Below are positions 1 to 58,405 of a stretch of DNA of 58,405 nt, in pieces. The position numbers were made by a program, and so were the translations under genes. Position 1 is the stretch's first letter, and each line of letters starts with the position of its first letter. The stretch lies in assembly GCF_000620065.1 (NCBI RefSeq), contig NZ_JHVI01000025.1, positions 1 through 58,405 of the forward strand, given 5' to 3'. Origin of the DNA: Meiothermus cerbereus DSM 11376. Its GTDB lineage: Bacteria; Deinococcota; Deinococci; Deinococcales; Thermaceae. The notes under the pieces were generated by a model. That model made no database searches and was not told where the DNA came from. It saw only the letters and a program-made list of their open reading frames with translations.

Positions 1-150
1 ATCGGTGCCCGCATGAAACGCTCGGGGATGCAGTGGAGTCGCCCTGGGGCTTCGCGCACAGCAGCCCACCGCGCCCAGCTATGTAGTTCCCATCCGCTGG
101 TGGCCTTCGAGGCCCTGAGGTGGAGGGCTTTCCCTGTACGGAATTGCTGA
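1..150 (+). pseudogene. 3' end of an ISKra4-like transposase gene, cut by the window edge
   Basis: The reading frame is open from base 1 and ends with TGA at 148-150. It encodes about 49 C-terminal residues including IGARMKRSGMQWSR, which matches the conserved C-terminal block of ISKra4-type DDE transposases. The rest of the gene lies left of the window, so whether it is intact cannot be judged. The DNA is identical to the copy at the right edge, in inverted orientation. Confidence 0.75.
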
Positions 151-159
151 GATGCACCC
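1..159 (+). mobile_element. Right-end fragment of an insertion sequence, inverted copy at 58082-58240
   Basis: Bases 1-159 are identical, base for base, to the reverse complement of 58082-58240. Identity stops just after GATGCACCC, 9 bp beyond the transposase stop codon, which should mark the IS terminus. The opposite terminus is outside the window. Confidence 0.8.
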
Positions 160-306
160 CAAAAGAAGTTTTTTCTTGCTTGCAAAGCCTGGAGGTGCTA
201 GGCTACTCGAGGCGCTTTGCTAAGCAGGAAGCATTGGGGTTTTCTGCTGATCGCAAAAGCTCAGGAGGCACCGTGGAAGATCACAGTTCTAGTCGAAGAT
301 TTTGCC

Positions 307-398
307 CGGTGTGCTCCCACACCGAGTAATCCTCGACAAACCGTGTACCCTGCGGAGCTTCCTTCCAAGATTCGGCTCAGGCCGAAAACCGAAGGAGG
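307..398 (+). promoter_or_regulatory. Structured 5' leader of mgtE with the ribosome-binding site in a stem
   Basis: Two hairpins precede mgtE. The first is CGGTGTG/CACACCG at 307-324. The second nests an inner stem TTCGGC/GCCGAA (371-386) inside an outer stem TCCTTC/GAAGGA (360-365 with 391-396). The outer stem uses part of the GGAGG Shine-Dalgarno at 394-398, so folding could limit translation. I saw no match to the known M-box magnesium riboswitch. The regulatory role is inferred. Confidence 0.4.
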
Positions 399-404
399 CC
401 GCAT

Positions 405-1769
405 ATGTACGACAGCGAAACCTTGGTTGGGCTGGAAGCCCTCAAAAACGCTCTTCGCGAGAGTGACGCCTTCAAGGTTAAGGCTGCGCTGGAAGAGCTA
501 TACCCCGCACAGATCCTGGAACATTGGGCAGAGTTCGCCCCCGAGCACCGCCGGGCCATCCTGACCCTGCTCTCCCCCGCCGAGGCCGCGGAGGTCTTTA
601 GCCACCTCGAGGAGGCCGAACAGGCCGAACTTCTGGAAGCCCTGCCGCCCTGGCGGGTCAAGGAACTGCTGGAGGAGCTTTCGCTCGACGACCTGGCCGA
701 TGCCATCAACGCCGTCGAGGAAGAAAACAGCCCCGAAGCTGCTGAAGCCTTGTTACAGCAGCTAGACCCCGAGACCCGGGCCGAGGTAGAAGAGCTGGCC
801 GAGTACGAAGAGGACGAGGCCGGGGGCATCATGACCTCGGAGTACATCGCGGTACGGGACAATATGCGGGTCGAGGAGGTGTTCCGCTTCCTCAGGCGCG
901 AGGCCCCGGACGCAGAGCAAATTTACGTGATTTACGTGGTAGATGCCGAGCAGCATCTAAAAGGGGTGCTTACCCTGCGTGACCTGATCGTGGCCGATCC
1001 CAAAACCCGCGTTTCGGAGATCATGAACCCCGATGTGATTTACGTGCGCGACGACACCGACCAGGAGGAAGTGGCCCGGCTGATGGCCGACTACAACTTT
1101 ACGGTGCTGCCAGTAGTGAACGAGGACAAAAAACTGGTCGGGATCGTAACCATCGACGACGTAGTAGACGTAATCGAAGAGGAAGCCACCGAAGACATCT
1201 ACCGCCTGGGTGCGGTGGAGTCGCCCGAGCTGGTGTACAGCAAATCGAGTGTGTGGGAGCTGTGGAGCGCCCGGGTACGCTGGCTGATTATCCTGATCGT
1301 GACCGGCAGCATTACCAGCAGCATTTTGCAGGGCTTCGAGTCGGTGCTCGAGGCCGTCACTGCCTTGGCCTTTTATGTGCCAGTGCTGGTAGGCACCGGG
1401 GGCAATACCGGAAACCAGTCCAGCACCCTGATTGTGCGAGCCCTGGCCACCCGCGACGTGTCTTTGGGCGACTGGCTGCGCATCATACGTAAGGAGCTGG
1501 GCGTTGGTGTGCTGCTGGGTATAACCCTGGCTGGCCTGCTAACCATCAAGGTACTGATTGACGGACAGGTTCAACTGCTGTGGGTGGTGGGCATTTCGCT
1601 AGCCCTGGTGGTGCTGCTGGCCAACGTGGTGGGCGCCATGTTGCCCCTGCTGCTACGACGGCTTAAGCTCGACCCCGCCCTTATTTCCAACCCCCTGATT
1701 GCCACCGTTACCGACGTAACCGGGCTGGTGGTATACCTGAGCGTGGCCCGCTGGCTGCTGGAGCTGTAA
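405..1769 (+). CDS. mgtE: Magnesium transporter MgtE
   Basis: This 454-residue protein is a Mg2+-gated Mg2+ channel of the inner membrane. It has the family's layout: an acidic helical N domain (about 1-130), two CBS domains (about 135-255) that sense cytosolic Mg2+, then five membrane helices from about residue 290. The pore signature GTGGNTGNQSST and the Asp in ATVTDVTG, the ion-selecting acidic residue in MgtE channels, are present. Length matches Thermus MgtE. The start ATG follows GGAGG by 6 bases. It stands alone behind a structured leader that may couple translation to a signal. Confidence 0.96.
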   Translation: MYDSETLVGLEALKNALRESDAFKVKAALEELYPAQILEHWAEFAPEHRRAILTLLSPAEAAEVFSHLEEAEQAELLEALPPWRVKELLEELSLDDLADAINAVEEENSPEAAEALLQQLDPETRAEVEELAEYEEDEAGGIMTSEYIAVRDNMRVEEVFRFLRREAPDAEQIYVIYVVDAEQHLKGVLTLRDLIVADPKTRVSEIMNPDVIYVRDDTDQEEVARLMADYNFTVLPVVNEDKKLVGIVTIDDVVDVIEEEATEDIYRLGAVESPELVYSKSSVWELWSARVRWLIILIVTGSITSSILQGFESVLEAVTALAFYVPVLVGTGGNTGNQSSTLIVRALATRDVSLGDWLRIIRKELGVGVLLGITLAGLLTIKVLIDGQVQLLWVVGISLALVVLLANVVGAMLPLLLRRLKLDPALISNPLIATVTDVTGLVVYLSVARWLLEL

Positions 1770-2050
1770 CGGCCAGACTTCTCCCACAATTGAGCTGCCC
1801 ACCTGGCCATTGTGCCAAGCGCCTGATTGGCCTTACGGGCAGGCCGCGTGCGGAAAACCATAAATCCCGACAAAGATACTTGATTTATTGGTTGCCGCTT
1901 GCTAGCGTTGAGGGCGCGGTTGCCGGTTGGCAAGGCACGCTCCTGAGGTGCCTGGCAAAGCTGGCTACCCCAAGGCTGCCCTGCTGATGCACCCGGGCAA
2001 TTTTCAACTGTTCTGCTTTTTTTGACACGCCTTTTCTGAACCTGACTGCG

Positions 2051-3619
2051 ATGTTTTCTAGTCTGACCCGACCCATCCCCAAACCCCTGCTGGCAGTGGC
2101 CTGGCTGGTGGGTTCGGCGGTGGTGTTGCCGATGCTGTACCTGGTGCTGCGGGCCGCCGAAGCCGAGCCCCACCAGCTCGCCGAGATTGTGTTGCGGGAG
2201 CGCAATCTACAGTTGCTTGGCAACACACTGGCGCTACTGGTGGGGGTGATTGCCCTTACGACGGCGCTGGCCCTCCCGCTGGCCTGGATTACCAGCCGCA
2301 CCGACCTGCGGGGCAAGCGCTTTTGGACAGTTTTGCTGGTGCTGCCGCTGGCAGTGCCTGGATATGTGGGGGTGTTTGGGTTCTTTGGGGCCGCCGGGGC
2401 CAGCGGCTGGCTGGAAAGCTTGCTGGGCTTTCCCTGGCCCCGGCCCACGGGCTACCTGGGGGCCTTAGGGGTGCTGACCCTTTTTACCTACCCGTACCTG
2501 TTTTTGAACCTGCGGGCCGCACTCTTGGGGCTGGATGTGGGCCTCGAGGAGTCCGCCCGCAGCCTGGGCTACAGGGGCCTCGAGGTCTTCTGGCGGGTGG
2601 TGTTGCCCCAGCTCCGGCCCGCCCTGTATGCCGGCTGGCTCCTCATCGGGCTGCACGTGCTGGGCGACTTTGGGGTAGTCAGCCTGGTGCGCTTCGAAAC
2701 CTTCAGCTATGCCATCTATCTGCAATACTCGGCCTCCTTCGACCGGATATATGCCGCCTGGCTCTCGCTGATGCTGATTGGGCTAACCGGAAGCCTGCTC
2801 TGGCTCGAGGCCCGCCTGCTCAAGAACCTCTCCCTGAGCCGGGTAGGGCTTGGTAGCGCAAGGCGACCCCAACCGGCCAGGCTGGGGGCCTGGCGGTTGC
2901 CCGCAATAGCCCTGATGGGGGTGCCCATTGTGGGGGCTCTGGTGGTACCGCTCACCTCCATTGTGTACTGGCTGGCACAGTACCCCGGCACCTATGTGAA
3001 TGGCTTGGGTGGCATCCTGGAAGCCTTGCGAAACTCGGTTCAGGCCGCTGCCCCCGCAGCCATGCTGGCCACCTGTTTGGCCCTGCCCCTGGCCTACCTG
3101 GGGGTGCGCTACCCCAGCAGGCTCGCGAGGCTTCTCGAGCGCACCGCCTACATCGGCTACGCCACACCCCCGCTGGCCTTTGCCCTGGCCCTCATTTTCT
3201 TCAGTCTGCGCGGGATGCCCTTCCTTTACCAGACCCTGGCCCTGCTAATTCTGGCCTATGCGCTGCACTTCCTGGCCGAGGCCATCGGCCCCATCCGCAG
3301 CGCGCTCTACCAGGCCCCACCCCGGCTCGAGGAGGCCGCCCGCAGCCTGGGCTATAAACCCCTGCAGGCCTTCCTGAAAGCCACCTTCCCCCTGCTCAGG
3401 CGGGGCATGCTAGCCAGCATGGCCCTGGTGTTTTTGTCGGCGGTAAAGGAACTTCCCCTCACCTTCTTGCTGGCTCCGGTGGGGTATTCTACGCTTTCGA
3501 CACGCATCTGGGGCTACACCTCGGAAGCCATGTTTGCCGAAGCGGCCCCCTATGCCCTCCTGATCGTGCTATTCTCGGCTGGATTGGTGGGCTTACTACT
3601 CTCCCAGGAACGACGATGA
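2051..3619 (+). CDS. Fused two-domain ABC permease, Fe3+ (FbpB/SfuB) type
   Basis: This 522-residue integral membrane protein has about twelve hydrophobic segments in two homologous halves. Each half carries an EAA loop for contacting the ATPase: EESARSLGYRGLEVFWRVVL near residue 165 and EEAARSLGYKPLQAFLKATF near 430. That fused layout is typical of ferric iron, thiamine and similar importers. It overlaps the ATPase gene by 4 bp (ATGA), so the two are translationally coupled. No periplasmic binding protein gene lies nearby. Fe3+ is the likeliest substrate, but thiamine or another small ligand is possible. The start ATG has no clear ribosome-binding site. Confidence 0.85.
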   Translation: MFSSLTRPIPKPLLAVAWLVGSAVVLPMLYLVLRAAEAEPHQLAEIVLRERNLQLLGNTLALLVGVIALTTALALPLAWITSRTDLRGKRFWTVLLVLPLAVPGYVGVFGFFGAAGASGWLESLLGFPWPRPTGYLGALGVLTLFTYPYLFLNLRAALLGLDVGLEESARSLGYRGLEVFWRVVLPQLRPALYAGWLLIGLHVLGDFGVVSLVRFETFSYAIYLQYSASFDRIYAAWLSLMLIGLTGSLLWLEARLLKNLSLSRVGLGSARRPQPARLGAWRLPAIALMGVPIVGALVVPLTSIVYWLAQYPGTYVNGLGGILEALRNSVQAAAPAAMLATCLALPLAYLGVRYPSRLARLLERTAYIGYATPPLAFALALIFFSLRGMPFLYQTLALLILAYALHFLAEAIGPIRSALYQAPPRLEEAARSLGYKPLQAFLKATFPLLRRGMLASMALVFLSAVKELPLTFLLAPVGYSTLSTRIWGYTSEAMFAEAAPYALLIVLFSAGLVGLLLSQERR

Positions 3620-4707
3620 AAACTCAAAGCGCCGAACGCCCTTCCACCGAGGCCCTGGCCCGCGCCCCTATCCTGCAAGTGCAGGGCCTGACCAAGCGCT
3701 TCCACCCCGATTTCCCTCCTGTGGTACAGGCGGTGAGTTTTGCGGTGGATCAAGGCGAGGTGTTTGCCCTCCTGGGGCCCTCGGGCTGCGGGAAAACCAC
3801 CACCCTGCGTCTGATTGCCGGCTTTGAGCAACCCGACAGCGGTCAGATCTGGTTGGACGGCCGGGAAATCACCCGCCACCCCCCAGAACAGCGCGGCATC
3901 GGCTTTGTTTTCCAGGACTATGCGCTGTTTCCCCATCTGAGTGTGTTCGAGAACGTGGCCTTCGGTCTGCGCCACCTGCGGGGAAAAGAGCGGCAGGCGC
4001 GTGTGATGGAGGTGCTGGGCCTGGTTGGTCTGACTGTTTTCAAAGACCGCAAGCCCGGCGAGCTTTCGGGGGGGCAGCAGCAGCGGGTAGCCCTGGCCCG
4101 CGCCATTGCCCCCGGCCCCAAGCTGGTGCTGCTCGATGAGCCCTTTAGTAGCCTGGACGCCGCCCTGCGCCAGTCCACCCGCGACGAGGTGCGGACGCTG
4201 CTAAAGCAGTCGGGCATAGGGGCTATTCTGGTCACCCACGACCAGGAAGAGGCCCTCTCCTTTGCCGACCGGCTGGCCGTGATGCGGAGTGGGCAGCTCG
4301 AGCAAGTGGGCACCCCGGAGGAGGTTTATCATCGCCCCCGTACCCCCTTCGTGGCCCAGTTTCTGGGCCGCACCAACCTGATCCCCGGCGAAGCCCGGGG
4401 CCTCGAGGCCGAAACGCCCCTGGGACGCATAATGCTCTTTGAGGAGGCCCACGGCGCGGTGCTGCTCTCCTTGCGCCCCGAAGGTCTGGGCCTGGCCGTC
4501 CCCTTAGGACACCTGGGCATAGACGGAAAGCAGCTCGAGGGTACTGTGCTCGCCCGCGAGTTTAAAGGCCACGACATGACCTACCGCATCCAGCTTGGCA
4601 ACCGCGAGCTAATTGTGCAGGAAAGCCCGGAAAGCCCCTTTTACCCAGGCGACAAGGTGCGGGTACTGGTGCGGGCCAAAGCGGTGGTGGTGGGGCGGGG
4701 CAGGTAA
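3616..4707 (+). CDS. ABC transporter ATPase, FbpC/PotA type
   Basis: This 363-residue protein powers the permease encoded just upstream. Walker A is GPSGCGKTTTLRL near residue 57, the signature is LSGGQQQRVALARAI near 153, and Walker B is LVLLDEP, followed by the switch His in VTHDQEEA. The C-terminal third (from about 240) has the beta-rich OB/TOBE-type fold of the iron, spermidine and thiamine importer ATPases. Start and stop fit the coupled operon. The substrate is inferred from the permease type only. Confidence 0.88.
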   Translation: MKTQSAERPSTEALARAPILQVQGLTKRFHPDFPPVVQAVSFAVDQGEVFALLGPSGCGKTTTLRLIAGFEQPDSGQIWLDGREITRHPPEQRGIGFVFQDYALFPHLSVFENVAFGLRHLRGKERQARVMEVLGLVGLTVFKDRKPGELSGGQQQRVALARAIAPGPKLVLLDEPFSSLDAALRQSTRDEVRTLLKQSGIGAILVTHDQEEALSFADRLAVMRSGQLEQVGTPEEVYHRPRTPFVAQFLGRTNLIPGEARGLEAETPLGRIMLFEEAHGAVLLSLRPEGLGLAVPLGHLGIDGKQLEGTVLAREFKGHDMTYRIQLGNRELIVQESPESPFYPGDKVRVLVRAKAVVVGRGR

Positions 4708-4740
4708 CCCCCAGCCAAAGCATGCTGTCTGTTCTGGGGG

Positions 4741-4810
4741 ACGATCCCTTTCAGGACTCGCTGGCGCTCGTGCACCCGTGGGACGATCCTTTTCAGGACT
4801 CGCTGGCGCT
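4741..4810. repeat. Two-copy tandem direct repeat, period 42 bp
   Basis: A 28-bp unit beginning ACGATCC and ending CTGGCGCT occurs at 4741-4768 and again at 4783-4810 with one mismatch. The copies lie between the ABC ATPase stop and truA. If read in the truA frame they would give DDPFQDSLAL twice, but this part is unlikely to be translated. Confidence 0.85.
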
Positions 4811-4847
4811 ACAGGCAATTGTTTTCCCCCAGGCAACCACAGGTAAA

Positions 4848-5651
4848 ATGTCAATCGCCTTGGAAGACCTCGAGCCAGCCCAAAACAAAAATCTGAGGCG
4901 CATTCTGCTCACCCTCGAGTACGACGGCACCAATTTTGCAGGCCTGCAAACCCAGGCCCAGGGCGAGCGCACGGTGCAGCAGGAGCTCGAGGCCGCCCTC
5001 AGCAAAATTCCTGGCGCAAGACCCAAAATCTGGCCCTGTGGCCGCACCGACGCGGGGGTGCATGCCATAGCCATGCCAGTACATTACGATACCGAAGACA
5101 GCATCCCCACCGAAAAAATCCCCTATGCCCTGAATAGTCTGCTGCCTCCGGATATTCGGGCCATCGCTGCCGAGGAGGTCGCACCGGACTTTCACGCCCG
5201 CAAAAGCTGCCACTGGCGTGAGTACCGCTACCGCATCCTGCAACGCCGGATGCCCCCTGCCCTGGATCGCCACCGGGTGTGGTGGATTCCACAGTCGCTC
5301 AACCTGATCCCCATGCGCCATGCGCTGGAGCACCTGGTGGGCACACACGATTTTCGGGCTTTTGCCGTAAAGGAGGAGCGCAGCACCATCCGGCAAATCT
5401 ACCGTACCCACCTGGAAGTGTGGCCTGCCGAGGGTGGGCGGGAAATTTGGCTCGAGTTCGTGGGGTCTGGCTTTCTGCGCGGCCAGGTACGCAGCATGGT
5501 GGGCACCCTGGTAGAGGTCGGTCTGGGCAAGCGCAACTCCGGTTCCATTCTGGCTCTGCTCGAGGGCGGCACCCGCAAGGATGCAGGCGCTACCGCTCCC
5601 GCCCATGGCCTCTACTTTGTGCGCGCGGGCTACCAGCCCTACCGCCAGTAG
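4848..5651 (+). CDS. truA: tRNA pseudouridine(38-40) synthase TruA
   Basis: This 267-residue enzyme converts uridines 38-40 of the tRNA anticodon arm to pseudouridine. The catalytic Asp lies in CGRTDAGVHA, the TruA signature, and RGQVRSMVGTLVEVG near the C terminus is also diagnostic. The frame is open further upstream to 4722, but that stretch is the 42-bp tandem repeat. I therefore place the start at ATG 4848, which gives the normal family length. The last 13 bp overlap the 3' end of the convergent gene at 5639. Confidence 0.93.
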   Translation: MSIALEDLEPAQNKNLRRILLTLEYDGTNFAGLQTQAQGERTVQQELEAALSKIPGARPKIWPCGRTDAGVHAIAMPVHYDTEDSIPTEKIPYALNSLLPPDIRAIAAEEVAPDFHARKSCHWREYRYRILQRRMPPALDRHRVWWIPQSLNLIPMRHALEHLVGTHDFRAFAVKEERSTIRQIYRTHLEVWPAEGGREIWLEFVGSGFLRGQVRSMVGTLVEVGLGKRNSGSILALLEGGTRKDAGATAPAHGLYFVRAGYQPYRQ

Positions 5652-6628
5652 AGCTGCACGTACACCCGTACCGCCTCCACCGGGGCCCTGGAGAGGTCTA
5701 CACCCAAGCGCAACCCATCGTTCCAGCTATAGGCCGCCCCAATCAGCAGTTTACGCGGCTCTTGCAGCCAGGCCTGAAACCGATCCTCGGGCAGAAAAGG
5801 GCTGTTCTCACCCAGGTAGTCCCAATCCGGGTTCCACCACAAGAGCGCTTCGAAACGGCCTTTATCCAGGGCCTCCACCCAGGCTTGGGTCTCACTATCG
5901 CAGGGACACTGCAACATAAAAGCCAGGGCCTGCCCCAGCGGGAGGGGCAAGGAAGCTGTACTCCAAAAGCCCCGATCCCGCTGCCAAAAGAGCCCCACCT
6001 CTCGACCCTGTAACCCCATCCGGGGAATAAGGCTCAGGGAGGACTCTGGTTCCCCCAGGCCACTTGGCATCTGCACAATTTCTACGAACGTGCCTAGTTG
6101 GAAAATTCCAGCGCTGGCCCCCACAAAACCCTGACCCCCCACAAGCCCGGCATGGGGCAGGTAGGCCATTTCCAGGCTAAGCCACGGAATTTCGCTGGGG
6201 CCATACCGGGCAAACACCCCCCAGCGTCCGTCCCGTCCCATCAGGGTATCGTCCCAGGGGCCGCTGTAATCATGGCGCTTCCCCAGGCTCAGAACAAAAT
6301 CCCCCAAATCGGTTTCGGCGACAGCCTCTAGGAGACCAAACTGCACCGCCGAATCGTACCAAAGGCCCAGGTCGGCTCGAGCCCTTACCCCTTCCCAGCG
6401 GGTTTGGGCCTGCAGCCTTCCACCCAAAGCCAACCCCCACTCCAGCGATGCAGACGGGCCTGGAGCCCCGTTGTACCCCAAAGAAAACTGCACTATCCCT
6501 GAGGGTTGCAGACATAGCACCTTTTCCTCTGGAACTACACAGTCCCATGAAACCCGAAACGTAGAGTCGTTCTGGGCAAAAACAAGCTGCGAAATAGCCA
6601 AAAAACTTGCCAGCAACGCAATCCGCAT
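5639..6628 (-). CDS. Secreted protein of unknown function, probably beta-rich
   Basis: I do not recognise this 329-residue protein. It starts with a signal peptide (MRIALLASFLAISQLVFAQ) that is predicted to be cleaved after FAQ. The rest alternates short hydrophobic and polar strands rich in Gly, Trp and Tyr and ends in VYVQLYWR. This resembles an outer-envelope beta protein, which is an inference. The frame extends upstream, but ATG 6628 is chosen because it begins the signal peptide and lies 6 nt after TATTGT. Its stop overlaps that of truA by 13 bp. Confidence 0.7.
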   Translation of the reverse strand: MRIALLASFLAISQLVFAQNDSTFRVSWDCVVPEEKVLCLQPSGIVQFSLGYNGAPGPSASLEWGLALGGRLQAQTRWEGVRARADLGLWYDSAVQFGLLEAVAETDLGDFVLSLGKRHDYSGPWDDTLMGRDGRWGVFARYGPSEIPWLSLEMAYLPHAGLVGGQGFVGASAGIFQLGTFVEIVQMPSGLGEPESSLSLIPRMGLQGREVGLFWQRDRGFWSTASLPLPLGQALAFMLQCPCDSETQAWVEALDKGRFEALLWWNPDWDYLGENSPFLPEDRFQAWLQEPRKLLIGAAYSWNDGLRLGVDLSRAPVEAVRVYVQLYWR

Positions 6629-6634
6629 TCCTCT

Positions 6635-6640
6635 ACAATA
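6635..6640 (-). promoter_or_regulatory. -10 box TATTGT, 6 nt before the start (leaderless type)
   Basis: TATTGT on the minus strand is separated by AGAGGA from ATG 6628. AGAGGA could alternatively act as a ribosome-binding site. Confidence 0.45.
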
Positions 6641-6798
6641 CAGCCTCCTCGACCCAAACTCAGGCCGAAATCCACACACCCATCGGATCGGGTTGGTACA
6701 AGACCGCCAGCCCCACAACGCACCGCGGTTCTTGCAAATACTCGGAACTAATTACCCAGTACCGCAAAACGCCGCACTGGGTATTCGTAGGAACCATC

Positions 6799-6922
6799 AT
6801 AAGAAATGTCTTTGCTTCGTCCTTTTTGCTGGGGCCCCCACCTGAAGCTGTGCCAGGAGCTGCCCTTGCATCTGGCCGGCTTTGACCTGCCCTAAACAGA
6901 AAGCTTCAGGTGGGGTTCATAT
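6799..6922 (+). repeat. Hairpin repeat family 1, copy A
   Basis: The element starts ATAAGAAATGTCTTTG, runs through CTTTTTGCTGGGG, and ends AGCTTCAGGTGGGGTTCATAT. Inner arms CCCCACCTGAAGCT (6836-6849) and AGCTTCAGGTGGGG (6902-6915) are perfect inverted repeats. It sits 14 bp past the dppC stop codon and accounts for most of the 308-bp gap 6629-6936. The remaining part, 6641-6798, shows nothing I can name. Confidence 0.85.
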
Positions 6923-6936
6923 CAGAACTGGCCGGT

Positions 6937-8154
6937 TTACAACCTGCTGCGCGGGTCGAGCGCATCCCGCAGGCCGTCGCCCAGGTAGTTGAAGGCCAGC
7001 ACCGTCAGGAAAATCATGAAGCCCGGGGCCAGGGCCAGCCAGGGCGCGGTAAAGATGTACTCCTGGGCCTTGGTGAGCATGTTGCCCCAGGTGGCCACCG
7101 GCGGCTGGATGCCAAAGCCCAAAAACGAGAGGGCGGCCTCGGTCAGAATGGCCCCACCAATGGCCAGGGTGGCGTTCACAATCAGGGGTGCCAGGGTATT
7201 GGGCACCAGGTGGCGGAACATGATGCGGGCATCCCCAGCTCCCAGGGCCTGGGCTGCGGTGGTGAAATCCTGTTCGCGCAAGCTCAGCACCGCTCCACGA
7301 ATCAACCGACCCGTTCCGATCCAGCCAAACAGCACGATGATGGTGATGATAATGAAAACCGAAGCCGACTCCCCAAACACGCTCTGGGCCCACTGCCCCA
7401 CCGCTCCCTGGGTGTCTCGCAGTAGCGCCGAGAGCACCAGCAGCAGGGGCAGCTCAGGGATGGTCAGCATAAAGTCCATAAAGCGCGAGATAACCACGTC
7501 CAGGTCAATCTTGCCTTGACCAAAAAGACCCCATCCCGCAATGAATAAAATCAGGCCCCACACCAGCGCCAAGCCCAGCAACGAAAGCACGTTGTTAAGG
7601 GTGAGGGTACCCGAGAAGAGCGCCTGTATATTGGCACCGGACAGCTCCCAGGCTAGGTCGGCGGCCAGGAAAAGCAGCCCGTACAGCAGCACCCACGACA
7701 CCACACGCCACAGCGCAAAAGGCCAGGGTTTCCAGCCGCCCGCCACTTTTGCGAAAGGGCCCACATAAAAACGAAGGGGCCGGCCCGAGAAGTAGCCGGC
7801 GAGAACCCCCAGGGTAGTTCCCAGCAAAGCCGCAGCAAAGGCGGCCACAAAGCCTACCAGCAGCGATATGCGTGCGCCGTAGATGATGCGCGATAGCACA
7901 TCCCGGCCTAGCTCGTCGGTGCCCAGCCAGTGCTCCCGGGTCGGGCCCAGGAAGTAGTAGTCAGCTAGGTTCTCGCCCGTAGGCTGGGCGGTGGGGCTGT
8001 AGGGGGCAATCCAGGGGGCGAAAATAGCCATCAAGATCAAAGTAATCACCACCCCCAGCGAAACCATTGCCGCCTTGTGCTTGCGGAACCGGCGCCAGGC
8101 CAGCGCCCAGGTAGACTGGGGTTTTTGTTTAGAAGCAGTTGCAACAGCAGCCAT
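6937..8154 (-). CDS. dppC: Peptide/nickel-type ABC permease DppC with a large internal insertion
   Basis: This inner-membrane permease of an oligopeptide-type importer has 405 residues, about 110 more than usual. The N-terminal part has HWLGTDELGRDVLSRIIYG, typical of DppC. The C-terminal part has the EAA loop (AAQALGAGDARIMFRHLVPN) and LSFLGFGIQPP. Between them, residues about 125-217 form an insertion with two extra hydrophobic stretches (about 150-166 and 188-207). Family proteins normally pass directly from AGYxxG to the DxxxxRxxD helix. The gene starts 8 bp after the dppB stop codon. No ATPase genes follow. Confidence 0.9.
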   Translation of the reverse strand: MAAVATASKQKPQSTWALAWRRFRKHKAAMVSLGVVITLILMAIFAPWIAPYSPTAQPTGENLADYYFLGPTREHWLGTDELGRDVLSRIIYGARISLLVGFVAAFAAALLGTTLGVLAGYFSGRPLRFYVGPFAKVAGGWKPWPFALWRVVSWVLLYGLLFLAADLAWELSGANIQALFSGTLTLNNVLSLLGLALVWGLILFIAGWGLFGQGKIDLDVVISRFMDFMLTIPELPLLLVLSALLRDTQGAVGQWAQSVFGESASVFIIITIIVLFGWIGTGRLIRGAVLSLREQDFTTAAQALGAGDARIMFRHLVPNTLAPLIVNATLAIGGAILTEAALSFLGFGIQPPVATWGNMLTKAQEYIFTAPWLALAPGFMIFLTVLAFNYLGDGLRDALDPRSRL

Positions 8155-8162
8155 AAAGCCCC

Positions 8163-9173
8163 CTAACTATAGCGGATGCGGGGATCCACCACCGCATACA
8201 TCAAGTCGGCCAACAGGTTGAAGGTAGCCGTGAGCAAGGCCAGAAAAGCCAGTGCCGCCATCGCTACGTTGTAGTCTTTTTCGACCAGGGAGTCGAAAAT
8301 GGCCCGCCCCATGCCGGGGTAGGAGAAGATGGTCTCGGTAATCACCGCTCCACCAAACACCCCGGGAATCGCCAGACCCACCAGCGTGACGATGGGGATC
8401 AGCGCGTTGCGCAAGGCGTGTTTGTAGAGCACGATGCGCTCGCTCAGACCTTTGGCCCTGGCGGTGCGCACATAGTCCTGGTTCAGAACCTCGAGCAAAC
8501 TGGCCCGCATGTAGCGTGTCCAGGAGGCCATCTGGATGGTCGAGAGGGCCAGCACCGGCAACACCAGCTTAAAAGCCCAGTCCCCAATGAACTGGAAGAA
8601 GGTGATCTCGCCGCTGAGCACCTGCGACCACTGGAAGTCGGAAATGCTCTGCACAGGGAACTTGGGGAACCAGGGTACCCGCTCGGGCAACCACACCGCG
8701 AACACGAACAAGAGCAAGATTCCCAGGAAGAAAATAGGCATGGAAAAGCCCACGAACGAGAAGAAGGTGATCACGTAGTCGGCCCGGCTATACTGGCGCA
8801 CCGCCGAAAAGATGCCCACCGGAATGGCCACCAGCAAGGCCAGGGTCAGGGCTGCACCCGACAGGATGAGCGTGCGGGGCAGGCGCTGGCCAAAGATAAT
8901 TTGTCCGGCTGGCGAAGCATAGGTACGGGACTGGCCAAAGTCGCCCTGGATAGCCCGCCCAAGCCACTTGAAATAGCGCACATACACGGGCTGATCCAGA
9001 CCGTAGGCCCGGCGCAGCTGCTCCAGCTGCTCGGCAGTAATCCGGGGGTTTTGCTGGCGTAGTTCGTCCAGCGGGTCTCCAGGTTGCAGGGCCAACAAAG
9101 TAAAAATCACAACGGAGGCTGCAAACAGCAAGGGAATCATTTGCAGCAGTCGGCGAACCGTGTAAGCAAACAC
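8163..9173 (-). CDS. dppB: Peptide/nickel-type ABC permease DppB
   Basis: This 336-residue permease has six membrane segments. It begins FAYTVRRLLQMIPLLFAASV and has the EAA loop VRTARAKGLSERIVLYKHAL near residue 215 and ends with DLMYAVVDPRIRYS, all typical of DppB. It pairs with the DppC downstream. The start is GTG at 9173, because a -10 box TATTAT lies exactly 7 nt upstream and no ribosome-binding site is visible, so a leaderless transcript is likely. A 12-bp palindrome lies just upstream. Confidence 0.93.
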   Translation of the reverse strand: MFAYTVRRLLQMIPLLFAASVVIFTLLALQPGDPLDELRQQNPRITAEQLEQLRRAYGLDQPVYVRYFKWLGRAIQGDFGQSRTYASPAGQIIFGQRLPRTLILSGAALTLALLVAIPVGIFSAVRQYSRADYVITFFSFVGFSMPIFFLGILLLFVFAVWLPERVPWFPKFPVQSISDFQWSQVLSGEITFFQFIGDWAFKLVLPVLALSTIQMASWTRYMRASLLEVLNQDYVRTARAKGLSERIVLYKHALRNALIPIVTLVGLAIPGVFGGAVITETIFSYPGMGRAIFDSLVEKDYNVAMAALAFLALLTATFNLLADLMYAVVDPRIRYS

Positions 9174-9180
9174 GCCCTAC

Positions 9181-9186
9181 ATAATA
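9181..9186 (-). promoter_or_regulatory. -10 box TATTAT of dppB, leaderless type
   Basis: TATTAT is followed by 7 nt and then the GTG start of dppB. The adjacent palindrome CTTGTCGACAAG (9189-9200) lies where a repressor would block polymerase. Confidence 0.55.
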
Positions 9187-9188
9187 CC

Positions 9189-9200
9189 TTGTCGACAAGC
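9189..9200. promoter_or_regulatory. 12-bp palindrome CTTGTCGACAAG in the dppB promoter
   Basis: The palindrome is perfect and lies 2 bp upstream of the -10 box. It is an operator candidate; the regulator is unknown. Confidence 0.35.
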
Positions 9201-9310
9201 CTTTTGTATGCGTACCCCGGTATTCAAAAACCTACCCAACCCCTCAAGAGTCAAGCGAGATAGGCATTTTTCTGTTTACAGAAAGCATTTATTACACCCT
9301 TTGGTTTACC

Positions 9311-9330
9311 CATCCACCAATTGGTGGATG
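9311..9330. promoter_or_regulatory. 20-bp perfect palindrome CATCCACCAATTGGTGGATG
   Basis: It lies between the first binding-protein gene and dppB. A near-identical palindrome occurs at 13576-13599 upstream of the second binding-protein gene. Two copies in one transport cluster suggest a shared operator. Confidence 0.5.
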
Positions 9331-9344
9331 CTTATCGCCATTGG

Positions 9345-9370
9345 CAAAAAAAGCCTCCCTGACGGGAGGC
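9345..9370 (-). terminator. Intrinsic terminator after the first binding-protein gene
   Basis: On the minus strand GCCTCCC pairs with GGGAGGC around a 4-nt loop and is followed by a run of T. It lies 25 bp past the stop codon and should uncouple the binding-protein gene from dppB. Confidence 0.85.
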
Positions 9371-9394
9371 ATTCAGAGAGCACAACAAACGGCG

Positions 9395-11242
9395 TTACTT
9401 GATGGGTTGGCCGTACTTGGCCTGGTCGTAAACCTTTTGTGCGCCCCTGGATTGCCAGCCAATTAACCACGGTTCAATGGTGGGGTAAGCCGAGTTGGCA
9501 AAGGTAGAAGAAACGTAGTTCAACAAACCCACCCGGAAAACCCGCGCATCAGACTGGAAGTACAGGGGGATCATGGCAACTTCGTCAGCCCAGATCTCCT
9601 GCATGCGGGCAAAGAGCTGCTTGCGGCGGTTGACATCAAACTCGAGCACCGCCTGGTTGCGCAGACGGTCATACTCCTCGTTGCACCAGCCCCCAAAGTT
9701 GAGCCCGCGGAAGCCGTTTTCCCGGGTGGGCACGTACACCACCTTGCCCTCCTCATCCCGGCAGGCCGAGCGCACCCCATCGTCGGCCTGGCCCATGCTA
9801 AAAGCAAAGTGCAGGAAGCCCGTCCAGGTACCCTCCTGGGCCCTGGCCCGGTACTGCGCCCCGAGCACCACCGCGCTGGGGGCATTGTTGATGCGAACCG
9901 CAATCCCCACCTGACGGTAGTTCTCGGCCACAAACTGCTGGATGCGCTCACGCACCTGGTTGCCCGCGGTGGTGGCCCACTCAATCTCAAAGCGCACGGT
10001 ACGCCCATCTACGGTGCGTTGCAAAATGCCGTCCGGGCCAGGCCGCCAACCCAGTTCGGCCAGCAGTTGACGGGCCCGCTCGGGGTTGTAAGGGTACTTG
10101 GTGACATTTGGGTTAAACATGGGGTTCTTGGGAGAAACCCATGTGTGAGCCACCGTATAGAGCCCGTCAAAGAAGGCCTTGGTGATGCCCTCACGGTTCA
10201 TGGCATAAATCAGGGCCTGGCGGGTCTTGACGTTATCAAGCATCAGATCGCGCACTCGCTGCACATTGGCAAACTGGTTAATCTCCAGGTGCTCGAAGAA
10301 TGGGGTTTCTACTGCCCATATCTCGAAGCGTCCTGGCGCACGGCTGGTGAGTTGCTTGCTACGCCCCTGGTCGAAGGTTATGGAGACGCTCGAGGCTGCG
10401 TCAATCCCACCCCCCAGAATGGCTACCAAGAGCGAGTTGGTGTTCTGGATGATGCGGTAGACCACCCGCTGCACGTATTTTTCTTCGCCCCCCGGGGGTT
10501 TGATCCAGAAGCGGGGGTTGCGCTGCATCTCGATGGTGCTGCCCGGTACCCAGCGGGTCAGGGTAAAGGGGCCCGAATATACCATCCGTCCGCTGTTCAG
10601 GAACTGAGGGGTAGAAAACTGGGTAAAGAAGTTGCGGAAAATTTCAGCCTGTCGCGCGGTATCGTTGGTCTGGGCAGCCGCAGCTTTGGCCTTGTCCCAC
10701 TCCGCGCGCATGATGTGGTTGGGGGCGTAGTACACCTGGTTGATGTCCAGGTCGTAGAAGTAGGCTGGTTCCAGGCTTACCGTGAAGTTGCGGGCATCCC
10801 GTACCCGCAGGGTAGCCCGGTCGAAAAAGTCGATGGCGGTCGAGGGCACCCCTTTGGTTTTGCCCATCTCGAAGAACAGGGCCACGTCCTCGGTGCTGAT
10901 GGGCCGCCCGTCCGACCAGACCGCATCGGGCCGGATGGTGTAATCGAGCTCGAGGCGACGCACCCCCGGGCGCACCGTGGTAAAGCGCAGGCGGTTGTTC
11001 TGGGTTGTGGGCACCTCTGTCACCACCACCGGAATTACATTGAGGTCGCGGGTGGTCTGCACGATGGGGGCAAACAAAAAGTTTTCGATCTCAAACTTGA
11101 TGGACTGGTTGGAGATGGCATTGACCACGTCCCCTGCCAGGGCCCGTGGCTCCTGGGCCGCCCCAATAATCAGGCTGTTGTCCTGGGGGCCAGCCAGGGC
11201 CAATCCACCCAGTAGCATCCAGGCCATGAGCATTCGTTTCAT
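9395..11242 (-). CDS. Periplasmic peptide-binding protein, SBP family 5 (paralog 1)
   Basis: This 615-residue secreted solute-binding protein would deliver substrate to the DppBC permease. It opens with a signal peptide (MKRMLMAWMLLGGLALA). The family 5 features follow: ENFLFAPIV, LDYTIRPDAVWSDGRPIS, and a long C-terminal lobe. ATG 11242 is chosen over an earlier in-frame ATG because it starts the signal peptide and follows GAGGAGG. It is clearly paralogous to the next gene upstream (shared DNSLIIG, QEPR, ISNQSIK, PGPDGILQRTVDGRTVRFE). The substrate is unknown; its long insertions fit large peptides. Confidence 0.9.
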   Translation of the reverse strand: MKRMLMAWMLLGGLALAGPQDNSLIIGAAQEPRALAGDVVNAISNQSIKFEIENFLFAPIVQTTRDLNVIPVVVTEVPTTQNNRLRFTTVRPGVRRLELDYTIRPDAVWSDGRPISTEDVALFFEMGKTKGVPSTAIDFFDRATLRVRDARNFTVSLEPAYFYDLDINQVYYAPNHIMRAEWDKAKAAAAQTNDTARQAEIFRNFFTQFSTPQFLNSGRMVYSGPFTLTRWVPGSTIEMQRNPRFWIKPPGGEEKYVQRVVYRIIQNTNSLLVAILGGGIDAASSVSITFDQGRSKQLTSRAPGRFEIWAVETPFFEHLEINQFANVQRVRDLMLDNVKTRQALIYAMNREGITKAFFDGLYTVAHTWVSPKNPMFNPNVTKYPYNPERARQLLAELGWRPGPDGILQRTVDGRTVRFEIEWATTAGNQVRERIQQFVAENYRQVGIAVRINNAPSAVVLGAQYRARAQEGTWTGFLHFAFSMGQADDGVRSACRDEEGKVVYVPTRENGFRGLNFGGWCNEEYDRLRNQAVLEFDVNRRKQLFARMQEIWADEVAMIPLYFQSDARVFRVGLLNYVSSTFANSAYPTIEPWLIGWQSRGAQKVYDQAKYGQPIK

Positions 11243-11340
11243 AAGACCTCCTCTTGTAGCCAGTGATTGGCTGGGCTTGATTGTATTGCCTGTCATGTGA
11301 TTTGTGTACCTACCTTGAAGGCTCGAGGCAGTTCAAAAAA

Positions 11341-11466
11341 TGATAAGAGATGTCTTTGATTTGTTCTTTTGCTGGGGCCCCCACCTGAAGCTGCGCCAGG
11401 AACCGCCCTTGCATCCGGTTGGTTTTGACCTGCCCTAAACAGAAAGCTTCAGGTGGGGTTCATATG
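11341..11466 (+). repeat. Hairpin repeat family 1, copy B
   Basis: It is nearly identical to copy A, from GATAAGAGATGTCTTTGATT to AGCTTCAGGTGGGGTTCATA. It lies between the two binding-protein genes, just past the terminator of the upstream one. Confidence 0.85.
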
Positions 11467-11482
11467 ACCTGGCCCGCACAAC

Positions 11483-11509
11483 AAAAAAGCCAGGGGTTTC
11501 CCCCTGGCT
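11483..11509 (-). terminator. Intrinsic terminator after the second binding-protein gene
   Basis: On the minus strand AGCCAGGGGG pairs with CCCCTGGCT and a T run follows. It is 19 bp beyond the stop codon at 11528. Confidence 0.88.
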
Positions 11510-11527
11510 TTGCCATTGACAGATGTC

Positions 11528-13402
11528 TTACTTGATGGCGATGCCACCGGCCTGTGCCTGATCGTGGCGCTTAACTGCCCCACGGCTGGCCCAACCGATT
11601 TCCCAGGAGTTCCATCCGGGGTAGCCGTTGCCACCCGAGTAGGTCGAGGCCACATAGTTGACCAGACCCGTGCGGGTTACCAGGAAGTTGGAGCGGAAGC
11701 GCAGGGGCAGGGCGGGCAGTTCTTCGGCCCAGATCTCCTGAGCGCGGGCAAAGAGCTGCTTGCGGCGGGCTTCGTCGAACTCGAGCACACCCTGGCTGGT
11801 CAGGCGGTCGAACTCGTCGTTGCGCCAGTTGCCAATGTTCTGCCCAGCGTAGTTGTTTTCCTTGCTAGGCACTAGGATTGAACCCGTATTGAGGTTCTTG
11901 TATTGGAACAGGTTGCCGTCTTCGGCCAGGCTGCTCACCCAGGCAAACATGAAGAACAGCCACTTGCCGTCCTCACCCCGCTGGATGAAGTCGTCGGCGA
12001 AAACCACCGCGCTGGGGGCGTTGGCGGTTTTGACCGCAATCCCAACCTGACGCCACTGCTCGATGAAGAGCTGCTGGGTACGTTCGCGGATGGCGTTGCC
12101 AGCGGTGGTCACCCACTCCAGCTCAAAGCGTACCGTACGGCCATCCACCGTCCGCTGCAGGATACCGTCGGGGCCGGGACGCCAGCCCACCTGGGCCAGC
12201 AACTCGCGGGCACGGGCCGGGTTGTACTCGTACTTCTTCACGTTGGGGTTGAAGAGGGGGTTGGAGGGCGCCACCCAGGTGTGGGAAACCGGCTCCGCAC
12301 CATCGAAGAAGGCCTGCACCCAGGCCTCGCGGTTGATGGCGTGCAACAGGGCCTGGCGGGTGCGCTTGTCGTCGAGGGTCAGGTCACGCACGCGTTGCAC
12401 GTTGGTGAACTTGTTGATGTCAATGTGCTCCCAGATGGCGCCCGGAATGGCCCAGATCTCGAAGCGGCCAGCGGCACGGCTGGTGAGCTGCTTGCTGCGG
12501 GCCTGGTCGGCAGAGATACCCACGGTCGAGGTCGCGTCGATGCCGCCACCCAGAATGGCCACCAAGAGCGAGTTGGTGTTCTGAATGATGCGGTAGACCA
12601 CCCGCTGCACGTACTTATCGGCGCCACCCTGTGGCACGATGGCGTTGAAGTTGGGGTTGCGCACCAGCTCGATGGAGCTGTTGGAAACCCAACGTTGCAC
12701 CTTAAAGGGGCCGCTGTAGACCATGCGCCCGGCATTGATGGCCTGGTTGGAAGCAAACTGCTGGAAGAAGTTGCGGTACAGCTCGTTCAGCCGCTGGGCA
12801 TCGCGATCGGGGTTGAGGGGGGCGGCAGCCGCTTTGACCTTCTCCCACTCGGGGCCCATCTTGTGTACCGGTGCGTAGCCAATGGGCGAGCCGTAGGTGT
12901 CGTAGTAGTAGGCCGGCTCGAAGATGACGGTCATGTTCTGCTTGTCGCGGACACGCAGGTTGACCCGCTCCCAGTAGTCGGGGTTGTTGAGGGCCATCCC
13001 CTTGGCCTTACCGACTTCGAAGTAGAAAGCAAAGTCGTCGGTGTCCAGGGGGTCGCCATCCGACCAGCGCAGGTTGGGCTTCAGGGTGATGTCAATCTCC
13101 AGGCGACGCTTGCCACCACCAATGTCGGTCACCCGCAAACGGCGGTTGGCCAGGGTGGGCACCTCGGTAGCCAGCACCGCTTCGTTTTCGGCCTTCAGGT
13201 TCTGCACAATCAGGGGCGCAAAGAGGTAGTTCTCGATCTCAACCTTGATGGACTGGTTGGAGATCACGTTGAGGAAGTCACCCCCAAGCACCCGCGGTTC
13301 CTGAGAAGTCCCGATAATCAGGCTGTTGTCAGCGGGGCCCGCCAGCGCCGCACCGGCCACTAAAGTTAGACCTAGTGCAACAATCTTGCTATAACGATTC
13401 AT
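11528..13402 (-). CDS. Periplasmic peptide-binding protein, SBP family 5 (paralog 2)
   Basis: This 624-residue binding protein is the tandem paralog of the gene at 9395. It has a signal peptide ending GAALAGPADNS. The body matches paralog 1 throughout, including ISNQSIKVEIENYLFAP, ILGGGIDATSTVGISADQAR and PGPDGILQRTVDGRTVRFE. The start ATG follows AAAGGAGG. It has the best promoter in the cluster, a palindromic leader, and its own terminator, so it probably makes a strong separate transcript. Two paralogs beside one permease suggest that one pair of permeases serves different ligands. Confidence 0.92.
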   Translation of the reverse strand: MNRYSKIVALGLTLVAGAALAGPADNSLIIGTSQEPRVLGGDFLNVISNQSIKVEIENYLFAPLIVQNLKAENEAVLATEVPTLANRRLRVTDIGGGKRRLEIDITLKPNLRWSDGDPLDTDDFAFYFEVGKAKGMALNNPDYWERVNLRVRDKQNMTVIFEPAYYYDTYGSPIGYAPVHKMGPEWEKVKAAAAPLNPDRDAQRLNELYRNFFQQFASNQAINAGRMVYSGPFKVQRWVSNSSIELVRNPNFNAIVPQGGADKYVQRVVYRIIQNTNSLLVAILGGGIDATSTVGISADQARSKQLTSRAAGRFEIWAIPGAIWEHIDINKFTNVQRVRDLTLDDKRTRQALLHAINREAWVQAFFDGAEPVSHTWVAPSNPLFNPNVKKYEYNPARARELLAQVGWRPGPDGILQRTVDGRTVRFELEWVTTAGNAIRERTQQLFIEQWRQVGIAVKTANAPSAVVFADDFIQRGEDGKWLFFMFAWVSSLAEDGNLFQYKNLNTGSILVPSKENNYAGQNIGNWRNDEFDRLTSQGVLEFDEARRKQLFARAQEIWAEELPALPLRFRSNFLVTRTGLVNYVASTYSGGNGYPGWNSWEIGWASRGAVKRHDQAQAGGIAIK

Positions 13403-13416
13403 CTAGCCTCCTTTGG

Positions 13417-13438
13417 GATTCTATGTTTCCATAGAATC
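13417..13438 (-). promoter_or_regulatory. Perfect 9-4-9 inverted repeat in the leader of paralog 2
   Basis: GATTCTATG and CATAGAATC flank a 4-nt loop. It lies between the -10 box and the ribosome-binding site, so it could be an operator or an mRNA-stabilising 5' hairpin. Confidence 0.55.
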
Positions 13439-13465
13439 GTTTAACTATGGCATTTTGCCGTCCCT

Positions 13466-13493
13466 ATTATAGCCATCTAAGCAAGTCCGTCAA
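13466..13493 (-). promoter_or_regulatory. Sigma-70-type promoter of binding-protein paralog 2
   Basis: On the minus strand TTGACG (13488-13493) and TATAAT (13466-13471) are spaced 16 bp apart. Transcription would start near 13459, giving a leader of about 55 nt. Confidence 0.8.
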
Positions 13494-13575
13494 ATAAAGC
13501 CCAAATGAGCTGGGGGCTTGCTGGGCTTGAGCACTTGTTTAGTCCGGCGCGTGGTTTTGGCTGTTTAGAACCAGC

Positions 13576-13599
13576 TTTATCCACCAATTGATGGATAAA
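13576..13599. promoter_or_regulatory. 24-bp near-perfect palindrome centred on CCACCAATTGATGG
   Basis: It is symmetrical except at one position pair and shares its core ATCCACCAATTG with the palindrome at 9311-9330. It lies about 83 bp upstream of the promoter at 13466. The remainder of the 352-bp gap 13403-13754 shows no further structure. Confidence 0.5.
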
Positions 13600-13754
13600 A
13601 GCTCCATCGTGCCATTGATATGGCTCAGCTTTACCCCACGGTGCGTGGGATCGCGGTACCACCACACGCAGGCGGCAGGGTAAACACAAGCCCAGCGCCC
13701 ACCCGGTTGCCAGTTTGGCTCCAGCCAAGGGGGGCCGCAAAAGCAGTCGGGGCT

Positions 13755-14147
13755 TCAGGTGCTGCAGCAACTGCCGCTGCCTTCGCCTTCGGGAGCTTTG
13801 GCTCCATCGGTGCGGAAGGAGTGTCCGCAGCCGCACGAGGAGGTGGCGTTGGGGTTATTCACACTGAAGCCCCCACCCATGAGGTTTTCGACCCAGTCCA
13901 CCTCGGCACCCGCAAGCAGCGGTAAGGACATGCGATCTACTACCAGGCGTACCCCATGCATTTCCACAACGGTGTCGCCCTCGAGCTCTCGTTCATCCAC
14001 GGCCATGCCATATTGGTAGCCACTACAGCCACCCGACTTGATAAAAACCCGAATGGCCGCCTCGGGTTTGTTGTACCGAGTAAGAATCTCCTTAGCACGC
14101 TCGGCTGCCAGGGGTGTAATGGAAATCGCTGTCTGCTCCTGAACCAC
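13755..14147 (-). CDS. erpA: A-type iron-sulfur carrier protein (ErpA/IscA/SufA family)
   Basis: This 130-residue protein carries Fe-S clusters to apo-enzymes in the cytosol. The three cluster cysteines are present: one in [11 protein letters not shown] and two in SSCGCGHSF. The start is GTG 14147, placed 7 bases after AGGAGG; a longer frame exists but lacks this site. Most family members end soon after the CGC motif. This one continues for about 21 residues to end SGSCCST, adding two cysteines. ErpA, IscA and SufA cannot be separated from sequence alone. Confidence 0.88.
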
Positions 14148-14293
14148 ACAGACCTCCTGACTCAAGATTAGCACGGTGGCAAAGCCAGAACGTAAGCAGG
14201 TGCACCCCAGCCGTGCTCCGCTTCGAGGTTCCCGCCACGCACAGCCACATTGAGTCCCGCCCTGTGTTCACAAGGCACACGCCTGGTTCCCCG

Positions 14294-14299
14294 TAGTAT
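14294..14299 (+). promoter_or_regulatory. -10 box TAGTAT of the M24 peptidase gene, leaderless type
   Basis: TAGTAT ends 6 nt before ATG 14306 and no ribosome-binding site is visible. Confidence 0.5.
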
Positions 14300-14305
14300 G
14301 TACAC

Positions 14306-15448
14306 ATGAACATTGCCAAAGCCCAACAAGCCCTGCAAGAAGCCCGCATTCCCGGCTGGTTGCTCTACAGTTTCCAGGGTAGCAACCCGCTGGCCCTGGA
14401 AGCCCTGGGGCTCGGGGGGCGGATGCTCAGCCGCCGCTTTGCCTATCTAATTCCGGCGCATGGTGAACCGGTTTTTATTATCCACGCCATCGAGAAAACC
14501 AGTTTCCCCGACCTGCCGGGCCGGTGGGTGGTGTTCTCGAGCTGGCCCGAGTTCGTTCAGGCCCTGCAAACGCATGTGGCCCCACTGGGTCGCATCGCCA
14601 TGGAGTATTACCCAGGTGGAGGCATCCCCTATCTTTCGCGTATCGATGCCGGAACCCTGGAGCTGCTTCGGGGTATGGGGCTCGAGGTGGTCTCCTCGGC
14701 AGAGATTCTGTTGCAGTTTCAGACCTGGACACCCGCCGACCTGGCCGCCCATAAGCGCGCAGCCGCGGGCATCGCCGAGGCCTTGAAGCACGCTTTGGGC
14801 TTTGTGCGAGCCCGGCTCGATGACCCGCCCAGCGAGCTCCTGGTGCAAAGAGAAATCAGCAAGGTCTTTGAAGCCAGGGGCCTGGTCTTCGACCACCCAC
14901 CCATGGTGGCCTATGGCCCAAGCGCCGCCAATCCCCACCACACCGTAGGGGAAAGCCGACTGGAGCGAGGTCAGGTGATGTTGATTGACCTGTGGTGCAA
15001 GGAGCCCCACGGCCCCTACGCCGATGTAACCTGGATGGCGGGCTGGGCGGTTTCGCAGGAAATCCATAAAGCCTGGGCAGTGGTGCGCAATGCCCGCAAT
15101 GCGGCCCTCGAGTTTTGTAAACAGGCCTATGCCGCCGGCCGACACCCCAAAGGTTTTGAGCTCGACCGTGCAGCCCGGCAGGTCATCGAGCAGGCTGGCA
15201 TGGGGGGCTATGTCCTGCACCGCACCGGCCACCACCTGGGCTTTAGCGCCACCCACGGTAACGGAACCCACCTGGACGACCTCGAGAGCCACGATACCCG
15301 TCCACTAATTCCTGGCCTGGCCTTTACCATCGAGCCAGGGGTCTACCCCGGGCCTTTTGGCATCCGCAGTGAGATTAACGTTTACCTGCACCCGTCGGGA
15401 CCCGAGGTTACCACCGGTATACAGCAGGAAATAGAGCCGCTTGAGTGA
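14306..15448 (+). CDS. M24-family metallopeptidase (Xaa-Pro aminopeptidase-like)
   Basis: This 380-residue cytosolic peptidase has a creatinase-type N domain (about 1-145) and a pita-bread catalytic domain. The metal ligands are visible in order: Asp in LIDLWCK, Asp in YADVTW, His in HRTGHHLGF, Glu in FTIEPGVYP and Glu in IRSEINVY. It probably removes residues before proline, although prolidase activity cannot be excluded. The start ATG lies 6 nt after a -10 box. A repeat follows 13 bp after the stop codon. Confidence 0.9.
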   Translation: MNIAKAQQALQEARIPGWLLYSFQGSNPLALEALGLGGRMLSRRFAYLIPAHGEPVFIIHAIEKTSFPDLPGRWVVFSSWPEFVQALQTHVAPLGRIAMEYYPGGGIPYLSRIDAGTLELLRGMGLEVVSSAEILLQFQTWTPADLAAHKRAAAGIAEALKHALGFVRARLDDPPSELLVQREISKVFEARGLVFDHPPMVAYGPSAANPHHTVGESRLERGQVMLIDLWCKEPHGPYADVTWMAGWAVSQEIHKAWAVVRNARNAALEFCKQAYAAGRHPKGFELDRAARQVIEQAGMGGYVLHRTGHHLGFSATHGNGTHLDDLESHDTRPLIPGLAFTIEPGVYPGPFGIRSEINVYLHPSGPEVTTGIQQEIEPLE

Positions 15449-15475
15449 ATACCCGCGGGTATAAGAAATTTTTTT
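15449..15475 (+). terminator. Possible terminator after the M24 peptidase gene
   Basis: A perfect palindrome ATACCCGCGGGTAT immediately follows the stop codon and is followed by AAGAAA and seven T. The lack of loop bases makes it weak as a hairpin. Confidence 0.35.
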
Positions 15476-15567
15476 GACTGGTTCTTTTTGCTGGGGCTCC
15501 CGCTCGAAGCTGCGCCATTCGCTTAGGCTCTCTACATCAAGGGAACAATCCGGCAAGACTTCATATG
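15461..15567 (+). repeat. Hairpin repeat family 1, copy C (diverged)
   Basis: The head (ATAAGAAA, TTCTTTTTGCTGGGG, GAAGCTGCGCCA) and the tail (TTCATATGA) match the family, but the centre has diverged and the inner arms no longer pair well. Confidence 0.6.
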
Positions 15568-15633
15568 AGACAGGGCCCAGCCCGCGCGGGCATCTACCCT
15601 GTAGCTCCAATCGTTGTATGCTTTCAGGCGGTT

Positions 15634-16575
15634 ATGGAACGACCCCTGATGGTATTTAGCGGACAGTCCAACCTACCCCTGGCCCAGGAAATAGCCGACA
15701 ACCTGGGGGTTCCGCTTGGCAAGAGCGTTACCGAGCGCTTTGCCAACGACTGTCTTTTCGTCCGGTACGAACAGAGCCTACGCGAGGGCGATATCTTTAT
15801 TATTCAGTCGCTCACGCCTCCCGTGCAGGATCACCTGGTAGAGCTCTTGATGATGATTGACGCTGCCAAAAGCAGCAGCGCGGCTCGAGTCACTGCGGTA
15901 ATTCCCTACTATGCCTATGCCCGCAGCGACAAAAAAGACGCCCCCCGCATCTCCATCGCAGCCCGGCTGGTGGCCGACCTGATTCAGACCGCCGGGGCCG
16001 ACCGGGTGCTGACCATGACGCTGCACTCGGCCCAGGTGCACGGCTTTTTTAAAGTTCCCGTAGACCACCTTTCCGCCGAGCCGGTAATCGCCAACTACTT
16101 TGCCACCCGGGTAGAAAAACTCGAGAACGCCGTGGTGGTAGCGCCCGATGCAGGCGATATCAAGCGGGCCAGCTCGCTGGCCCGCCGCCTGGCCCTGCCC
16201 ATCGCCTTCATCGATAAACAGCGGCTCTCCGATACCGAGGTCACCTCGAGGGGGTTAGTCGGCGACGTGCGCGGCAAAACAGCCCTGGTTATAGACGACG
16301 AGGTCTCCACCGCCGGAACCCTGGTGCAAGCCGCCGACTCCCTTATGCAAAATGGGGCACAGGCGGTATATGCAGCTTTCACCCATGGCGTGTACGTAGG
16401 CCCCGCCATTGACCGCATCGAAAAAGCCCCCATCGCGGAGGTGGCGGCCACCAATACCTGTACCTACAAAGCCAGACCCAGCAGCAAAATCAAGCAGCTT
16501 AGCGTGGGGCCCCTCTTCGCCGAGGCCATCTGGCGGATTCACCGCGGGGAATCGGTCTCGAGCCTCTTTACCTGA
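15634..16575 (+). CDS. prs: Ribose-phosphate pyrophosphokinase
   Basis: This 313-residue enzyme makes PRPP from ribose 5-phosphate and ATP, feeding purine, pyrimidine, histidine and tryptophan synthesis. Seen here are the [14 protein letters not shown] start, [20 protein letters not shown], the ribose-phosphate loop [11 protein letters not shown], and the PRPP loop [13 protein letters not shown]. The frame runs 69 nt further upstream through the repeat, but ATG 15634 follows CAGGCGG and matches the family's N terminus. Its product is a substrate of PurF, encoded 18 kb away in this window. Confidence 0.95.
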
Positions 16576-16651
16576 TGGCCTGCCTGGCCTGGAACATAAA
16601 CCTCAGCAGAAGAACGCATCAAGGGTGTGTCCGGCGTCCTGGGAAAACCTG

Positions 16652-17818
16652 CTACTGGCTCTGCCCGTTGGGGGCAAAGTCGGCGCCGATACGCACCGTA
16701 AGGTCGGTGTACAGGGCCGCCTCACCCGATATGCGCCAGGGCAGTCCGAGGGCTATGCCTAGCGCTTCGGCCAGTTCCGAGGCCCCGTTGGCAAGCACCT
16801 CGCTGCGCGGAGGCACGCTCTGTACCTCGCGCAGGAGCACCCGCAACCCCAGCTCCCGCAACCTGCCCCGCATCTCGATGGCAGCTGCTTCCTGGGGCGC
16901 AGCGTAAAGCACCACCGCCTCTCGGCCCCGCAAGTCTTCCAAGGTTGCTTTGGCTGTGGCCGAAGTGTCGGAAAAATAGCGCTCAACCAGCATTTTTAAT
17001 TGGGCCCGGTCTACTTCCCAGCCCTGGCCAAACTGACCTGGCATCAGCAGGGAAACCAGCTGGGGTTGTTGCATGGCAAAGCCCATCAGGCTGGCGATTT
17101 GCTCGCGGGTCAGGTCGGTACGGATGTTTTGCTCCACGCTGGCAATGGCCTGTGGTATGTGCAACAGTCCGCCAGGTGAAAGGATTTGCTGCTTGAGGGC
17201 ATGGAAGAAGTTCTGCTGGCGCTGAATACGGCCAATATCGCCTAAAGCATCGTGGCGAAAGCGCAGATATCCTTCGGCCTGCGCGCCACTCAGGTGCTGG
17301 CAGCCGGGCTCGAGGTCGATGTCCAGCTTGGCAGCGGTATCCTTGTACTTCATGGGTTTTTCCACACAAACGGTAACGCCGCCCAAGGCATCTACCCCGT
17401 TGCGAATGGCCTCAACGCTCACAGCCAGGTAGGCGTCAATCTCGACTCCGGTCAGGTCGCTGACCACCTGCTTGGCCAGCTCGGGGCCACCAAACTTGTT
17501 GGCGTGGTTGATGATGTACCAGCCGTAGCCGGGAATCCGCACGTACACATCCCTGGGAATCGAGAGCACCACAATGCGCTTGGTGTTGGGGTCAAAGCGC
17601 ACCAGCAGATTTACATCCGACAGGCCGCGAAAGTTCTCGGCTGCCCGCTGATGGTAGTACTTGTACTCAGGCGCTACCCCCAGCAACAAGACGGTGAGGG
17701 GACGTTCCAGGTTGCGCGGCAGGGTACCGTAGCGCAGCAGGGGTTGGAGCAAAGGGTAGGCCCACCAGGCTGCGCCTATCAAGAGGGCCAGGATTAGCAA
17801 AGGTACGATACGCCGCAT
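16652..17818 (-). CDS. LytR-CpsA-Psr (LCP) family protein with LytR C-terminal domain
   Basis: This 388-residue membrane-anchored protein has one N-terminal transmembrane helix (about 4-20). The extracytoplasmic LCP domain has the characteristic blocks LSDVNLLVRFDP, VVLSIPRDVYVRI and AEGYLRFRHDALGDIGRIQRQ. A LytR_C-type domain follows from about residue 290. LCP proteins transfer lipid-linked glycopolymers to peptidoglycan. In a thermophile with a thin wall and S-layer, the acceptor and polymer are unknown. Confidence 0.88.
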   Translation of the reverse strand: MRRIVPLLILALLIGAAWWAYPLLQPLLRYGTLPRNLERPLTVLLLGVAPEYKYYHQRAAENFRGLSDVNLLVRFDPNTKRIVVLSIPRDVYVRIPGYGWYIINHANKFGGPELAKQVVSDLTGVEIDAYLAVSVEAIRNGVDALGGVTVCVEKPMKYKDTAAKLDIDLEPGCQHLSGAQAEGYLRFRHDALGDIGRIQRQQNFFHALKQQILSPGGLLHIPQAIASVEQNIRTDLTREQIASLMGFAMQQPQLVSLLMPGQFGQGWEVDRAQLKMLVERYFSDTSATAKATLEDLRGREAVVLYAAPQEAAAIEMRGRLRELGLRVLLREVQSVPPRSEVLANGASELAEALGIALGLPWRISGEAALYTDLTVRIGADFAPNGQSQ

Positions 17819-17890
17819 ATCCTTGCCAGTTTAGCCTACCAAGGGTGAGAAAAGCCCGGCTTGCGACCCCAGAAATTCTGGATCGTGCGA

Positions 17891-18781
17891 TCAGTCCAGG
17901 GTAAAGCGGGGCTCCGTCTCGTGCAGGCGCACCCGCCGGATAATGCGCTGGTCGTGTTCGGTGTCGTGGGTGCTGGCAATCACCGTCACGTAGTCGCGGA
18001 TTGGGCTTCGCAGCACCTTTTTGGTCAGCACTTCTTCGACCTGGAAAATACCTGCGGAGTTGTTCATGACCACCCGAATCTCCACCGGAACCTGTTCACC
18101 TTTGAGAATCTGCACCTCGTCCACCGCCAGCGCGCTGATGGAGTGGATGTCCACCGAGCCCAGCGCGAAGGCCTTACGACCCCGGCCTTTGGTGATGTCG
18201 GTTCCGTCGGCCACGGCGGTAATACCCGCCTCGATGGTCAGGGGCTCGGGCTCGAGGTCGTGGCAGTTAATCGAGTGCAGCATAAAAGCCCTGAGCTCGA
18301 TGCGCTGTTCGGGGTCGCGGTAGAGCTTTTCTAAAATCCTGTCCAGGATGGGAATAGCCAGCACTACACTAAACGACTCGTGGCGCACGCGGTGCACCTG
18401 GTTACCAATATCGTGCAGCATGGTAGAAAGCAACACGGTAAGAAAGGTGTCGTCCAGGTCGCCCACCCCGCTTTCCATCACATCGGGCTTAACCCCGTGG
18501 TCGGTGAGTAGTTGGAGGATGGTCACGCTGGCCGCGCCGGTCAGGAGCGCATGCACCCGCCCGTGATCGTTGTAGCCCAGCTTGCGCACGGTGATGTAGT
18601 TGGCCATGTCCCAGTGGCCCCGGGCCTCGGAGTCGGTGGTGAGCATCTCGTAGGCGGCCAGGGCCTTGGGGTAGCGCTGCAAGCCCTCGCGAATAGCCAG
18701 ATCGGCCTCGACGTATAGCTTGGCCTTGGGCTGGGTGACCTGAACCGTGCGCTCGTTCATAACCGAACTGCCATCGCTCAT
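17891..18781 (-). CDS. HD-domain metal-dependent phosphohydrolase
   Basis: This 296-residue protein has the HD signature: His in HALLTGA, then LLSTMLHDIGNQVHR near residue 130, and Asp in HSINCHDLE further on. HD proteins hydrolyse phosphate esters, often of nucleotides or RNA. The substrate here is unknown. The C-terminal third is mixed alpha/beta with no recognised domain. The start may be ATG 18781 or the internal ATG 18760; the first has TACCAT 6 nt upstream. Confidence 0.78.
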   Translation of the reverse strand: MSDGSSVMNERTVQVTQPKAKLYVEADLAIREGLQRYPKALAAYEMLTTDSEARGHWDMANYITVRKLGYNDHGRVHALLTGAASVTILQLLTDHGVKPDVMESGVGDLDDTFLTVLLSTMLHDIGNQVHRVRHESFSVVLAIPILDRILEKLYRDPEQRIELRAFMLHSINCHDLEPEPLTIEAGITAVADGTDITKGRGRKAFALGSVDIHSISALAVDEVQILKGEQVPVEIRVVMNNSAGIFQVEEVLTKKVLRSPIRDYVTVIASTHDTEHDQRIIRRVRLHETEPRFTLD

Positions 18782-18868
18782 ACCCTGATGGTAGAGCCTG
18801 GAGACTTAGTGCGGCGTGATAAAAGCCACAGGAAACATGCTGGTAGCGAGGGTAGCGGAGCGCGCCCC

Positions 18869-19672
18869 TCATTCACCCCTGAAGTGCGCCGGTCGCTTTT
18901 CCAGGAAGGCTTTGGTTCCCTCGCGCATGTCCTGGGTGGCACAGGCCAGACCAAACAGGTCGGCTTCGATCTCGAGGGCCTCCTGCAAGTCCAGGCCCTC
19001 ACCCCGCCCCACAGCTTCCTTGGCCAGGGCCAGGGCCACCGGGCCATTTTTCAGGATGGCTGCGGCCAGCTCTTTGGCTGCCATTAGGGCATCCTCACCC
19101 ACCCGGTTGACCAGGCCCAGACTCAGGGCTTCTTCAGCGCCAACGTGGCGGCCAGTAAAAATCAGATCGAAAGCCCTGCCCCGGCCCACCAGGCGCGGCA
19201 AGCGCTGGGTTCCCCCAAAGCCAGGGATGATACCCAACCCCACCTCGGGGAGGCCCAGTCTGGCTTTGTGGCTGGCTACCCGCAGGTCGCAGGCCAGGGC
19301 CAGCTCGAGCCCGCCCCCCAGGGCATAACCGTTGATGGCGGCGATGCTGGGCACCGGCAGGGCCGCAATCTCGTTGAAGACCGACTGGCCCATAATGGCA
19401 AACTCCCGCGCAGCAAACACATCTTGCAGATTGGCTATTTGACCGATGTCGGCCCCTGCCACAAAGGCCTTGCCTTCGCCGGTGAAGATGGCCACCTTTA
19501 CCTCAGGATCCTGGGTAATGACCTCGCACACGCTGGCAAGTTCAATGAGCAGGTCCTGGTTGAGGGCGTTGAGGGCCTGGGGGCGGCTAATGGTAACAAT
19601 CCCCATGCTGTCTTCGACCCGGTAGGTCAGGTATTCAAATTCGGGCATATCTAGTTCAAAGGTTTCTGCCAT
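18869..19672 (-). CDS. Enoyl-CoA hydratase/isomerase family protein
   Basis: This 267-residue crotonase-fold enzyme probably hydrates 2-enoyl-CoA in fatty acid or amino acid degradation. The oxyanion-hole segments are visible (GKAFVAGADIGQ and NGYALGGGLELALACD). The catalytic Glu region LPEVGLGIIPGFGGTQRLPR is intact, and the second Glu typical of hydratases is likely the one in GLPEVGLG. The start ATG is preceded by GCAGGAGG. It lies 226 bp downstream of polA on the same strand; that gap holds no gene or clear structure. Confidence 0.9.
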   Translation of the reverse strand: MAETFELDMPEFEYLTYRVEDSMGIVTISRPQALNALNQDLLIELASVCEVITQDPEVKVAIFTGEGKAFVAGADIGQIANLQDVFAAREFAIMGQSVFNEIAALPVPSIAAINGYALGGGLELALACDLRVASHKARLGLPEVGLGIIPGFGGTQRLPRLVGRGRAFDLIFTGRHVGAEEALSLGLVNRVGEDALMAAKELAAAILKNGPVALALAKEAVGRGEGLDLQEALEIEADLFGLACATQDMREGTKAFLEKRPAHFRGE

Positions 19673-19898
19673 GCTATACCTCCTGCAGGCCCTGCGGGTT
19701 TCCCAGCCACATGGTGGGCCGGCCTGCGGTCGCTATCGCAGCGACGGATGGGAACTGCGCCGAGGGCCACGACTGCATGCGCCAAGCATAACAGAAGCGC
19801 AGCAGCCTGGGGCACATGCTGTTATTTTCCCGCTTATCGCGCTTTTCACAGGACGCAGCAGTAAAGCTAGTAAGAGGCTCAAGGACTATGAAAACGCT

Positions 19899-22409
19899 CT
19901 ATTTTGCCTCGAGCCAGTTCTCACCTATGCCGGTGCCAACCTCGAGGGGTACCTCCAAAGCCCAGGCTTTCTGCATCACCTCGCGCACCACCCCGGCCAC
20001 TTGCTCGGCTTTATCAGCTGGGGCCTCGACCAAAAGCTCATCGTGCACCTGCAAGACCAGATGGGCCTCCAGGCCTTCCAGCTCGGGCTGAAGCTTGACC
20101 ATGGCCAGCTTCATCAGGTCGGCTGCGGTGCCCTGCACCGGCATGTTGAAGGCCATGCGCTCGGCAGCTTCCCGCACGCTGCGGATGCGCGAGTCCAGGT
20201 CGGCCACAAAACGTCGGCGACCGAACATGGTCTCGACGTAGCCCTTCTGCCGCGCATCGGCCAGTACCTGCTCAATCCAGGCCCGAACCCTGGGGTAGGA
20301 GGCAAAGTAGCGCTCAATAAAGCGCTCGGCCTCGGCATAGGGGATAGCGAGCTCGTTAGATAAGCGGTGCGCCGACATCCCGTACAGCACCCCAAAGTTG
20401 ATGGTTTTGGCCGCCCGGCGCTGCTCGCTGGCCACCTGGTCTAAATCCAGACCAAACATCCAGGCCGCGGTCTGGGTGTGGATGTCCTTGCCTTCTCGGA
20501 ACACCTTGATCAGGTTCTCGTCACCCGAGAGGTGGGCCAGCACCCGCAGCTCAATCTGGGAGTAGTCAGCCACCACCAGTTTCATGCCTGGCGCGGCCCG
20601 GAAAGCCTTGCGGATGCGGCGGCCAATCTCGGTGCGAATGGGGATGTTTTGCAGGTTGGGGTCCACCGAAGAAAGCCGCCCGGTGGCGGTGCCGGTCTGG
20701 TTGAAGCGGGTGTGCAGGCGTCCGGTTTTAGGGTGAAGCAGCTTGGGCAGGGGGTCCAGATAGGTGTTTTTGAGCTTGGTGAGCTCGCGGTAGGCCAGGA
20801 TGCGCTCGATAATCTCGTGCTGGCCCTGAAGTTCCTCGAGCGCACTGGCGGCGGTGGAGCGTTTGCCGGTCTGGGTCTTGCGGCCTGGGCTGAGTTTAAG
20901 CTCGTCGTACAGAACGACCTCGAGCTGATCCCTCGAGTTCACATTAAAAGGATGCCCGGCCAGGCGGTGGATCTCTGCCTCCAGGTAGGAAATTTCCTTC
21001 CCCAGCTCCTCCGAAAGCTGCAGGAGGTACTCGGTATCGAGGGAGATGCCCCTGGCCTCCATGCGGGCCAGCACCGCCGAGAGGGGCTGCTCGAGCTGCT
21101 GGTAGAGCCACTCGATTTTGGGGTTTTCGCCGATGCGGCCTTGCAGGGTCTGCCAGAGGGTATAGGCGGCCTGGGCACGCTCAACCGGGTCGTTGCTCCA
21201 GTCCCCGGCCCCATAGCGCCGCACCGTGCTGCCGGCCTCGGCGTTGGAGGGATCGTACAGGTAGGCCAGCAGCAAAGGGTCGTCACCGGGGGGCACCCAC
21301 ACCCCTTCTTTGAGGGCCAGCACGCTCAAATCCTTGGCGGCAATGCTGCGAATCTGGGGGAATTTTTGCAGCTCGTGCAGGCTGGGCTGACCCCGGTACA
21401 CCTTGCCCTCGGCAAAAGCGGCCAGGCCCAGCCAGTTGGCCCACATGGGCTGGGGCCGGTCGAGGGTGTAGCCTAAAAAAGCATCGGGTGGGGGCGGCCA
21501 GGCCGCCTCCTGGGCAGTTGGCAGTGCTGCCAGCAGGTTTAGCTCGCGCAAAATAGAGCCGAACTCGAGCCGCTCCAGCGCTTGGCGCAAGGCCATGCGG
21601 TCTGGCTCGCGCCGGTGGCAGTCACGAAAATCGAGCTCGATGGGTAAGTCGGTGTGAATCTCGGAGAGGGCACGGGAAAGCCTGATGTTATCCCGGCTTT
21701 GCTCGAGGCTGGCCCGCACCTTGGGCGACAGGGCCTCGAGGTTGGCATACAGGGCCTCCAGCGAGCCCCATTCCTGCAAAAGCCTGGCTGCGGTTTTCTC
21801 CCCAATGCCCTTAGCACCCGGCAGGTTGTCGGAAGAATCACCCACCAGCGAGCGATAATCCACCCACTGGGCCACCGTTACGCCGTACTTTTCTTGTACA
21901 GCCTGGGGGTTCATCAGCCGCCCATCAGGCAGCATTACCTGCACGGCCTCGGAAAGCAGCTGAAAGCTGTCGCGGTCGCCAGTCAGAATGCGTACCGGGT
22001 AGCCCTCGAGCTCGGCTTTTCTGGCCAGGGTTCCGATGACATCGTCGGCCTCGTAACCCGGCACTTCCAGCCGCCTGAGTCCCATCAGGTCTACCAGCTC
22101 CTTGATTTTTTCCAGCTGGGGGTAAAAGTCGTCGGGGGTTGCGGCCCGATTGGCCTTGTATTCCTCGAATGCGTCGTGCCGAAAGGTTCTGGTAGGCGGG
22201 TCGAAGACCACAATTACACAGTCGCCATCCTCCTTGAGCAGCTTGAGCAAGGTGCGCAAAAAGCCAAAAATGGCCTGGGTAGGCTCCCCCCTCGAGGTGG
22301 TGAGTTTTTCGAAGGCAAAGTAGCTGCGGTAGGCCAGGTGGTGTCCATCTACCAACCAGATGCGATCCGGCCTGGGCAGCTCGGAAGAAAACAGTGCGGG
22401 TTGCTCCAC
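19899..22409 (-). CDS. polA: DNA polymerase I, Taq type
   Basis: This 836-residue enzyme fills gaps and removes RNA primers. The N-terminal 5' nuclease (about 1-290) keeps LVDGHHLAYRSYFAF, YEADDVIGTLA and the GDSSDNLPG loop. The middle (about 295-425) is too short and lacks the acidic residues of a 3'-5' exonuclease, as in Thermus enzymes, so proofreading is unlikely. The polymerase domain has DYSQIELRVLAHLSGD, the O helix RRAAKTINFGVLYGMSAHRL and LQVHDELLVE. The start is GTG 22409, 6 nt after TAGAAT, so the mRNA is probably leaderless. Confidence 0.98.
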   Translation of the reverse strand: MEQPALFSSELPRPDRIWLVDGHHLAYRSYFAFEKLTTSRGEPTQAIFGFLRTLLKLLKEDGDCVIVVFDPPTRTFRHDAFEEYKANRAATPDDFYPQLEKIKELVDLMGLRRLEVPGYEADDVIGTLARKAELEGYPVRILTGDRDSFQLLSEAVQVMLPDGRLMNPQAVQEKYGVTVAQWVDYRSLVGDSSDNLPGAKGIGEKTAARLLQEWGSLEALYANLEALSPKVRASLEQSRDNIRLSRALSEIHTDLPIELDFRDCHRREPDRMALRQALERLEFGSILRELNLLAALPTAQEAAWPPPPDAFLGYTLDRPQPMWANWLGLAAFAEGKVYRGQPSLHELQKFPQIRSIAAKDLSVLALKEGVWVPPGDDPLLLAYLYDPSNAEAGSTVRRYGAGDWSNDPVERAQAAYTLWQTLQGRIGENPKIEWLYQQLEQPLSAVLARMEARGISLDTEYLLQLSEELGKEISYLEAEIHRLAGHPFNVNSRDQLEVVLYDELKLSPGRKTQTGKRSTAASALEELQGQHEIIERILAYRELTKLKNTYLDPLPKLLHPKTGRLHTRFNQTGTATGRLSSVDPNLQNIPIRTEIGRRIRKAFRAAPGMKLVVADYSQIELRVLAHLSGDENLIKVFREGKDIHTQTAAWMFGLDLDQVASEQRRAAKTINFGVLYGMSAHRLSNELAIPYAEAERFIERYFASYPRVRAWIEQVLADARQKGYVETMFGRRRFVADLDSRIRSVREAAERMAFNMPVQGTAADLMKLAMVKLQPELEGLEAHLVLQVHDELLVEAPADKAEQVAGVVREVMQKAWALEVPLEVGTGIGENWLEAK

Positions 22410-22415
22410 CCGAAT

Positions 22416-22421
22416 ATTCTA
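22416..22421 (-). promoter_or_regulatory. -10 box TAGAAT of polA, leaderless type
   Basis: TAGAAT, then ATTCGG, then the GTG start. No Shine-Dalgarno sequence fits in this space. Confidence 0.55.
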
Positions 22422-22537
22422 CCCCCATTCGGTTTCCAACAGAAAGCCGTCCGGCTTTTCGCGCCAGAGCCGGGGTGCTGGTAGGATGATGGGGTTGTGA
22501 CTTAAGGCCTCCAGGGCCAGCAATGGAAAGGAAGCAT

Positions 22538-22795
22538 ATGCAGAACGAAACCGAAAAGCTCGAGTGGTTCGAAATCCAGCTCCGCATCAAGACCATCGAG
22601 GTGATGCTGGGCCCTAAGTACCGCGAAGCCATGGCCCTTACCCTGGGCACCCTCTACAACGAGCAAAAGATTGCCGCCATGGCCAAGCGTCTGGGCGTGA
22701 GGCCCGAGGCCCTTCTAGATCGCCTGGAAAAGATGCGCCTCGAGCTCGGCATCGAACAAGAGGTTACCAAGGGCGTGCTGAAGCTAAAAAAGTGA
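22538..22795 (+). CDS. Small helical protein of unknown function
   Basis: I do not recognise this 85-residue protein. It is highly charged and appears wholly helical, with no signal peptide or membrane segment. The centre (EQKIAAMAKRLGVRPEALLD) looks like a helix-turn-helix, and KMRLELGIEQEV follows. DNA binding is an inference from that pattern. ATG 22538 is chosen over ATG 22523 because AAGGAAG precedes it properly. It is divergent from polA, with 128 bp between the starts, and its stop lies 12 bp from the convergent aspS2 stop. Confidence 0.72.
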   Translation: MQNETEKLEWFEIQLRIKTIEVMLGPKYREAMALTLGTLYNEQKIAAMAKRLGVRPEALLDRLEKMRLELGIEQEVTKGVLKLKK

Positions 22796-22807
22796 GCCGA
22801 AAAACCC

Positions 22808-24079
22808 CTACGGGGTCAGGCGGTGGCGGTCTCTGGGGAAGGCCCGGGCGTAGCGAACGTTGGGGAGCCCAACGAGCTTCTGTGTGAGGCGTTCGGCCCC
22901 AATGGCAAAGCCGCCGTGGGGGGGCATGCCGTATTTGAAGACCTCGAGGTAGCCCGCAAAGCTGGCAGGGTCGTTGCCCTTCTTTTTGAGTTGCTCCACC
23001 AGCACCTCGTACTGGTGGATACGCTGCCCGCCCGAGGTAATCTCCAGACCCCTGAACAACAGGTCGAAGCCCCGGGTCGAACCGTCGCCCTCGGGGTAGG
23101 CATAAAAGGGCCGGGCCGCCTCGGGGTACTTGTAGATGAAGAGAAAGTCTACCCCCCACTTTTCCTTAGCCCAGGCCCCCAGCGCCCGCTCGGCTTCCTC
23201 GTTGAAGTCGGCCCCCACCGGCATCCCCAGTTCTTCACGCAAAATACGGCGGGCTTCGTGGTGCTCGAGGCGGGGCATCTCGGCCAGATTGGGCCATTCC
23301 ACCTGCAAAAGCGCACACTCGCTGGCCGCACTGTACCGGGCCTCCTCCAGCATGGCGCGGATGAGTTCCTCCTCGAGGCTCATCACATCGTGCTCGGACT
23401 CGATAAAGCCCATCTCCACGTCCAGCGACAGGTATTCGTTGAGGTGGCGGCTGGTGGCGTGCTGCTCAGCCCGAAAAACCGGCGCCACCTCGTAGACCCG
23501 CTCGTAAACCCCCACCATAATCTGCTTGTAGAGCTGGGGCGACTGGGCCAGGTAAGCCCGGTGTTCAAAGTAGTCGATGCCGAAAAGGTTGCTGCCCCCC
23601 TCGGCCCCCGCCGAGACAATCTTGGGGGTAAAGATTTCGGTAAAACCCTGGCTATCCAGGTAGCTGCGAAAACCGCGTACCAGGGCCGCTTGAATTTTGA
23701 GGGGGGCCCGGGCTTTCTCTCCGCGCAGGCTTACGTAGCGGTATTCCAGCAGCGTTTCAGGGTTAACTCGCCACTCTTCCTTGGGGATTTCAATGGGGCT
23801 TGGTTCGCTGGCTTTAGCGTAAAAATCGATCTCCTGGGCAATTACTTCGTAGCCCCCGGGTGCCTTGGGGTTCGCCACCACCTCGCCCACCACCCGCATG
23901 GAGGACTCGGCCAGCGGCAGCTCGAACCGCTTATCCACCACCACCTGAACGATACCGCTCCGGTCACGCAAAAGGGCAAATTGAATCCCCCCCAGATCGC
24001 GCTTCCAGTGCAGGAAGCCTTGCAGGGTAACGGTCTGGCCGAGGTGCTTTGCAATCTGACTGGCTAGGGTTCTGGACAT
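22808..24079 (-). CDS. aspS2: Aspartyl-tRNA synthetase, archaeal type (AspRS2)
   Basis: This 423-residue class II synthetase lacks the long GAD insertion of bacterial AspRS and matches the archaeal-type second AspRS of Thermus in length. The N-terminal OB fold binds the anticodon (about 1-100). Motif 2 is VFRAEQHATSRHLNEY and motif 3 is GGFAIGAERLTQKL. Such enzymes are non-discriminating: they also charge tRNA-Asn with Asp, which GatCAB then amidates to Asn-tRNA. That role is inferred from the family. A bacterial-type AspRS is expected elsewhere in the genome. Confidence 0.93.
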   Translation of the reverse strand: MSRTLASQIAKHLGQTVTLQGFLHWKRDLGGIQFALLRDRSGIVQVVVDKRFELPLAESSMRVVGEVVANPKAPGGYEVIAQEIDFYAKASEPSPIEIPKEEWRVNPETLLEYRYVSLRGEKARAPLKIQAALVRGFRSYLDSQGFTEIFTPKIVSAGAEGGSNLFGIDYFEHRAYLAQSPQLYKQIMVGVYERVYEVAPVFRAEQHATSRHLNEYLSLDVEMGFIESEHDVMSLEEELIRAMLEEARYSAASECALLQVEWPNLAEMPRLEHHEARRILREELGMPVGADFNEEAERALGAWAKEKWGVDFLFIYKYPEAARPFYAYPEGDGSTRGFDLLFRGLEITSGGQRIHQYEVLVEQLKKKGNDPASFAGYLEVFKYGMPPHGGFAIGAERLTQKLVGLPNVRYARAFPRDRHRLTP

Positions 24080-24115
24080 GCGCTCTCCTATCTGGCTGTG
24101 GCGGAAACAGGCTCA

Positions 24116-24150
24116 ACAAAAAACCCCCGATACAACGAGGTATCGGGGGT
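24116..24150 (-). terminator. Intrinsic terminator after the HRDC-domain gene
   Basis: On the minus strand ACCCCCGATA pairs with TATCGGGGGT around an 8-nt loop and is followed by seven T. It separates the HRDC gene from aspS2. Confidence 0.9.
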
Positions 24151-24206
24151 CGAAGTCTCACCCCCACTACAAATTGTTGTCCGCCCGTAACATCCTGAGC
24201 TGCATC

Positions 24207-24632
24207 TTACGAACCCGAGCGCGCTTGGTCAAGGTATTGGAGAATTTCAGGGCCATACTTGGCAGCTTTGGTTTTACCAAAACCCCTGACCTGGGCGAGC
24301 TGCTCGAGGGTTTTGGGTTTGAGCTCGAGCATCGCCTGTAGCTCGGCGTTGGTGGCTACCACATACGGGGGCACGCCCTCTTCTTTGGCTTTCTGGCTGC
24401 GCCAGGTGCGGAGGGCTTCAAAGGCCGGATCGCTTTGGCTGGCGGCTGGCTTTGCGGGCCCAGGCCGGGTGGGCGGCTGGCCTTCGTAAAACACCAGCAC
24501 GCTCCAGAAAGGCGTGTTGCCCGGAACCAGGCTGCTGGATACCTGGATGGGCATCACCTGAGCCAAAAAGGCATTGAGGCGCTCGAGGTCCTTGGGGTTA
24601 TCGAGTCTTAGAACAAAGGTCTGGCACTGCAT
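24207..24632 (-). CDS. Stand-alone HRDC-domain protein
   Basis: The C-terminal half of this 141-residue protein (about 65-138) is an HRDC domain: FEALRTWRSQKAKEEGVPPY, then ATNAELQAMLELKPKTLEQL and VRGFGKTKAAKYG. This domain binds nucleic acid in RecQ and RNase D. Here no helicase or nuclease domain is attached. The N-terminal 55 residues are alpha/beta and unrecognised. It may be an accessory DNA- or RNA-binding protein, which is an inference. Confidence 0.8.
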   Translation of the reverse strand: MQCQTFVLRLDNPKDLERLNAFLAQVMPIQVSSSLVPGNTPFWSVLVFYEGQPPTRPGPAKPAASQSDPAFEALRTWRSQKAKEEGVPPYVVATNAELQAMLELKPKTLEQLAQVRGFGKTKAAKYGPEILQYLDQARSGS

Positions 24633-24659
24633 AGCCCTAACCCGCCATTCATCTGTACG

Positions 24660-25736
24660 CTACCCACGAAGCCCCTTTTTGCCCAGCTTTCGCCGGGCTG
24701 GCCTGGAGCTGAACTTGCTGTCGTTCAATCCAAAACCCAGCGTTCCAAACACCTGGCCGGTGGTGGGCTCAATCAGGTTGCGGTGGTCGCGGTAAAGGCG
24801 CGGGGTTTTCCACAGGTAAAACAAGGCTTTCCAGTGGGGCAGCTCGTTGTAGCGCTCTGGCCACAGCTCCTTTATTTTTTGCGCTACCAGGTGGGCATAT
24901 TTGGGAGACAGCGCGGGAAACACATGGTGCTCGATGTGGTAACCAAAGCCCAGGGTGAGCCACTCGAGCCACCTGGGGCTGCGTACGGTCAGACTGTTCA
25001 GCAGGGGATCGTTGGTCTCGGTAATGGGATTCAGGAGGTGGTTGGTGGCAATAAAACTCATGGCGATAAAGTTGGCAAAAAGCCAGGGCAGCACAAACAC
25101 GAACAGAAAGTTGAAGGGCCCCACCCACAAGAGCATCATCAACCAGACCAAGAGCGGCAACACCGCCTGGAATATCACAACAAGGCGCTCTTTGGGCTTG
25201 AAAGCAGGCAAAAAACGCCGAAGCATCATGTGGGCATGCAAGGTAAACCAGAAAGTAAAGGAAAAAAACAGGAAGAAACTCCGCAAGGCAGGCACCTGTC
25301 TAAACATCCACTTGACCAAGGGCTTCTGTATTGCTGTTTCCAGGGCCCCCATGGCATCGGGGTCGTCGTGCGGATGCTGGGTGTTGCTGTGGTGTTCTAC
25401 GTTGTGCCACTTGCGCCAAAGGCGGGCCCCTACCATAAGCGGCATAAAGGCCAGCGTTCCAGCCAGCGAGCGCAAAATTGGGTTCTTGGTAACCGCGCCG
25501 TGCAAGATTTCGTGCGCCAGAAAGCCCAGTCCTATAAATGCGTACCCAATCCCCAGCGACAACAGCAGCTTGAGGAGCACAAAAGGCGTGGCCAGGATAC
25601 CCCAGGCACACAGGCCAAATAGGGCCAGAAACACCAGCAAATAGACCATACGGGCCGGAACCGGCTCAAAGAAGTGGCGAGGCAACCGGGCCTTCAGGGC
25701 TTTGGTGTACTCACGCAAGTGCTGCTCTTCAGTCAT
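24660..25736 (-). CDS. Membrane fatty acid desaturase
   Basis: This 358-residue integral membrane di-iron enzyme has the three histidine boxes: HEILHG near residue 90, HNVEHHSNTQH near 126, and HIEHHVFP near 295. Four or more hydrophobic segments surround them. It probably introduces a double bond into membrane acyl chains using O2. Carotenoid or sphingolipid-type substrates share the same fold, so the substrate is uncertain. It lies downstream of the cold shock gene, but a strong terminator separates them. Confidence 0.88.
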   Translation of the reverse strand: MTEEQHLREYTKALKARLPRHFFEPVPARMVYLLVFLALFGLCAWGILATPFVLLKLLLSLGIGYAFIGLGFLAHEILHGAVTKNPILRSLAGTLAFMPLMVGARLWRKWHNVEHHSNTQHPHDDPDAMGALETAIQKPLVKWMFRQVPALRSFFLFFSFTFWFTLHAHMMLRRFLPAFKPKERLVVIFQAVLPLLVWLMMLLWVGPFNFLFVFVLPWLFANFIAMSFIATNHLLNPITETNDPLLNSLTVRSPRWLEWLTLGFGYHIEHHVFPALSPKYAHLVAQKIKELWPERYNELPHWKALFYLWKTPRLYRDHRNLIEPTTGQVFGTLGFGLNDSKFSSRPARRKLGKKGLRG

Positions 25737-25827
25737 AAGGGGCTCCTACTGGACAGGGATTGCTCGAGGTCAGTATACGACAAACTTTATGTGAAGTTGC
25801 TTCGTTTTTTGTGCGAAGCAACAAAAA

Positions 25828-25850
25828 AAGCTCCCCGCAAAGGGGAGCTT
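25828..25850 (-). terminator. Intrinsic terminator of the cold shock gene
   Basis: On the minus strand AAGCTCCCC pairs with GGGGAGCTT and is followed by a T run. It lies 16 bp beyond the stop codon. Confidence 0.9.
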
Positions 25851-25865
25851 GGACGGGTGAAACGG

Positions 25866-26072
25866 TTAGGCGAGCTTCACGTTTTTGGCCTGGGGGCCCT
25901 TACCATTTTTACCGGGTTCGATCTCGAACTCTACGCGATCGCCCTCGTTAAGGCTTTTGAAGCCCTGACCCTGGATTGCGGTGAAGTGAACGAACACATC
26001 GGGGCCACCTTCTTGAGCGATGAAACCATAACCTTTTTCCGCGTTGAACCACTTAACAGTACCTTTGTTCAT
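25866..26072 (-). CDS. Cold shock protein, CspA family
   Basis: This 68-residue single OB-fold RNA/DNA chaperone has both nucleic-acid-binding motifs, KGYGFI and VFVHFTAI. The start [14 protein letters not shown] is canonical. It is monocistronic, with its own promoter and terminator, and a leader of about 45 nt. That leader is shorter than in E. coli cspA. Whether it is cold-induced or constitutive cannot be told. Confidence 0.96.
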
Positions 26073-26124
26073 TTACTACTCCTAGATGTCCTACTGAAAC
26101 CTGCTGGTTTTAGGGGGACACTGA

Positions 26125-26154
26125 AGGTTAGCACGGGCCACACTAAAAAGTCAA
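26125..26154 (-). promoter_or_regulatory. Promoter of the cold shock gene
   Basis: On the minus strand TTGACT (26149-26154) and TAACCT (26125-26130) are spaced 18 bp apart. Confidence 0.6.
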
Positions 26155-26181
26155 CATACGCCGCCTCGTCCAAACCCAAAA

Positions 26182-26205
26182 ACACGGTTTTACCGCGTGT
26201 GAAGG
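26182..26205 (-). terminator. Probable terminator of the CMD-Nudix unit
   Basis: Downstream of the Nudix stop on the minus strand, ACACGCGGT pairs with ACCGTGT and TTTTT follows. The stem has one mismatch. Confidence 0.6.
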
Positions 26206-26240
26206 GTGCGATCACAACCCCATGCGGCTTTCGGCTTGGT

Positions 26241-26708
26241 TTACTCGAGCTCCTCCACCCGCCCCACCGTCTGGTTGTCCTCGTGGTAGGTAAAGCGCAG
26301 CATGGGGCGAATGCCCAGCAAGACCTGGGGCAGCCAGTAGGGTACGTCGGCCCACATCTGATCTAGCGGCAGTGCGTCGAGGTCAAACCACTGCGGCCGG
26401 ATTTCGCCGGACTCTTGCGGCTCGCCCTCCCAGAACTCCAGGCGAAACACGTGCACGGTGCGGTTCCAGTCTGGGTTTGCCGGAAACAAAAACTCCAGTC
26501 GGGCGGCATACCAGAGGTTCTGCGGCCTGGCCGACAGGCGGCACTCCTCCCAGAGTTCGCGTACAGCCGCCATGGCCAGGGTCTCGCCGGCCTCGAGCTT
26601 GCCACCAAAACCCACATACCTGCCCGCCCCAAAACCCGTCTTTTTGAGCCCCAGCAAGATGCGGTGCTGGGGCCGATCCAGCGGCAAAACCAGCACATTG
26701 CAGAGCAT
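26241..26708 (-). CDS. Nudix hydrolase, MTH1/MutT-like
   Basis: This 155-residue enzyme hydrolyses a nucleoside diphosphate-linked substrate. The Nudix box is GGKLEAGETLAMAAVRELWE followed by ECRL. The catalytic REXXEE core is intact, but the usual Gly near the end of the box is Arg. FGAGRYVGFGGKLEAGE resembles MTH1-type enzymes that remove oxidised purine triphosphates, so nucleotide-pool cleaning is likely but unproven. It overlaps the upstream CMD gene by a base, indicating one operon. Confidence 0.85.
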   Translation of the reverse strand: MLCNVLVLPLDRPQHRILLGLKKTGFGAGRYVGFGGKLEAGETLAMAAVRELWEECRLSARPQNLWYAARLEFLFPANPDWNRTVHVFRLEFWEGEPQESGEIRPQWFDLDALPLDQMWADVPYWLPQVLLGIRPMLRFTYHEDNQTVGRVEELE

Positions 26709-27064
26709 TATTCCCCCGTAGTCTGGCGCTTGCGCAGCAGAGCATGAAAGGTTTTCATGGCCCCCAGTGCGTTGGGAAAGCCCACAAACAGCGCCGACTG
26801 GATAATGGTCTCGCGCACTTCCTGCTCGGTCGCGCCGTTGCGCAGAGCCCCCTCGAGGTGCGTGGCAATCTCCTTGGGCGCACCCAGGGCAATCAGGCTG
26901 GTAATGGCCAGCAGCTCACGGGTCTTCAGATCCAGACCCGGGCGGGCCAGCACCTCTTCGTAGGCAAAATCGCGGATGTAGGCGTACAGGTCGGGGTCTA
27001 CCTCGCGGAGGTTTTGTTTGATGGCCTCAAAGTTATCACCCCAGATGGCTTTGCGAATGCTCAT
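26708..27064 (-). CDS. Carboxymuconolactone decarboxylase-family protein
   Basis: This 118-residue helical protein has the CMD fold, with DLKTRELLAITSLIALGAP and HLEGALRNGATEQEVRETII. It lacks the CxxC pair of AhpD peroxidases, so a thiol peroxidase role is unlikely and a decarboxylase or structural role is open. It is the first gene of a unit with the Nudix enzyme. Confidence 0.86.
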   Translation of the reverse strand: MSIRKAIWGDNFEAIKQNLREVDPDLYAYIRDFAYEEVLARPGLDLKTRELLAITSLIALGAPKEIATHLEGALRNGATEQEVRETIIQSALFVGFPNALGAMKTFHALLRKRQTTGE

Positions 27065-27110
27065 GTGGGTCAGTCTGTTCGCTGGCTACATGCACGTCAA
27101 GGGCTGAGGG

Positions 27111-27797
27111 TTACAACTCCTCTACCCGGCCCGTTGCATACGTGACCACCCTGGTCAGGTCGTGCAGCGCATTGGGATTCTCTTTATAAGGGTCAAACAA
27201 GATGGGCCGAACCCCGGCAGCCAAAGCCCCCTTGATGTCGTCCTCGGAGTCGCCCACGTGCAGGGCCTGCGGGGGCTCAACCTGCAAGGCACGCAGCACC
27301 ACCTGGAAGAGGCGGGGGTCGGGCTTGGCCACGCCCTCCAAGGCCGAAACCCCGATGTAGTCAAAGAACCCCGCCAGGCCAGTGGCCTGTAAGACCCCTG
27401 GCAGGGTCCAGTCCCAGTTGGATACCACCCCCAGCCTGAAACCCAGGCCTTTCAGTTCGGCCAGCACCTCCTTAGCCCCCGGCGTAATCGGCCAGACCTG
27501 CGGACTCTGCCAGTGTTCTTTCAGGTAGTCTGCGACCTCATCGGCGTAGGCCCCCAGTCCAATGCCGTCCATGATCTCCCAGTGAAAAGCCCGCCAAAAA
27601 GAAAGCGCCGTGGCCTCGTCGGTAGCGCGCATGTGATGGTCTGAGTAGTGTGCATAAGCGTCCTTCATGGCCTGGGGAAGGCGCTTCAAGTCGGCCTGCT
27701 GGGCCAGGCCCTTGGCTTCCAAAATGGGCCATAGCCAGTACTTGGGATGCCCCAGAATAAGGGTATCGCCGACATCAAACAACACCGCACGAATCAT
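27111..27797 (-). CDS. HAD-superfamily hydrolase, HDHD3-like
   Basis: This 228-residue cytosolic protein has all four HAD motifs: FDVGDTL (Asp8 nucleophile), VVSNWD, KPDPRLF, and HVGDSEDDI. The residue two after the nucleophile is Gly10, where canonical phosphatases have a catalytic Asp. The cap region (about 20-95) is helical. Substrate unknown. ATG 27797 is chosen because it begins the HAD fold and lies exactly 7 nt after TAGTAT; an upstream extension in frame has no such signals. Confidence 0.85.
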   Translation of the reverse strand: MIRAVLFDVGDTLILGHPKYWLWPILEAKGLAQQADLKRLPQAMKDAYAHYSDHHMRATDEATALSFWRAFHWEIMDGIGLGAYADEVADYLKEHWQSPQVWPITPGAKEVLAELKGLGFRLGVVSNWDWTLPGVLQATGLAGFFDYIGVSALEGVAKPDPRLFQVVLRALQVEPPQALHVGDSEDDIKGALAAGVRPILFDPYKENPNALHDLTRVVTYATGRVEEL

Positions 27798-27804
27798 GCC
27801 CCCA

Positions 27805-27810
27805 ATACTA
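27805..27810 (-). promoter_or_regulatory. -10 box TAGTAT of the HAD gene, leaderless type
   Basis: TAGTAT is separated by 7 nt (TGGGGGC) from ATG 27797. The G-rich spacer could weakly act as a ribosome-binding site. Confidence 0.5.
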
Positions 27811-27989
27811 CCCCGACAGAATGAAAACATCGGTAAGCGACCTGGTGTTCGGTTGCCCCCACCCCCCAGGCATGATAGGCTCTTGGCGTTGTTCACCAGA
27901 TTGTCCTGCGAGGCAATGAAGAACAACAAGTGATCCCTGGTGAGAAAACCTCAAGAAAAAGTCACTTCTGTGGTGAAGGGGGTACAGCG

Positions 27990-29300
27990 ATGATCGAGCG
28001 CTACCAGACCCCCGAGATGCGGGTCATCTGGAGCGAGGCGCGCAAGTACCAGGTATGGGCCGAGGTGGAGATGCTGGCCCTGGAAGCCTGGGAGAAACTG
28101 GGGAAGGTGCCGGGCGGGACTGCCCAGCGTTTGCGCCAAGCCTTGCAGCAAAAACCCATCGATGAGGCCTTTGCCCGCCGGGTAGACCAGATCGAAGCCG
28201 AAACCCGCCACGATATCGTAGCCTTTACCCGGGCCCTCACCGAGTGGACGGGCGATAGCGACGCAGCCCGCTGGCTGCACCTGGGCCTGACCAGCACCGA
28301 CGTGGTAGACACCGCGCAAAACCTGTTGCTGGTCGAAGCCCTGGGCCTGATTGAGCAAGAGCTGGATAAGGCTCTGGTCGCCCTGAAAAACCTGGCCGTG
28401 CGGCACAAGCATCTGCCGGCGGTAGGGCGCACCCACGGGGTACACGCCGAACCGACCAGTTTTGGCCTGCGCTTTTTGGCTTTTTATGCCGCCCTGCTGC
28501 GCGATGTAGGCCGCTTAAAGAAGGCCCGCGAAGGCATCCGGGTGGTTATGCTTTCGGGCTCGGTAGGAAATTATGCCCATGTCGAACCCGCGGTAGAAGC
28601 CTGGGTTGCCCAAAGGCTGGGTTTTTCGATCGAGCCAGCTTCGACCCAGGTGGTACCGCGCGACCGCCACGCCGAGCTGATGAGCGCGTTGGCGATTCTG
28701 GGGGCCAACCTCGAGCGCATCGCGGTGGAGCTGCGCCATCTGCAGCGCACCGAGGTGCTGGAAACCCAGGAGCCTTTCGGCTACAAACAAACGGGCTCCT
28801 CCTCCATGCCCCACAAAAAAAACCCGGTGGCCCTGGAGAACCTCTCGGGGCTGGCCCGGCTGTTGCGCAGCAACCTGCAGGCCGAGCTGGAAAATGTGGC
28901 CCTCTGGCACGAGCGCGACATCTCGCACAGCTCGGTGGAGCGGGTGATCCTGCCCGACTCCACCACCCTGGCCCACTACATGCTGCGCCGCTTAGGGCGG
29001 GTGCTGGAAGGGCTGGTGGTGTTTGAGGACAACATCCGGCGCAACCTCGAGCTGACCCGCGGCCTGGTCTACTCCCAGCGGGTGCTGGGCCTCTTGATTG
29101 AGGCCGGTATGGAACGCACCACAGCCTATGAGGTGGTGCAGCGCAATGCCCTCAAAAGCTGGGCCGAGGGGCTGGGCCTCAGGGAACTGCTCGAGGCCGA
29201 CCCGGCCTGCCCCCTGAAGGGCGAAGCACTGGCCCGGGCTTTCGACCCCAGTTACTTTTTGCGCCATGTGGATACCATCTACGCCCGCTTTGGGCTGTAG
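27990..29300 (+). CDS. purB: Adenylosuccinate lyase
   Basis: This 436-residue homotetrameric lyase splits SAICAR to AICAR and adenylosuccinate to AMP. The superfamily signature GSSSMPHKKNP is at about residue 265. The His/Thr/Ser segments GLTSTDVVDTAQN and VGRTHGVHAEPTSFG are present. ATG 27990 follows GAAGGGGG and matches the family start; the frame is open 60 nt further up without signals. It heads the purine operon. No purine riboswitch is visible upstream. Confidence 0.95.
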   Translation: MIERYQTPEMRVIWSEARKYQVWAEVEMLALEAWEKLGKVPGGTAQRLRQALQQKPIDEAFARRVDQIEAETRHDIVAFTRALTEWTGDSDAARWLHLGLTSTDVVDTAQNLLLVEALGLIEQELDKALVALKNLAVRHKHLPAVGRTHGVHAEPTSFGLRFLAFYAALLRDVGRLKKAREGIRVVMLSGSVGNYAHVEPAVEAWVAQRLGFSIEPASTQVVPRDRHAELMSALAILGANLERIAVELRHLQRTEVLETQEPFGYKQTGSSSMPHKKNPVALENLSGLARLLRSNLQAELENVALWHERDISHSSVERVILPDSTTLAHYMLRRLGRVLEGLVVFEDNIRRNLELTRGLVYSQRVLGLLIEAGMERTTAYEVVQRNALKSWAEGLGLRELLEADPACPLKGEALARAFDPSYFLRHVDTIYARFGL

Positions 29301-29338
29301 AGGGGTACTATTAAGCTACCTGGCTTTCAGAGGTTCGT

Positions 29339-30064
29339 ATGGAAAAACTTTACGAGGGCAAAGCCAAAATCATCTATCCCGGCCCCGAGGCTGGCCTGGT
29401 GCGGGTCTACTTCAAGGACGACGCCACCGCCTTCAACGGGCAAAAGCGGGCCCAGATTGCCGGTAAGGGGGTGGTTAACAACCAGGTTTCGGCTGCGCTT
29501 TTTCGCTATCTGGAAGACCAGGGCATCCCCACCCACTTTGTAAAGCTGCTATCCGAGCGGGAAATGCTGGTGAAAAAAGTGCACATTGTGCCCCTCGAGG
29601 TCATCGTGCGTAACCGCACCGCCGGAACCTTCTCCCGGCGCTACGGGGTGGAGGAAGGCCGGGTGCTGCCAAAGCCCCTGCTGGAGTTCTCCTACAAAAA
29701 CGATGCCCTGGGCGACCCCCTCATCTACCCCGAGGCGGCCCTGGCCCTGGGGCTTCTTAGCGAGGACGAGCTGGAACGCATCCGCGAACTGGCCCTCTGG
29801 ATCAACACTTTGCTCAAGGACTACTTTGCCCAGCGCAACCTCGAGCTCGTAGACTTTAAGCTCGAGTTTGGCCGCCTAGAGGATGGCCGCTTGGTGCTGG
29901 CCGACGAGATCTCGCCCGACACCATGCGCCTGTGGGAGATGGGAACCGGCGAAAAAATGGACAAAGACCGCTTCCGCCGCGACCTAGGCGGGGTGGAGGA
30001 AGCCTACCAGGAAGTGCTGCGGCGGGTGCTCGCAGGGGTTTATACCAAGTCTGATTATGAATGA
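29339..30064 (+). CDS. purC: SAICAR synthetase
   Basis: This 241-residue enzyme joins aspartate to CAIR using ATP, the step before PurB. It begins KLYEGKAKIIY, has KVHIVPLEVIVRNRTAGTFS and the signature LVDFKLEFG near residue 178, then LADEISPDTMRLWE. It lies 38 bp after purB, with AGAGG before its ATG. A strong hairpin separates it from purS. Confidence 0.96.
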   Translation: MEKLYEGKAKIIYPGPEAGLVRVYFKDDATAFNGQKRAQIAGKGVVNNQVSAALFRYLEDQGIPTHFVKLLSEREMLVKKVHIVPLEVIVRNRTAGTFSRRYGVEEGRVLPKPLLEFSYKNDALGDPLIYPEAALALGLLSEDELERIRELALWINTLLKDYFAQRNLELVDFKLEFGRLEDGRLVLADEISPDTMRLWEMGTGEKMDKDRFRRDLGGVEEAYQEVLRRVLAGVYTKSDYE

Positions 30065-30113
30065 CCTAAAAGGTTGGAAGAGAGTCCCTCGGACGCGCCA
30101 AGTGGCGCGGCAG

Positions 30114-30140
30114 GTGAGTGGCGCTATGTGCGCCACTCAC
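30114..30140 (+). promoter_or_regulatory. Perfect 11-bp hairpin between purC and purS
   Basis: GTGAGTGGCGC and GCGCCACTCAC flank a 5-nt loop. No T run follows, so it is not a classical terminator. It may stabilise or process the polycistronic mRNA. Confidence 0.6.
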
Positions 30141-30160
30141 GCGCAGGATGGGTATTAGCT

Positions 30161-30412
30161 ATGAAATACCATATAACCCTCTTAATTGAGCTCAAAGACG
30201 GCATCCTCGACCCGCAGGGACGCGCGGTGGAAGGTGTTTTGCAGGGTCTGGAGTACCCGGTCGAAAACGTGCGGGTAGGGCGGGTGCTGGAGATGGAGCT
30301 CGAGGCCCAAAGCGAGTCGGACGCCAGGGCCGCTGCGCACAACATCGGTAAAGCCCTATCCAACCCGGTGATGGAAGTGTTCGTGGTCGAGGCGGTGAAG
30401 GAGCTGGTATGA
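30161..30412 (+). CDS. purS: FGAM synthase subunit PurS
   Basis: This 83-residue subunit bridges PurQ and PurL in the three-part FGAM synthase. It begins [19 protein letters not shown] and ends [15 protein letters not shown], both typical. ATG 30161 is the family start, so an 87-nt upstream extension of the frame through the hairpin is not used. It overlaps purQ by 4 bp. Confidence 0.94.
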
Positions 30413-31113
30413 AGGTTGCGGTGGTTCAGTTCCCCGGTTCCAACTGTGACCAGGATGCGCTCTGGGCCCTGCAGATGGTGGGGCTAAAAGCTGAGCTGGT
30501 CTGGCACACCGCGCGGAACCTCGAGGGCTTTCAGGCCGTGCTCTTGCCCGGTGGCTTCTCCTACGGCGACTACCTGCGGGCCGGGGCTTTAGCCAAGTTT
30601 TCGCCCGTGATGCAGGAGGTGCGGCGGCTGGCCGAGCGGGGCCACCCGGTGGTGGGTATCTGCAATGGCTTTCAGGTGCTCACCGAAGCCGGGCTGTTGC
30701 CAGGGGCGCTTCTGGCCAACACCAACCTGCACTTCACCTGTAAAGAGGTGTTTCTGCGGGTCGAGCGCACCGACCTGCCCTTCACCAGCAGCTATAAACC
30801 AGGGCAGGTGGTGCGAATCCCCATCGCCCACGGCGAGGGCCGCTACTACGCCGACCCCCAAACGCTGGAAGCCCTCGAGCAAAACCGCCAGGTGGTCTTC
30901 CGCTATGCGCCAGACCCCAGCACGCCTGGCACGGCAGGGGAGGCTTTCAACCCCAACGGTTCGCTCAATCACATTGCGGGTATCGTCAATACAGCAGGCA
31001 ATGTGCTGGGCATGATGCCCCACCCCGAACGCGCCGTAGAGGAAACGCTGGGCTCCGCCGACGGACTGCCCTTCTTTATCAGCCTGAAACAAGCCCTCGA
31101 GGTAGTGGCCTGA
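30409..31113 (+). CDS. purQ: FGAM synthase glutaminase subunit PurQ
   Basis: This 234-residue class I glutaminase releases ammonia from glutamine for PurL. The nucleophile Cys is in [15 protein letters not shown] and the His/Glu pair is in [10 protein letters not shown]. It begins [15 protein letters not shown]. It is translationally coupled to purS. Confidence 0.96.
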
Positions 31114-31140
31114 GTCGAACCAAAAACAGGAGGTAACGGC

Positions 31141-31890
31141 ATGACCATCAAAGCAATCACTTTCGACTTCTGGGGCACCCTTTTCATCGAAGGCCCGGAG
31201 TACGCCGGGCAGGTCAAAAACCTGCGCAACGAGATCCTGCTGGACGCAGCCTCCGAAGCCGGGATTCCTGCCGAACCCGCCGCAGTCATGGAGGCCTGGC
31301 GGCAGGCCGCTTTGGACTTCGATGCGGCCTGGAACGCCGGTCAGGTCATGACCCCCTTCGAACGGGTCACGCGCATTTTTGCCTACCTGGGCCTGCCTTA
31401 CGACGAGGGGCAGGTCGCCCTCACCACCCAGCGCATCGTCGAGGCGGCCCTGCAGGGCAACCTGATCCCGCTGCCAGGGGTGCTCGAGGCCCTGCCCCGG
31501 CTGGCCCAGCACTACACCCTGGGCATCGTGTCGGATACCGGCGTTTCCACCGGGCACATCCTGCGCGAGCAGCTCAAACGCCACAAGCTGCACGACCTGT
31601 TCAGCGGTTTTTCCTTCTCCGACGAGACCGGCGTGGTCAAGCCCAAGCCCGAGGCCTTCCTGGCCGCGCTGGACGAGATGGGGGCCAAGCCTCAGGAAGC
31701 CCTGCACGTGGGCGATATACCCCGCACCGACATCGCCGGAGCCTTCCAAACCGGCTACCCCTACGCGGTGCTCTACACCGGGCACACCCACCGCAACGGG
31801 CAGCCCGAGCCCACCGCCCGCATCAGCAACCACCAGGAGCTTATCCCGCTGCTCAAGGATGTAATCGGGCATCCACCGAGGGCCCTGTAA
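31141..31890 (+). CDS. HAD-family hydrolase inside the purine operon
   Basis: This 249-residue protein sits between purQ and purL, overlaps purL by one base, and starts after AGGAGG, so it is surely co-expressed. HAD motifs are FDFWGTL (Asp9), [16 protein letters not shown] and [10 protein letters not shown]. The catalytic second Asp of phosphatases is replaced by Trp11, and motif IV ends in RTD rather than the usual DxxND. It could be a specialised nucleotidase, a pathway-intermediate repair enzyme, or a non-phosphatase. The function is unknown. Confidence 0.85.
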
Positions 31891-34090
31891 TGCAAGAAAC
31901 CCTTTCTTCCCTCCTCCAGGAAACCGGCATCCCATTGGCGGAGTATGAAGAAATTGTGCGCCTATTGGGGCGCGAGCCCAACCGGCTCGAGCTCTACTTA
32001 TTCAAGGTGATGTGGAGCGAGCACTGCTCCTACAAAAACTCCCGCCCCCTGCTGCGCCTGTTGCCCAAAGAGGGCCCCTCGGTGCTACAGGGCCCCGGCG
32101 AAAACGCGGGGGTGGTGGAGATTGGCGAAGGCTGGGCCGTAGCCTTCAAAATCGAGAGCCACAACCATCCCTCGGCAGTAGAACCCGTCCAGGGCGCGGC
32201 CACCGGGGTGGGGGGCATCATCCGCGACATCGTGGCCATGGGGGCCCGGCCCATCGCCCTATTGAACTCGCTGCGCTTTGGCCAGCCCGACCACCCCCGC
32301 ACGCGCCACCTGCTGCGGGGGGTGGTGGAGGGCATCGCCCACTACGGCAACGCCATTGGCGTGCCCACGGTGGGGGGCGAGGTCTACTTTCACCCGGACT
32401 ACCAGGAGAACCCCCTGGTCAACGCTATGTGTGTGGGGCTTTTGCGGGTGGAGGAGCTCAAGAAAAGCCGCGCCTCGCTTGCGCGCCCGATCTACTATGT
32501 GGGCTCCAAGACAGGGCGTGACGGCATCGGGGGGGCGGCTTTTGCCTCGGAGGAACTATCGGAGGAAAACGAGTCCAAACGGCCCAGCGTGCAGGTAGGC
32601 GACCCCTTCATGGGCAAGCTGACCATGGAACTGACTCTCGAGGCCATCCGGCAGGATCTGGTGGAGGGCGTGCAGGACATGGGCGCGGCAGGGCTCACCT
32701 CCTCCCTTTCTGAGCTGGCCCACAAGTCGGGGCTGGGCCTCGAGCTCGACCTCGACCGGGTCCCCCAGCGCGAGGCGGGTATGAACCCCCTGGAGCTCAT
32801 GCTCTCGGAATCCCAGGAGCGCATGGTGCTGGTGCCCAGGCCCGGCAAGGAAAAAGACCTGGAAGCCCTGGCCGCGCATTACGGCCTGGACGCCGTCCCG
32901 GTGGCCCGCACCATCGCCCAGCCGGTGTTCCGGGTGCTCCAGCAGGGCCAGGTGGTGGCCGAGGTGCCCACCGGCGCCCTGGCCGACTGCCCCACCTACA
33001 CCCGCGAGGGCCGTGAAGACCCCGCCATCGCCCGGCTCAGGGAAGTGGACCTGGGCACATTGCCGGTGCCCTCTAAGCTGCAAGAAATCCTCCCGCAGCT
33101 CTTGGCCTCGCCCAACCTGTGCAGCCGGGCCCCCATCTACGAGCGCTACGACCACCAGGTGGGCACCAACACCGTGCTGGTTCCCGGCAAGGGCGATGCC
33201 GCCATCCTGCGCATCAAGGGCACCCGGCGGGGCCTGGCGGTCAAGGTGGACGCCAACCCCCGCTACGCCAAGCTCTCACCCCGCCTGGGGGCCCAGCACG
33301 CCCTGGCCGAAGCCGCCCGCAACGTGAGCGTGGTGGGCGGGCGGCCGCTGGCCTACACCGACGGCCTCAACTGCGGCAACCCCGAGACCCCTAAGGGCTA
33401 CTTCGAGCTTTCCGAGACCATCCAGGGCCTGGCGGAGGCCTCGAGGGCCCTGGGCCTTCCGGTGGTCTCGGGCAATGTTTCGCTCTACAACGAAGGCCCC
33501 AACTACCGCATTCCACCCACCCCGATGGTGGGGGTGGTGGGGTTACTGGAGAACCTCGAGCGCCGCGCCGAGCTGGGGTTTAGAAAAGCGGGCGAGTTTA
33601 TTGTTCTCATCGGCAATCAGGAGGGCCACCTGGGGGCTTCCGAGTACCTGTGGGTGGTGCACGGCCAGGAGGCCGGGAACCCCCCACCCCTCGACCTTAC
33701 CCTGGAGGCCAGCGCACAGGCCGCCATCCGCGAGCTCATCGAGCGGGGCTGGGTCCGTACTGCCCACGACCTGGCCGAAGGTGGGCTGGCGGTAGCGCTG
33801 GCCGAGATGTGCCTTCCGTATGGTCTGGGGGCCACCATCGAAATTCGCAGCCAGGCCCGGCCCGATGCCCTGCTCTTTGGCGAAGCCCCCAGCCGTATCC
33901 TTTTCACCATCGCGCCAGCCCAGCTTCAGATGGCCGTGTGGGTGCTGGAAAACCACGGCCTGCCCTACCACATTCTGGGCCAGGTCGGCGGCACCAAGCT
34001 CACCATCCTGATGCCCAAAGAGCGCCTGGAGTGGAGTGTGGCCGCCTTGCAAAGGGCCTGGGCAGCCCCGCTCAGGGAGGTGCTGCCGTG

Positions 34091-34091
<1 letters not shown>
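31890..34091 (+). CDS. purL: FGAM synthase large subunit PurL, small type
   Basis: This 733-residue ATP-dependent subunit converts FGAR to FGAM with ammonia from PurQ and needs PurS. The N-terminal [36 protein letters not shown] and [13 protein letters not shown]-type segment ([15 protein letters not shown]) are diagnostic. Length fits the purS-dependent type rather than the 1,290-residue fused type. It abuts purF with a one-base overlap. Confidence 0.97.
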
Positions 34092-35487
<1,396 letters not shown>

Positions 35488-35488
<1 letters not shown>

Positions 35489-35598
35489 TATGAACCCCGC
35501 CTGAATCGTTTGGTTAGGGAGAGGTTAGGGCGCCATCTTTTTTCAGGCTGATGCTGCCCGCGCTGCAGGCGGGGGCCCCAAAAAAGAACAAATCATAC
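35488..35598 (-). repeat. Hairpin repeat family 1, copy D (diverged, reverse)
   Basis: The ATATGAACCCCGCCTGA start and the GGGGGCCCC...AAAAGAACAAATCA end match the reverse complement of copies A, B and E, but the centre has changed. It begins at the last base of the purF stop codon. Confidence 0.65.
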
Positions 35599-35750
35599 CG
35601 GATTCAAAAAGATAATCTTCAAATAAAAAGCGCTAAGAGGCTATCTTTTTGAATCCTAGAGCACACCCCTCGCTGCGCTCGGCGAAGAAAGCGTATCCCT
35701 TTGGTCGGGTTAGTTCGACACCGTTCGGTGACGAACTAACCGAATCTGGT
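35599..35750 (+). repeat. Hairpin repeat family 2, copy 1
   Basis: The element starts with the hairpin GGATTCAAAAAGAT/ATCTTTTTGAATCC (35600-35613 and 35643-35656). It continues AGAGCACACCCCT and CTCGGCGAAGA, and ends with a second hairpin built on GGTTAGTTCG/CGAACTAACC. A longer relative lies at 41919-42132 on the other strand. It is flanked on both sides by family 1 copies D and E. Confidence 0.8.
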
Positions 35751-35752
35751 AT

Positions 35753-35885
35753 CATATGAACCCCACCTGATGCTTTCTGTTTAGGGCAGGTTAAAGCCCG
35801 CCAGATGCATGGGCAGCTCCTGGCACAGCTTCAGGTGGGGGCCCCAGCAAAAAGAACAAATCAAAGACATTTCTTATCAAAATGA
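35753..35885 (-). repeat. Hairpin repeat family 1, copy E (reverse)
   Basis: It is nearly identical to the reverse complement of copies A and B, including CAGGTGGGGGCCCCAGCAAAA. With copy D and the family 2 element it fills the 446-bp gap between purF and ribH; nothing else is seen there. Confidence 0.85.
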
Positions 35886-35934
35886 TGAACCGGCCCAACC
35901 CTGGCTTTACCACACTGCCCAGGCCTGGTTTTGT

Positions 35935-36429
35935 TCAGATGCGCGGGGCCATTTTCTCTGAGGCGTGCTCCAGCACCCGCAGAAGCTGCACCATCTCCAC
36001 CGCGCTGTACAGCGCTTCAGCCCCCTTGTTGCCCGCCTTGCCCCCCGCCCTGGCCTCGGCCTGTTCGGAGGTGTCGGTGGTAAGCACCCCAAAAGCCACC
36101 GGCTTCTCGCTTTCCAGCATGGCCTGCATCAGGCCGCTGGCCGCCTGCGCACTGACGTATTCAAAATGGGGGGTTTCGCCCCGGATTACCGCCCCCAGGG
36201 CCACCACCCCGTCCACCTCGGGATGGCGGGCCAGCCGCTTGGCGGCTAAGGGTAGCTCGAACGAGCCGGGCACCCAGACCACCAGGGCTTCCTCGGCGGG
36301 GCCACCCAGGCGGGCGTAGGCCTCGAGGGCGCCCTCGAGAAGCGCCTTGGTCACCCGCTCATTGAATCTACTCACCGCAAAAGCTAGACGAACATCCTGT
36401 GCCGAAAGGGTGGCTTGCAAATGCTTCAT
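35935..36429 (-). CDS. ribH: 6,7-dimethyl-8-ribityllumazine synthase
   Basis: This 164-residue enzyme makes lumazine, the substrate of riboflavin synthase, and forms capsid-like assemblies in many bacteria. Active-site segments are AFAVSRFNERVTKALLEGAL, VWVPGSFELPLAAKRLA and GAVIRGETPHFEYV. It is transcribed divergently from the ribD-ribE-ribBA unit, whereas many bacteria keep ribH as the last gene of that operon. No riboswitch is seen on its own strand. Confidence 0.95.
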   Translation of the reverse strand: MKHLQATLSAQDVRLAFAVSRFNERVTKALLEGALEAYARLGGPAEEALVVWVPGSFELPLAAKRLARHPEVDGVVALGAVIRGETPHFEYVSAQAASGLMQAMLESEKPVAFGVLTTDTSEQAEARAGGKAGNKGAEALYSAVEMVQLLRVLEHASEKMAPRI

Positions 36430-36519
36430 AGCGCCATACTAGGGCATCGCCGTGCGGCAGACAATGTGGCCTGTGGCCAAAAAAACCACCGGCGTCTTGC
36501 CTAAACTTGCACTTGCCCT

Positions 36520-36632
36520 CCTTCGGGGCAGGGTGCAAATCCCGACCGGCGGTAAAAGCCCGCGAAGCCCTTTTTGGGGCCCGATCCGGTGAAACTCCGG
36601 GGCCGACGGTAAAAGTCCGGATGGAAGAAGGA
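36520..36632 (+). ncRNA. FMN riboswitch (RFN element)
   Basis: The conserved RFN blocks occur in order: GGGGCAGGGTGCAAATCCC, GACCGGCGGTAAAAGCCCGC, GATCCGGTGAAACTCCGG, and GCCGACGGTAAAAGTCCGGA followed by TGG. It precedes ribD and should repress the rib unit when FMN is abundant. A following hairpin (TGGTCGAA/TTCGACCG, about 36638-36658) lies just before the ribD start, so control may be at translation or termination. Confidence 0.96.
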
Positions 36633-36662
36633 GGTGATGGTCGAACACTTTCGACCGTCCAT

Positions 36663-37811
36663 GTGTATACATCTGTAAGCCGAAGTTTAGACGAGCGCTT
36701 TATCCAGCGCACCCTCCAGCTCGCAGAAAGGGGCCGCGGCCACACCCACCCGAACCCCCTGGTTGGCGCAGTACTGGTAAAAGATGGCCAGATCGTAGGA
36801 GAAGGCCATCACCCCTGCGCGGGTGCGCCCCACGCCGAAATCTTTGCTTTGCGACAAGCTGGCACCGCTGCTTTTGGGGCCACCCTTTACACCAGCCTCG
36901 AGCCCTGCAACCATCACGGGCGCACCCCGCCCTGCTCGCTGGCCTTGCTGGAAGCCGGGGTAGCCCGGGTAGTGGTTGCGGCCCGCGACCCCAACCCCAA
37001 AGCCCAGGGCGGCCTGGAGCGGCTCAGGGCGGCGGGCGTTCAGGTGGAAGCAGGGCTCTTAGAACAGGCCGCGCTGGCCCAGAACGAGGTGTTTTTCCAC
37101 GGCCTAAAGCAGCAGCGGCCCTTTGTGCTCTGGAAGACCGCGCTGAGCCTGGACGGGCAGGCAGCCACCCAGAGCGGCCATGCGTACTGGATCTCAAATG
37201 CACTCGCCCGGCAGGTGGCCCAGGGCTACCGCCAGTGGCTGCCGGCGGTGATGGTGGGCGTGGGCACGGTACTGGCCGACGATCCGATGCTCACCGTGCG
37301 CGAACCGGATTTCAGGGCTTTTCCCTGGATGCTCGAGCCGCCCGCACTACGTGACCCCTTGAAGGTGGTGCTCGACAGCCAGGCCCGCACCCCCCCTACC
37401 GCCCGGCTCTTCGCCCCAGGACCCCGAGGCGAGGCTGCAAAAGTCGTTGTCCTGGTGGGCCCCCAGGCCCCCAAGGCACGCCTGCAAGCCCTGGAAGAGC
37501 GGGGCGCTACGGTGGTCGAGCTGCCTACAGAAGAGGGCCGGGTCAGCCTCGAGGCCGCCCTGAGCTGGCTGTGGGCCCAGGGCCTGGACGGCGTCCTGCT
37601 GGAAGGCGGCCCTACCCTGGCCGGGGCTTTCTTGAAGCGGGGATGGATCGACAAAGTAGCGCTCTTCCTGGCACCAAAGCTGGTGGGCCAAGGGCGCAGC
37701 GCACTGGCCGGTTTCGCGGTGGAGCGCATGGAACAAGCGCGGGACCTCGAGGTCAGCCGGCTGGAGGTGCTGCAAGGGGACATCTGGCTGGAGGGCTATC
37801 CCAAGGAGTAG
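36663..37811 (+). CDS. ribD: Bifunctional riboflavin deaminase/reductase RibD
   Basis: This protein of about 382 residues performs steps two and three of the riboflavin pathway. The zinc deaminase half has PHAEIFALRQAG and PCNHHGRTPPC. The reductase half, from about residue 145, has WKTALSLDGQAA and GGPTLAGAFL. The start is uncertain. The frame is open back to 36507, but that part encodes the riboswitch. GTG 36663 is the last plausible start before the conserved LDERFIQRTLQLAERGRG; it has no close ribosome-binding site. The gene ends 2 bp before ribE. Confidence 0.9.
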   Translation: MYTSVSRSLDERFIQRTLQLAERGRGHTHPNPLVGAVLVKDGQIVGEGHHPCAGAPHAEIFALRQAGTAAFGATLYTSLEPCNHHGRTPPCSLALLEAGVARVVVAARDPNPKAQGGLERLRAAGVQVEAGLLEQAALAQNEVFFHGLKQQRPFVLWKTALSLDGQAATQSGHAYWISNALARQVAQGYRQWLPAVMVGVGTVLADDPMLTVREPDFRAFPWMLEPPALRDPLKVVLDSQARTPPTARLFAPGPRGEAAKVVVLVGPQAPKARLQALEERGATVVELPTEEGRVSLEAALSWLWAQGLDGVLLEGGPTLAGAFLKRGWIDKVALFLAPKLVGQGRSALAGFAVERMEQARDLEVSRLEVLQGDIWLEGYPKE

Positions 37812-37813
37812 AC

Positions 37814-38416
37814 ATGTTTACTGGAATCGTGGAGGAAGTGGGCACCATTCGCGAATCAAGCCAACGGGGCGAGCTACAGCGTATTGTGATTGAGGCCACA
37901 AAGGCGCTTCAAGGAACGCAGTTGGGCGATTCCATTGCGGTCTCGGGGGTCTGCCTGACCGTGGTGGAACTACAGCCGGAGGGCTTTTCGGTAGAGCTGG
38001 CCCAGGAAACCCTACGCCGCACCGCCCCCCGCTGGGAGGTGGGGCAGCGGGTCAACCTCGAGCGGGCCCTGGCCCTGGGTGGGCGGCTGGGCGGGCACCT
38101 GGTCACCGGCCACGTGGACGGGCAGGCCCGGGTGCTCCGGGTGCAGCGGGTGATGGGGGCCTGGGACGTCTGGTTCGAGGCCCCACCCACGCTGGCCCAT
38201 TACATCGCTCCCAAGGGCTCGGTGGCCCTGGATGGTGTCTCGCTCACGGTGGCCGGGGTCGAGGAAAACCGCTTCTGGGTGACGCTGATCCCCCACACCC
38301 TGGAGCAGACCACCCTGCACACACTTGCAGAGGGCGACCGGGTGAACCTCGAGGTCGACCTGCTGGCCCGCTACCTTGAACGCCTGGTAATCCTGCGGGG
38401 AGGCAGCCATGCTTAG
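37814..38416 (+). CDS. ribE: Riboflavin synthase, alpha subunit
   Basis: This 200-residue enzyme dismutates two lumazines to riboflavin. It has the family's internal duplication. The first half begins MFTGIVEEVGTI and has GVCLTVVE and GGHLVTGHVDG. The second half has DGVSLTVAGVEENRFWVTLI. ATG 37814 follows AAGGAG; the open frame upstream is inside ribD. It overlaps ribBA by 8 bp. Confidence 0.96.
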   Translation: MFTGIVEEVGTIRESSQRGELQRIVIEATKALQGTQLGDSIAVSGVCLTVVELQPEGFSVELAQETLRRTAPRWEVGQRVNLERALALGGRLGGHLVTGHVDGQARVLRVQRVMGAWDVWFEAPPTLAHYIAPKGSVALDGVSLTVAGVEENRFWVTLIPHTLEQTTLHTLAEGDRVNLEVDLLARYLERLVILRGGSHA

Positions 38417-39608
38417 CCCAGTACCCGAACTGATCGAAGAGTTGCGCGTGGGTCGGCCAATTATCCTGGTCGACGACGAAGACCGGGAGAACGAGGGCGA
38501 CCTGGTGATGGCCGCCGAGCACATGAGCACCGAGTGGATGGCCTTCATCATCCGTCACACCGGCGGGGTGGTCTGCCTGGCGATGAGCGAGGAATGGGCC
38601 GACCGGCTGGATCTGCCCCCCATGGTCAAGGACAACACCGCGCCCCGCAGCACTGCTTTCACCGTCTCCATCGAAGCCCGTGAAGGGGTGACCACCGGCA
38701 TCTCGGCCGCCGACCGGGCCACCACAGTGCGCCTGGCGGCCCGCCCAGAGGCCACCGCTGCCGACTTCGTGCGCCCTGGTCACATCTTCCCCTTGCGGGC
38801 TCAGAAAGGTGGTGTGCTGCGCCGGGCCGGCCATACCGAGGCCAGCGTGGACCTCTGCCGCCTGGCCGGGCTCAACCCGGTGGCCGCCATCAGCGAGCTG
38901 ATGCACGATGACGGCTCCATGATGCGCCTGCCGGCCATCCTGGCCTTCGCCCAGCAGCACGGCCTGAAGGTGGGCACCATCGCCGAGCTGATCCGCTACC
39001 GCCTCGAGCTAGGCGACGGCTACGTGCGCCGCGAGGCCGAGGCCAGCCTGCCCACCCGCTTTGGCACCTTCCGCGTGGTGGGGTACCGGGATACCCTCGC
39101 CCAAGGGGAACATGCCGCGCTGGTGATGGGCGACCTGACCGGGGATACGCCGGTGCTGGTGCGGGTGCACTCGGAATGCCTGACCGGCGACAGCCTGCAC
39201 AGCCTGCGCTGCGACTGCGGTTTTCAGCGCGACCTGGCTTTGCAGCAGATCGCCCAGGAAGGGCGCGGCGTGCTGGTCTACCTGCGCCAGGAAGGGCGCG
39301 GTATCGGCCTCATCAACAAGCTAAAGGCCTACGCCCTGCAAGACCAGGGGCTGGACACCGTGGAGGCCAACCTGGCCCTGGGCTTTCCCCCCGATCTGCG
39401 CGACTATGGGGTGGGGGCCCAGATTCTGCGCGACCTGGGCATCCGCCGGATGCGCCTGCTCACCAACAACCCCCGCAAGGTGCGGGCTTTGGAGGGTTTT
39501 GGCCTCGAGATCGTCGAACGGTTGCCGCTCAAGGGTGGTGACAACCCACACAACCAGCGCTACCTGCTCACCAAGCGGGAGCGGCTGGGGCACTGGCTTG
39601 AAGACTAG
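38409..39608 (+). CDS. ribBA: Bifunctional DHBP synthase/GTP cyclohydrolase II RibBA
   Basis: This 399-residue fusion makes both precursors of lumazine. The RibB half (about 1-200) has DDEDRENEGDLVMAAEHM and RHTGGVVCLAM. The RibA half has the zinc site CLTGDSLHSLRCDCGFQ, then LRQEGRGIGLINKLKAY and LTNNPRKV. All catalytic motifs appear intact in both halves. Its GTP substrate comes from the adjacent purine pathway. Confidence 0.97.
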   Translation: MLSPVPELIEELRVGRPIILVDDEDRENEGDLVMAAEHMSTEWMAFIIRHTGGVVCLAMSEEWADRLDLPPMVKDNTAPRSTAFTVSIEAREGVTTGISAADRATTVRLAARPEATAADFVRPGHIFPLRAQKGGVLRRAGHTEASVDLCRLAGLNPVAAISELMHDDGSMMRLPAILAFAQQHGLKVGTIAELIRYRLELGDGYVRREAEASLPTRFGTFRVVGYRDTLAQGEHAALVMGDLTGDTPVLVRVHSECLTGDSLHSLRCDCGFQRDLALQQIAQEGRGVLVYLRQEGRGIGLINKLKAYALQDQGLDTVEANLALGFPPDLRDYGVGAQILRDLGIRRMRLLTNNPRKVRALEGFGLEIVERLPLKGGDNPHNQRYLLTKRERLGHWLED

Positions 39609-39639
39609 AAAAAGACCGGGCGAGGGTTTCGCCCGGTCT
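39609..39639 (-). terminator. Terminator between ribBA and the convergent ferritin-like gene
   Basis: AGACCGGGCGA and TCGCCCGGTCT form a perfect 11-bp stem with a 5-nt loop. The T run is on the minus strand, serving the gene at 39696. On the plus strand it lies next to the ribBA stop codon. Confidence 0.85.
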
Positions 39640-39695
39640 GCTGGCCTGGAGCCCTTTTGCTGGGGCTTTTCACCCGCTCGAGGGTGCAATAAAGC

Positions 39696-40589
39696 TCAGG
39701 TGGTCTTGATCGGGCCGTTGAGCCCCATCGGGAAGAAGCCACCCATGCTTACGTTGGCGCTGCCGTTGAGGTAGACGATTTTGAGCACCTCGCTGGTGGT
39801 GCGCCCAAAGGCCACCGCGTTGGCATCGGCGACCACCAGGTTGGCCTTGCCCATCTTGGTAATGCCCTCATCCTTACCGCCGCCCACGCTGGCGCGCAGG
39901 TTGCTGATGGCGTCTACCACCTGCTCCACGGTGAGGCTTGGGGTAACCATCATGTTCTTGCGATCGTACAGCAGCAGCCGGATGACCCCAGCGTGGTAGG
40001 CCTCCACCGCCAGAATTCCCGCGGCTGGATCCAGGACGTTGTTCTTGTCGGTGATGAGCCTGGCTGCGCCCTTGTAGGCGGTGACGCCCACATCCTCAAA
40101 AATAAAAGCCCCGTGAATGAAGAAGAGCTCGTTTGCGAAGGGGTTGAAATTGGTGATGGCCCCGCCGCTGGCGGCACTCCCGGCAGCCCGGAAGGCCTGG
40201 TCGAGGTCAATAACCGGACGATTGACCGCAGCCGACCCCAGGGCCTGGCGAAGGAATTTCACATGGGCCAGCTCGTCCTCGGCAATTTCCTGGGCATATT
40301 GGAGCACGTCCGGGCTCAGGCCGGGAATCGGGCTGGTTCCATCGAAGCCTGAAGGCAGGCGGATTTCGGCACTGCCGCCGATGGTCTTGATCTCGTTGAT
40401 GCGCCCCACCGCGGCCAGGTAAAAGGCGGCCTCGAGGTACTCCAGATTGAGGGCAAAGTTGAGGATGGCCACATCCTGGTTGGGGCCCTGGCTCATACCA
40501 GGGGTGGTGGCACAAGCACCCATCACACCCCCCAAGACCAAACCAGTACCCATCACACCGGTCTGCTTCAGCATCTCCCTGCGGTTCAT
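39696..40589 (-). CDS. Exported ferritin-like protein, probable Tat lipoprotein
   Basis: This 297-residue protein has an N-terminal Tat-type signal (NRREMLKQTG, then a hydrophobic stretch and the lipobox-like VMGACATT). The mature part is a ferritin-like four-helix domain of the Ferritin_2/dessication-related type: NLEYLEAAFYLAAVG, AEDELAHVKFLRQALG, HGAFIFEDVGVTAYKG and GILAVEAYHAGVIRLLLY. These supply Glu and His for a di-iron site. ATG 40589 follows GGAGGT; a longer frame starts inside a repeat. It may oxidise iron or detoxify peroxide outside the membrane, which is an inference. Confidence 0.83.
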   Translation of the reverse strand: MNRREMLKQTGVMGTGLVLGGVMGACATTPGMSQGPNQDVAILNFALNLEYLEAAFYLAAVGRINEIKTIGGSAEIRLPSGFDGTSPIPGLSPDVLQYAQEIAEDELAHVKFLRQALGSAAVNRPVIDLDQAFRAAGSAASGGAITNFNPFANELFFIHGAFIFEDVGVTAYKGAARLITDKNNVLDPAAGILAVEAYHAGVIRLLLYDRKNMMVTPSLTVEQVVDAISNLRASVGGGKDEGITKMGKANLVVADANAVAFGRTTSEVLKIVYLNGSANVSMGGFFPMGLNGPIKTT

Positions 40590-40600
40590 ATCTACCTCCA

Positions 40601-40703
40601 GAAATGTCCTTGATTGGTGCTTTGCCTTGGGGCGCCCACCTGAAGCGCGCCAAGAGTCGGTTTTGATCTGCACTAAACAGAAAGCTTCAGGTGGGGTTTA
40701 TTT
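40601..40703 (+). repeat. Hairpin repeat family 1, copy F
   Basis: GAAATGTCCTTGATTGGTGC, CCCACCTGAAGC and AAACAGAAAGCTTCAGGTGG match the family, with a shortened centre. It contains the stop codon and last few codons of the CHRD gene. Confidence 0.78.
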
Positions 40704-41196
40704 GAATCTGCCCACGTAGCTCGCCCGCCCGGAAAGCTGCGGTATGAATGTCGAAGTAAAGCTCTCCCCGGTACAGGCGGTTCAGGTCGTCCAGGCTTAG
40801 CTCGAGCCGATCCATAAAGGTAGCGCTTCGACCATCGGGTGCGCTCATCACCTTGAGCGCCTGCAGCAAGGGGCCGTTTTGTCCCTTGGCCCCTCGGTGC
40901 AGGTGAACGGCGCTGGTCAGGCGGGCGTTCAGGGCGGGGTCGTCCACCGGATCGCGGGTGTAGTCGCGGAAAGGACCCGCCAGGTTGGCCACCGCGCCCT
41001 GGATGCTCAGGCTGGAACCCATGAGCTCGAGGCGCACCACCGCCAGGGCCGACGTGTTGACCGGGTTCGGCACCACCTCAGCCCCATTCAGGAGCACGGC
41101 CCGCACAAAGCCGCCCATCCCCTGGGCCTGTACACCCCCCAGGCCCAGCACGGCCAGGCTGGCCCCCATGCCACCTAGAAACAAGCGACGCCGCAT
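40687..41196 (-). CDS. Exported CHRD-domain protein
   Basis: This 169-residue protein starts with a Tat-like signal (MRRRLFLGGMGASLAVLGLGGVQAQ). The remainder is one CHRD domain: a beta-rich fold with AVLLNGAEVVPNP, SAVHLHRGAKGQNGP, and LYFDIHTAAFRAGELRGQI at its end. CHRD domains occur in chordin and in many bacterial secreted proteins, where their role is unknown. It starts 12 bp after the upstream ferritin-like gene. Its last residues (NPT) and stop codon come from a family 1 repeat. Confidence 0.82.
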   Translation of the reverse strand: MRRRLFLGGMGASLAVLGLGGVQAQGMGGFVRAVLLNGAEVVPNPVNTSALAVVRLELMGSSLSIQGAVANLAGPFRDYTRDPVDDPALNARLTSAVHLHRGAKGQNGPLLQALKVMSAPDGRSATFMDRLELSLDDLNRLYRGELYFDIHTAAFRAGELRGQIQINPT

Positions 41197-41208
41197 CTCA
41201 AATCACCT

Positions 41209-41841
41209 TTACTTGCGGACAAAACCTTGCACAGCCTGGGTAGCCTGCTGAGGGGTGATGGCGACGGCAAAGGCCCGACCCACCGGGGTCTGGGTGCCTT
41301 CTACCCGCCCACCCAGGCTCAGCACCGAGTCGCGCAGGATGGCCAGGTGGGCTTCCTCGTTCATGGCGATGCTGGCCGCTGCCGAGAGCACGGCTTTGTT
41401 TTGAATCAGGGGGATGGCCCCCAGATAGGCCCCGGTAAAGGCGGTCTCGAGGGCCACCAGGGTCTCCAGCACCTTGAGCCGGTTGGCGGTGTTGAACTGC
41501 AGGTCGCCGTAGGCAAACTGTGGGCGGGCCACCGGCATGGCATTGAAGGGCCCCCGGATGGTATCGGTCAGGGCCTTGACGTGCGCTTCCTCGTGCTTCA
41601 GGGCCTCGGACAGGTAGTCCCGAATCTCACCCGGAAAGTTCACCGTCAGGGCCCGGGTGTAGGCGTCGGTAGCCAGGTACTCGGCGGTCAGGGCCAGGTT
41701 GAGCACGTCCAGATCGCTCACGCCCTGCGACTGGGCCAAGGCCTGTCCTACCAGGCTGTGAGCCAGGGCCGTGGAGAGACCGGCGGCGGTCAAGACCTTA
41801 ACGAACTTCCTGCGGGCCAGGTTTTGGGGTTGCTTTTCCAT
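41209..41841 (-). CDS. Exported ferritin-like protein, Ferritin_2 type
   Basis: This 210-residue protein has a Tat signal (ARRKFVKVLTAAGLSTALAH) cleaved near ALAQ. The mature part is a ferritin-like helix bundle, with LALTAEYLATDAYTRAL, LKHEEAHVKALTD, VALETAFTGAYLGA and AMNEEAHLAILRDSV. Repeated EE/EAH motifs could form a di-iron site. It is followed closely by the CHRD gene and a second ferritin-like gene, forming a three-gene export unit. The start ATG follows GGAGGTG. Confidence 0.85.
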   Translation of the reverse strand: MEKQPQNLARRKFVKVLTAAGLSTALAHSLVGQALAQSQGVSDLDVLNLALTAEYLATDAYTRALTVNFPGEIRDYLSEALKHEEAHVKALTDTIRGPFNAMPVARPQFAYGDLQFNTANRLKVLETLVALETAFTGAYLGAIPLIQNKAVLSAAASIAMNEEAHLAILRDSVLSLGGRVEGTQTPVGRAFAVAITPQQATQAVQGFVRK

Positions 41842-41918
41842 TTTGCACCTCCAACCTGCTGTTCGCAGCCGGAGGGGTGTTTGGATTAACAGGCCAAACC
41901 AGCGGCTTTGTACCCCAT

Positions 41919-42132
41919 GCCAGATTCGGTTCTTTCGTTACCGGATGGTGGCGAACGAACCCGACCAAAGTTATCCGCGTAGCGGAGGACAATACCGCCC
42001 CTGGGAAGGGATGCGCTCTCTTCGCCGAGGGCAGCAAGGGGTGTGCTCTAGTTCGACAAGCTCAGCAACCGCAGGATTCAAAAAGATAGCCCCTTGGGAT
42101 TTTTTTGTTTGAGGACCATCCTTTTGAATCCG
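41919..42132 (-). repeat. Hairpin repeat family 2, copy 2 (longer form)
   Basis: Read on the minus strand it begins GGATTCAAAAGGAT, has the partner arm ATCTTTTTGAATCC, continues AGAGCACACCCCTTG, CTCGGCGAAGA, and ends CCGAATCTGG like copy 1. It has about 60 bp more in the centre. It occupies most of the 357-bp gap 41842-42198 between the anti-sigma gene and the ferritin-like gene; nothing else is seen there. Confidence 0.78.
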
Positions 42133-42198
42133 GCAAGAATCGGCATTTCGGCAACCTTCCTCATAAGGTCGCCCAGGGAAATCGAATATCAGCAGCCC

Positions 42199-42816
42199 CT
42201 ACTGGGGTAGACCCAGCAGGGTGGTGGGCTGACGGCTTCCACCCGGGGGCTCGAGCGAGACCGCCAGGGCTTCTGCTTCCAGGGGAAGGCGCAGGCTCTT
42301 AAGCGGGGTACGGAAGGTGGGCAGGGGGGTGGGGCTTCCCTGAACCAGTCCCCAGGCCTGGAAAACCTGACCCCGGGGGGGCCAGCGGTCGAGCAGGACC
42401 AGGGCCAGCTTATCCCCGCGCTGGATGACCCGTCCGACCACCTCGCCTTTAGGGCTGGCCAGGGCGACCACCCGGGTCTGGGGGTCACGCAGCGAAAGCA
42501 ACCAGAAAGCACTCCACCCCCCGCTGTAGCCCAGCCCCAGCAGCAGCAACAGCGCCGCAGCCCGGCTCAGCCAGGCAGGAAGGACAAGGCGCCGGGAAGG
42601 CCGCAGGCGGGCCATGACCTTTTGCTCCAGACCTGGGGGTACTGGGTCTGGGGGAACCAGACCGGCCAGGTCGGCGGCGGTCTCCTGCAGGGCCTTGGCC
42701 TCGGCCCAGAGCTCGGGATAACCCTTGAGGGCGGCCTCGAGCCGCTCCCGCTCCTCGGGCTCTAAAGCCCCCAGGGCATACAAGGGCAGGAGTTCGCGCA
42801 CTTCCTCAGGCTTCAC
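42199..42816 (-). CDS. Anti-sigma factor, RskA-like membrane protein
   Basis: This 205-residue protein has a cytoplasmic N-terminal domain (about 1-75, PEEVRELLPLYALGALEPEE), one transmembrane helix (about 85-105), and an extracytoplasmic RskA-type domain (QTRVVALASPKGEVVGRV, PPRGQVFQAWGL). It should bind and hold the sigma factor encoded just upstream, with which it overlaps by 11 bp. The zinc-binding HxxxCxxC motif of ZAS anti-sigmas is absent, as in RskA. The released signal is unknown. Confidence 0.88.
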   Translation of the reverse strand: MKPEEVRELLPLYALGALEPEERERLEAALKGYPELWAEAKALQETAADLAGLVPPDPVPPGLEQKVMARLRPSRRLVLPAWLSRAAALLLLLGLGYSGGWSAFWLLSLRDPQTRVVALASPKGEVVGRVIQRGDKLALVLLDRWPPRGQVFQAWGLVQGSPTPLPTFRTPLKSLRLPLEAEALAVSLEPPGGSRQPTTLLGLPQ

Positions 42817-43360
42817 GTAGCTCCTCCTTTAGGCGGGAAAGCGCTCGGCGAGCCCGGGTCTTAAGGGTGCCGAGGGGAATGTCGAGCTTGCGGGCGGCCT
42901 CCTGGTGGGCATAGCCCTGGAAAAATAGCACCTCGATGACCTCCCGCTCCTCGGGCTCCAGGCGAGCCAGCGCCTGACGAAGCCGGATGCGGTCCAGATG
43001 ATGCTCCTCGTCGAGTCCGGGGCCGGGAAGGTCGAAGGCCTCGGGCTCATCCTCCGTGGGTTCCAGGGCTTGCGGGCGGGCCTCCAGACGGCGCAGCTGA
43101 TCGACCGTGGTGTGATGGGCAATCGCCAGCAACCAGGCCCGGGCCGAGGCCCTCTTGGGGTCAAACTCCCGGGCATTCCTCCAGATTTTGCTAAAAACTT
43201 CCTGCACCACGTCCTCTCGACTGGCCGAGTCAAGGCCCATGCGCCGGGCCAGGCCCAGAAAAGCCCCCGCATAGCGCCGGAAAATCTGCTGCAAGGCGGC
43301 TTCCTCTCCTTTGGCCGCCAAAGCCAGCAACGCTTCATCGGAGAAGGCCTCGAGGCTCAT
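42806..43360 (-). CDS. ECF sigma factor, SigK-like
   Basis: This 184-residue sigma factor has region 2 (DVVQEVFSKIWRNAREFDP, ARAWLLAIAHHTTVDQLRR) and region 4 (LEPEEREVIEVLFFQGYAHQ, AARKLDIPLGTLKTRARRAL), without region 3. It is paired with an RskA-like anti-sigma. The genes just downstream, past a repeat, encode exported ferritin-like and CHRD proteins. They are candidate regulon members, which is inferred from position. Confidence 0.92.
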   Translation of the reverse strand: MSLEAFSDEALLALAAKGEEAALQQIFRRYAGAFLGLARRMGLDSASREDVVQEVFSKIWRNAREFDPKRASARAWLLAIAHHTTVDQLRRLEARPQALEPTEDEPEAFDLPGPGLDEEHHLDRIRLRQALARLEPEEREVIEVLFFQGYAHQEAARKLDIPLGTLKTRARRALSRLKEELREA

Positions 43361-43434
43361 GCTCGGCCTATACTACCATTCGTATTTTGCTAAAGTTTTG
43401 GTTTTCAGCCTGTGCACAAGCCCACCTGGCCTGC

Positions 43435-43440
43435 TATTCT
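43435..43440 (+). promoter_or_regulatory. -10 box TATTCT of trpS, leaderless type
   Basis: TATTCT is followed by ATCCCAT and the GTG start of trpS. Confidence 0.5.
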
Positions 43441-43447
43441 ATCCCAT

Positions 43448-44488
43448 GTGAAGCGTGTTTTTTCCGGCTTTCAACCCACCGGCGACCTGCACATTGGCAA
43501 CTACCTGGGCGCGATGGTCAACTACATCGCCCTGGGTGAGAAGCTGGGGCAGGACGCCATCTACTGCATTGTGGACTACCACGCCCCCACCAACCCGGCG
43601 GCCTACGACAAAGACTTGCTGGCCCAACGCACCTTCGATGCGGCGCTGGTCAACATGGCTGCAGGGCTCGACCCCAGCACGGTTATTCTTTTCGTGCAGT
43701 CACACGTGCCCGAACACACCGAGCTGGCCTGGGTTTTCAGCACCCAGACCCCCTACGGCGACCTGACCCGCATGACCCAGTTCAAGGACAAGGCGGCCAA
43801 GCTCCAATCGGTTCCGGCGGGCCTGCTGATGTACCCGGTACTGATGGCCGCCGACATCCTGCTGTACAAAGCCGATACCGTGCCGGTGGGCGACGACCAG
43901 ATCCAGCACCTGGAGCTCACCCGCGAGATTGCCCGCCGCTGGAACCTGGAGTACGGCGAAACCTTCCCCGAACCCCAGGGCTACCTGAACCCCCATGCCC
44001 CCCGCGTGCCCGGCATCGACGGCAAGGCCAAGATGTCCAAAAGCGTGGGCAACACCATAGGCCTGCTAGAGGACGAGGAAAGCATCTGGGCCAAGATCCG
44101 CACCATGCCCGACGATCCAGCCCGCATCCGGCTCTCCGACCCCGGCGACCCCGAGCGGAGCGTGGTCTTTAAGTTCTTGCAGTATTTCGCCCCGCCCGAG
44201 CTGGTGCAGGTACTCCGAGAAGAGTACCGTCGGCGGGGCATCGGGACGCTGGTAGTCAAGCAGCTCTTAATGCAAGAGATGATGAAAACCTTGAGGCCCA
44301 TCCGCGAGCGCGCCCAGGAGCTGCGAGCCAACCCCGACCAGGTGCTGGGGGCCCTCGAGGACGGGGCGGCCAAAGCCCGCCGCATCGCCCAGGCCACCAT
44401 GGAAGAGGTACGGGACAAGTTTGGGCTGCTCAGGCCCCGCGGGCGTACATCTGCAGTGCAGGTGCAGCCCAAAGTGGCTTCCCAATAG
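43448..44488 (+). CDS. trpS: Tryptophanyl-tRNA synthetase
   Basis: This 346-residue class I synthetase charges tRNA-Trp. The HIGH-type motif is TGDLHIGNYLG and the KMSKS motif is intact in GKAKMSKSVGN. It begins KRVFSGFQPTG as in other TrpRS. The frame opens at 43412, but GTG 43448 is chosen because it begins the conserved domain and lies 7 nt after a -10 box. It is followed 8 bp later by scpA. No T-box leader is seen. Confidence 0.96.
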   Translation: MKRVFSGFQPTGDLHIGNYLGAMVNYIALGEKLGQDAIYCIVDYHAPTNPAAYDKDLLAQRTFDAALVNMAAGLDPSTVILFVQSHVPEHTELAWVFSTQTPYGDLTRMTQFKDKAAKLQSVPAGLLMYPVLMAADILLYKADTVPVGDDQIQHLELTREIARRWNLEYGETFPEPQGYLNPHAPRVPGIDGKAKMSKSVGNTIGLLEDEESIWAKIRTMPDDPARIRLSDPGDPERSVVFKFLQYFAPPELVQVLREEYRRRGIGTLVVKQLLMQEMMKTLRPIRERAQELRANPDQVLGALEDGAAKARRIAQATMEEVRDKFGLLRPRGRTSAVQVQPKVASQ

Positions 44489-44496
44489 GCCAGACC

Positions 44497-45171
44497 GTGA
44501 TCACCCTGAGCTTTGGCAACTTTAGCGGAACCCCCCGCGAGCTTTCCGAGCAGGTGCGCAAAGGCCGGATCGCGGCCCAAGACCTGCCAGTACTGGCCCT
44601 CACCGAGCAAGCCCTGGCCCAGGTAGAAGCCCTGGGGCTCACCGAGCGGAGCGAGCTACTGCCCCTGCTGGCCGAGCTGGTGCTCTTCAAGCTGCGGGCT
44701 TTTGCCAAGCGGCCCCAGGTAATTCTGGCCGAGGACGAAACGCTGGAAGAAGAGAGCAGCCCAGCATTCCTGGAGACCCTGGTGGCCCTGGAAGAGGCTA
44801 TCGCCTTCCTCGATCAGCGTTCCCGCGAGCGAGCGCGCGTGCTGCCGGTACCCCCTTCTCCCCTGCCCAAAGACCGACGCCTGCGCCCCATGCCCTTGCA
44901 CATGCTGGTGCGGGCGGTAGAGCCCTTTGCTAGACGGGCCGAGCTTCACCTCGAGCCCGAGACCTTTGGCCTGCGCGAAGCCTGGGAGCGCATCAAGGGC
45001 TTTTTGTGGGGTGTGGGCCGGGCCCTGTTTAGCCGGATGCCTTTTCGTAGCTGGAGCGAACAAACGGTAGCTTTTGCCTCCCTCTTGGAAGCCAAGAAGC
45101 AGGGTGAGGTGGAGTTGTGGCAACAAGATAATTTTGGGGCGCTCGAGGTCGAGCTAATAACCAACCGCTAG
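44497..45171 (+). CDS. scpA: Segregation and condensation protein A
   Basis: This 224-residue kleisin links SMC heads to form the condensin-like complex. The N-terminal domain (about 1-90) has GTPRELSEQVRKGRIAAQDL and ELLPLLAELVLFKLRAF, a recognisable ScpA pattern. The C-terminal winged helix (about 175-224) includes QTVAFASLLEAKKQGEVELW. GTG 44497 is the start. scpB is not adjacent, although it follows scpA in many bacteria. It is co-transcribed with trpS. Confidence 0.9.
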   Translation: MITLSFGNFSGTPRELSEQVRKGRIAAQDLPVLALTEQALAQVEALGLTERSELLPLLAELVLFKLRAFAKRPQVILAEDETLEEESSPAFLETLVALEEAIAFLDQRSRERARVLPVPPSPLPKDRRLRPMPLHMLVRAVEPFARRAELHLEPETFGLREAWERIKGFLWGVGRALFSRMPFRSWSEQTVAFASLLEAKKQGEVELWQQDNFGALEVELITNR

Positions 45172-45309
45172 CGCACTTCAATCACCAATTCTCAGGTGGG
45201 GTGGGCGTATAATCCCCGCCTACCGCCAGAGAATGTCCCGCCGGAGAGGGCAATACGGCATCAAGCTACATGTTTGCCAGAAACGCATCAAGGGCTGTGG
45301 CCCAATCCA

Positions 45310-45537
45310 TCACTTGGGAATGGGTACATCGGCCTGGAGCTTCATCTTGTCGTCGATGGTCTCGACGTGAATTTCCAGGCTCTCCTCGTCGGGAAAGTAG
45401 CGCTTCAACACCGCCAGCAGGTCTTGCTTAAGCTGCTCCACCATGCCCGGACTCAGGTGGGCCCGGTCGTAGGCCAGCACCAGCTTGAGGCGCTCCTTCA
45501 GGGTGTCCTTGCTTTTGCGCTGCCAGGGCCACATCAT
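45310..45537 (-). CDS. minE: Cell division topological specificity factor MinE
   Basis: This 75-residue protein stimulates MinD ATPase to drive Min oscillation. The N-terminal part has KERLKLVLAYDRAHLSPG, the MinD-contact helix, and the C-terminal topological domain has VETIDDKMKLQADVPI. It overlaps minD by 4 bp (ATGA). Confidence 0.95.
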   Translation of the reverse strand: MMWPWQRKSKDTLKERLKLVLAYDRAHLSPGMVEQLKQDLLAVLKRYFPDEESLEIHVETIDDKMKLQADVPIPK

Positions 45538-46337
45538 CTACCCCCAAACAGCCGCCGCAAGGTTCCTAAAAAGCCCGGTGCATCGCCCAGGGGGGCAAAA
45601 GGCACGTCCTCACCCCGCACCCGCTGAGCGATCTCCACGAAAGCCTTGCCCGCACCCGTACCGTTCTTGAGCACCAGCGGCTCGCCCTGGTTGGAGGAGA
45701 TCAGGACGCTCTCGTCCTCGGGCACAATACCGATGGGCTTGATGCCCAGAATTTCCACCACGTCTTCCACCGAGAGCATGTCGCCGCGCTGCACCATCTT
45801 GGGGCGCAGGCGGTTGATCACCAGGTAGTTCTCCCGGATTTCGCGGGCTTCCAGCATCCCGATGATGCGGTCGGCGTCGCGCACGCTCGAGACCTCCGGG
45901 TTCACCACCACCAAGGCCCCCTCGGCCGGGGTGGCGGCGGTCTGGAAGCCTTTCTCGATGCCAGCGGGCGAGTCGATGAGCACCCGGTCGAAGCCTTCTT
46001 CTTCCAACAGGGCCTTCACGATATGGCGGAACTTTTCGGGGTCGAGGGCTTCCTTGTCCCGGGTCTGCGAGGCAGCCAGCAGGGCCAGCCCCTCGATGCG
46101 CTTGTCGCGGATGAGGGCCTGCCGCAGTTTACACTTGCCCTCAATCACATCGATCAGGTCGTAAACCACCCGACCCTCGAGGCCCATCACCACATCCAGG
46201 TTGCGCAGGCCCACGTCCACATCCACCACGGCCACTTTCTCGCCCAACCTGGCCAATGCTGCACCCACGTTGGCCGTGGTGGTGGTCTTTCCCACACCAC
46301 CTTTTCCAGATGTCACCACAATCGCACGGGCATTCAC
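45534..46337 (-). CDS. minD: Septum site-determining ATPase MinD
   Basis: This 267-residue membrane-associated ATPase positions the division site. The deviant Walker A is SGKGGVGKTTTTANVG, switch I/II residues are in DVDVGLRNLD and LIDSPAGIEKGF, and the C-terminal amphipathic helix FLGTLRRLFGGR is the membrane anchor. It is coupled to minE. No minC lies next to it. The start ATG follows GGAGG. Confidence 0.97.
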   Translation of the reverse strand: MNARAIVVTSGKGGVGKTTTTANVGAALARLGEKVAVVDVDVGLRNLDVVMGLEGRVVYDLIDVIEGKCKLRQALIRDKRIEGLALLAASQTRDKEALDPEKFRHIVKALLEEEGFDRVLIDSPAGIEKGFQTAATPAEGALVVVNPEVSSVRDADRIIGMLEAREIRENYLVINRLRPKMVQRGDMLSVEDVVEILGIKPIGIVPEDESVLISSNQGEPLVLKNGTGAGKAFVEIAQRVRGEDVPFAPLGDAPGFLGTLRRLFGGR

Positions 46338-46524
46338 ACCTAATCCTCCAGAGTATAAGGCCAGACTGTTTCAGCCTGCTAAACGCTGATACCAGTATAC
46401 GAGCAAGATAGACGATTGTCAGGCTTTTGTAAAACCAAGCAAGGGCCACTCTCTCGTGCGCCTGGATATAAAACCCTACCAGGGTTCATGTCGGACGGAT
46501 ACTGATTGAGTTCTAGCAATGCAT

Positions 46525-46530
46525 TACAAT
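46525..46530 (+). promoter_or_regulatory. -10 box TACAAT of the small membrane protein gene
   Basis: TACAAT is 6 nt from ATG 46537. AAGG in the spacer could also serve as a weak ribosome-binding site. Confidence 0.4.
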
Positions 46531-46536
46531 CAAGGT

Positions 46537-46701
46537 ATGTACGAGCCCCAAAACCAAGAAGCAAAACATGGGGATGTCAAACCCGACTGGAAGGATTTTA
46601 TAGCCCTGGTGATAGCGGCTTACTCCATCCTGCTCCCTCCCCTGCTGCTGATTTTCGGAGCCGCTCTGCTGGTACTGCTTTTGCTGTATGTGGTCTTCTG
46701 A
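46537..46701 (+). CDS. Small single-helix or hairpin membrane protein
   Basis: I do not recognise this 54-residue protein. It has a polar N terminus (about 24 residues, MYEPQNQEAKHGDVKPDWKD), then an unbroken hydrophobic stretch of about 30 residues with a PP in its middle, ending LLYVVF. That could be one long or two short membrane helices. It is divergent from minD with about 200 bp between starts. An upstream ATG at 46519 is less likely, given the -10 box position. Real but uncharacterised. Confidence 0.6.
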   Translation: MYEPQNQEAKHGDVKPDWKDFIALVIAAYSILLPPLLLIFGAALLVLLLLYVVF

Positions 46702-46907
46702 GCAAAGTTGGTGAACACACTTGATCCAGTCACCAGAGTTTCCACTCCGGCAAACAGGTTTTGCGCACCTGAGGCTTCTGGGCCCTGCATCAGCCCTGCT
46801 GCTTTTGCAACGGATGGCCAGAGCCGCTGTGCTAAGGCACCAGCAAACATTGCAAGTTCTTGAAAAGTGAGCCCCTTTAGGGCGCTTACAGGCAAAAAGG
46901 AGGGTTA

Positions 46908-48464
46908 ATGCCAGCCACTGTTGAAAATCTGTTTGAATCCCTGCCCGAAGGTTACCAGGAACGGTTGGGCCGACCTGGGCAGTACCCCTTCACACGGGGG
47001 GTCTACCCCCGGATGTACAGCGACCGCCCCTGGACCATGCGGCAGTACGCCGGGTTTAGCAGCGCCGAGGAGTCCAACGCCCGCTACCGCTACCTGCTTT
47101 CGCAAGGCCAGACCGGGCTCTCGGTGGCCTTCGACCTGCCCACCCAGCTTGGAATGGATCCCGACCACCCCCTGAGCGTAGGCGAGGTAGGCAAGGTAGG
47201 GGTCTCGATTGCCTGCATCGAGGATATGCGAACCTTGCTGGACGGTATTCCGCTGGACAAAGTCACTACCAGCATGACCATCAACGCGCCTGCCAATATG
47301 CTGCTGGCGCTGTACCTGCTGGTAGCCGAGGAGCAGGGCGTAAGCTGGGACAAGGTGGGTGGCACCATCCAAAACGATATCTTGAAAGAGTACATTGCCC
47401 GCGGTACGTACATTTTTCCTCCTGGCCCCTCGATGCGGCTCATAACCGACGTTTTTGCCTTCTGCAGTGAAAAAGTGCCCCGCTGGAACACCATCAGCAT
47501 CTCGGGGTATCACATCCGCGAAGCGGGCGCGACCGCCGCACAGGAGATCGCCTTTACCCTTGCCAACGGCAAGGCCTATGTGCGGGCAGCCATCGAGGCG
47601 GGACTGGACGTAGATGCGTTTGCCCCCAGGTTGTCGTTCTTCTTTGCCTCGCACAACGACATTCTGGAGGAGGCCGCCAAGTTTCGTGCCGCCCGGCGCA
47701 TGTGGGCCCGCATTATGCGCCACGAGTTCAAGGCCAAAGACCCCAAAAGCTGGATGCTGCGCTTCCACACCCAGACCGGTGGCTCTACCCTGGCCGCCCA
47801 GGAACCCCTGAACAACGTGGTGCGCACGGCCTACCAGGCCCTGGCCGCGGTACTGGGTGGAACCCAAAGCCTGCACACCAACGCCTACGACGAAGCCCTG
47901 GGCCTGCCCACCGAAAAAAGCGCCTTGCTGGCCTTGCGTACCCAGCAAATACTGGCCTACGAGTCGGGCATCACCAAGGCCATCGATCCACTGGGGGGCA
48001 GCTTCTACGTGGAGCACCTGACCGACCAGCTCGAGGCCCAGGCCCAGGAGTATCTCGATCAGATCGCCAAGCTAGGGGGCGCGGTCGCGGCAGTAGAGGC
48101 GGGCTTTTTCCAGCGAGAAATTGAGGAGTCGGCCTGGGAGTTCCAGCGCCAGGTCGAGAGCGGCCAGCGCATTATTGTGGGCGTCAACCGCTTCAACAAC
48201 CCCGACTCCCCCCTCAACGAACACACCCCGGTGCAAAAAATCAGCGACGAGCTCGCCAACCACCGCAAGGCCCAGATTCAGGCCTTCCGGGCCAAACGGG
48301 ACGGGCAGGCCACAGGCAATGCGCTGGAAGCCCTGCGTCAAGCCGCCAGAGGCCAGCAGAATCTGATGCCTTACATTCTGGATGCGTTCCGCCGCCACGC
48401 CACCCTGGGCGAGGTTTGCGGTGTGTTGCGCGAGGAGTGGGGCGAGTACCAGCCGTCTTACTAA
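46908..48464 (+). CDS. mcmA1: Methylmalonyl-CoA mutase, large (catalytic) subunit
   Basis: This 518-residue TIM-barrel subunit interconverts methylmalonyl-CoA and succinyl-CoA. It has [54 protein letters not shown], and [19 protein letters not shown], the CoA-binding barrel of the family. The B12-binding domain is absent, so a separate small subunit must supply cobalamin. AAAAAGGAGG precedes ATG 46908. The 206-bp gap before it shows no cobalamin riboswitch. Confidence 0.94.
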
Positions 48465-48525
48465 ACCCGCCTTTAGCCAGCCTTCACATCCAGCACTCAG
48501 CCAATCGGGCCTAATAGTAAAGGCG

Positions 48526-48951
48526 ATGGTTAGGCTAATACCTTGGTTGATTTTAGGGGTTATTGTAGCCCTGTCGGGGGTTAGCAGCCTATGGCTGCGT
48601 GCTCAGTCCAGCGATACCCCAAACTCTTACCGCACCTACACGGCCACCGGAGAGGTCGTAAGTGTGAAGACCTTAGGAGCCAGGGGTTGTGCGGTTAGGA
48701 TCAGGCTACACCAGTGGGTATCTTTGAGCGACGGCTTCGCCCTGGCCGAGATGCCGCAACGGGGGCAGCTTTATAGCGTGGGGGCCAACCTCGAGCAGTG
48801 CATGGCTCTGGAGGTTGCGCTGGCCTCGCTAGCCAACAGTGACGACCTGAAGAGCCCCCATCACATTTACTACCAGGCAGCACAACTGCCCTCCGGCGAG
48901 TGGCGCATGACCAAAAACCCTTCGGCTACCGTAGGCTGCGGGGGTTTGTAG
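48526..48951 (+). CDS. Membrane-anchored protein of unknown function
   Basis: I do not recognise this 141-residue protein. It begins with one hydrophobic helix (MVRLIPWLILGVIVALSGVS), likely a signal anchor, and has a soluble domain outside the cytosol. Three cysteines are spread (GARGCAVRI, LEQCMALE, TVGCGGL), so a disulfide is possible. TATTAG-like bases (TAATAG, TAGTAA) lie close to ATG 48526, so it may be leaderless. The open frame continues upstream inside mcmA1, but I do not use it. Confidence 0.6.
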   Translation: MVRLIPWLILGVIVALSGVSSLWLRAQSSDTPNSYRTYTATGEVVSVKTLGARGCAVRIRLHQWVSLSDGFALAEMPQRGQLYSVGANLEQCMALEVALASLANSDDLKSPHHIYYQAAQLPSGEWRMTKNPSATVGCGGL

Positions 48952-49062
48952 CAAGAAATTATCTGGTTCGTGCCTTTCTGAACTTCCCACAAGCATCGGT
49001 AGGAGAAGCTCTCATACCCAAGCAACTTTGACCATAGTGGAACGCCTCGAGTGGAGTTTGCA

Positions 49063-49914
49063 TCAGTCCCTACCCCTGGGGTCTAGCACATCCCGCAAGG
49101 CATCGCCCAACAGGTTAAAGGCCAGGACAGTGAGCAAAATGCCCATGGCAGGCGCAGTAGGGGCCCAGATGGCCTCAGCAATGTAGCTGCGGGTTTCGGA
49201 GACCATAGCGCCCCATTCCGGGGTGGGCGGCTGGGCTCCAAAGCCGATGAAGGAAAGCCCTGCCGCGGTCAGGATAGCCCCACCCACATCGAAGCTAGCC
49301 TGCACAAAAATGGGCGTGAGCGTGTTGGGCAGCAGATGCCGGAACATCAAGCGCCCCTGGGAGGCCCCCATGGCCCGTGCCGCCTCCACAAACTCGCGCT
49401 CACGCAAAGCCAGCACATTGGCCCGCACCAAGCGGGCATAGATGGGCCAGCTAACCAGCGCCACCGCCATAATGGTGTTGTTGAGGTTGGGCCCCAGCGC
49501 TGCTGCGATGGCCATGGCCAGAATCAGCGAGGGAAAGGCAAAAAAGATATCGGTCACGCGCATCAGCAGGTTGTCCCAGGCCCCACCCAGGGTACCGGCC
49601 AGCAAACCCACCCCGACTCCGATCAGCACGGCCAAAATCACCACACCAAACCCTACCCGCAAGGAGATACCAGCGCCGTGGGCCACCCGGGCCCAGACGT
49701 CGCGGCCCAACTGGTCGGTGCCGAGCCAGTGTTCCGCAGATGGGGGCTGAAGGCGCTGAGCAATGTTCTGGTTGATGGGGTCGGGGGCTATTATGGGCGC
49801 TAGCAAGGCAACCAGCACTAGCATTATCAGCAAAAAAAGCCCAATTAGCCCCCCTGGGTTGCGCAAAAAGCGACGCAGCGGGCGAGGTGGACGACCAGCA
49901 GATATTGCAGTCAT
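49063..49914 (-). CDS. dppC: Peptide/nickel-type ABC permease DppC (operon 2)
   Basis: This 283-residue permease has the standard length and features: HWLGTDQLGRDVWARVAHG, the EAA loop AARAMGASQGRLMFRHLLPN and LSFIGFGAQPPTPEWG. Unlike the DppC at 6937 it has no internal insertion. It follows the DppB gene after 15 bp and ends the operon. No ATPase genes follow. Confidence 0.94.
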   Translation of the reverse strand: MTAISAGRPPRPLRRFLRNPGGLIGLFLLIMLVLVALLAPIIAPDPINQNIAQRLQPPSAEHWLGTDQLGRDVWARVAHGAGISLRVGFGVVILAVLIGVGVGLLAGTLGGAWDNLLMRVTDIFFAFPSLILAMAIAAALGPNLNNTIMAVALVSWPIYARLVRANVLALREREFVEAARAMGASQGRLMFRHLLPNTLTPIFVQASFDVGGAILTAAGLSFIGFGAQPPTPEWGAMVSETRSYIAEAIWAPTAPAMGILLTVLAFNLLGDALRDVLDPRGRD

Positions 49915-49929
49915 AGATGCTCCGTCGGG

Positions 49930-50937
49930 TCAGGCATAGCGGATGCGGGGGTCGAGAAAGGCGTATAGCAGATCTACGATAAGGTTGATAAGGGAATACA
50001 CCAGCCCCACCAGCAGCGTGACCCCCATCACGGCGGGAAAGTCCAGGCTGGTGGCCGACTGGGTCACGTAGCGTCCGATGCCCGGCCAGCTAAAGATGGT
50101 CTCGGTCAGCACCGCACCGGAGAGCAGGCCCCCCAGCAGCCCACCCAGCAAGGTGAGCACCGGCAGCGAAGCATTTTTGAGGGCATGGCGAAAAACCACC
50201 GCCCTACCGGGAACACCCTTGGCCCGGGCGGTGCGGATATAGTCTTGCGAAAGCACCTCGAGCATGGTCGCACGGGTCATGCGGGCCAGAATGGCCGCCG
50301 AAAATAGCCCCAGCACAAAGGCCGGCAGCACCAGATGCCGCAAGGAGTCGCCAAGAGCGGCCCAGTCTTTGGCCAGAAGGGCATCCAGGCCCATCAGGCC
50401 GGTAACCCTGGGTGGGGGAAAGGTAAAACCATCCAGCCGCCCCTGCACCGGCAACAAATCGAGCTGCCGGGCCAGTACGTATTGGAGCAGCACCGCCAAG
50501 AAAAACACCGGGGTAGCCCCCCCGATGAGGGCCAGTATGCGCACCGTGACGTCGGTCGCTTTGTTCTGCCGTAAAGCGGCCAGAATACCAGCCGGCACCC
50601 CCAAAAAGAGCGTCACCAGAAAGGCCGCTACCGAGAGCTCGAGGGTCGCAGGAAAAAACTCCTTCAAATCCTCTGCTACAGCCCGCTGGGTGCGCAGCGA
50701 GTTGCCCAAATCGCCGGACAGCAAGCGGCCCATGTAAATCAGGTACTGCTGCCAGATGGGTTTGTCCAAACCGTAGCGCTCACGGAATTCCCGGATTTGT
50801 TCTTCACGGGCGTTATCACCCAAAGCGGCAATCGCGGGGTCAATCGGCACCACGTTGGCGATAAAGAAGGTGGCAAACGTGACCCCCCAGGCCACAAAAA
50901 TCACAAAGAAAAGGCGGCGGAAAAAGTAAGAAAGCAT
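49930..50937 (-). CDS. dppB: Peptide/nickel-type ABC permease DppB (operon 2)
   Basis: This 335-residue permease begins LSYFFRRLFFVIFVAWGVTF and carries the EAA loop IRTARAKGVPGRAVVFRHAL near residue 235 and ends LLYAFLDPRIRYA. It partners the DppC downstream. A strong inverted repeat in the 184-bp gap separates it from the binding-protein gene upstream. Confidence 0.94.
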   Translation of the reverse strand: MLSYFFRRLFFVIFVAWGVTFATFFIANVVPIDPAIAALGDNAREEQIREFRERYGLDKPIWQQYLIYMGRLLSGDLGNSLRTQRAVAEDLKEFFPATLELSVAAFLVTLFLGVPAGILAALRQNKATDVTVRILALIGGATPVFFLAVLLQYVLARQLDLLPVQGRLDGFTFPPPRVTGLMGLDALLAKDWAALGDSLRHLVLPAFVLGLFSAAILARMTRATMLEVLSQDYIRTARAKGVPGRAVVFRHALKNASLPVLTLLGGLLGGLLSGAVLTETIFSWPGIGRYVTQSATSLDFPAVMGVTLLVGLVYSLINLIVDLLYAFLDPRIRYA

Positions 50938-51062
50938 GGTCAGAGCATAAGCTACACGGAAAGACTATCCAGTCAAAGAGTTTTCTCGGCTGGGCCCATC
51001 CTGGAAGCGCATTAGCCGCAGGACGTGTCGGGCTCAAAAAGGCAACAACCGTAGAAGGACTT

Positions 51063-51113
51063 AGGGTTTAGGGCCCAGGGCGCCCTCCGGCACAACCCTG
51101 AGCCCTAAACCCT
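51063..51113. repeat. 12-bp perfect inverted repeat AGGGTTTAGGGC between binding protein and dppB
   Basis: AGGGTTTAGGGC (51063-51074) and GCCCTAAACCCT (51102-51113) flank a 27-nt loop. It lies just past the binding-protein stop codon. There is no T run. It may stabilise the 5' mRNA and lower permease expression. Confidence 0.6.
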
Positions 51114-51121
51114 GGGCACCA

Positions 51122-52693
51122 CTACGGAAGCTTGCTGATATTCTCGAAGCGCACCTGGCCCTGGGCGTTGCGCACGTAGCCCTCGACTTTGACCGAGAGG
51201 CCTAGCGGAACCGCAGGCTGGTAAAGCACCGCATAGGGGCCGTTTTTGAGCACGTAATCGGTCAGGAGGCGGTAGAGAGCAACCCGCTTGGCAGGCTCGG
51301 TCTCCAGGGCAGCCTGGTTGGCCAGCCGGATGGCCGTGGGGTCGTTCCAGACGTTGCGCCAGGCCAGACTGCGGGCCTCGAAGTTGGCCCAGGGGGTGGC
51401 GTTGCCGTCGGGGTCGGGGAAGTCGGGGCTCCAGCCCACCAGCACCATCTGGTGGTTCTGCGCCCGGTAGGTGCGCAAGACCTCGGCGTTGGCGATGGCT
51501 TTGACGTTGGCCTTGAGCCCACTCTTGGCAAAGTCGGACTGAATCTTGGCGGCGATGTCCGCGCAGGGGATGCCCCCACCGCAGATACCCGTGCTTACCA
51601 GAAGCTCGAACTCGAGGCCGTTCGGATACCCTGCCTGGGCTAGCAGACGCCGGGCCCTGGCCGGGTCGAAGGTGTAGGGGGTGCGGGGATCGTAGCCCAG
51701 CAGGCCTTTAGGAATGAAGGTTTGAATCTTGGTGCCGTTGCCCTGCACCAACCCGCTCACCAGCTCATCCTGGTTGATGCTGTAGCGCACCGCGTCGCGC
51801 ACCAGCTTGTTGGCGAAGGGGCTGCCTTCCTTGACGTTCATGCCCAGATAGTTCAGGCGCAGGCTGTCAGCTTTGATGGTTCGGAAGCGGGGATTGTTGG
51901 CAAGAGCCCGTAAAGCCTCAGGGGTGAGCCCCTCGGCGATGTCAATTTCGCCCGACTCGAGGGCCGTGCGCAACACTGCTGGCTCCTTGATTTCACGCAA
52001 GATAACCCGCTGAAGCTTGGGCTTGATACGGGCATTGGGGTTGGCCTCCAACAGCACTTGCGAACCCCGATCCCAGCGCACCAGCCGGAAGGGGCCCGAG
52101 CCAGCGGAGTTGTTGGTGAGCCATTCCTTACCAAAGTCGTTGCCCTTAGCGTTTTTCTGCACCGTGTCGGAGTCCACGATGCCACCAATGTTGAAGGTCA
52201 GGATCGAGAGGAAGGAGCCCGGTGAGGCAGTTTTGGGAATACTCACCACCACCGTATAGTTGTCCACGGCTTTGGTCGCCCCCGGCTTGAGCTGAGCAAT
52301 TTCGGTAAACAGAAATGAACCCGGCCCCTTGATGGCCAGAGCCCGTTCAAAGGTGTAGACCACATCCTTGGCCGTCACCTCGTTGCCGCTGGAAAACTTG
52401 CTACCCCGGCGCAGACGGAAGGTGATGTCCCAGGTATCCCGACCGCGATCCACTTTCCAGCTTTCGGCCAATCCCGGCTTGAGCGTGGAGAGGTCGGCCC
52501 CCTCGTACTTGACCAGGGTTTCGTAGAGGTTGTCAGTCACCAGACCCCCAGAGAACTCGTACGAGACCTGCGGATCCATGGTGATCAGATCGGACCAGTC
52601 CCCACCATAAATCAGGGTCTGGGTACGATCCTGGGCCAGGGTATTGCCCAGGCTGAAGGCCAGGATAATTGCCCATGCTTTAAAAAACTTCAT
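51122..52693 (-). CDS. Periplasmic peptide-binding protein, SBP family 5 (operon 2)
   Basis: This 523-residue secreted protein starts with a signal peptide (FFKAWAIILAFSLGNTLAQ). Family 5 features are SYEFSGGLVTDNLYETLVKY, LKPGLAESWKV, and TFRLRRGSKFSSGNEVTAKD. It is not closely related to the two paralogs at 9395 and 11528. ATG 52693 follows AAAGGAGG and begins the signal peptide; a long in-frame extension upstream covers the promoter and is not coding. It heads the operon with DppB and DppC. Confidence 0.92.
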   Translation of the reverse strand: MKFFKAWAIILAFSLGNTLAQDRTQTLIYGGDWSDLITMDPQVSYEFSGGLVTDNLYETLVKYEGADLSTLKPGLAESWKVDRGRDTWDITFRLRRGSKFSSGNEVTAKDVVYTFERALAIKGPGSFLFTEIAQLKPGATKAVDNYTVVVSIPKTASPGSFLSILTFNIGGIVDSDTVQKNAKGNDFGKEWLTNNSAGSGPFRLVRWDRGSQVLLEANPNARIKPKLQRVILREIKEPAVLRTALESGEIDIAEGLTPEALRALANNPRFRTIKADSLRLNYLGMNVKEGSPFANKLVRDAVRYSINQDELVSGLVQGNGTKIQTFIPKGLLGYDPRTPYTFDPARARRLLAQAGYPNGLEFELLVSTGICGGGIPCADIAAKIQSDFAKSGLKANVKAIANAEVLRTYRAQNHQMVLVGWSPDFPDPDGNATPWANFEARSLAWRNVWNDPTAIRLANQAALETEPAKRVALYRLLTDYVLKNGPYAVLYQPAVPLGLSVKVEGYVRNAQGQVRFENISKLP

Positions 52694-52718
52694 GAAGCCT
52701 CCTTTCGCTATGACGCAA

Positions 52719-52747
52719 ACAATACCGATAAACACACTGTAGGTCAA
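52719..52747 (-). promoter_or_regulatory. Promoter of peptide operon 2
   Basis: On the minus strand TTGACC (52742-52747) and TATTGT (52719-52724) are spaced exactly 17 bp apart, upstream of the GGAGG and ATG 52693. Confidence 0.75.
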
Positions 52748-52770
52748 GACGTAAAAATGACACGAGGCAA

Positions 52771-52776
52771 TACACT
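52771..52776 (+). promoter_or_regulatory. -10 box TACACT of chrA, leaderless type
   Basis: TACACT lies 7 nt before ATG 52784. It supports that start over ATG 52757. Confidence 0.45.
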
Positions 52777-52783
52777 GGGTCTG

Positions 52784-53830
52784 ATGCCTTGGGAAATCAT
52801 GAAAACCTTTGCCTGGCTGGGTTTGACCGCTTTTGGCGGCCCGGCGGCCCATTTTGCCCTTTTTCAAAGGCTACTGGTAGGGGAAGGCAAATGGGTAAGC
52901 AAAGAGCAGTACCTCAGGATGCTGGCCGCCGTCAACCTGATTCCTGGCCCCAACTCCACCGAAACGGCCATGTTGCTGGGCCATGCCAAGGGTGGGCAGT
53001 GGGGTTTGCTGTTGGCTGGTTTTGGTTTTATTGTCCCAGCAGCCCTGGTGACGCTAGCCTTGGTAGCACTGTACCAGGAGATCGCCTCACTTCCGCTCAT
53101 ACAGGGTGCTTTCCTGGGACTCAAGCTGGCAGTGGTAGCCCTGATTGCCCAAGCCCTTTGGGATCTGCTGCCTCACCCCCAAAAACAGCCCCAAACCTGG
53201 ATGCTGGCCCTGGCCGGGCTGGTGATGGCGGGGCTGGGTGTAGTGGAGTGGGCAGTGGTGTTACTGGTCGGCGTGTTGGTGGCGCTGGGCAGAAGCGGGA
53301 GAACCCTTAGTGTGGAACCCATCAGCCTGTTTTGGTTTTTCTTGCTGGTGGGCTCGAGCTTGTTCGGCTCGGGCTACGTGTTGATTGGGCTGATGCAGGA
53401 AATGGTCACACGAGGCTGGCTGAGTCCAGGCGAACTCCTAAATGCTCTGGCCCTGGGTCAGATCACCCCTGGCCCCTTGCTCACCACAGCAACTGCGGTG
53501 GGTTACCTGGCGGCAGGGTTCCCTGGGGCAGCGCTCTCAACCGTTGGCATTTTTCTACCCTCGTTTATATTTACCTTTCTGGTGGTGGGCGTCTTGCGCC
53601 GCCTGGAAGGGCATCCCCTGGCCGAAGCCTTTTTGAAGGGGGCCTCTGGGGCGGCCCTGGGTCTAGTTGCCTGGGCGCTGTGGCAATTGGGACGTGAAAC
53701 CTTGGTGGGTTGGGTAGAGTTGCTGGTCGCGCTGCTGGCTCTGATACTTTTGTTGCGCAAATTCCCCCCGCTACCCCTCTTGGGGCTATTTGCTCTGGGG
53801 GGTGCCCTTTGGAGCATCGGGATGGGTTGA
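52784..53830 (+). CDS. chrA: Chromate transporter family protein ChrA
   Basis: This 348-residue membrane protein has two homologous CHR halves. The first has TFAWLGLTAFGGPAAHFALF and VNLIPGPNSTETAMLLGH; the second repeats the pattern with LVGSSLFGSGYVLIGLMQEM and LGQITPGPLLTTATAVGY. ChrA pumps chromate out, and some relatives may carry other oxyanions. The start is ATG 52784 or ATG 52757. It is divergent from peptide operon 2. Confidence 0.9.
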   Translation: MPWEIMKTFAWLGLTAFGGPAAHFALFQRLLVGEGKWVSKEQYLRMLAAVNLIPGPNSTETAMLLGHAKGGQWGLLLAGFGFIVPAALVTLALVALYQEIASLPLIQGAFLGLKLAVVALIAQALWDLLPHPQKQPQTWMLALAGLVMAGLGVVEWAVVLLVGVLVALGRSGRTLSVEPISLFWFFLLVGSSLFGSGYVLIGLMQEMVTRGWLSPGELLNALALGQITPGPLLTTATAVGYLAAGFPGAALSTVGIFLPSFIFTFLVVGVLRRLEGHPLAEAFLKGASGAALGLVAWALWQLGRETLVGWVELLVALLALILLLRKFPPLPLLGLFALGGALWSIGMG

Positions 53831-53890
53831 CACCCCTCTGTTTCTTACGAGGCATATGCTTTGAGGGATAAAGACGAATCCTAATTTAAA

Positions 53891-53922
53891 AAAGAACCGA
53901 GGGCGGGTTCCGTCGGTTCTTT
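53891..53922 (-). terminator. Terminator of tRNA-Ala, possibly bidirectional
   Basis: AAAGAACCGA and TCGGTTCTTT form a perfect 10-bp stem. The T run is on the minus strand 8 nt past the tRNA. It also lies 60 bp past the chrA stop and could act on the plus strand. Confidence 0.85.
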
Positions 53923-53929
53923 ATGAGCT

Positions 53930-54005
53930 TGGTGGAGCCGAGGGGATTCGAACCCCCGACCTCTTGAGTGCGATTCAAGCGCGCTCCCAACTGCGCCACG
54001 GCCCC
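53930..54005 (-). tRNA. tRNA-Ala (anticodon CGC), CCA encoded
   Basis: On the minus strand the acceptor GGGGCCG pairs with CGGCTCC, including the G3:U70 pair that identifies alanine tRNA. The D arm is GCGC/GCGC, the anticodon stem CTTGA/TCAAG holds the loop ATCGCAC with anticodon CGC, and the T arm has GGGGG TTCGAAT CCCCT. A discriminator A and CCA are encoded. It reads GCG. Confidence 0.95.
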
Positions 54006-54042
54006 AAGCGTTGTTTAGTGTAGCCGGGCGCGCCCTCGCTGT

Positions 54043-54411
54043 CTAGCCTTCCTTAATCCGCACCTCAATCCGACCCCGCCGGTCGCGCACTTCCAGTTTG
54101 GCCTTGGCCCGACCTTTGCGGTACTCCGACTTGTAGCTACCCCCACCAGCCTGATACTTGACCCTTGTCCAGCCCCTGGACACCAGGTCGCGGTGATGGT
54201 GGGCGTACACCTGAGCCACCTGGCTGCTACGGTAGACCACCACAATCCCCTGAGGTTCGGGGAACCGCTCTACCACCACAATGCCCGGTACCAGGGCAAT
54301 CCGTATGTCCGCGCTGATGGTGAGGGTAGGTGGGGGCGGGGCCTCGATCGTAACCCGAACCTGGGCAAAAGCTACTGAGCTTAGAGTTAGCGCAATAAGC
54401 AAAGCCTTCAT
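54043..54411 (-). CDS. Small secreted protein of unknown function
   Basis: I do not recognise this 122-residue protein. It has a signal peptide (MKALLIALTLSSVAFA) cleaved before QVRVTIEAPPPPT. The middle is hydrophobic and beta-like (IALVPGIVVVERF). The C terminus is very basic (KSEYRKGRAKAKLEVRDRRG), suggesting binding to an acidic surface or polymer. It ends 37 bp before the tRNA gene on the same strand and may share its transcript. Confidence 0.7.
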   Translation of the reverse strand: MKALLIALTLSSVAFAQVRVTIEAPPPPTLTISADIRIALVPGIVVVERFPEPQGIVVVYRSSQVAQVYAHHHRDLVSRGWTRVKYQAGGGSYKSEYRKGRAKAKLEVRDRRGRIEVRIKEG

Positions 54412-54526
54412 ACCATCTACCTTACCTGCAGATGGTTGCCAGATATGTGAGAGATGTTAACGCAGCCTTCACCTTCCTGTCGCCAGTCTGAGGCATCACA
54501 AAAGCAGCTGTAGTAAGGTGTGGTGG

Positions 54527-55486
54527 ATGCGGGTGCATCTGGTGGCTGTGCAAACTGAGGTACAGGCCCTGCACTATACCAGTGCCGAGGGCTTCAGGCA
54601 GCATGTGCTCGAGCGAACCCTGTCCGCTACCCAAGGGCTGCCCGAGCAAGAGCCCCGCCTGGTTGCCTTTCCCGAAGCCTTCGCCCTACCGCTGTTGTTC
54701 TGGCTCGATACCCCTCCAGCCGTGCGGGAGGCCAAAACCAGCCTGCAGGCCGCGCTGCAACTGATTCGGGAAAACTGGCGGGCCGCCCTTGGGCTAGGCG
54801 TCTTGAGTCCTGCGGTGTTCTACCATCTGCGGGCCCCCAAGGTCTGGCCGGTGTACGAGCAGGCTTTTCGGGAAGCCGCCCAGGCCGTAGGGGCCTATGT
54901 GGTGGCTGGCAGCATTTTCAGCCCCTTTATGGACTGGGAACCCACCCAAGGACTGCACCCCCAGGGCAAGCGCGCCTATAACTTTTCGCTGGTCATTTCG
55001 CCGCAGGGCACCATCCTGGGACGTGTTCCCAAGGTTAACCTGACCCCGCACGAGCAGGGGGCTTTTTTATCGCGGGGGCAGCCCGGCAGGCAAACCCTGA
55101 AAACCCGGCTGGGCACCATTGCCAACCTGATCTGTCTGGACGCTTTTCACGATAGCCTGATCGAGCAGGCCGATGCTGCCGGAGCCTGGCTGGTGGTGCA
55201 GCCCTCAGCCAATGCGGCCCGCTGGGAGGGGCCCTGGAGTGGTGATCCAGGTCAAATAGAGGGGGAGGTCTGGCTGCGCGAGGGGCTGGCCAAAAAGCTA
55301 CAAAACCGCGAAAATCTTCGCTATGGCCTGAACCCCATGCTGAATGGACACCTCTACGACCTTTATTTTGAGGGCAAAAGCGGCATCTACCAGGCTGGCG
55401 GGCCGCTGGCCCTGGCCGATAGCCCCGTGGGCGATGCCTTTGTGCGCGTGGCGGTAGAACTACCCGATAGCGGAACCTCTTTCTAA
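54527..55486 (+). CDS. Carbon-nitrogen hydrolase (nitrilase superfamily)
   Basis: This 319-residue enzyme has the Glu-Lys-Cys triad: Glu in LVAFPEAFALPL, Lys in GRVPKVNLTPHEQ, and Cys in NLICLDAFHDS. Such enzymes hydrolyse C-N bonds of amides or nitriles. The region around the Cys and the insert VQPSANAARWEGPWSGDP are atypical of omega-amidase or NAD synthase domains. The substrate is unknown. The start may be ATG 54527 or GTG 54518. Confidence 0.82.
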   Translation: MRVHLVAVQTEVQALHYTSAEGFRQHVLERTLSATQGLPEQEPRLVAFPEAFALPLLFWLDTPPAVREAKTSLQAALQLIRENWRAALGLGVLSPAVFYHLRAPKVWPVYEQAFREAAQAVGAYVVAGSIFSPFMDWEPTQGLHPQGKRAYNFSLVISPQGTILGRVPKVNLTPHEQGAFLSRGQPGRQTLKTRLGTIANLICLDAFHDSLIEQADAAGAWLVVQPSANAARWEGPWSGDPGQIEGEVWLREGLAKKLQNRENLRYGLNPMLNGHLYDLYFEGKSGIYQAGGPLALADSPVGDAFVRVAVELPDSGTSF

Positions 55487-55518
55487 TACCCACCCATCCT
55501 GGGCACTGGGCTTTGGGC

Positions 55519-55524
55519 TAAATT
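55519..55524 (+). promoter_or_regulatory. -10 box TAAATT of the Rrf2 gene, leaderless type
   Basis: TAAATT is followed by GAGGCC and ATG 55531. GAGG is too close to the ATG for an efficient Shine-Dalgarno, which favours leaderless initiation. Confidence 0.45.
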
Positions 55525-55530
55525 GAGGCC

Positions 55531-56031
55531 ATGCGCCTCTCCAAAACTGATATCTACGCCTTTAAAGTCCTGGGCTACCTGGGCACCCAGCCCCTCGAGC
55601 GCTTCGTGGGCAGCGAAGAGCTGGGCCAGGCCACAGGCGTGCCCCATACCTACCTCATGCGGATTCTGGCCGCACTGGTGGGGCACCATCTGGTGGTTTC
55701 CAAAAAGGGGCAGGGTGGGGGGTATGCCCTGCCCCGTCCGCCCCAGGAAATCAACCTACGCGACGTGATCCGGGCCGTGGATGGCCCCATCGCTCCCCTG
55801 GCCTGCGTGAGCCTCAACTGGCCCAAAGCCTGCCTGGAGGAAAAGCGCTGTCATGCCCGCAGCACCGTCTGGCTCAAGGTGCGCGACGCCGTTTTGCAAA
55901 GCCTGGGCCAGGTCAGCGTGGCCGATCTGGCCGCCGACTTCCAGCAGGGGGTAGATTACTCGGAGTGCCTGGATCACCTGCTGCCCTCGAGCGAGCTTCT
56001 CACCCGCCGCACCAAAACGCCCAGGCAGTAA
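55531..56031 (+). CDS. Rrf2-family transcription regulator with Fe-S-type cysteines
   Basis: This 166-residue regulator has a winged helix (SSEELGQATGVPHTYLMRIL-like region at about 28-50, VSKKGQGGGYALPRPPQEI wing) and three cysteines in CVSLNWPKAC and EEKRCHA, spaced C-x8-C-x5-C. IscR and NsrR use such cysteines to hold an Fe-S cluster. It probably senses Fe-S, sulfur or NO status and likely controls the sulfurtransferase gene downstream through the palindrome at 56103-56129. That target is inferred. Confidence 0.88.
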   Translation: MRLSKTDIYAFKVLGYLGTQPLERFVGSEELGQATGVPHTYLMRILAALVGHHLVVSKKGQGGGYALPRPPQEINLRDVIRAVDGPIAPLACVSLNWPKACLEEKRCHARSTVWLKVRDAVLQSLGQVSVADLAADFQQGVDYSECLDHLLPSSELLTRRTKTPRQ

Positions 56032-56102
56032 TTCCTTTCGTGGATTCCACCCCAACGCGCCAGGTTATTGAAATGGCCCCTGCTTCTGGTTATGATTCAA
56101 TT

Positions 56103-56129
56103 TATAGATTACATTTTTTGTAATCTATA
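56103..56129. promoter_or_regulatory. Perfect 11-5-11 palindrome, probable operator
   Basis: TATAGATTACA and TGTAATCTATA flank TTTTT. It lies between the Rrf2 gene and the sulfurtransferase promoter, about 40 bp upstream of the -35 box. It is AT-rich, unlike its surroundings. Confidence 0.7.
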
Positions 56130-56165
56130 TTAGCGTAACCTCGACCATCTTTGCCTTAAGCTGTT

Positions 56166-56193
56166 TTGGGTTAACTGATGTTATGACTATAAA
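56166..56193 (+). promoter_or_regulatory. Promoter of the sulfurtransferase gene
   Basis: TTGGGT (56166-56171) and TATAAA (56188-56193) are spaced 16 bp apart, upstream of GGGAGGA and ATG 56212. Confidence 0.5.
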
Positions 56194-56211
56194 GTTTCTG
56201 GGAGGATCAAG

Positions 56212-57072
56212 ATGAGCTACGCCAACCCCGATGTACTGGTTTCCACCGACTGGGTGCTGGAAAACCTAAACAACCCCGAGGTGCGTATCCTCGAGGTCAA
56301 CGAAGACATCCTGCTCTACGACACCGGGCATATCCCCGGCAGTCAGAAGATCGACTGGCAGGCCGACCTATGGGACGACACCATCCGCGAGTTTATCCAG
56401 CCCGACGAGCTGGCCGCCCTGTTCGAGCGCCTGGGTATCTCCAACGACACCACCATCGTGCTGTATGGCGATAAGAACAACTGGTGGGCGGCCTATGCCT
56501 TCTGGTTCTTTAGCTACAACGGACACCCCAAGCTCAAGCTGATGAACGGTGGACGCATCAAGTGGATCCAGGAAAATAAACCCCTCACCACCGAGGTGCC
56601 CAGCTACCCCAGAGGCACGTACACCCCCGGTCAGCGCGACCCCCGTCTGCGGGCCTTCCGCGATGAAGTGCTGGCCCATCTGGACAAGGTCAAGGCAGGC
56701 CAAGGCGCTTTGGTGGATGTGCGCAGCCCCGCCGAGTTCACCGGCGAAAAAACCCACATGCCCGAGTACCCCCAGGAAGGGGTGTTGCGCGGGGGGCACA
56801 TCCCTGGGGCCAAGAGCATTCCCTGGGCTACCACGGTGAATTCCGACGGCACCTTCAAGAGCGCGGAGGAGCTCCGGGCCATCTACGAGAGCAAAGGCAT
56901 CACCCCCGATAAAGAGGTGATTGCCTACTGCCGTATTGCCGAGCGCAGCAGCCATAGCTGGTTTGTGCTCAAGCACCTGCTGGGCTTCCCCAACGTTAAG
57001 AACTACGACGGTAGCTGGACCGAGTGGGGCAACGCGGTGGGTGTGCCCATCGAGAAAGGCCCAGAACGGTAG
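56212..57072 (+). CDS. Thiosulfate/3-mercaptopyruvate-type sulfurtransferase
   Basis: This 286-residue enzyme has two rhodanese domains. The N-terminal one is inactive-like and keeps STDWVLENL and [13 protein letters not shown]; the C-terminal one has [12 protein letters not shown] and the active Cys in [20 protein letters not shown] is the loop of rhodanese-type thiosulfate sulfurtransferases of Actinobacteria and Thermus; thiosulfate as donor is likely. GGGAGGA precedes the ATG. It ends 6 bp from the convergent single-domain rhodanese gene. Confidence 0.9.
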
Positions 57073-57078
57073 CCCTGA

Positions 57079-57378
57079 TTAGCGGTTATCGGCCATTTTA
57101 CGCAGCTTTTGCAGACCCCCCTCGAGGTTGTACACCAACTCGTAGCCAGCCGCCTCGAGGTACAACCCAGCCAGCTCGCTCATCACCCCCCGCTCGCAGA
57201 CCAAGAGCAGGGGGCGGTCTTTGGGCAGGCTGTGGTTGCCATGCTGGATGTCGTGCAACGGGATATGCAAAGCACCCTCGAGGTCAGCGCGGTTGTACTG
57301 TTCGGGGGGTCGCACATCCACTATCAGGGGGTTGTCCTGGAGAAAGTTCTTGAGCAGCTCGGGTTTTAGGGTTCGCAT
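57079..57378 (-). CDS. Single-domain rhodanese-like protein
   Basis: This 99-residue protein has the rhodanese fold: PLIVDVRPPEQYNRADLEGA, HIPLHDI, and the active loop LLVCERGVMSELAGLYL with Cys near residue 63. It could carry persulfide sulfur. ATG 57378 is chosen because it starts the fold; the upstream frame lacks signals. It is convergent with the two-domain enzyme. Confidence 0.87.
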   Translation of the reverse strand: MRTLKPELLKNFLQDNPLIVDVRPPEQYNRADLEGALHIPLHDIQHGNHSLPKDRPLLLVCERGVMSELAGLYLEAAGYELVYNLEGGLQKLRKMADNR

Positions 57379-57486
57379 AATCCTAAGATAGAACAAAAGG
57401 CAGAGGGGCAATTGCCCCAGCCTGAGCACGCCGCGCTAAAAGGGCCACCCCACCTGCAGGCCAGCGGGACATGGCGCAGCTCCGCC

Positions 57487-57978
57487 CTACAGCTCCAGCA
57501 AAGCCTCGGCCTGGAAAAGGTTGATGCCGCTATCTACCAGGGCCAGGTACTTCTCCATGCTGCTCACTTCCTCAACCTGCTCTTCCAGGAACCACTGCAA
57601 GAACTGAAAGCCGACAAAGTCGCCCTCCGCAAGGGCCACTTTAGCCATGGACTGGAATTGCTCGGTTACACTGCGCTCCCACTTGAGGGCTTGCGAAACC
57701 GCATCGGCAGCACTCTTGAAGCGAGTGGAAGCAGCCGGTATGGCCGGAAAGTCGAAGGCCTCACCCACATCCACCAGGAAACGCACAATCTTTAGGGCGT
57801 GTTCTTTTTCTTCTGCTGCCTGCCCGTAGAACAGGGTCGCCCATTTGTCCAGGTTCTGCTGGGCAAAGTAGGTTCCGATGGCCAGGTATTGCTGGTGCGC
57901 TCCAAGTTCATGGCCGATTTGTTCCTTGAGTTTCTGAGCGAGCTTGCTCGATATAAGCGGTTGTGGGGTATTAGGCAT
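57487..57978 (-). CDS. Ferritin
   Basis: This 163-residue cage protein stores iron. It has ferritin helices and ligands: QIGHELGAHQQYLAIGTYF (Glu), AAEEKEHALKIVRFLVD (Glu-Glu-His), QFLQWFLEEQVEE. There is no haem-binding Met typical of bacterioferritin, so a non-haem ferritin is likely. AAGGAG precedes the ATG. The promoter region is only 103 bp from the IS end. Confidence 0.9.
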   Translation of the reverse strand: MPNTPQPLISSKLAQKLKEQIGHELGAHQQYLAIGTYFAQQNLDKWATLFYGQAAEEKEHALKIVRFLVDVGEAFDFPAIPAASTRFKSAADAVSQALKWERSVTEQFQSMAKVALAEGDFVGFQFLQWFLEEQVEEVSSMEKYLALVDSGINLFQAEALLEL

Positions 57979-58081
57979 GGTTCACTCCTTACGGGCCGAT
58001 CTATGAAACACCTATCAACTAAAAGGCTAACACTTCGGGCCCCCAGCAAAGTAACCCCATCCCCATAAGCAAGCCTCCTTC

Positions 58082-58240
58082 GGGTGCATCTCAGCAATTC
58101 CGTACAGGGAAAGCCCTCCACCTCAGGGCCTCGAAGGCCACCAGCGGATGGGAACTACATAGCTGGGCGCGGTGGGCTGCTGTGCGCGAAGCCCCAGGGC
58201 GACTCCACTGCATCCCCGAGCGTTTCATGCGGGCACCGAT
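58082..58240 (-). mobile_element. Right-end fragment of the insertion sequence, second copy
   Basis: This is the inverted copy of bases 1-159, with no mismatch. The IS continues past the right edge of the window. Confidence 0.8.
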
Positions 58241-58405
58241 AACATGCTTGTTCATCCCCTCCACCTGGCCTGAACCGATGGGCCAGCCCCGGGCTTTATA
58301 GGCCGGGTAGTCCATCCGATCGGCCCTTTGCTCCAGGTACTGGATTGCGCTGCGGGCCTCTTCCGACCAGCTCTGCCGCTCAGGAGCGGTAGGGGGTGGG
58401 CAGTA
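58091..58405 (-). CDS. C-terminal part of an ISKra4-like transposase, cut by the window edge
   Basis: The frame is open from 58405 to TGA at 58091, 104 residues. SWSEEARSAIQYLEQRADRM is followed by the diagnostic GWPIGSGQVEGMNKHVIGAR and MKRSGMQWSR. That GSG-x-VE-x-NK block is the Glu-containing end of the DDE domain in ISKra4-family transposases. The N-terminal part is outside the window. It is the same element as at the left edge, inverted. Confidence 0.82.
   Translation of the reverse strand, partial: YCPPPTAPERQSWSEEARSAIQYLEQRADRMDYPAYKARGWPIGSGQVEGMNKHVIGARMKRSGMQWSRPGASRTAAHRAQLCSSHPLVAFEALRWRAFPVRNC

Follow-up and report, generated by a model that had tools for sequence, protein, structure and literature searches.

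Sigma-E and anti-sigma-E of Thermus thermophilus are the closest described counterparts of the regulatory pair considered here. The HB8 genes, on pTT27, are TTHB211/TTHB212. The anti-sigma factor is reportedly the subject of a paper by Sakamoto in 2008 (cited in PMC3084264), and the sigma-E promoters are said to have been described by Shinkai in 2007 (cited in PMC6418473), with a reported consensus of CA(A/T)(A/C)C(A/C)-N15-CCGTAA. In both T. thermophilus HB8 and HB27, the sigma, anti-sigma and ferritin-like genes share one locus. Another parallel is the SigK–RskA system of Mycobacterium (ECF18/ECF19), in which an ECF sigma factor is cotranscribed with an RskA_C anti-sigma factor and exported targets, MPT70/83, are encoded nearby; SigK-type sigma factors carry two conserved cysteines in 94% of ECF18 and 56% of ECF19 members (PMC7509140).

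The ferritin-like proteins have described relatives as well. The family was noted in 2005 in T. thermophilus and Deinococcus radiodurans as desiccation-related (PMC1274311). DRB0118 of D. radiodurans is required for survival of desiccation, not of radiation (PMC1274311, PMC11616004), and in vitro it is a low-activity metabolite phosphatase that acts on damaged nucleotides too (PMC11616004).

The sigma-E pair and the layout of the locus

The window, that is, the whole 58,405-nt stretch of Meiothermus cerbereus DSM 11376 DNA that was analysed, contains five minus-strand open reading frames in the order sigma, anti-sigma, fer1, CHRD and fer2. The coordinates are those of the initial annotation, whose gene order and strand agree with the open reading frames and with the Pfam domains found in them, namely Sigma70_r2/r4, RskA_C, Ferritin_2 (twice) and CHRD. 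The cluster lies among trpS and riboflavin genes, and an Rfam search of positions 39600–43500 gave no match.

The sigma gene (42806–43360, minus strand) encodes 184 amino acids that score 337 bits, with a cut-off of 226, against NCBIfam NF010500/PRK13919 (“putative RNA polymerase sigma E”) and are 67.9% identical to the HB8 pTT27 sigma factor. The anti-sigma gene (42199–42816, minus strand) overlaps it by 11 nt, and its product scores 255 bits against NF010501/PRK13920 (“putative anti-sigmaE”; cut-off 225) and 55 bits against the RskA_C domain, PF10099 (cut-off 29.4), which is predicted to be periplasmic. Hydropathy indicates a single transmembrane segment at about residues 77–108 and, with the gene adjacent to that of the sigma factor, the protein has the features of an RskA-type anti-sigma factor. 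There is no cysteine in either protein, and the HxxxCxxC motif of zinc anti-sigma (ZAS) factors is absent from the anti-sigma; thiol or zinc sensing inside either protein is therefore unlikely. The pair had been annotated as SigK-like and RskA-like. The RskA type holds, while the SigK identity was rejected since the sigma factor reaches only 128 bits with the SigK model (PRK09646; cut-off 226) and lacks cysteines. Judged by sequence, then, these two proteins are orthologous to T. thermophilus sigma-E/anti-sigma-E, which had been characterised before, and the sigma factor is not SigK proper.

The comparison with HB8 extends beyond orthology to the overlap of the two genes, to the gene after the anti-sigma, which is likewise ferritin-like, and to the class of the predicted promoters. 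The window differs from HB8 in that CHRD and fer2 share the operon of fer1, in its trpS/riboflavin neighbourhood, in having no TTHB210-like or AhpC/TSA neighbour, and in a −10 element that reads CGAA where HB8 has CCGTA. With the mycobacterial system, the window shares an ECF sigma factor, a cotranscribed RskA_C anti-sigma factor and genes for exported proteins nearby, which here are Ferritin_2 and CHRD proteins.

Between anti-sigma and fer1, and thus between the two predicted transcripts, lies a repeat (41917–42135) of which the window genome holds about 40 dispersed copies. Its ends are inverted (ATACC[AG]GATTC and GAATCCGGTAT) and its copies fall into length classes that differ by internal deletion, so we regard it as MITE-like. 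The family 2 repeat that was said to split the locus into halves is therefore real. About 31 nt separate it from the −35 element of fer1, which lies downstream. Visual inspection upstream of fer1 had first suggested a site resembling that of M. tuberculosis SigK (CCATCC...CGAAT); as the site is part of this repeat, it was set aside.

Predicted exported ferritin-like and CHRD proteins

The products of fer1 (41209–41841, minus strand; 210 aa) and fer2 (39696–40589, minus strand; 297 aa, with the ATG at 40589 as its start rather than the GTG farther upstream that begins the longest open reading frame) both match Ferritin_2 (PF13668; cut-off 24.7), with 93 bits (2.4e-26) and 146.7 bits (6.3e-43), respectively. 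Tat export of both, as initially annotated, is the prediction from their twin-arginine motifs, R10-R11-x-F13 in fer1 and R3-R4 in fer2, which are invariant in orthologs; fer1 scores 13.2 bits against the generic Tat model TIGR01409, just under the cut-off of 16.7. Most fer2 orthologs have a lipobox-like cysteine, and fer2 is a predicted lipoprotein that is probably lipid-anchored. The di-metal ligands are invariant in both proteins: E54, E84xxH87, E132 and E162xxH165 in fer1, and E50, E53, E106xxH109, E165 and E196xxH199 in fer2. These sets contain the M1 ligands, E and ExxH, of the Ferritin_2/DRB0118-PCC13-62 family.

The intervening gene (40687–41196, minus strand) encodes a CHRD protein (Pfam match at 2.7e-20) with a Tat-type signal whose twin-arginine motif, R3-R4, is also invariant in orthologs. 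Its structure model, with a mean pLDDT of 68 and most of the barrel above 75, predicts a Cu,Zn-SOD fold: the model aligns with Cu,Zn-SOD at VIA Z 9.5 over 107 aa and 2.9 Å, with a Foldseek E of 0.0095, and all 50 of the 50 matches listed are SOD or its copper chaperone, with Z up to 9.5. The histidines H98-x-H100 and H151 are invariant in the orthologs. By strand order in the model, the first two would lie in strand 4 and the third at the end of strand 7, places that we take to be those of SOD H46/H48 and H120. The predicted Greek-key barrel, the strand-4 HxH and the histidine closing strand 7 are the points of likeness to the Cu,Zn-SOD/chordin CHRD fold. Unlike Cu,Zn-SOD, the window protein has no loop IV with the bridging histidine and no zinc site; three of the four copper-ligand histidine positions are present, and the four-histidine set is incomplete. 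Nor is there a link in sequence: the protein has no match to Sod_Cu (PF00080) even at E 10, and the comparison of CHRD and Sod_Cu profiles gives an hhalign probability of 0.6%. Sod_Cu itself was found in none of 50 Thermaceae genomes by a search that finds it in five other Deinococcota.

The chordin CHRD domains, whose crystal structures have the SOD fold with no metal in human chordin and which bind glycosaminoglycans (PMC13382577), offer a precedent for regarding the CHRD and Ferritin_2 proteins as structural or adhesive surface proteins devoid of redox or metal chemistry. We consider this unlikely, given that the HxH...H histidines, which are kept in every bacterial CHRD examined, are reported not to be conserved in chordin, and that the metal ligands of the ferritin-like proteins are invariant. 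Going by the model, the CHRD protein most likely binds copper.

What the ferritin-like proteins might do is best judged from their relatives. Over 294 aa, the fer2 protein shares 56% identity with the DRB0118-type protein of D. radiodurans MP1, whose length and residue numbering (E76, E191, G194) match those of DRB0118; the fer2 protein also has the signal type, the metal ligands and the EDVG helix-3 motif of DRB0118 and plant PCC13-62. The settings differ, as DRB0118 is a solitary gene in the vicinity of IS elements and has no ECF gene closer than 8 kb, whereas fer2 of the window is in a sigma-E-linked operon. The fer1 protein is shorter than DRB0118 and PCC13-62 and belongs to a separate subfamily. 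PDB sequence searches with single proteins gave nothing useful for fer2 or CHRD. The fer1 model best matches the tardigrade protein RvFeMP-1 (RvY_06210), of the same family, at VIA Z 20.5 over 156 aa and 2.3 Å, the next matches scoring 17 and lower. This match was at one point read as a tardigrade Mn-dependent peroxidase, a reading that was dropped; the peroxidase is g12777, and RvY_06210 is the phosphatase RvFeMP-1 (PMC11313143, PMC11616004). The two proteins share the Ferritin_2 fold and the M1 ligands, but the window protein has no IgG-like domain, the helix-3 Asp135 is not conserved, and in its helix-4 ExxH a Glu replaces Asp162.

These comparisons bear on the iron role that had been suggested for the locus. 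An exported iron store or ferroxidase unit, with sigma-E answering iron overload, would be compatible with the complete di-metal ligands of the Ferritin_2 proteins, and iron/hemin ABC transporter genes do lie alongside the Thermus clusters and beside DRB0118 in Deinococcus. Those neighbours are all that points to iron. In the window, the cluster has no iron gene next to it, the best structural match is a dimeric phosphatase and not a cage ferritin, and the crystals of a published relative contain Zn/Mg (PMC11616004). We therefore hold this reading to be rather improbable, and an iron storage role is unsupported. The companion suggestion, oxidative defence, fared better, as oxidative or desiccation damage appears to suit these proteins more than iron does.

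Promoter motif and linkage of the gene set

Orthologous sigma genes, defined by 54% identity or more, were found in all five genera of the family of the window in a search of 111 Deinococcota genomes. Many Thermaceae keep these genes together. Eight genomes, counting the window, have all five in the order sigma, anti-sigma, fer1, CHRD, fer2, the seven relatives being G043, G030, G040, G032, G042 (where the cluster is cut by a contig end), G045 and G058. Smaller versions occur elsewhere. In G023 and G024, fer2 is directly upstream of sigma; sigma, anti-sigma, fer1 and CHRD are present in T. oshimai and in T. aquaticus, the latter with an inserted peroxiredoxin-like gene. The set is evidently modular, since fer2 and CHRD are absent from several of the genomes in which sigma and fer1 are retained. 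Among Thermus species, sigma and an intact fer1 occur in the same seven (hypergeometric p about 1e-6, to which physical linkage contributes). A more distant ECF/anti-sigma pair is likewise followed by CHRD proteins in three further Deinococcota genomes (G096, G097 and G109), and on an Acidobacteria contig (L150) an ECF/anti-sigma pair is preceded by a Ferritin_2 gene.

A motif, AWCCAA-N15-CGWA, precedes fer1 in all 22 Thermaceae loci in which sigma is linked or, once, rearranged (dinucleotide-shuffle mean 0.01), ending about 12–50 nt from the start codon. Before sigma, it is found in 15 of 30 cases in strict form and in 27 of 30 once the −35 is relaxed and a one-base variation in spacer length is allowed (shuffle mean 0.5); all these counts come from related genomes and are not independent events. 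The window has it as the predicted promoters of the sigma/anti-sigma transcript (AACCAA-N15-CGAA, 43379–43403, minus strand) and of the fer1-CHRD-fer2 operon (ATCCAA-N15-CGAA, 41862–41886, minus strand). The consensus reported for T. thermophilus fits the HB8 sites that we found. Where CHRD or fer2 is internal, the motif is absent (0 of 20), and where fer2 heads its own transcript, it is present in five of six cases, including the unlinked fer2 of G026 and G027 and the separate fer2 of G070. The motif is also found at the divergent Thermus genes of TTHB210-like and AhpC/TSA type.

A scan of the window genome with fixed patterns, not a weight matrix, gave five strict hits, fewer than the 9 of a reversed-pattern control. 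Two of the five, those before sigma and fer1, occupy a promoter position, and only these two recur in relatives; the other three lie inside genes. M. rufus and M. hypogaeus (L138 and L141), in which no close sigma-E ortholog was found, keep the fer1 operon with no motif before fer1. The sigma gene of G038 is interrupted by an internal stop and its −10 is damaged, so that the regulator is apparently being lost; 20 kb from it, the operon retains an intact motif before fer1.

By sequence comparison, there is thus strong support for the proposal that sigma-E controls itself and one operon of exported proteins through AWCCAA-N15-CGWA, and the proposal that the nearby exported genes are its targets gains from a motif that follows the genes even when they have moved. 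That sigma-E controls only itself, with the fer1 operon a passenger served by read-through of the sigma transcript or by a housekeeping promoter, is highly improbable: the genes are adjacent and co-directional and the operon is retained without sigma in M. rufus and M. hypogaeus, but a separate motif before fer1 is conserved in 22 of 22 loci, persists after the operon has moved, also occurs where fer2 stands alone and is gone where sigma is gone.

A proposed role for the operon

We propose that the locus is probably a Thermaceae sigma-E envelope-stress switch with a local operon of exported proteins directed at oxidative or desiccation damage. The proposal builds on gene set, orthology, linkage, conservation and movement of the motif, folds and ligands, from which we infer sigma-E dependence, signal, export, metal and chemistry. 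At rest, as in its family, the single-pass RskA-type anti-sigma would hold sigma-E at the membrane, from which it would be released once the periplasmic RskA_C domain senses an envelope signal. Free sigma-E would then transcribe the sigma/anti-sigma and fer1-CHRD-fer2 units, a step for which the comparative evidence is strong. The operon products are predicted to be folded with metal and then exported by Tat, and outside the membrane they may limit oxidative or desiccation damage. The fer1 and fer2 proteins would act as dinuclear-metal enzymes, whose most likely reactions are the hydrolysis of damaged phosphorylated metabolites, the reduction of peroxide, or both; the CHRD protein, given its SOD fold and three conserved histidines, would most likely bind copper. 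The most likely role of the operon would be to shield the envelope, or the metabolites of the periplasm, from such damage.

A bolder version has the CHRD protein as a copper enzyme that replaces periplasmic SodC, absent from the Thermaceae searched, in a sigma-E-induced extracytoplasmic antioxidant pathway, the two Ferritin_2 proteins contributing peroxide reduction or clean-up of oxidised nucleotides. We find it doubtful, with a low probability; if true, it would make the bacterial CHRD domains as a whole a second lineage of copper enzymes built on the SOD fold.

The sigma-E switch and each of the protein families are already known separately. The initial annotation had called the unit undescribed, which does not apply to the ferritin-like family (PMC1274311) or to the phenotype and activity of DRB0118 (PMC11616004), and seems to apply to the link at the level of the operon. 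In the literature searched, no link of sigma-E, DRB0118-type Ferritin_2 and SOD-fold CHRD in one operon was found, with the proviso that the fer1 promoter of HB8 may already be named in the 2007 paper on T. thermophilus promoters. The regulon and the roles of these widespread families are directly testable in T. thermophilus HB27, a genetically manipulable strain whose cluster includes fer1 and fer2. With this locus, the sigma-E switch of the Thermaceae gains a conserved effector operon, the family of the orphan desiccation protein DRB0118 is linked to a named regulator, and the operon that holds the Ferritin_2 proteins also encodes a CHRD protein with a predicted SOD fold.

The fer1 promoter and a dispersed repeat

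The predicted -10 element of the fer1 promoter is enclosed by an imperfect inverted repeat, CCTCC..CTGCGAACAGCAGG..GGAGG (window 41842-41886), which is kept in several Meiothermus. This repeat could be an operator, or else a by-product of the Shine-Dalgarno sequence. A dispersed MITE-like element occupies 41917-42135; the genome holds about 40 copies of it. The element is bounded by the terminal inverted repeat ATACC[AG]GATTC and occurs in at least three length classes, which arise by internal deletions.

Sigma-E loci of HB27 and G038

The sigma-E locus on pTT27 of T. thermophilus HB27 (L158, 3504-10389) carries the sigma-E motif at several of its genes. It encodes three Ferritin_2 proteins, a CMD-family protein, a TTHB210-like protein and an AhpC/TSA protein whose long N-terminal extension has no Pfam match.

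In genome G038, the sigma-E gene (L014, L043; C1:522292-522756) contains an in-frame stop, its -10 is damaged, and no anti-sigma match adjoins it. The fer1 operon (L066; C1:541999-544046) retains the sigma-E motif despite having moved about 20 kb away.

CHRD and fer1 relatives in other Deinococcota

At three loci in other Deinococcota (L159, L160, L161), a distantly related ECF/anti-sigma pair is directly followed by a CHRD protein; in two of these proteins, long additional regions flank the CHRD domain. In a Deinococcales MAG (L144, 6572-8615), the gene immediately upstream of a fer1 homolog is photolyase/cryptochrome-like, hinting at a link to light or UV.
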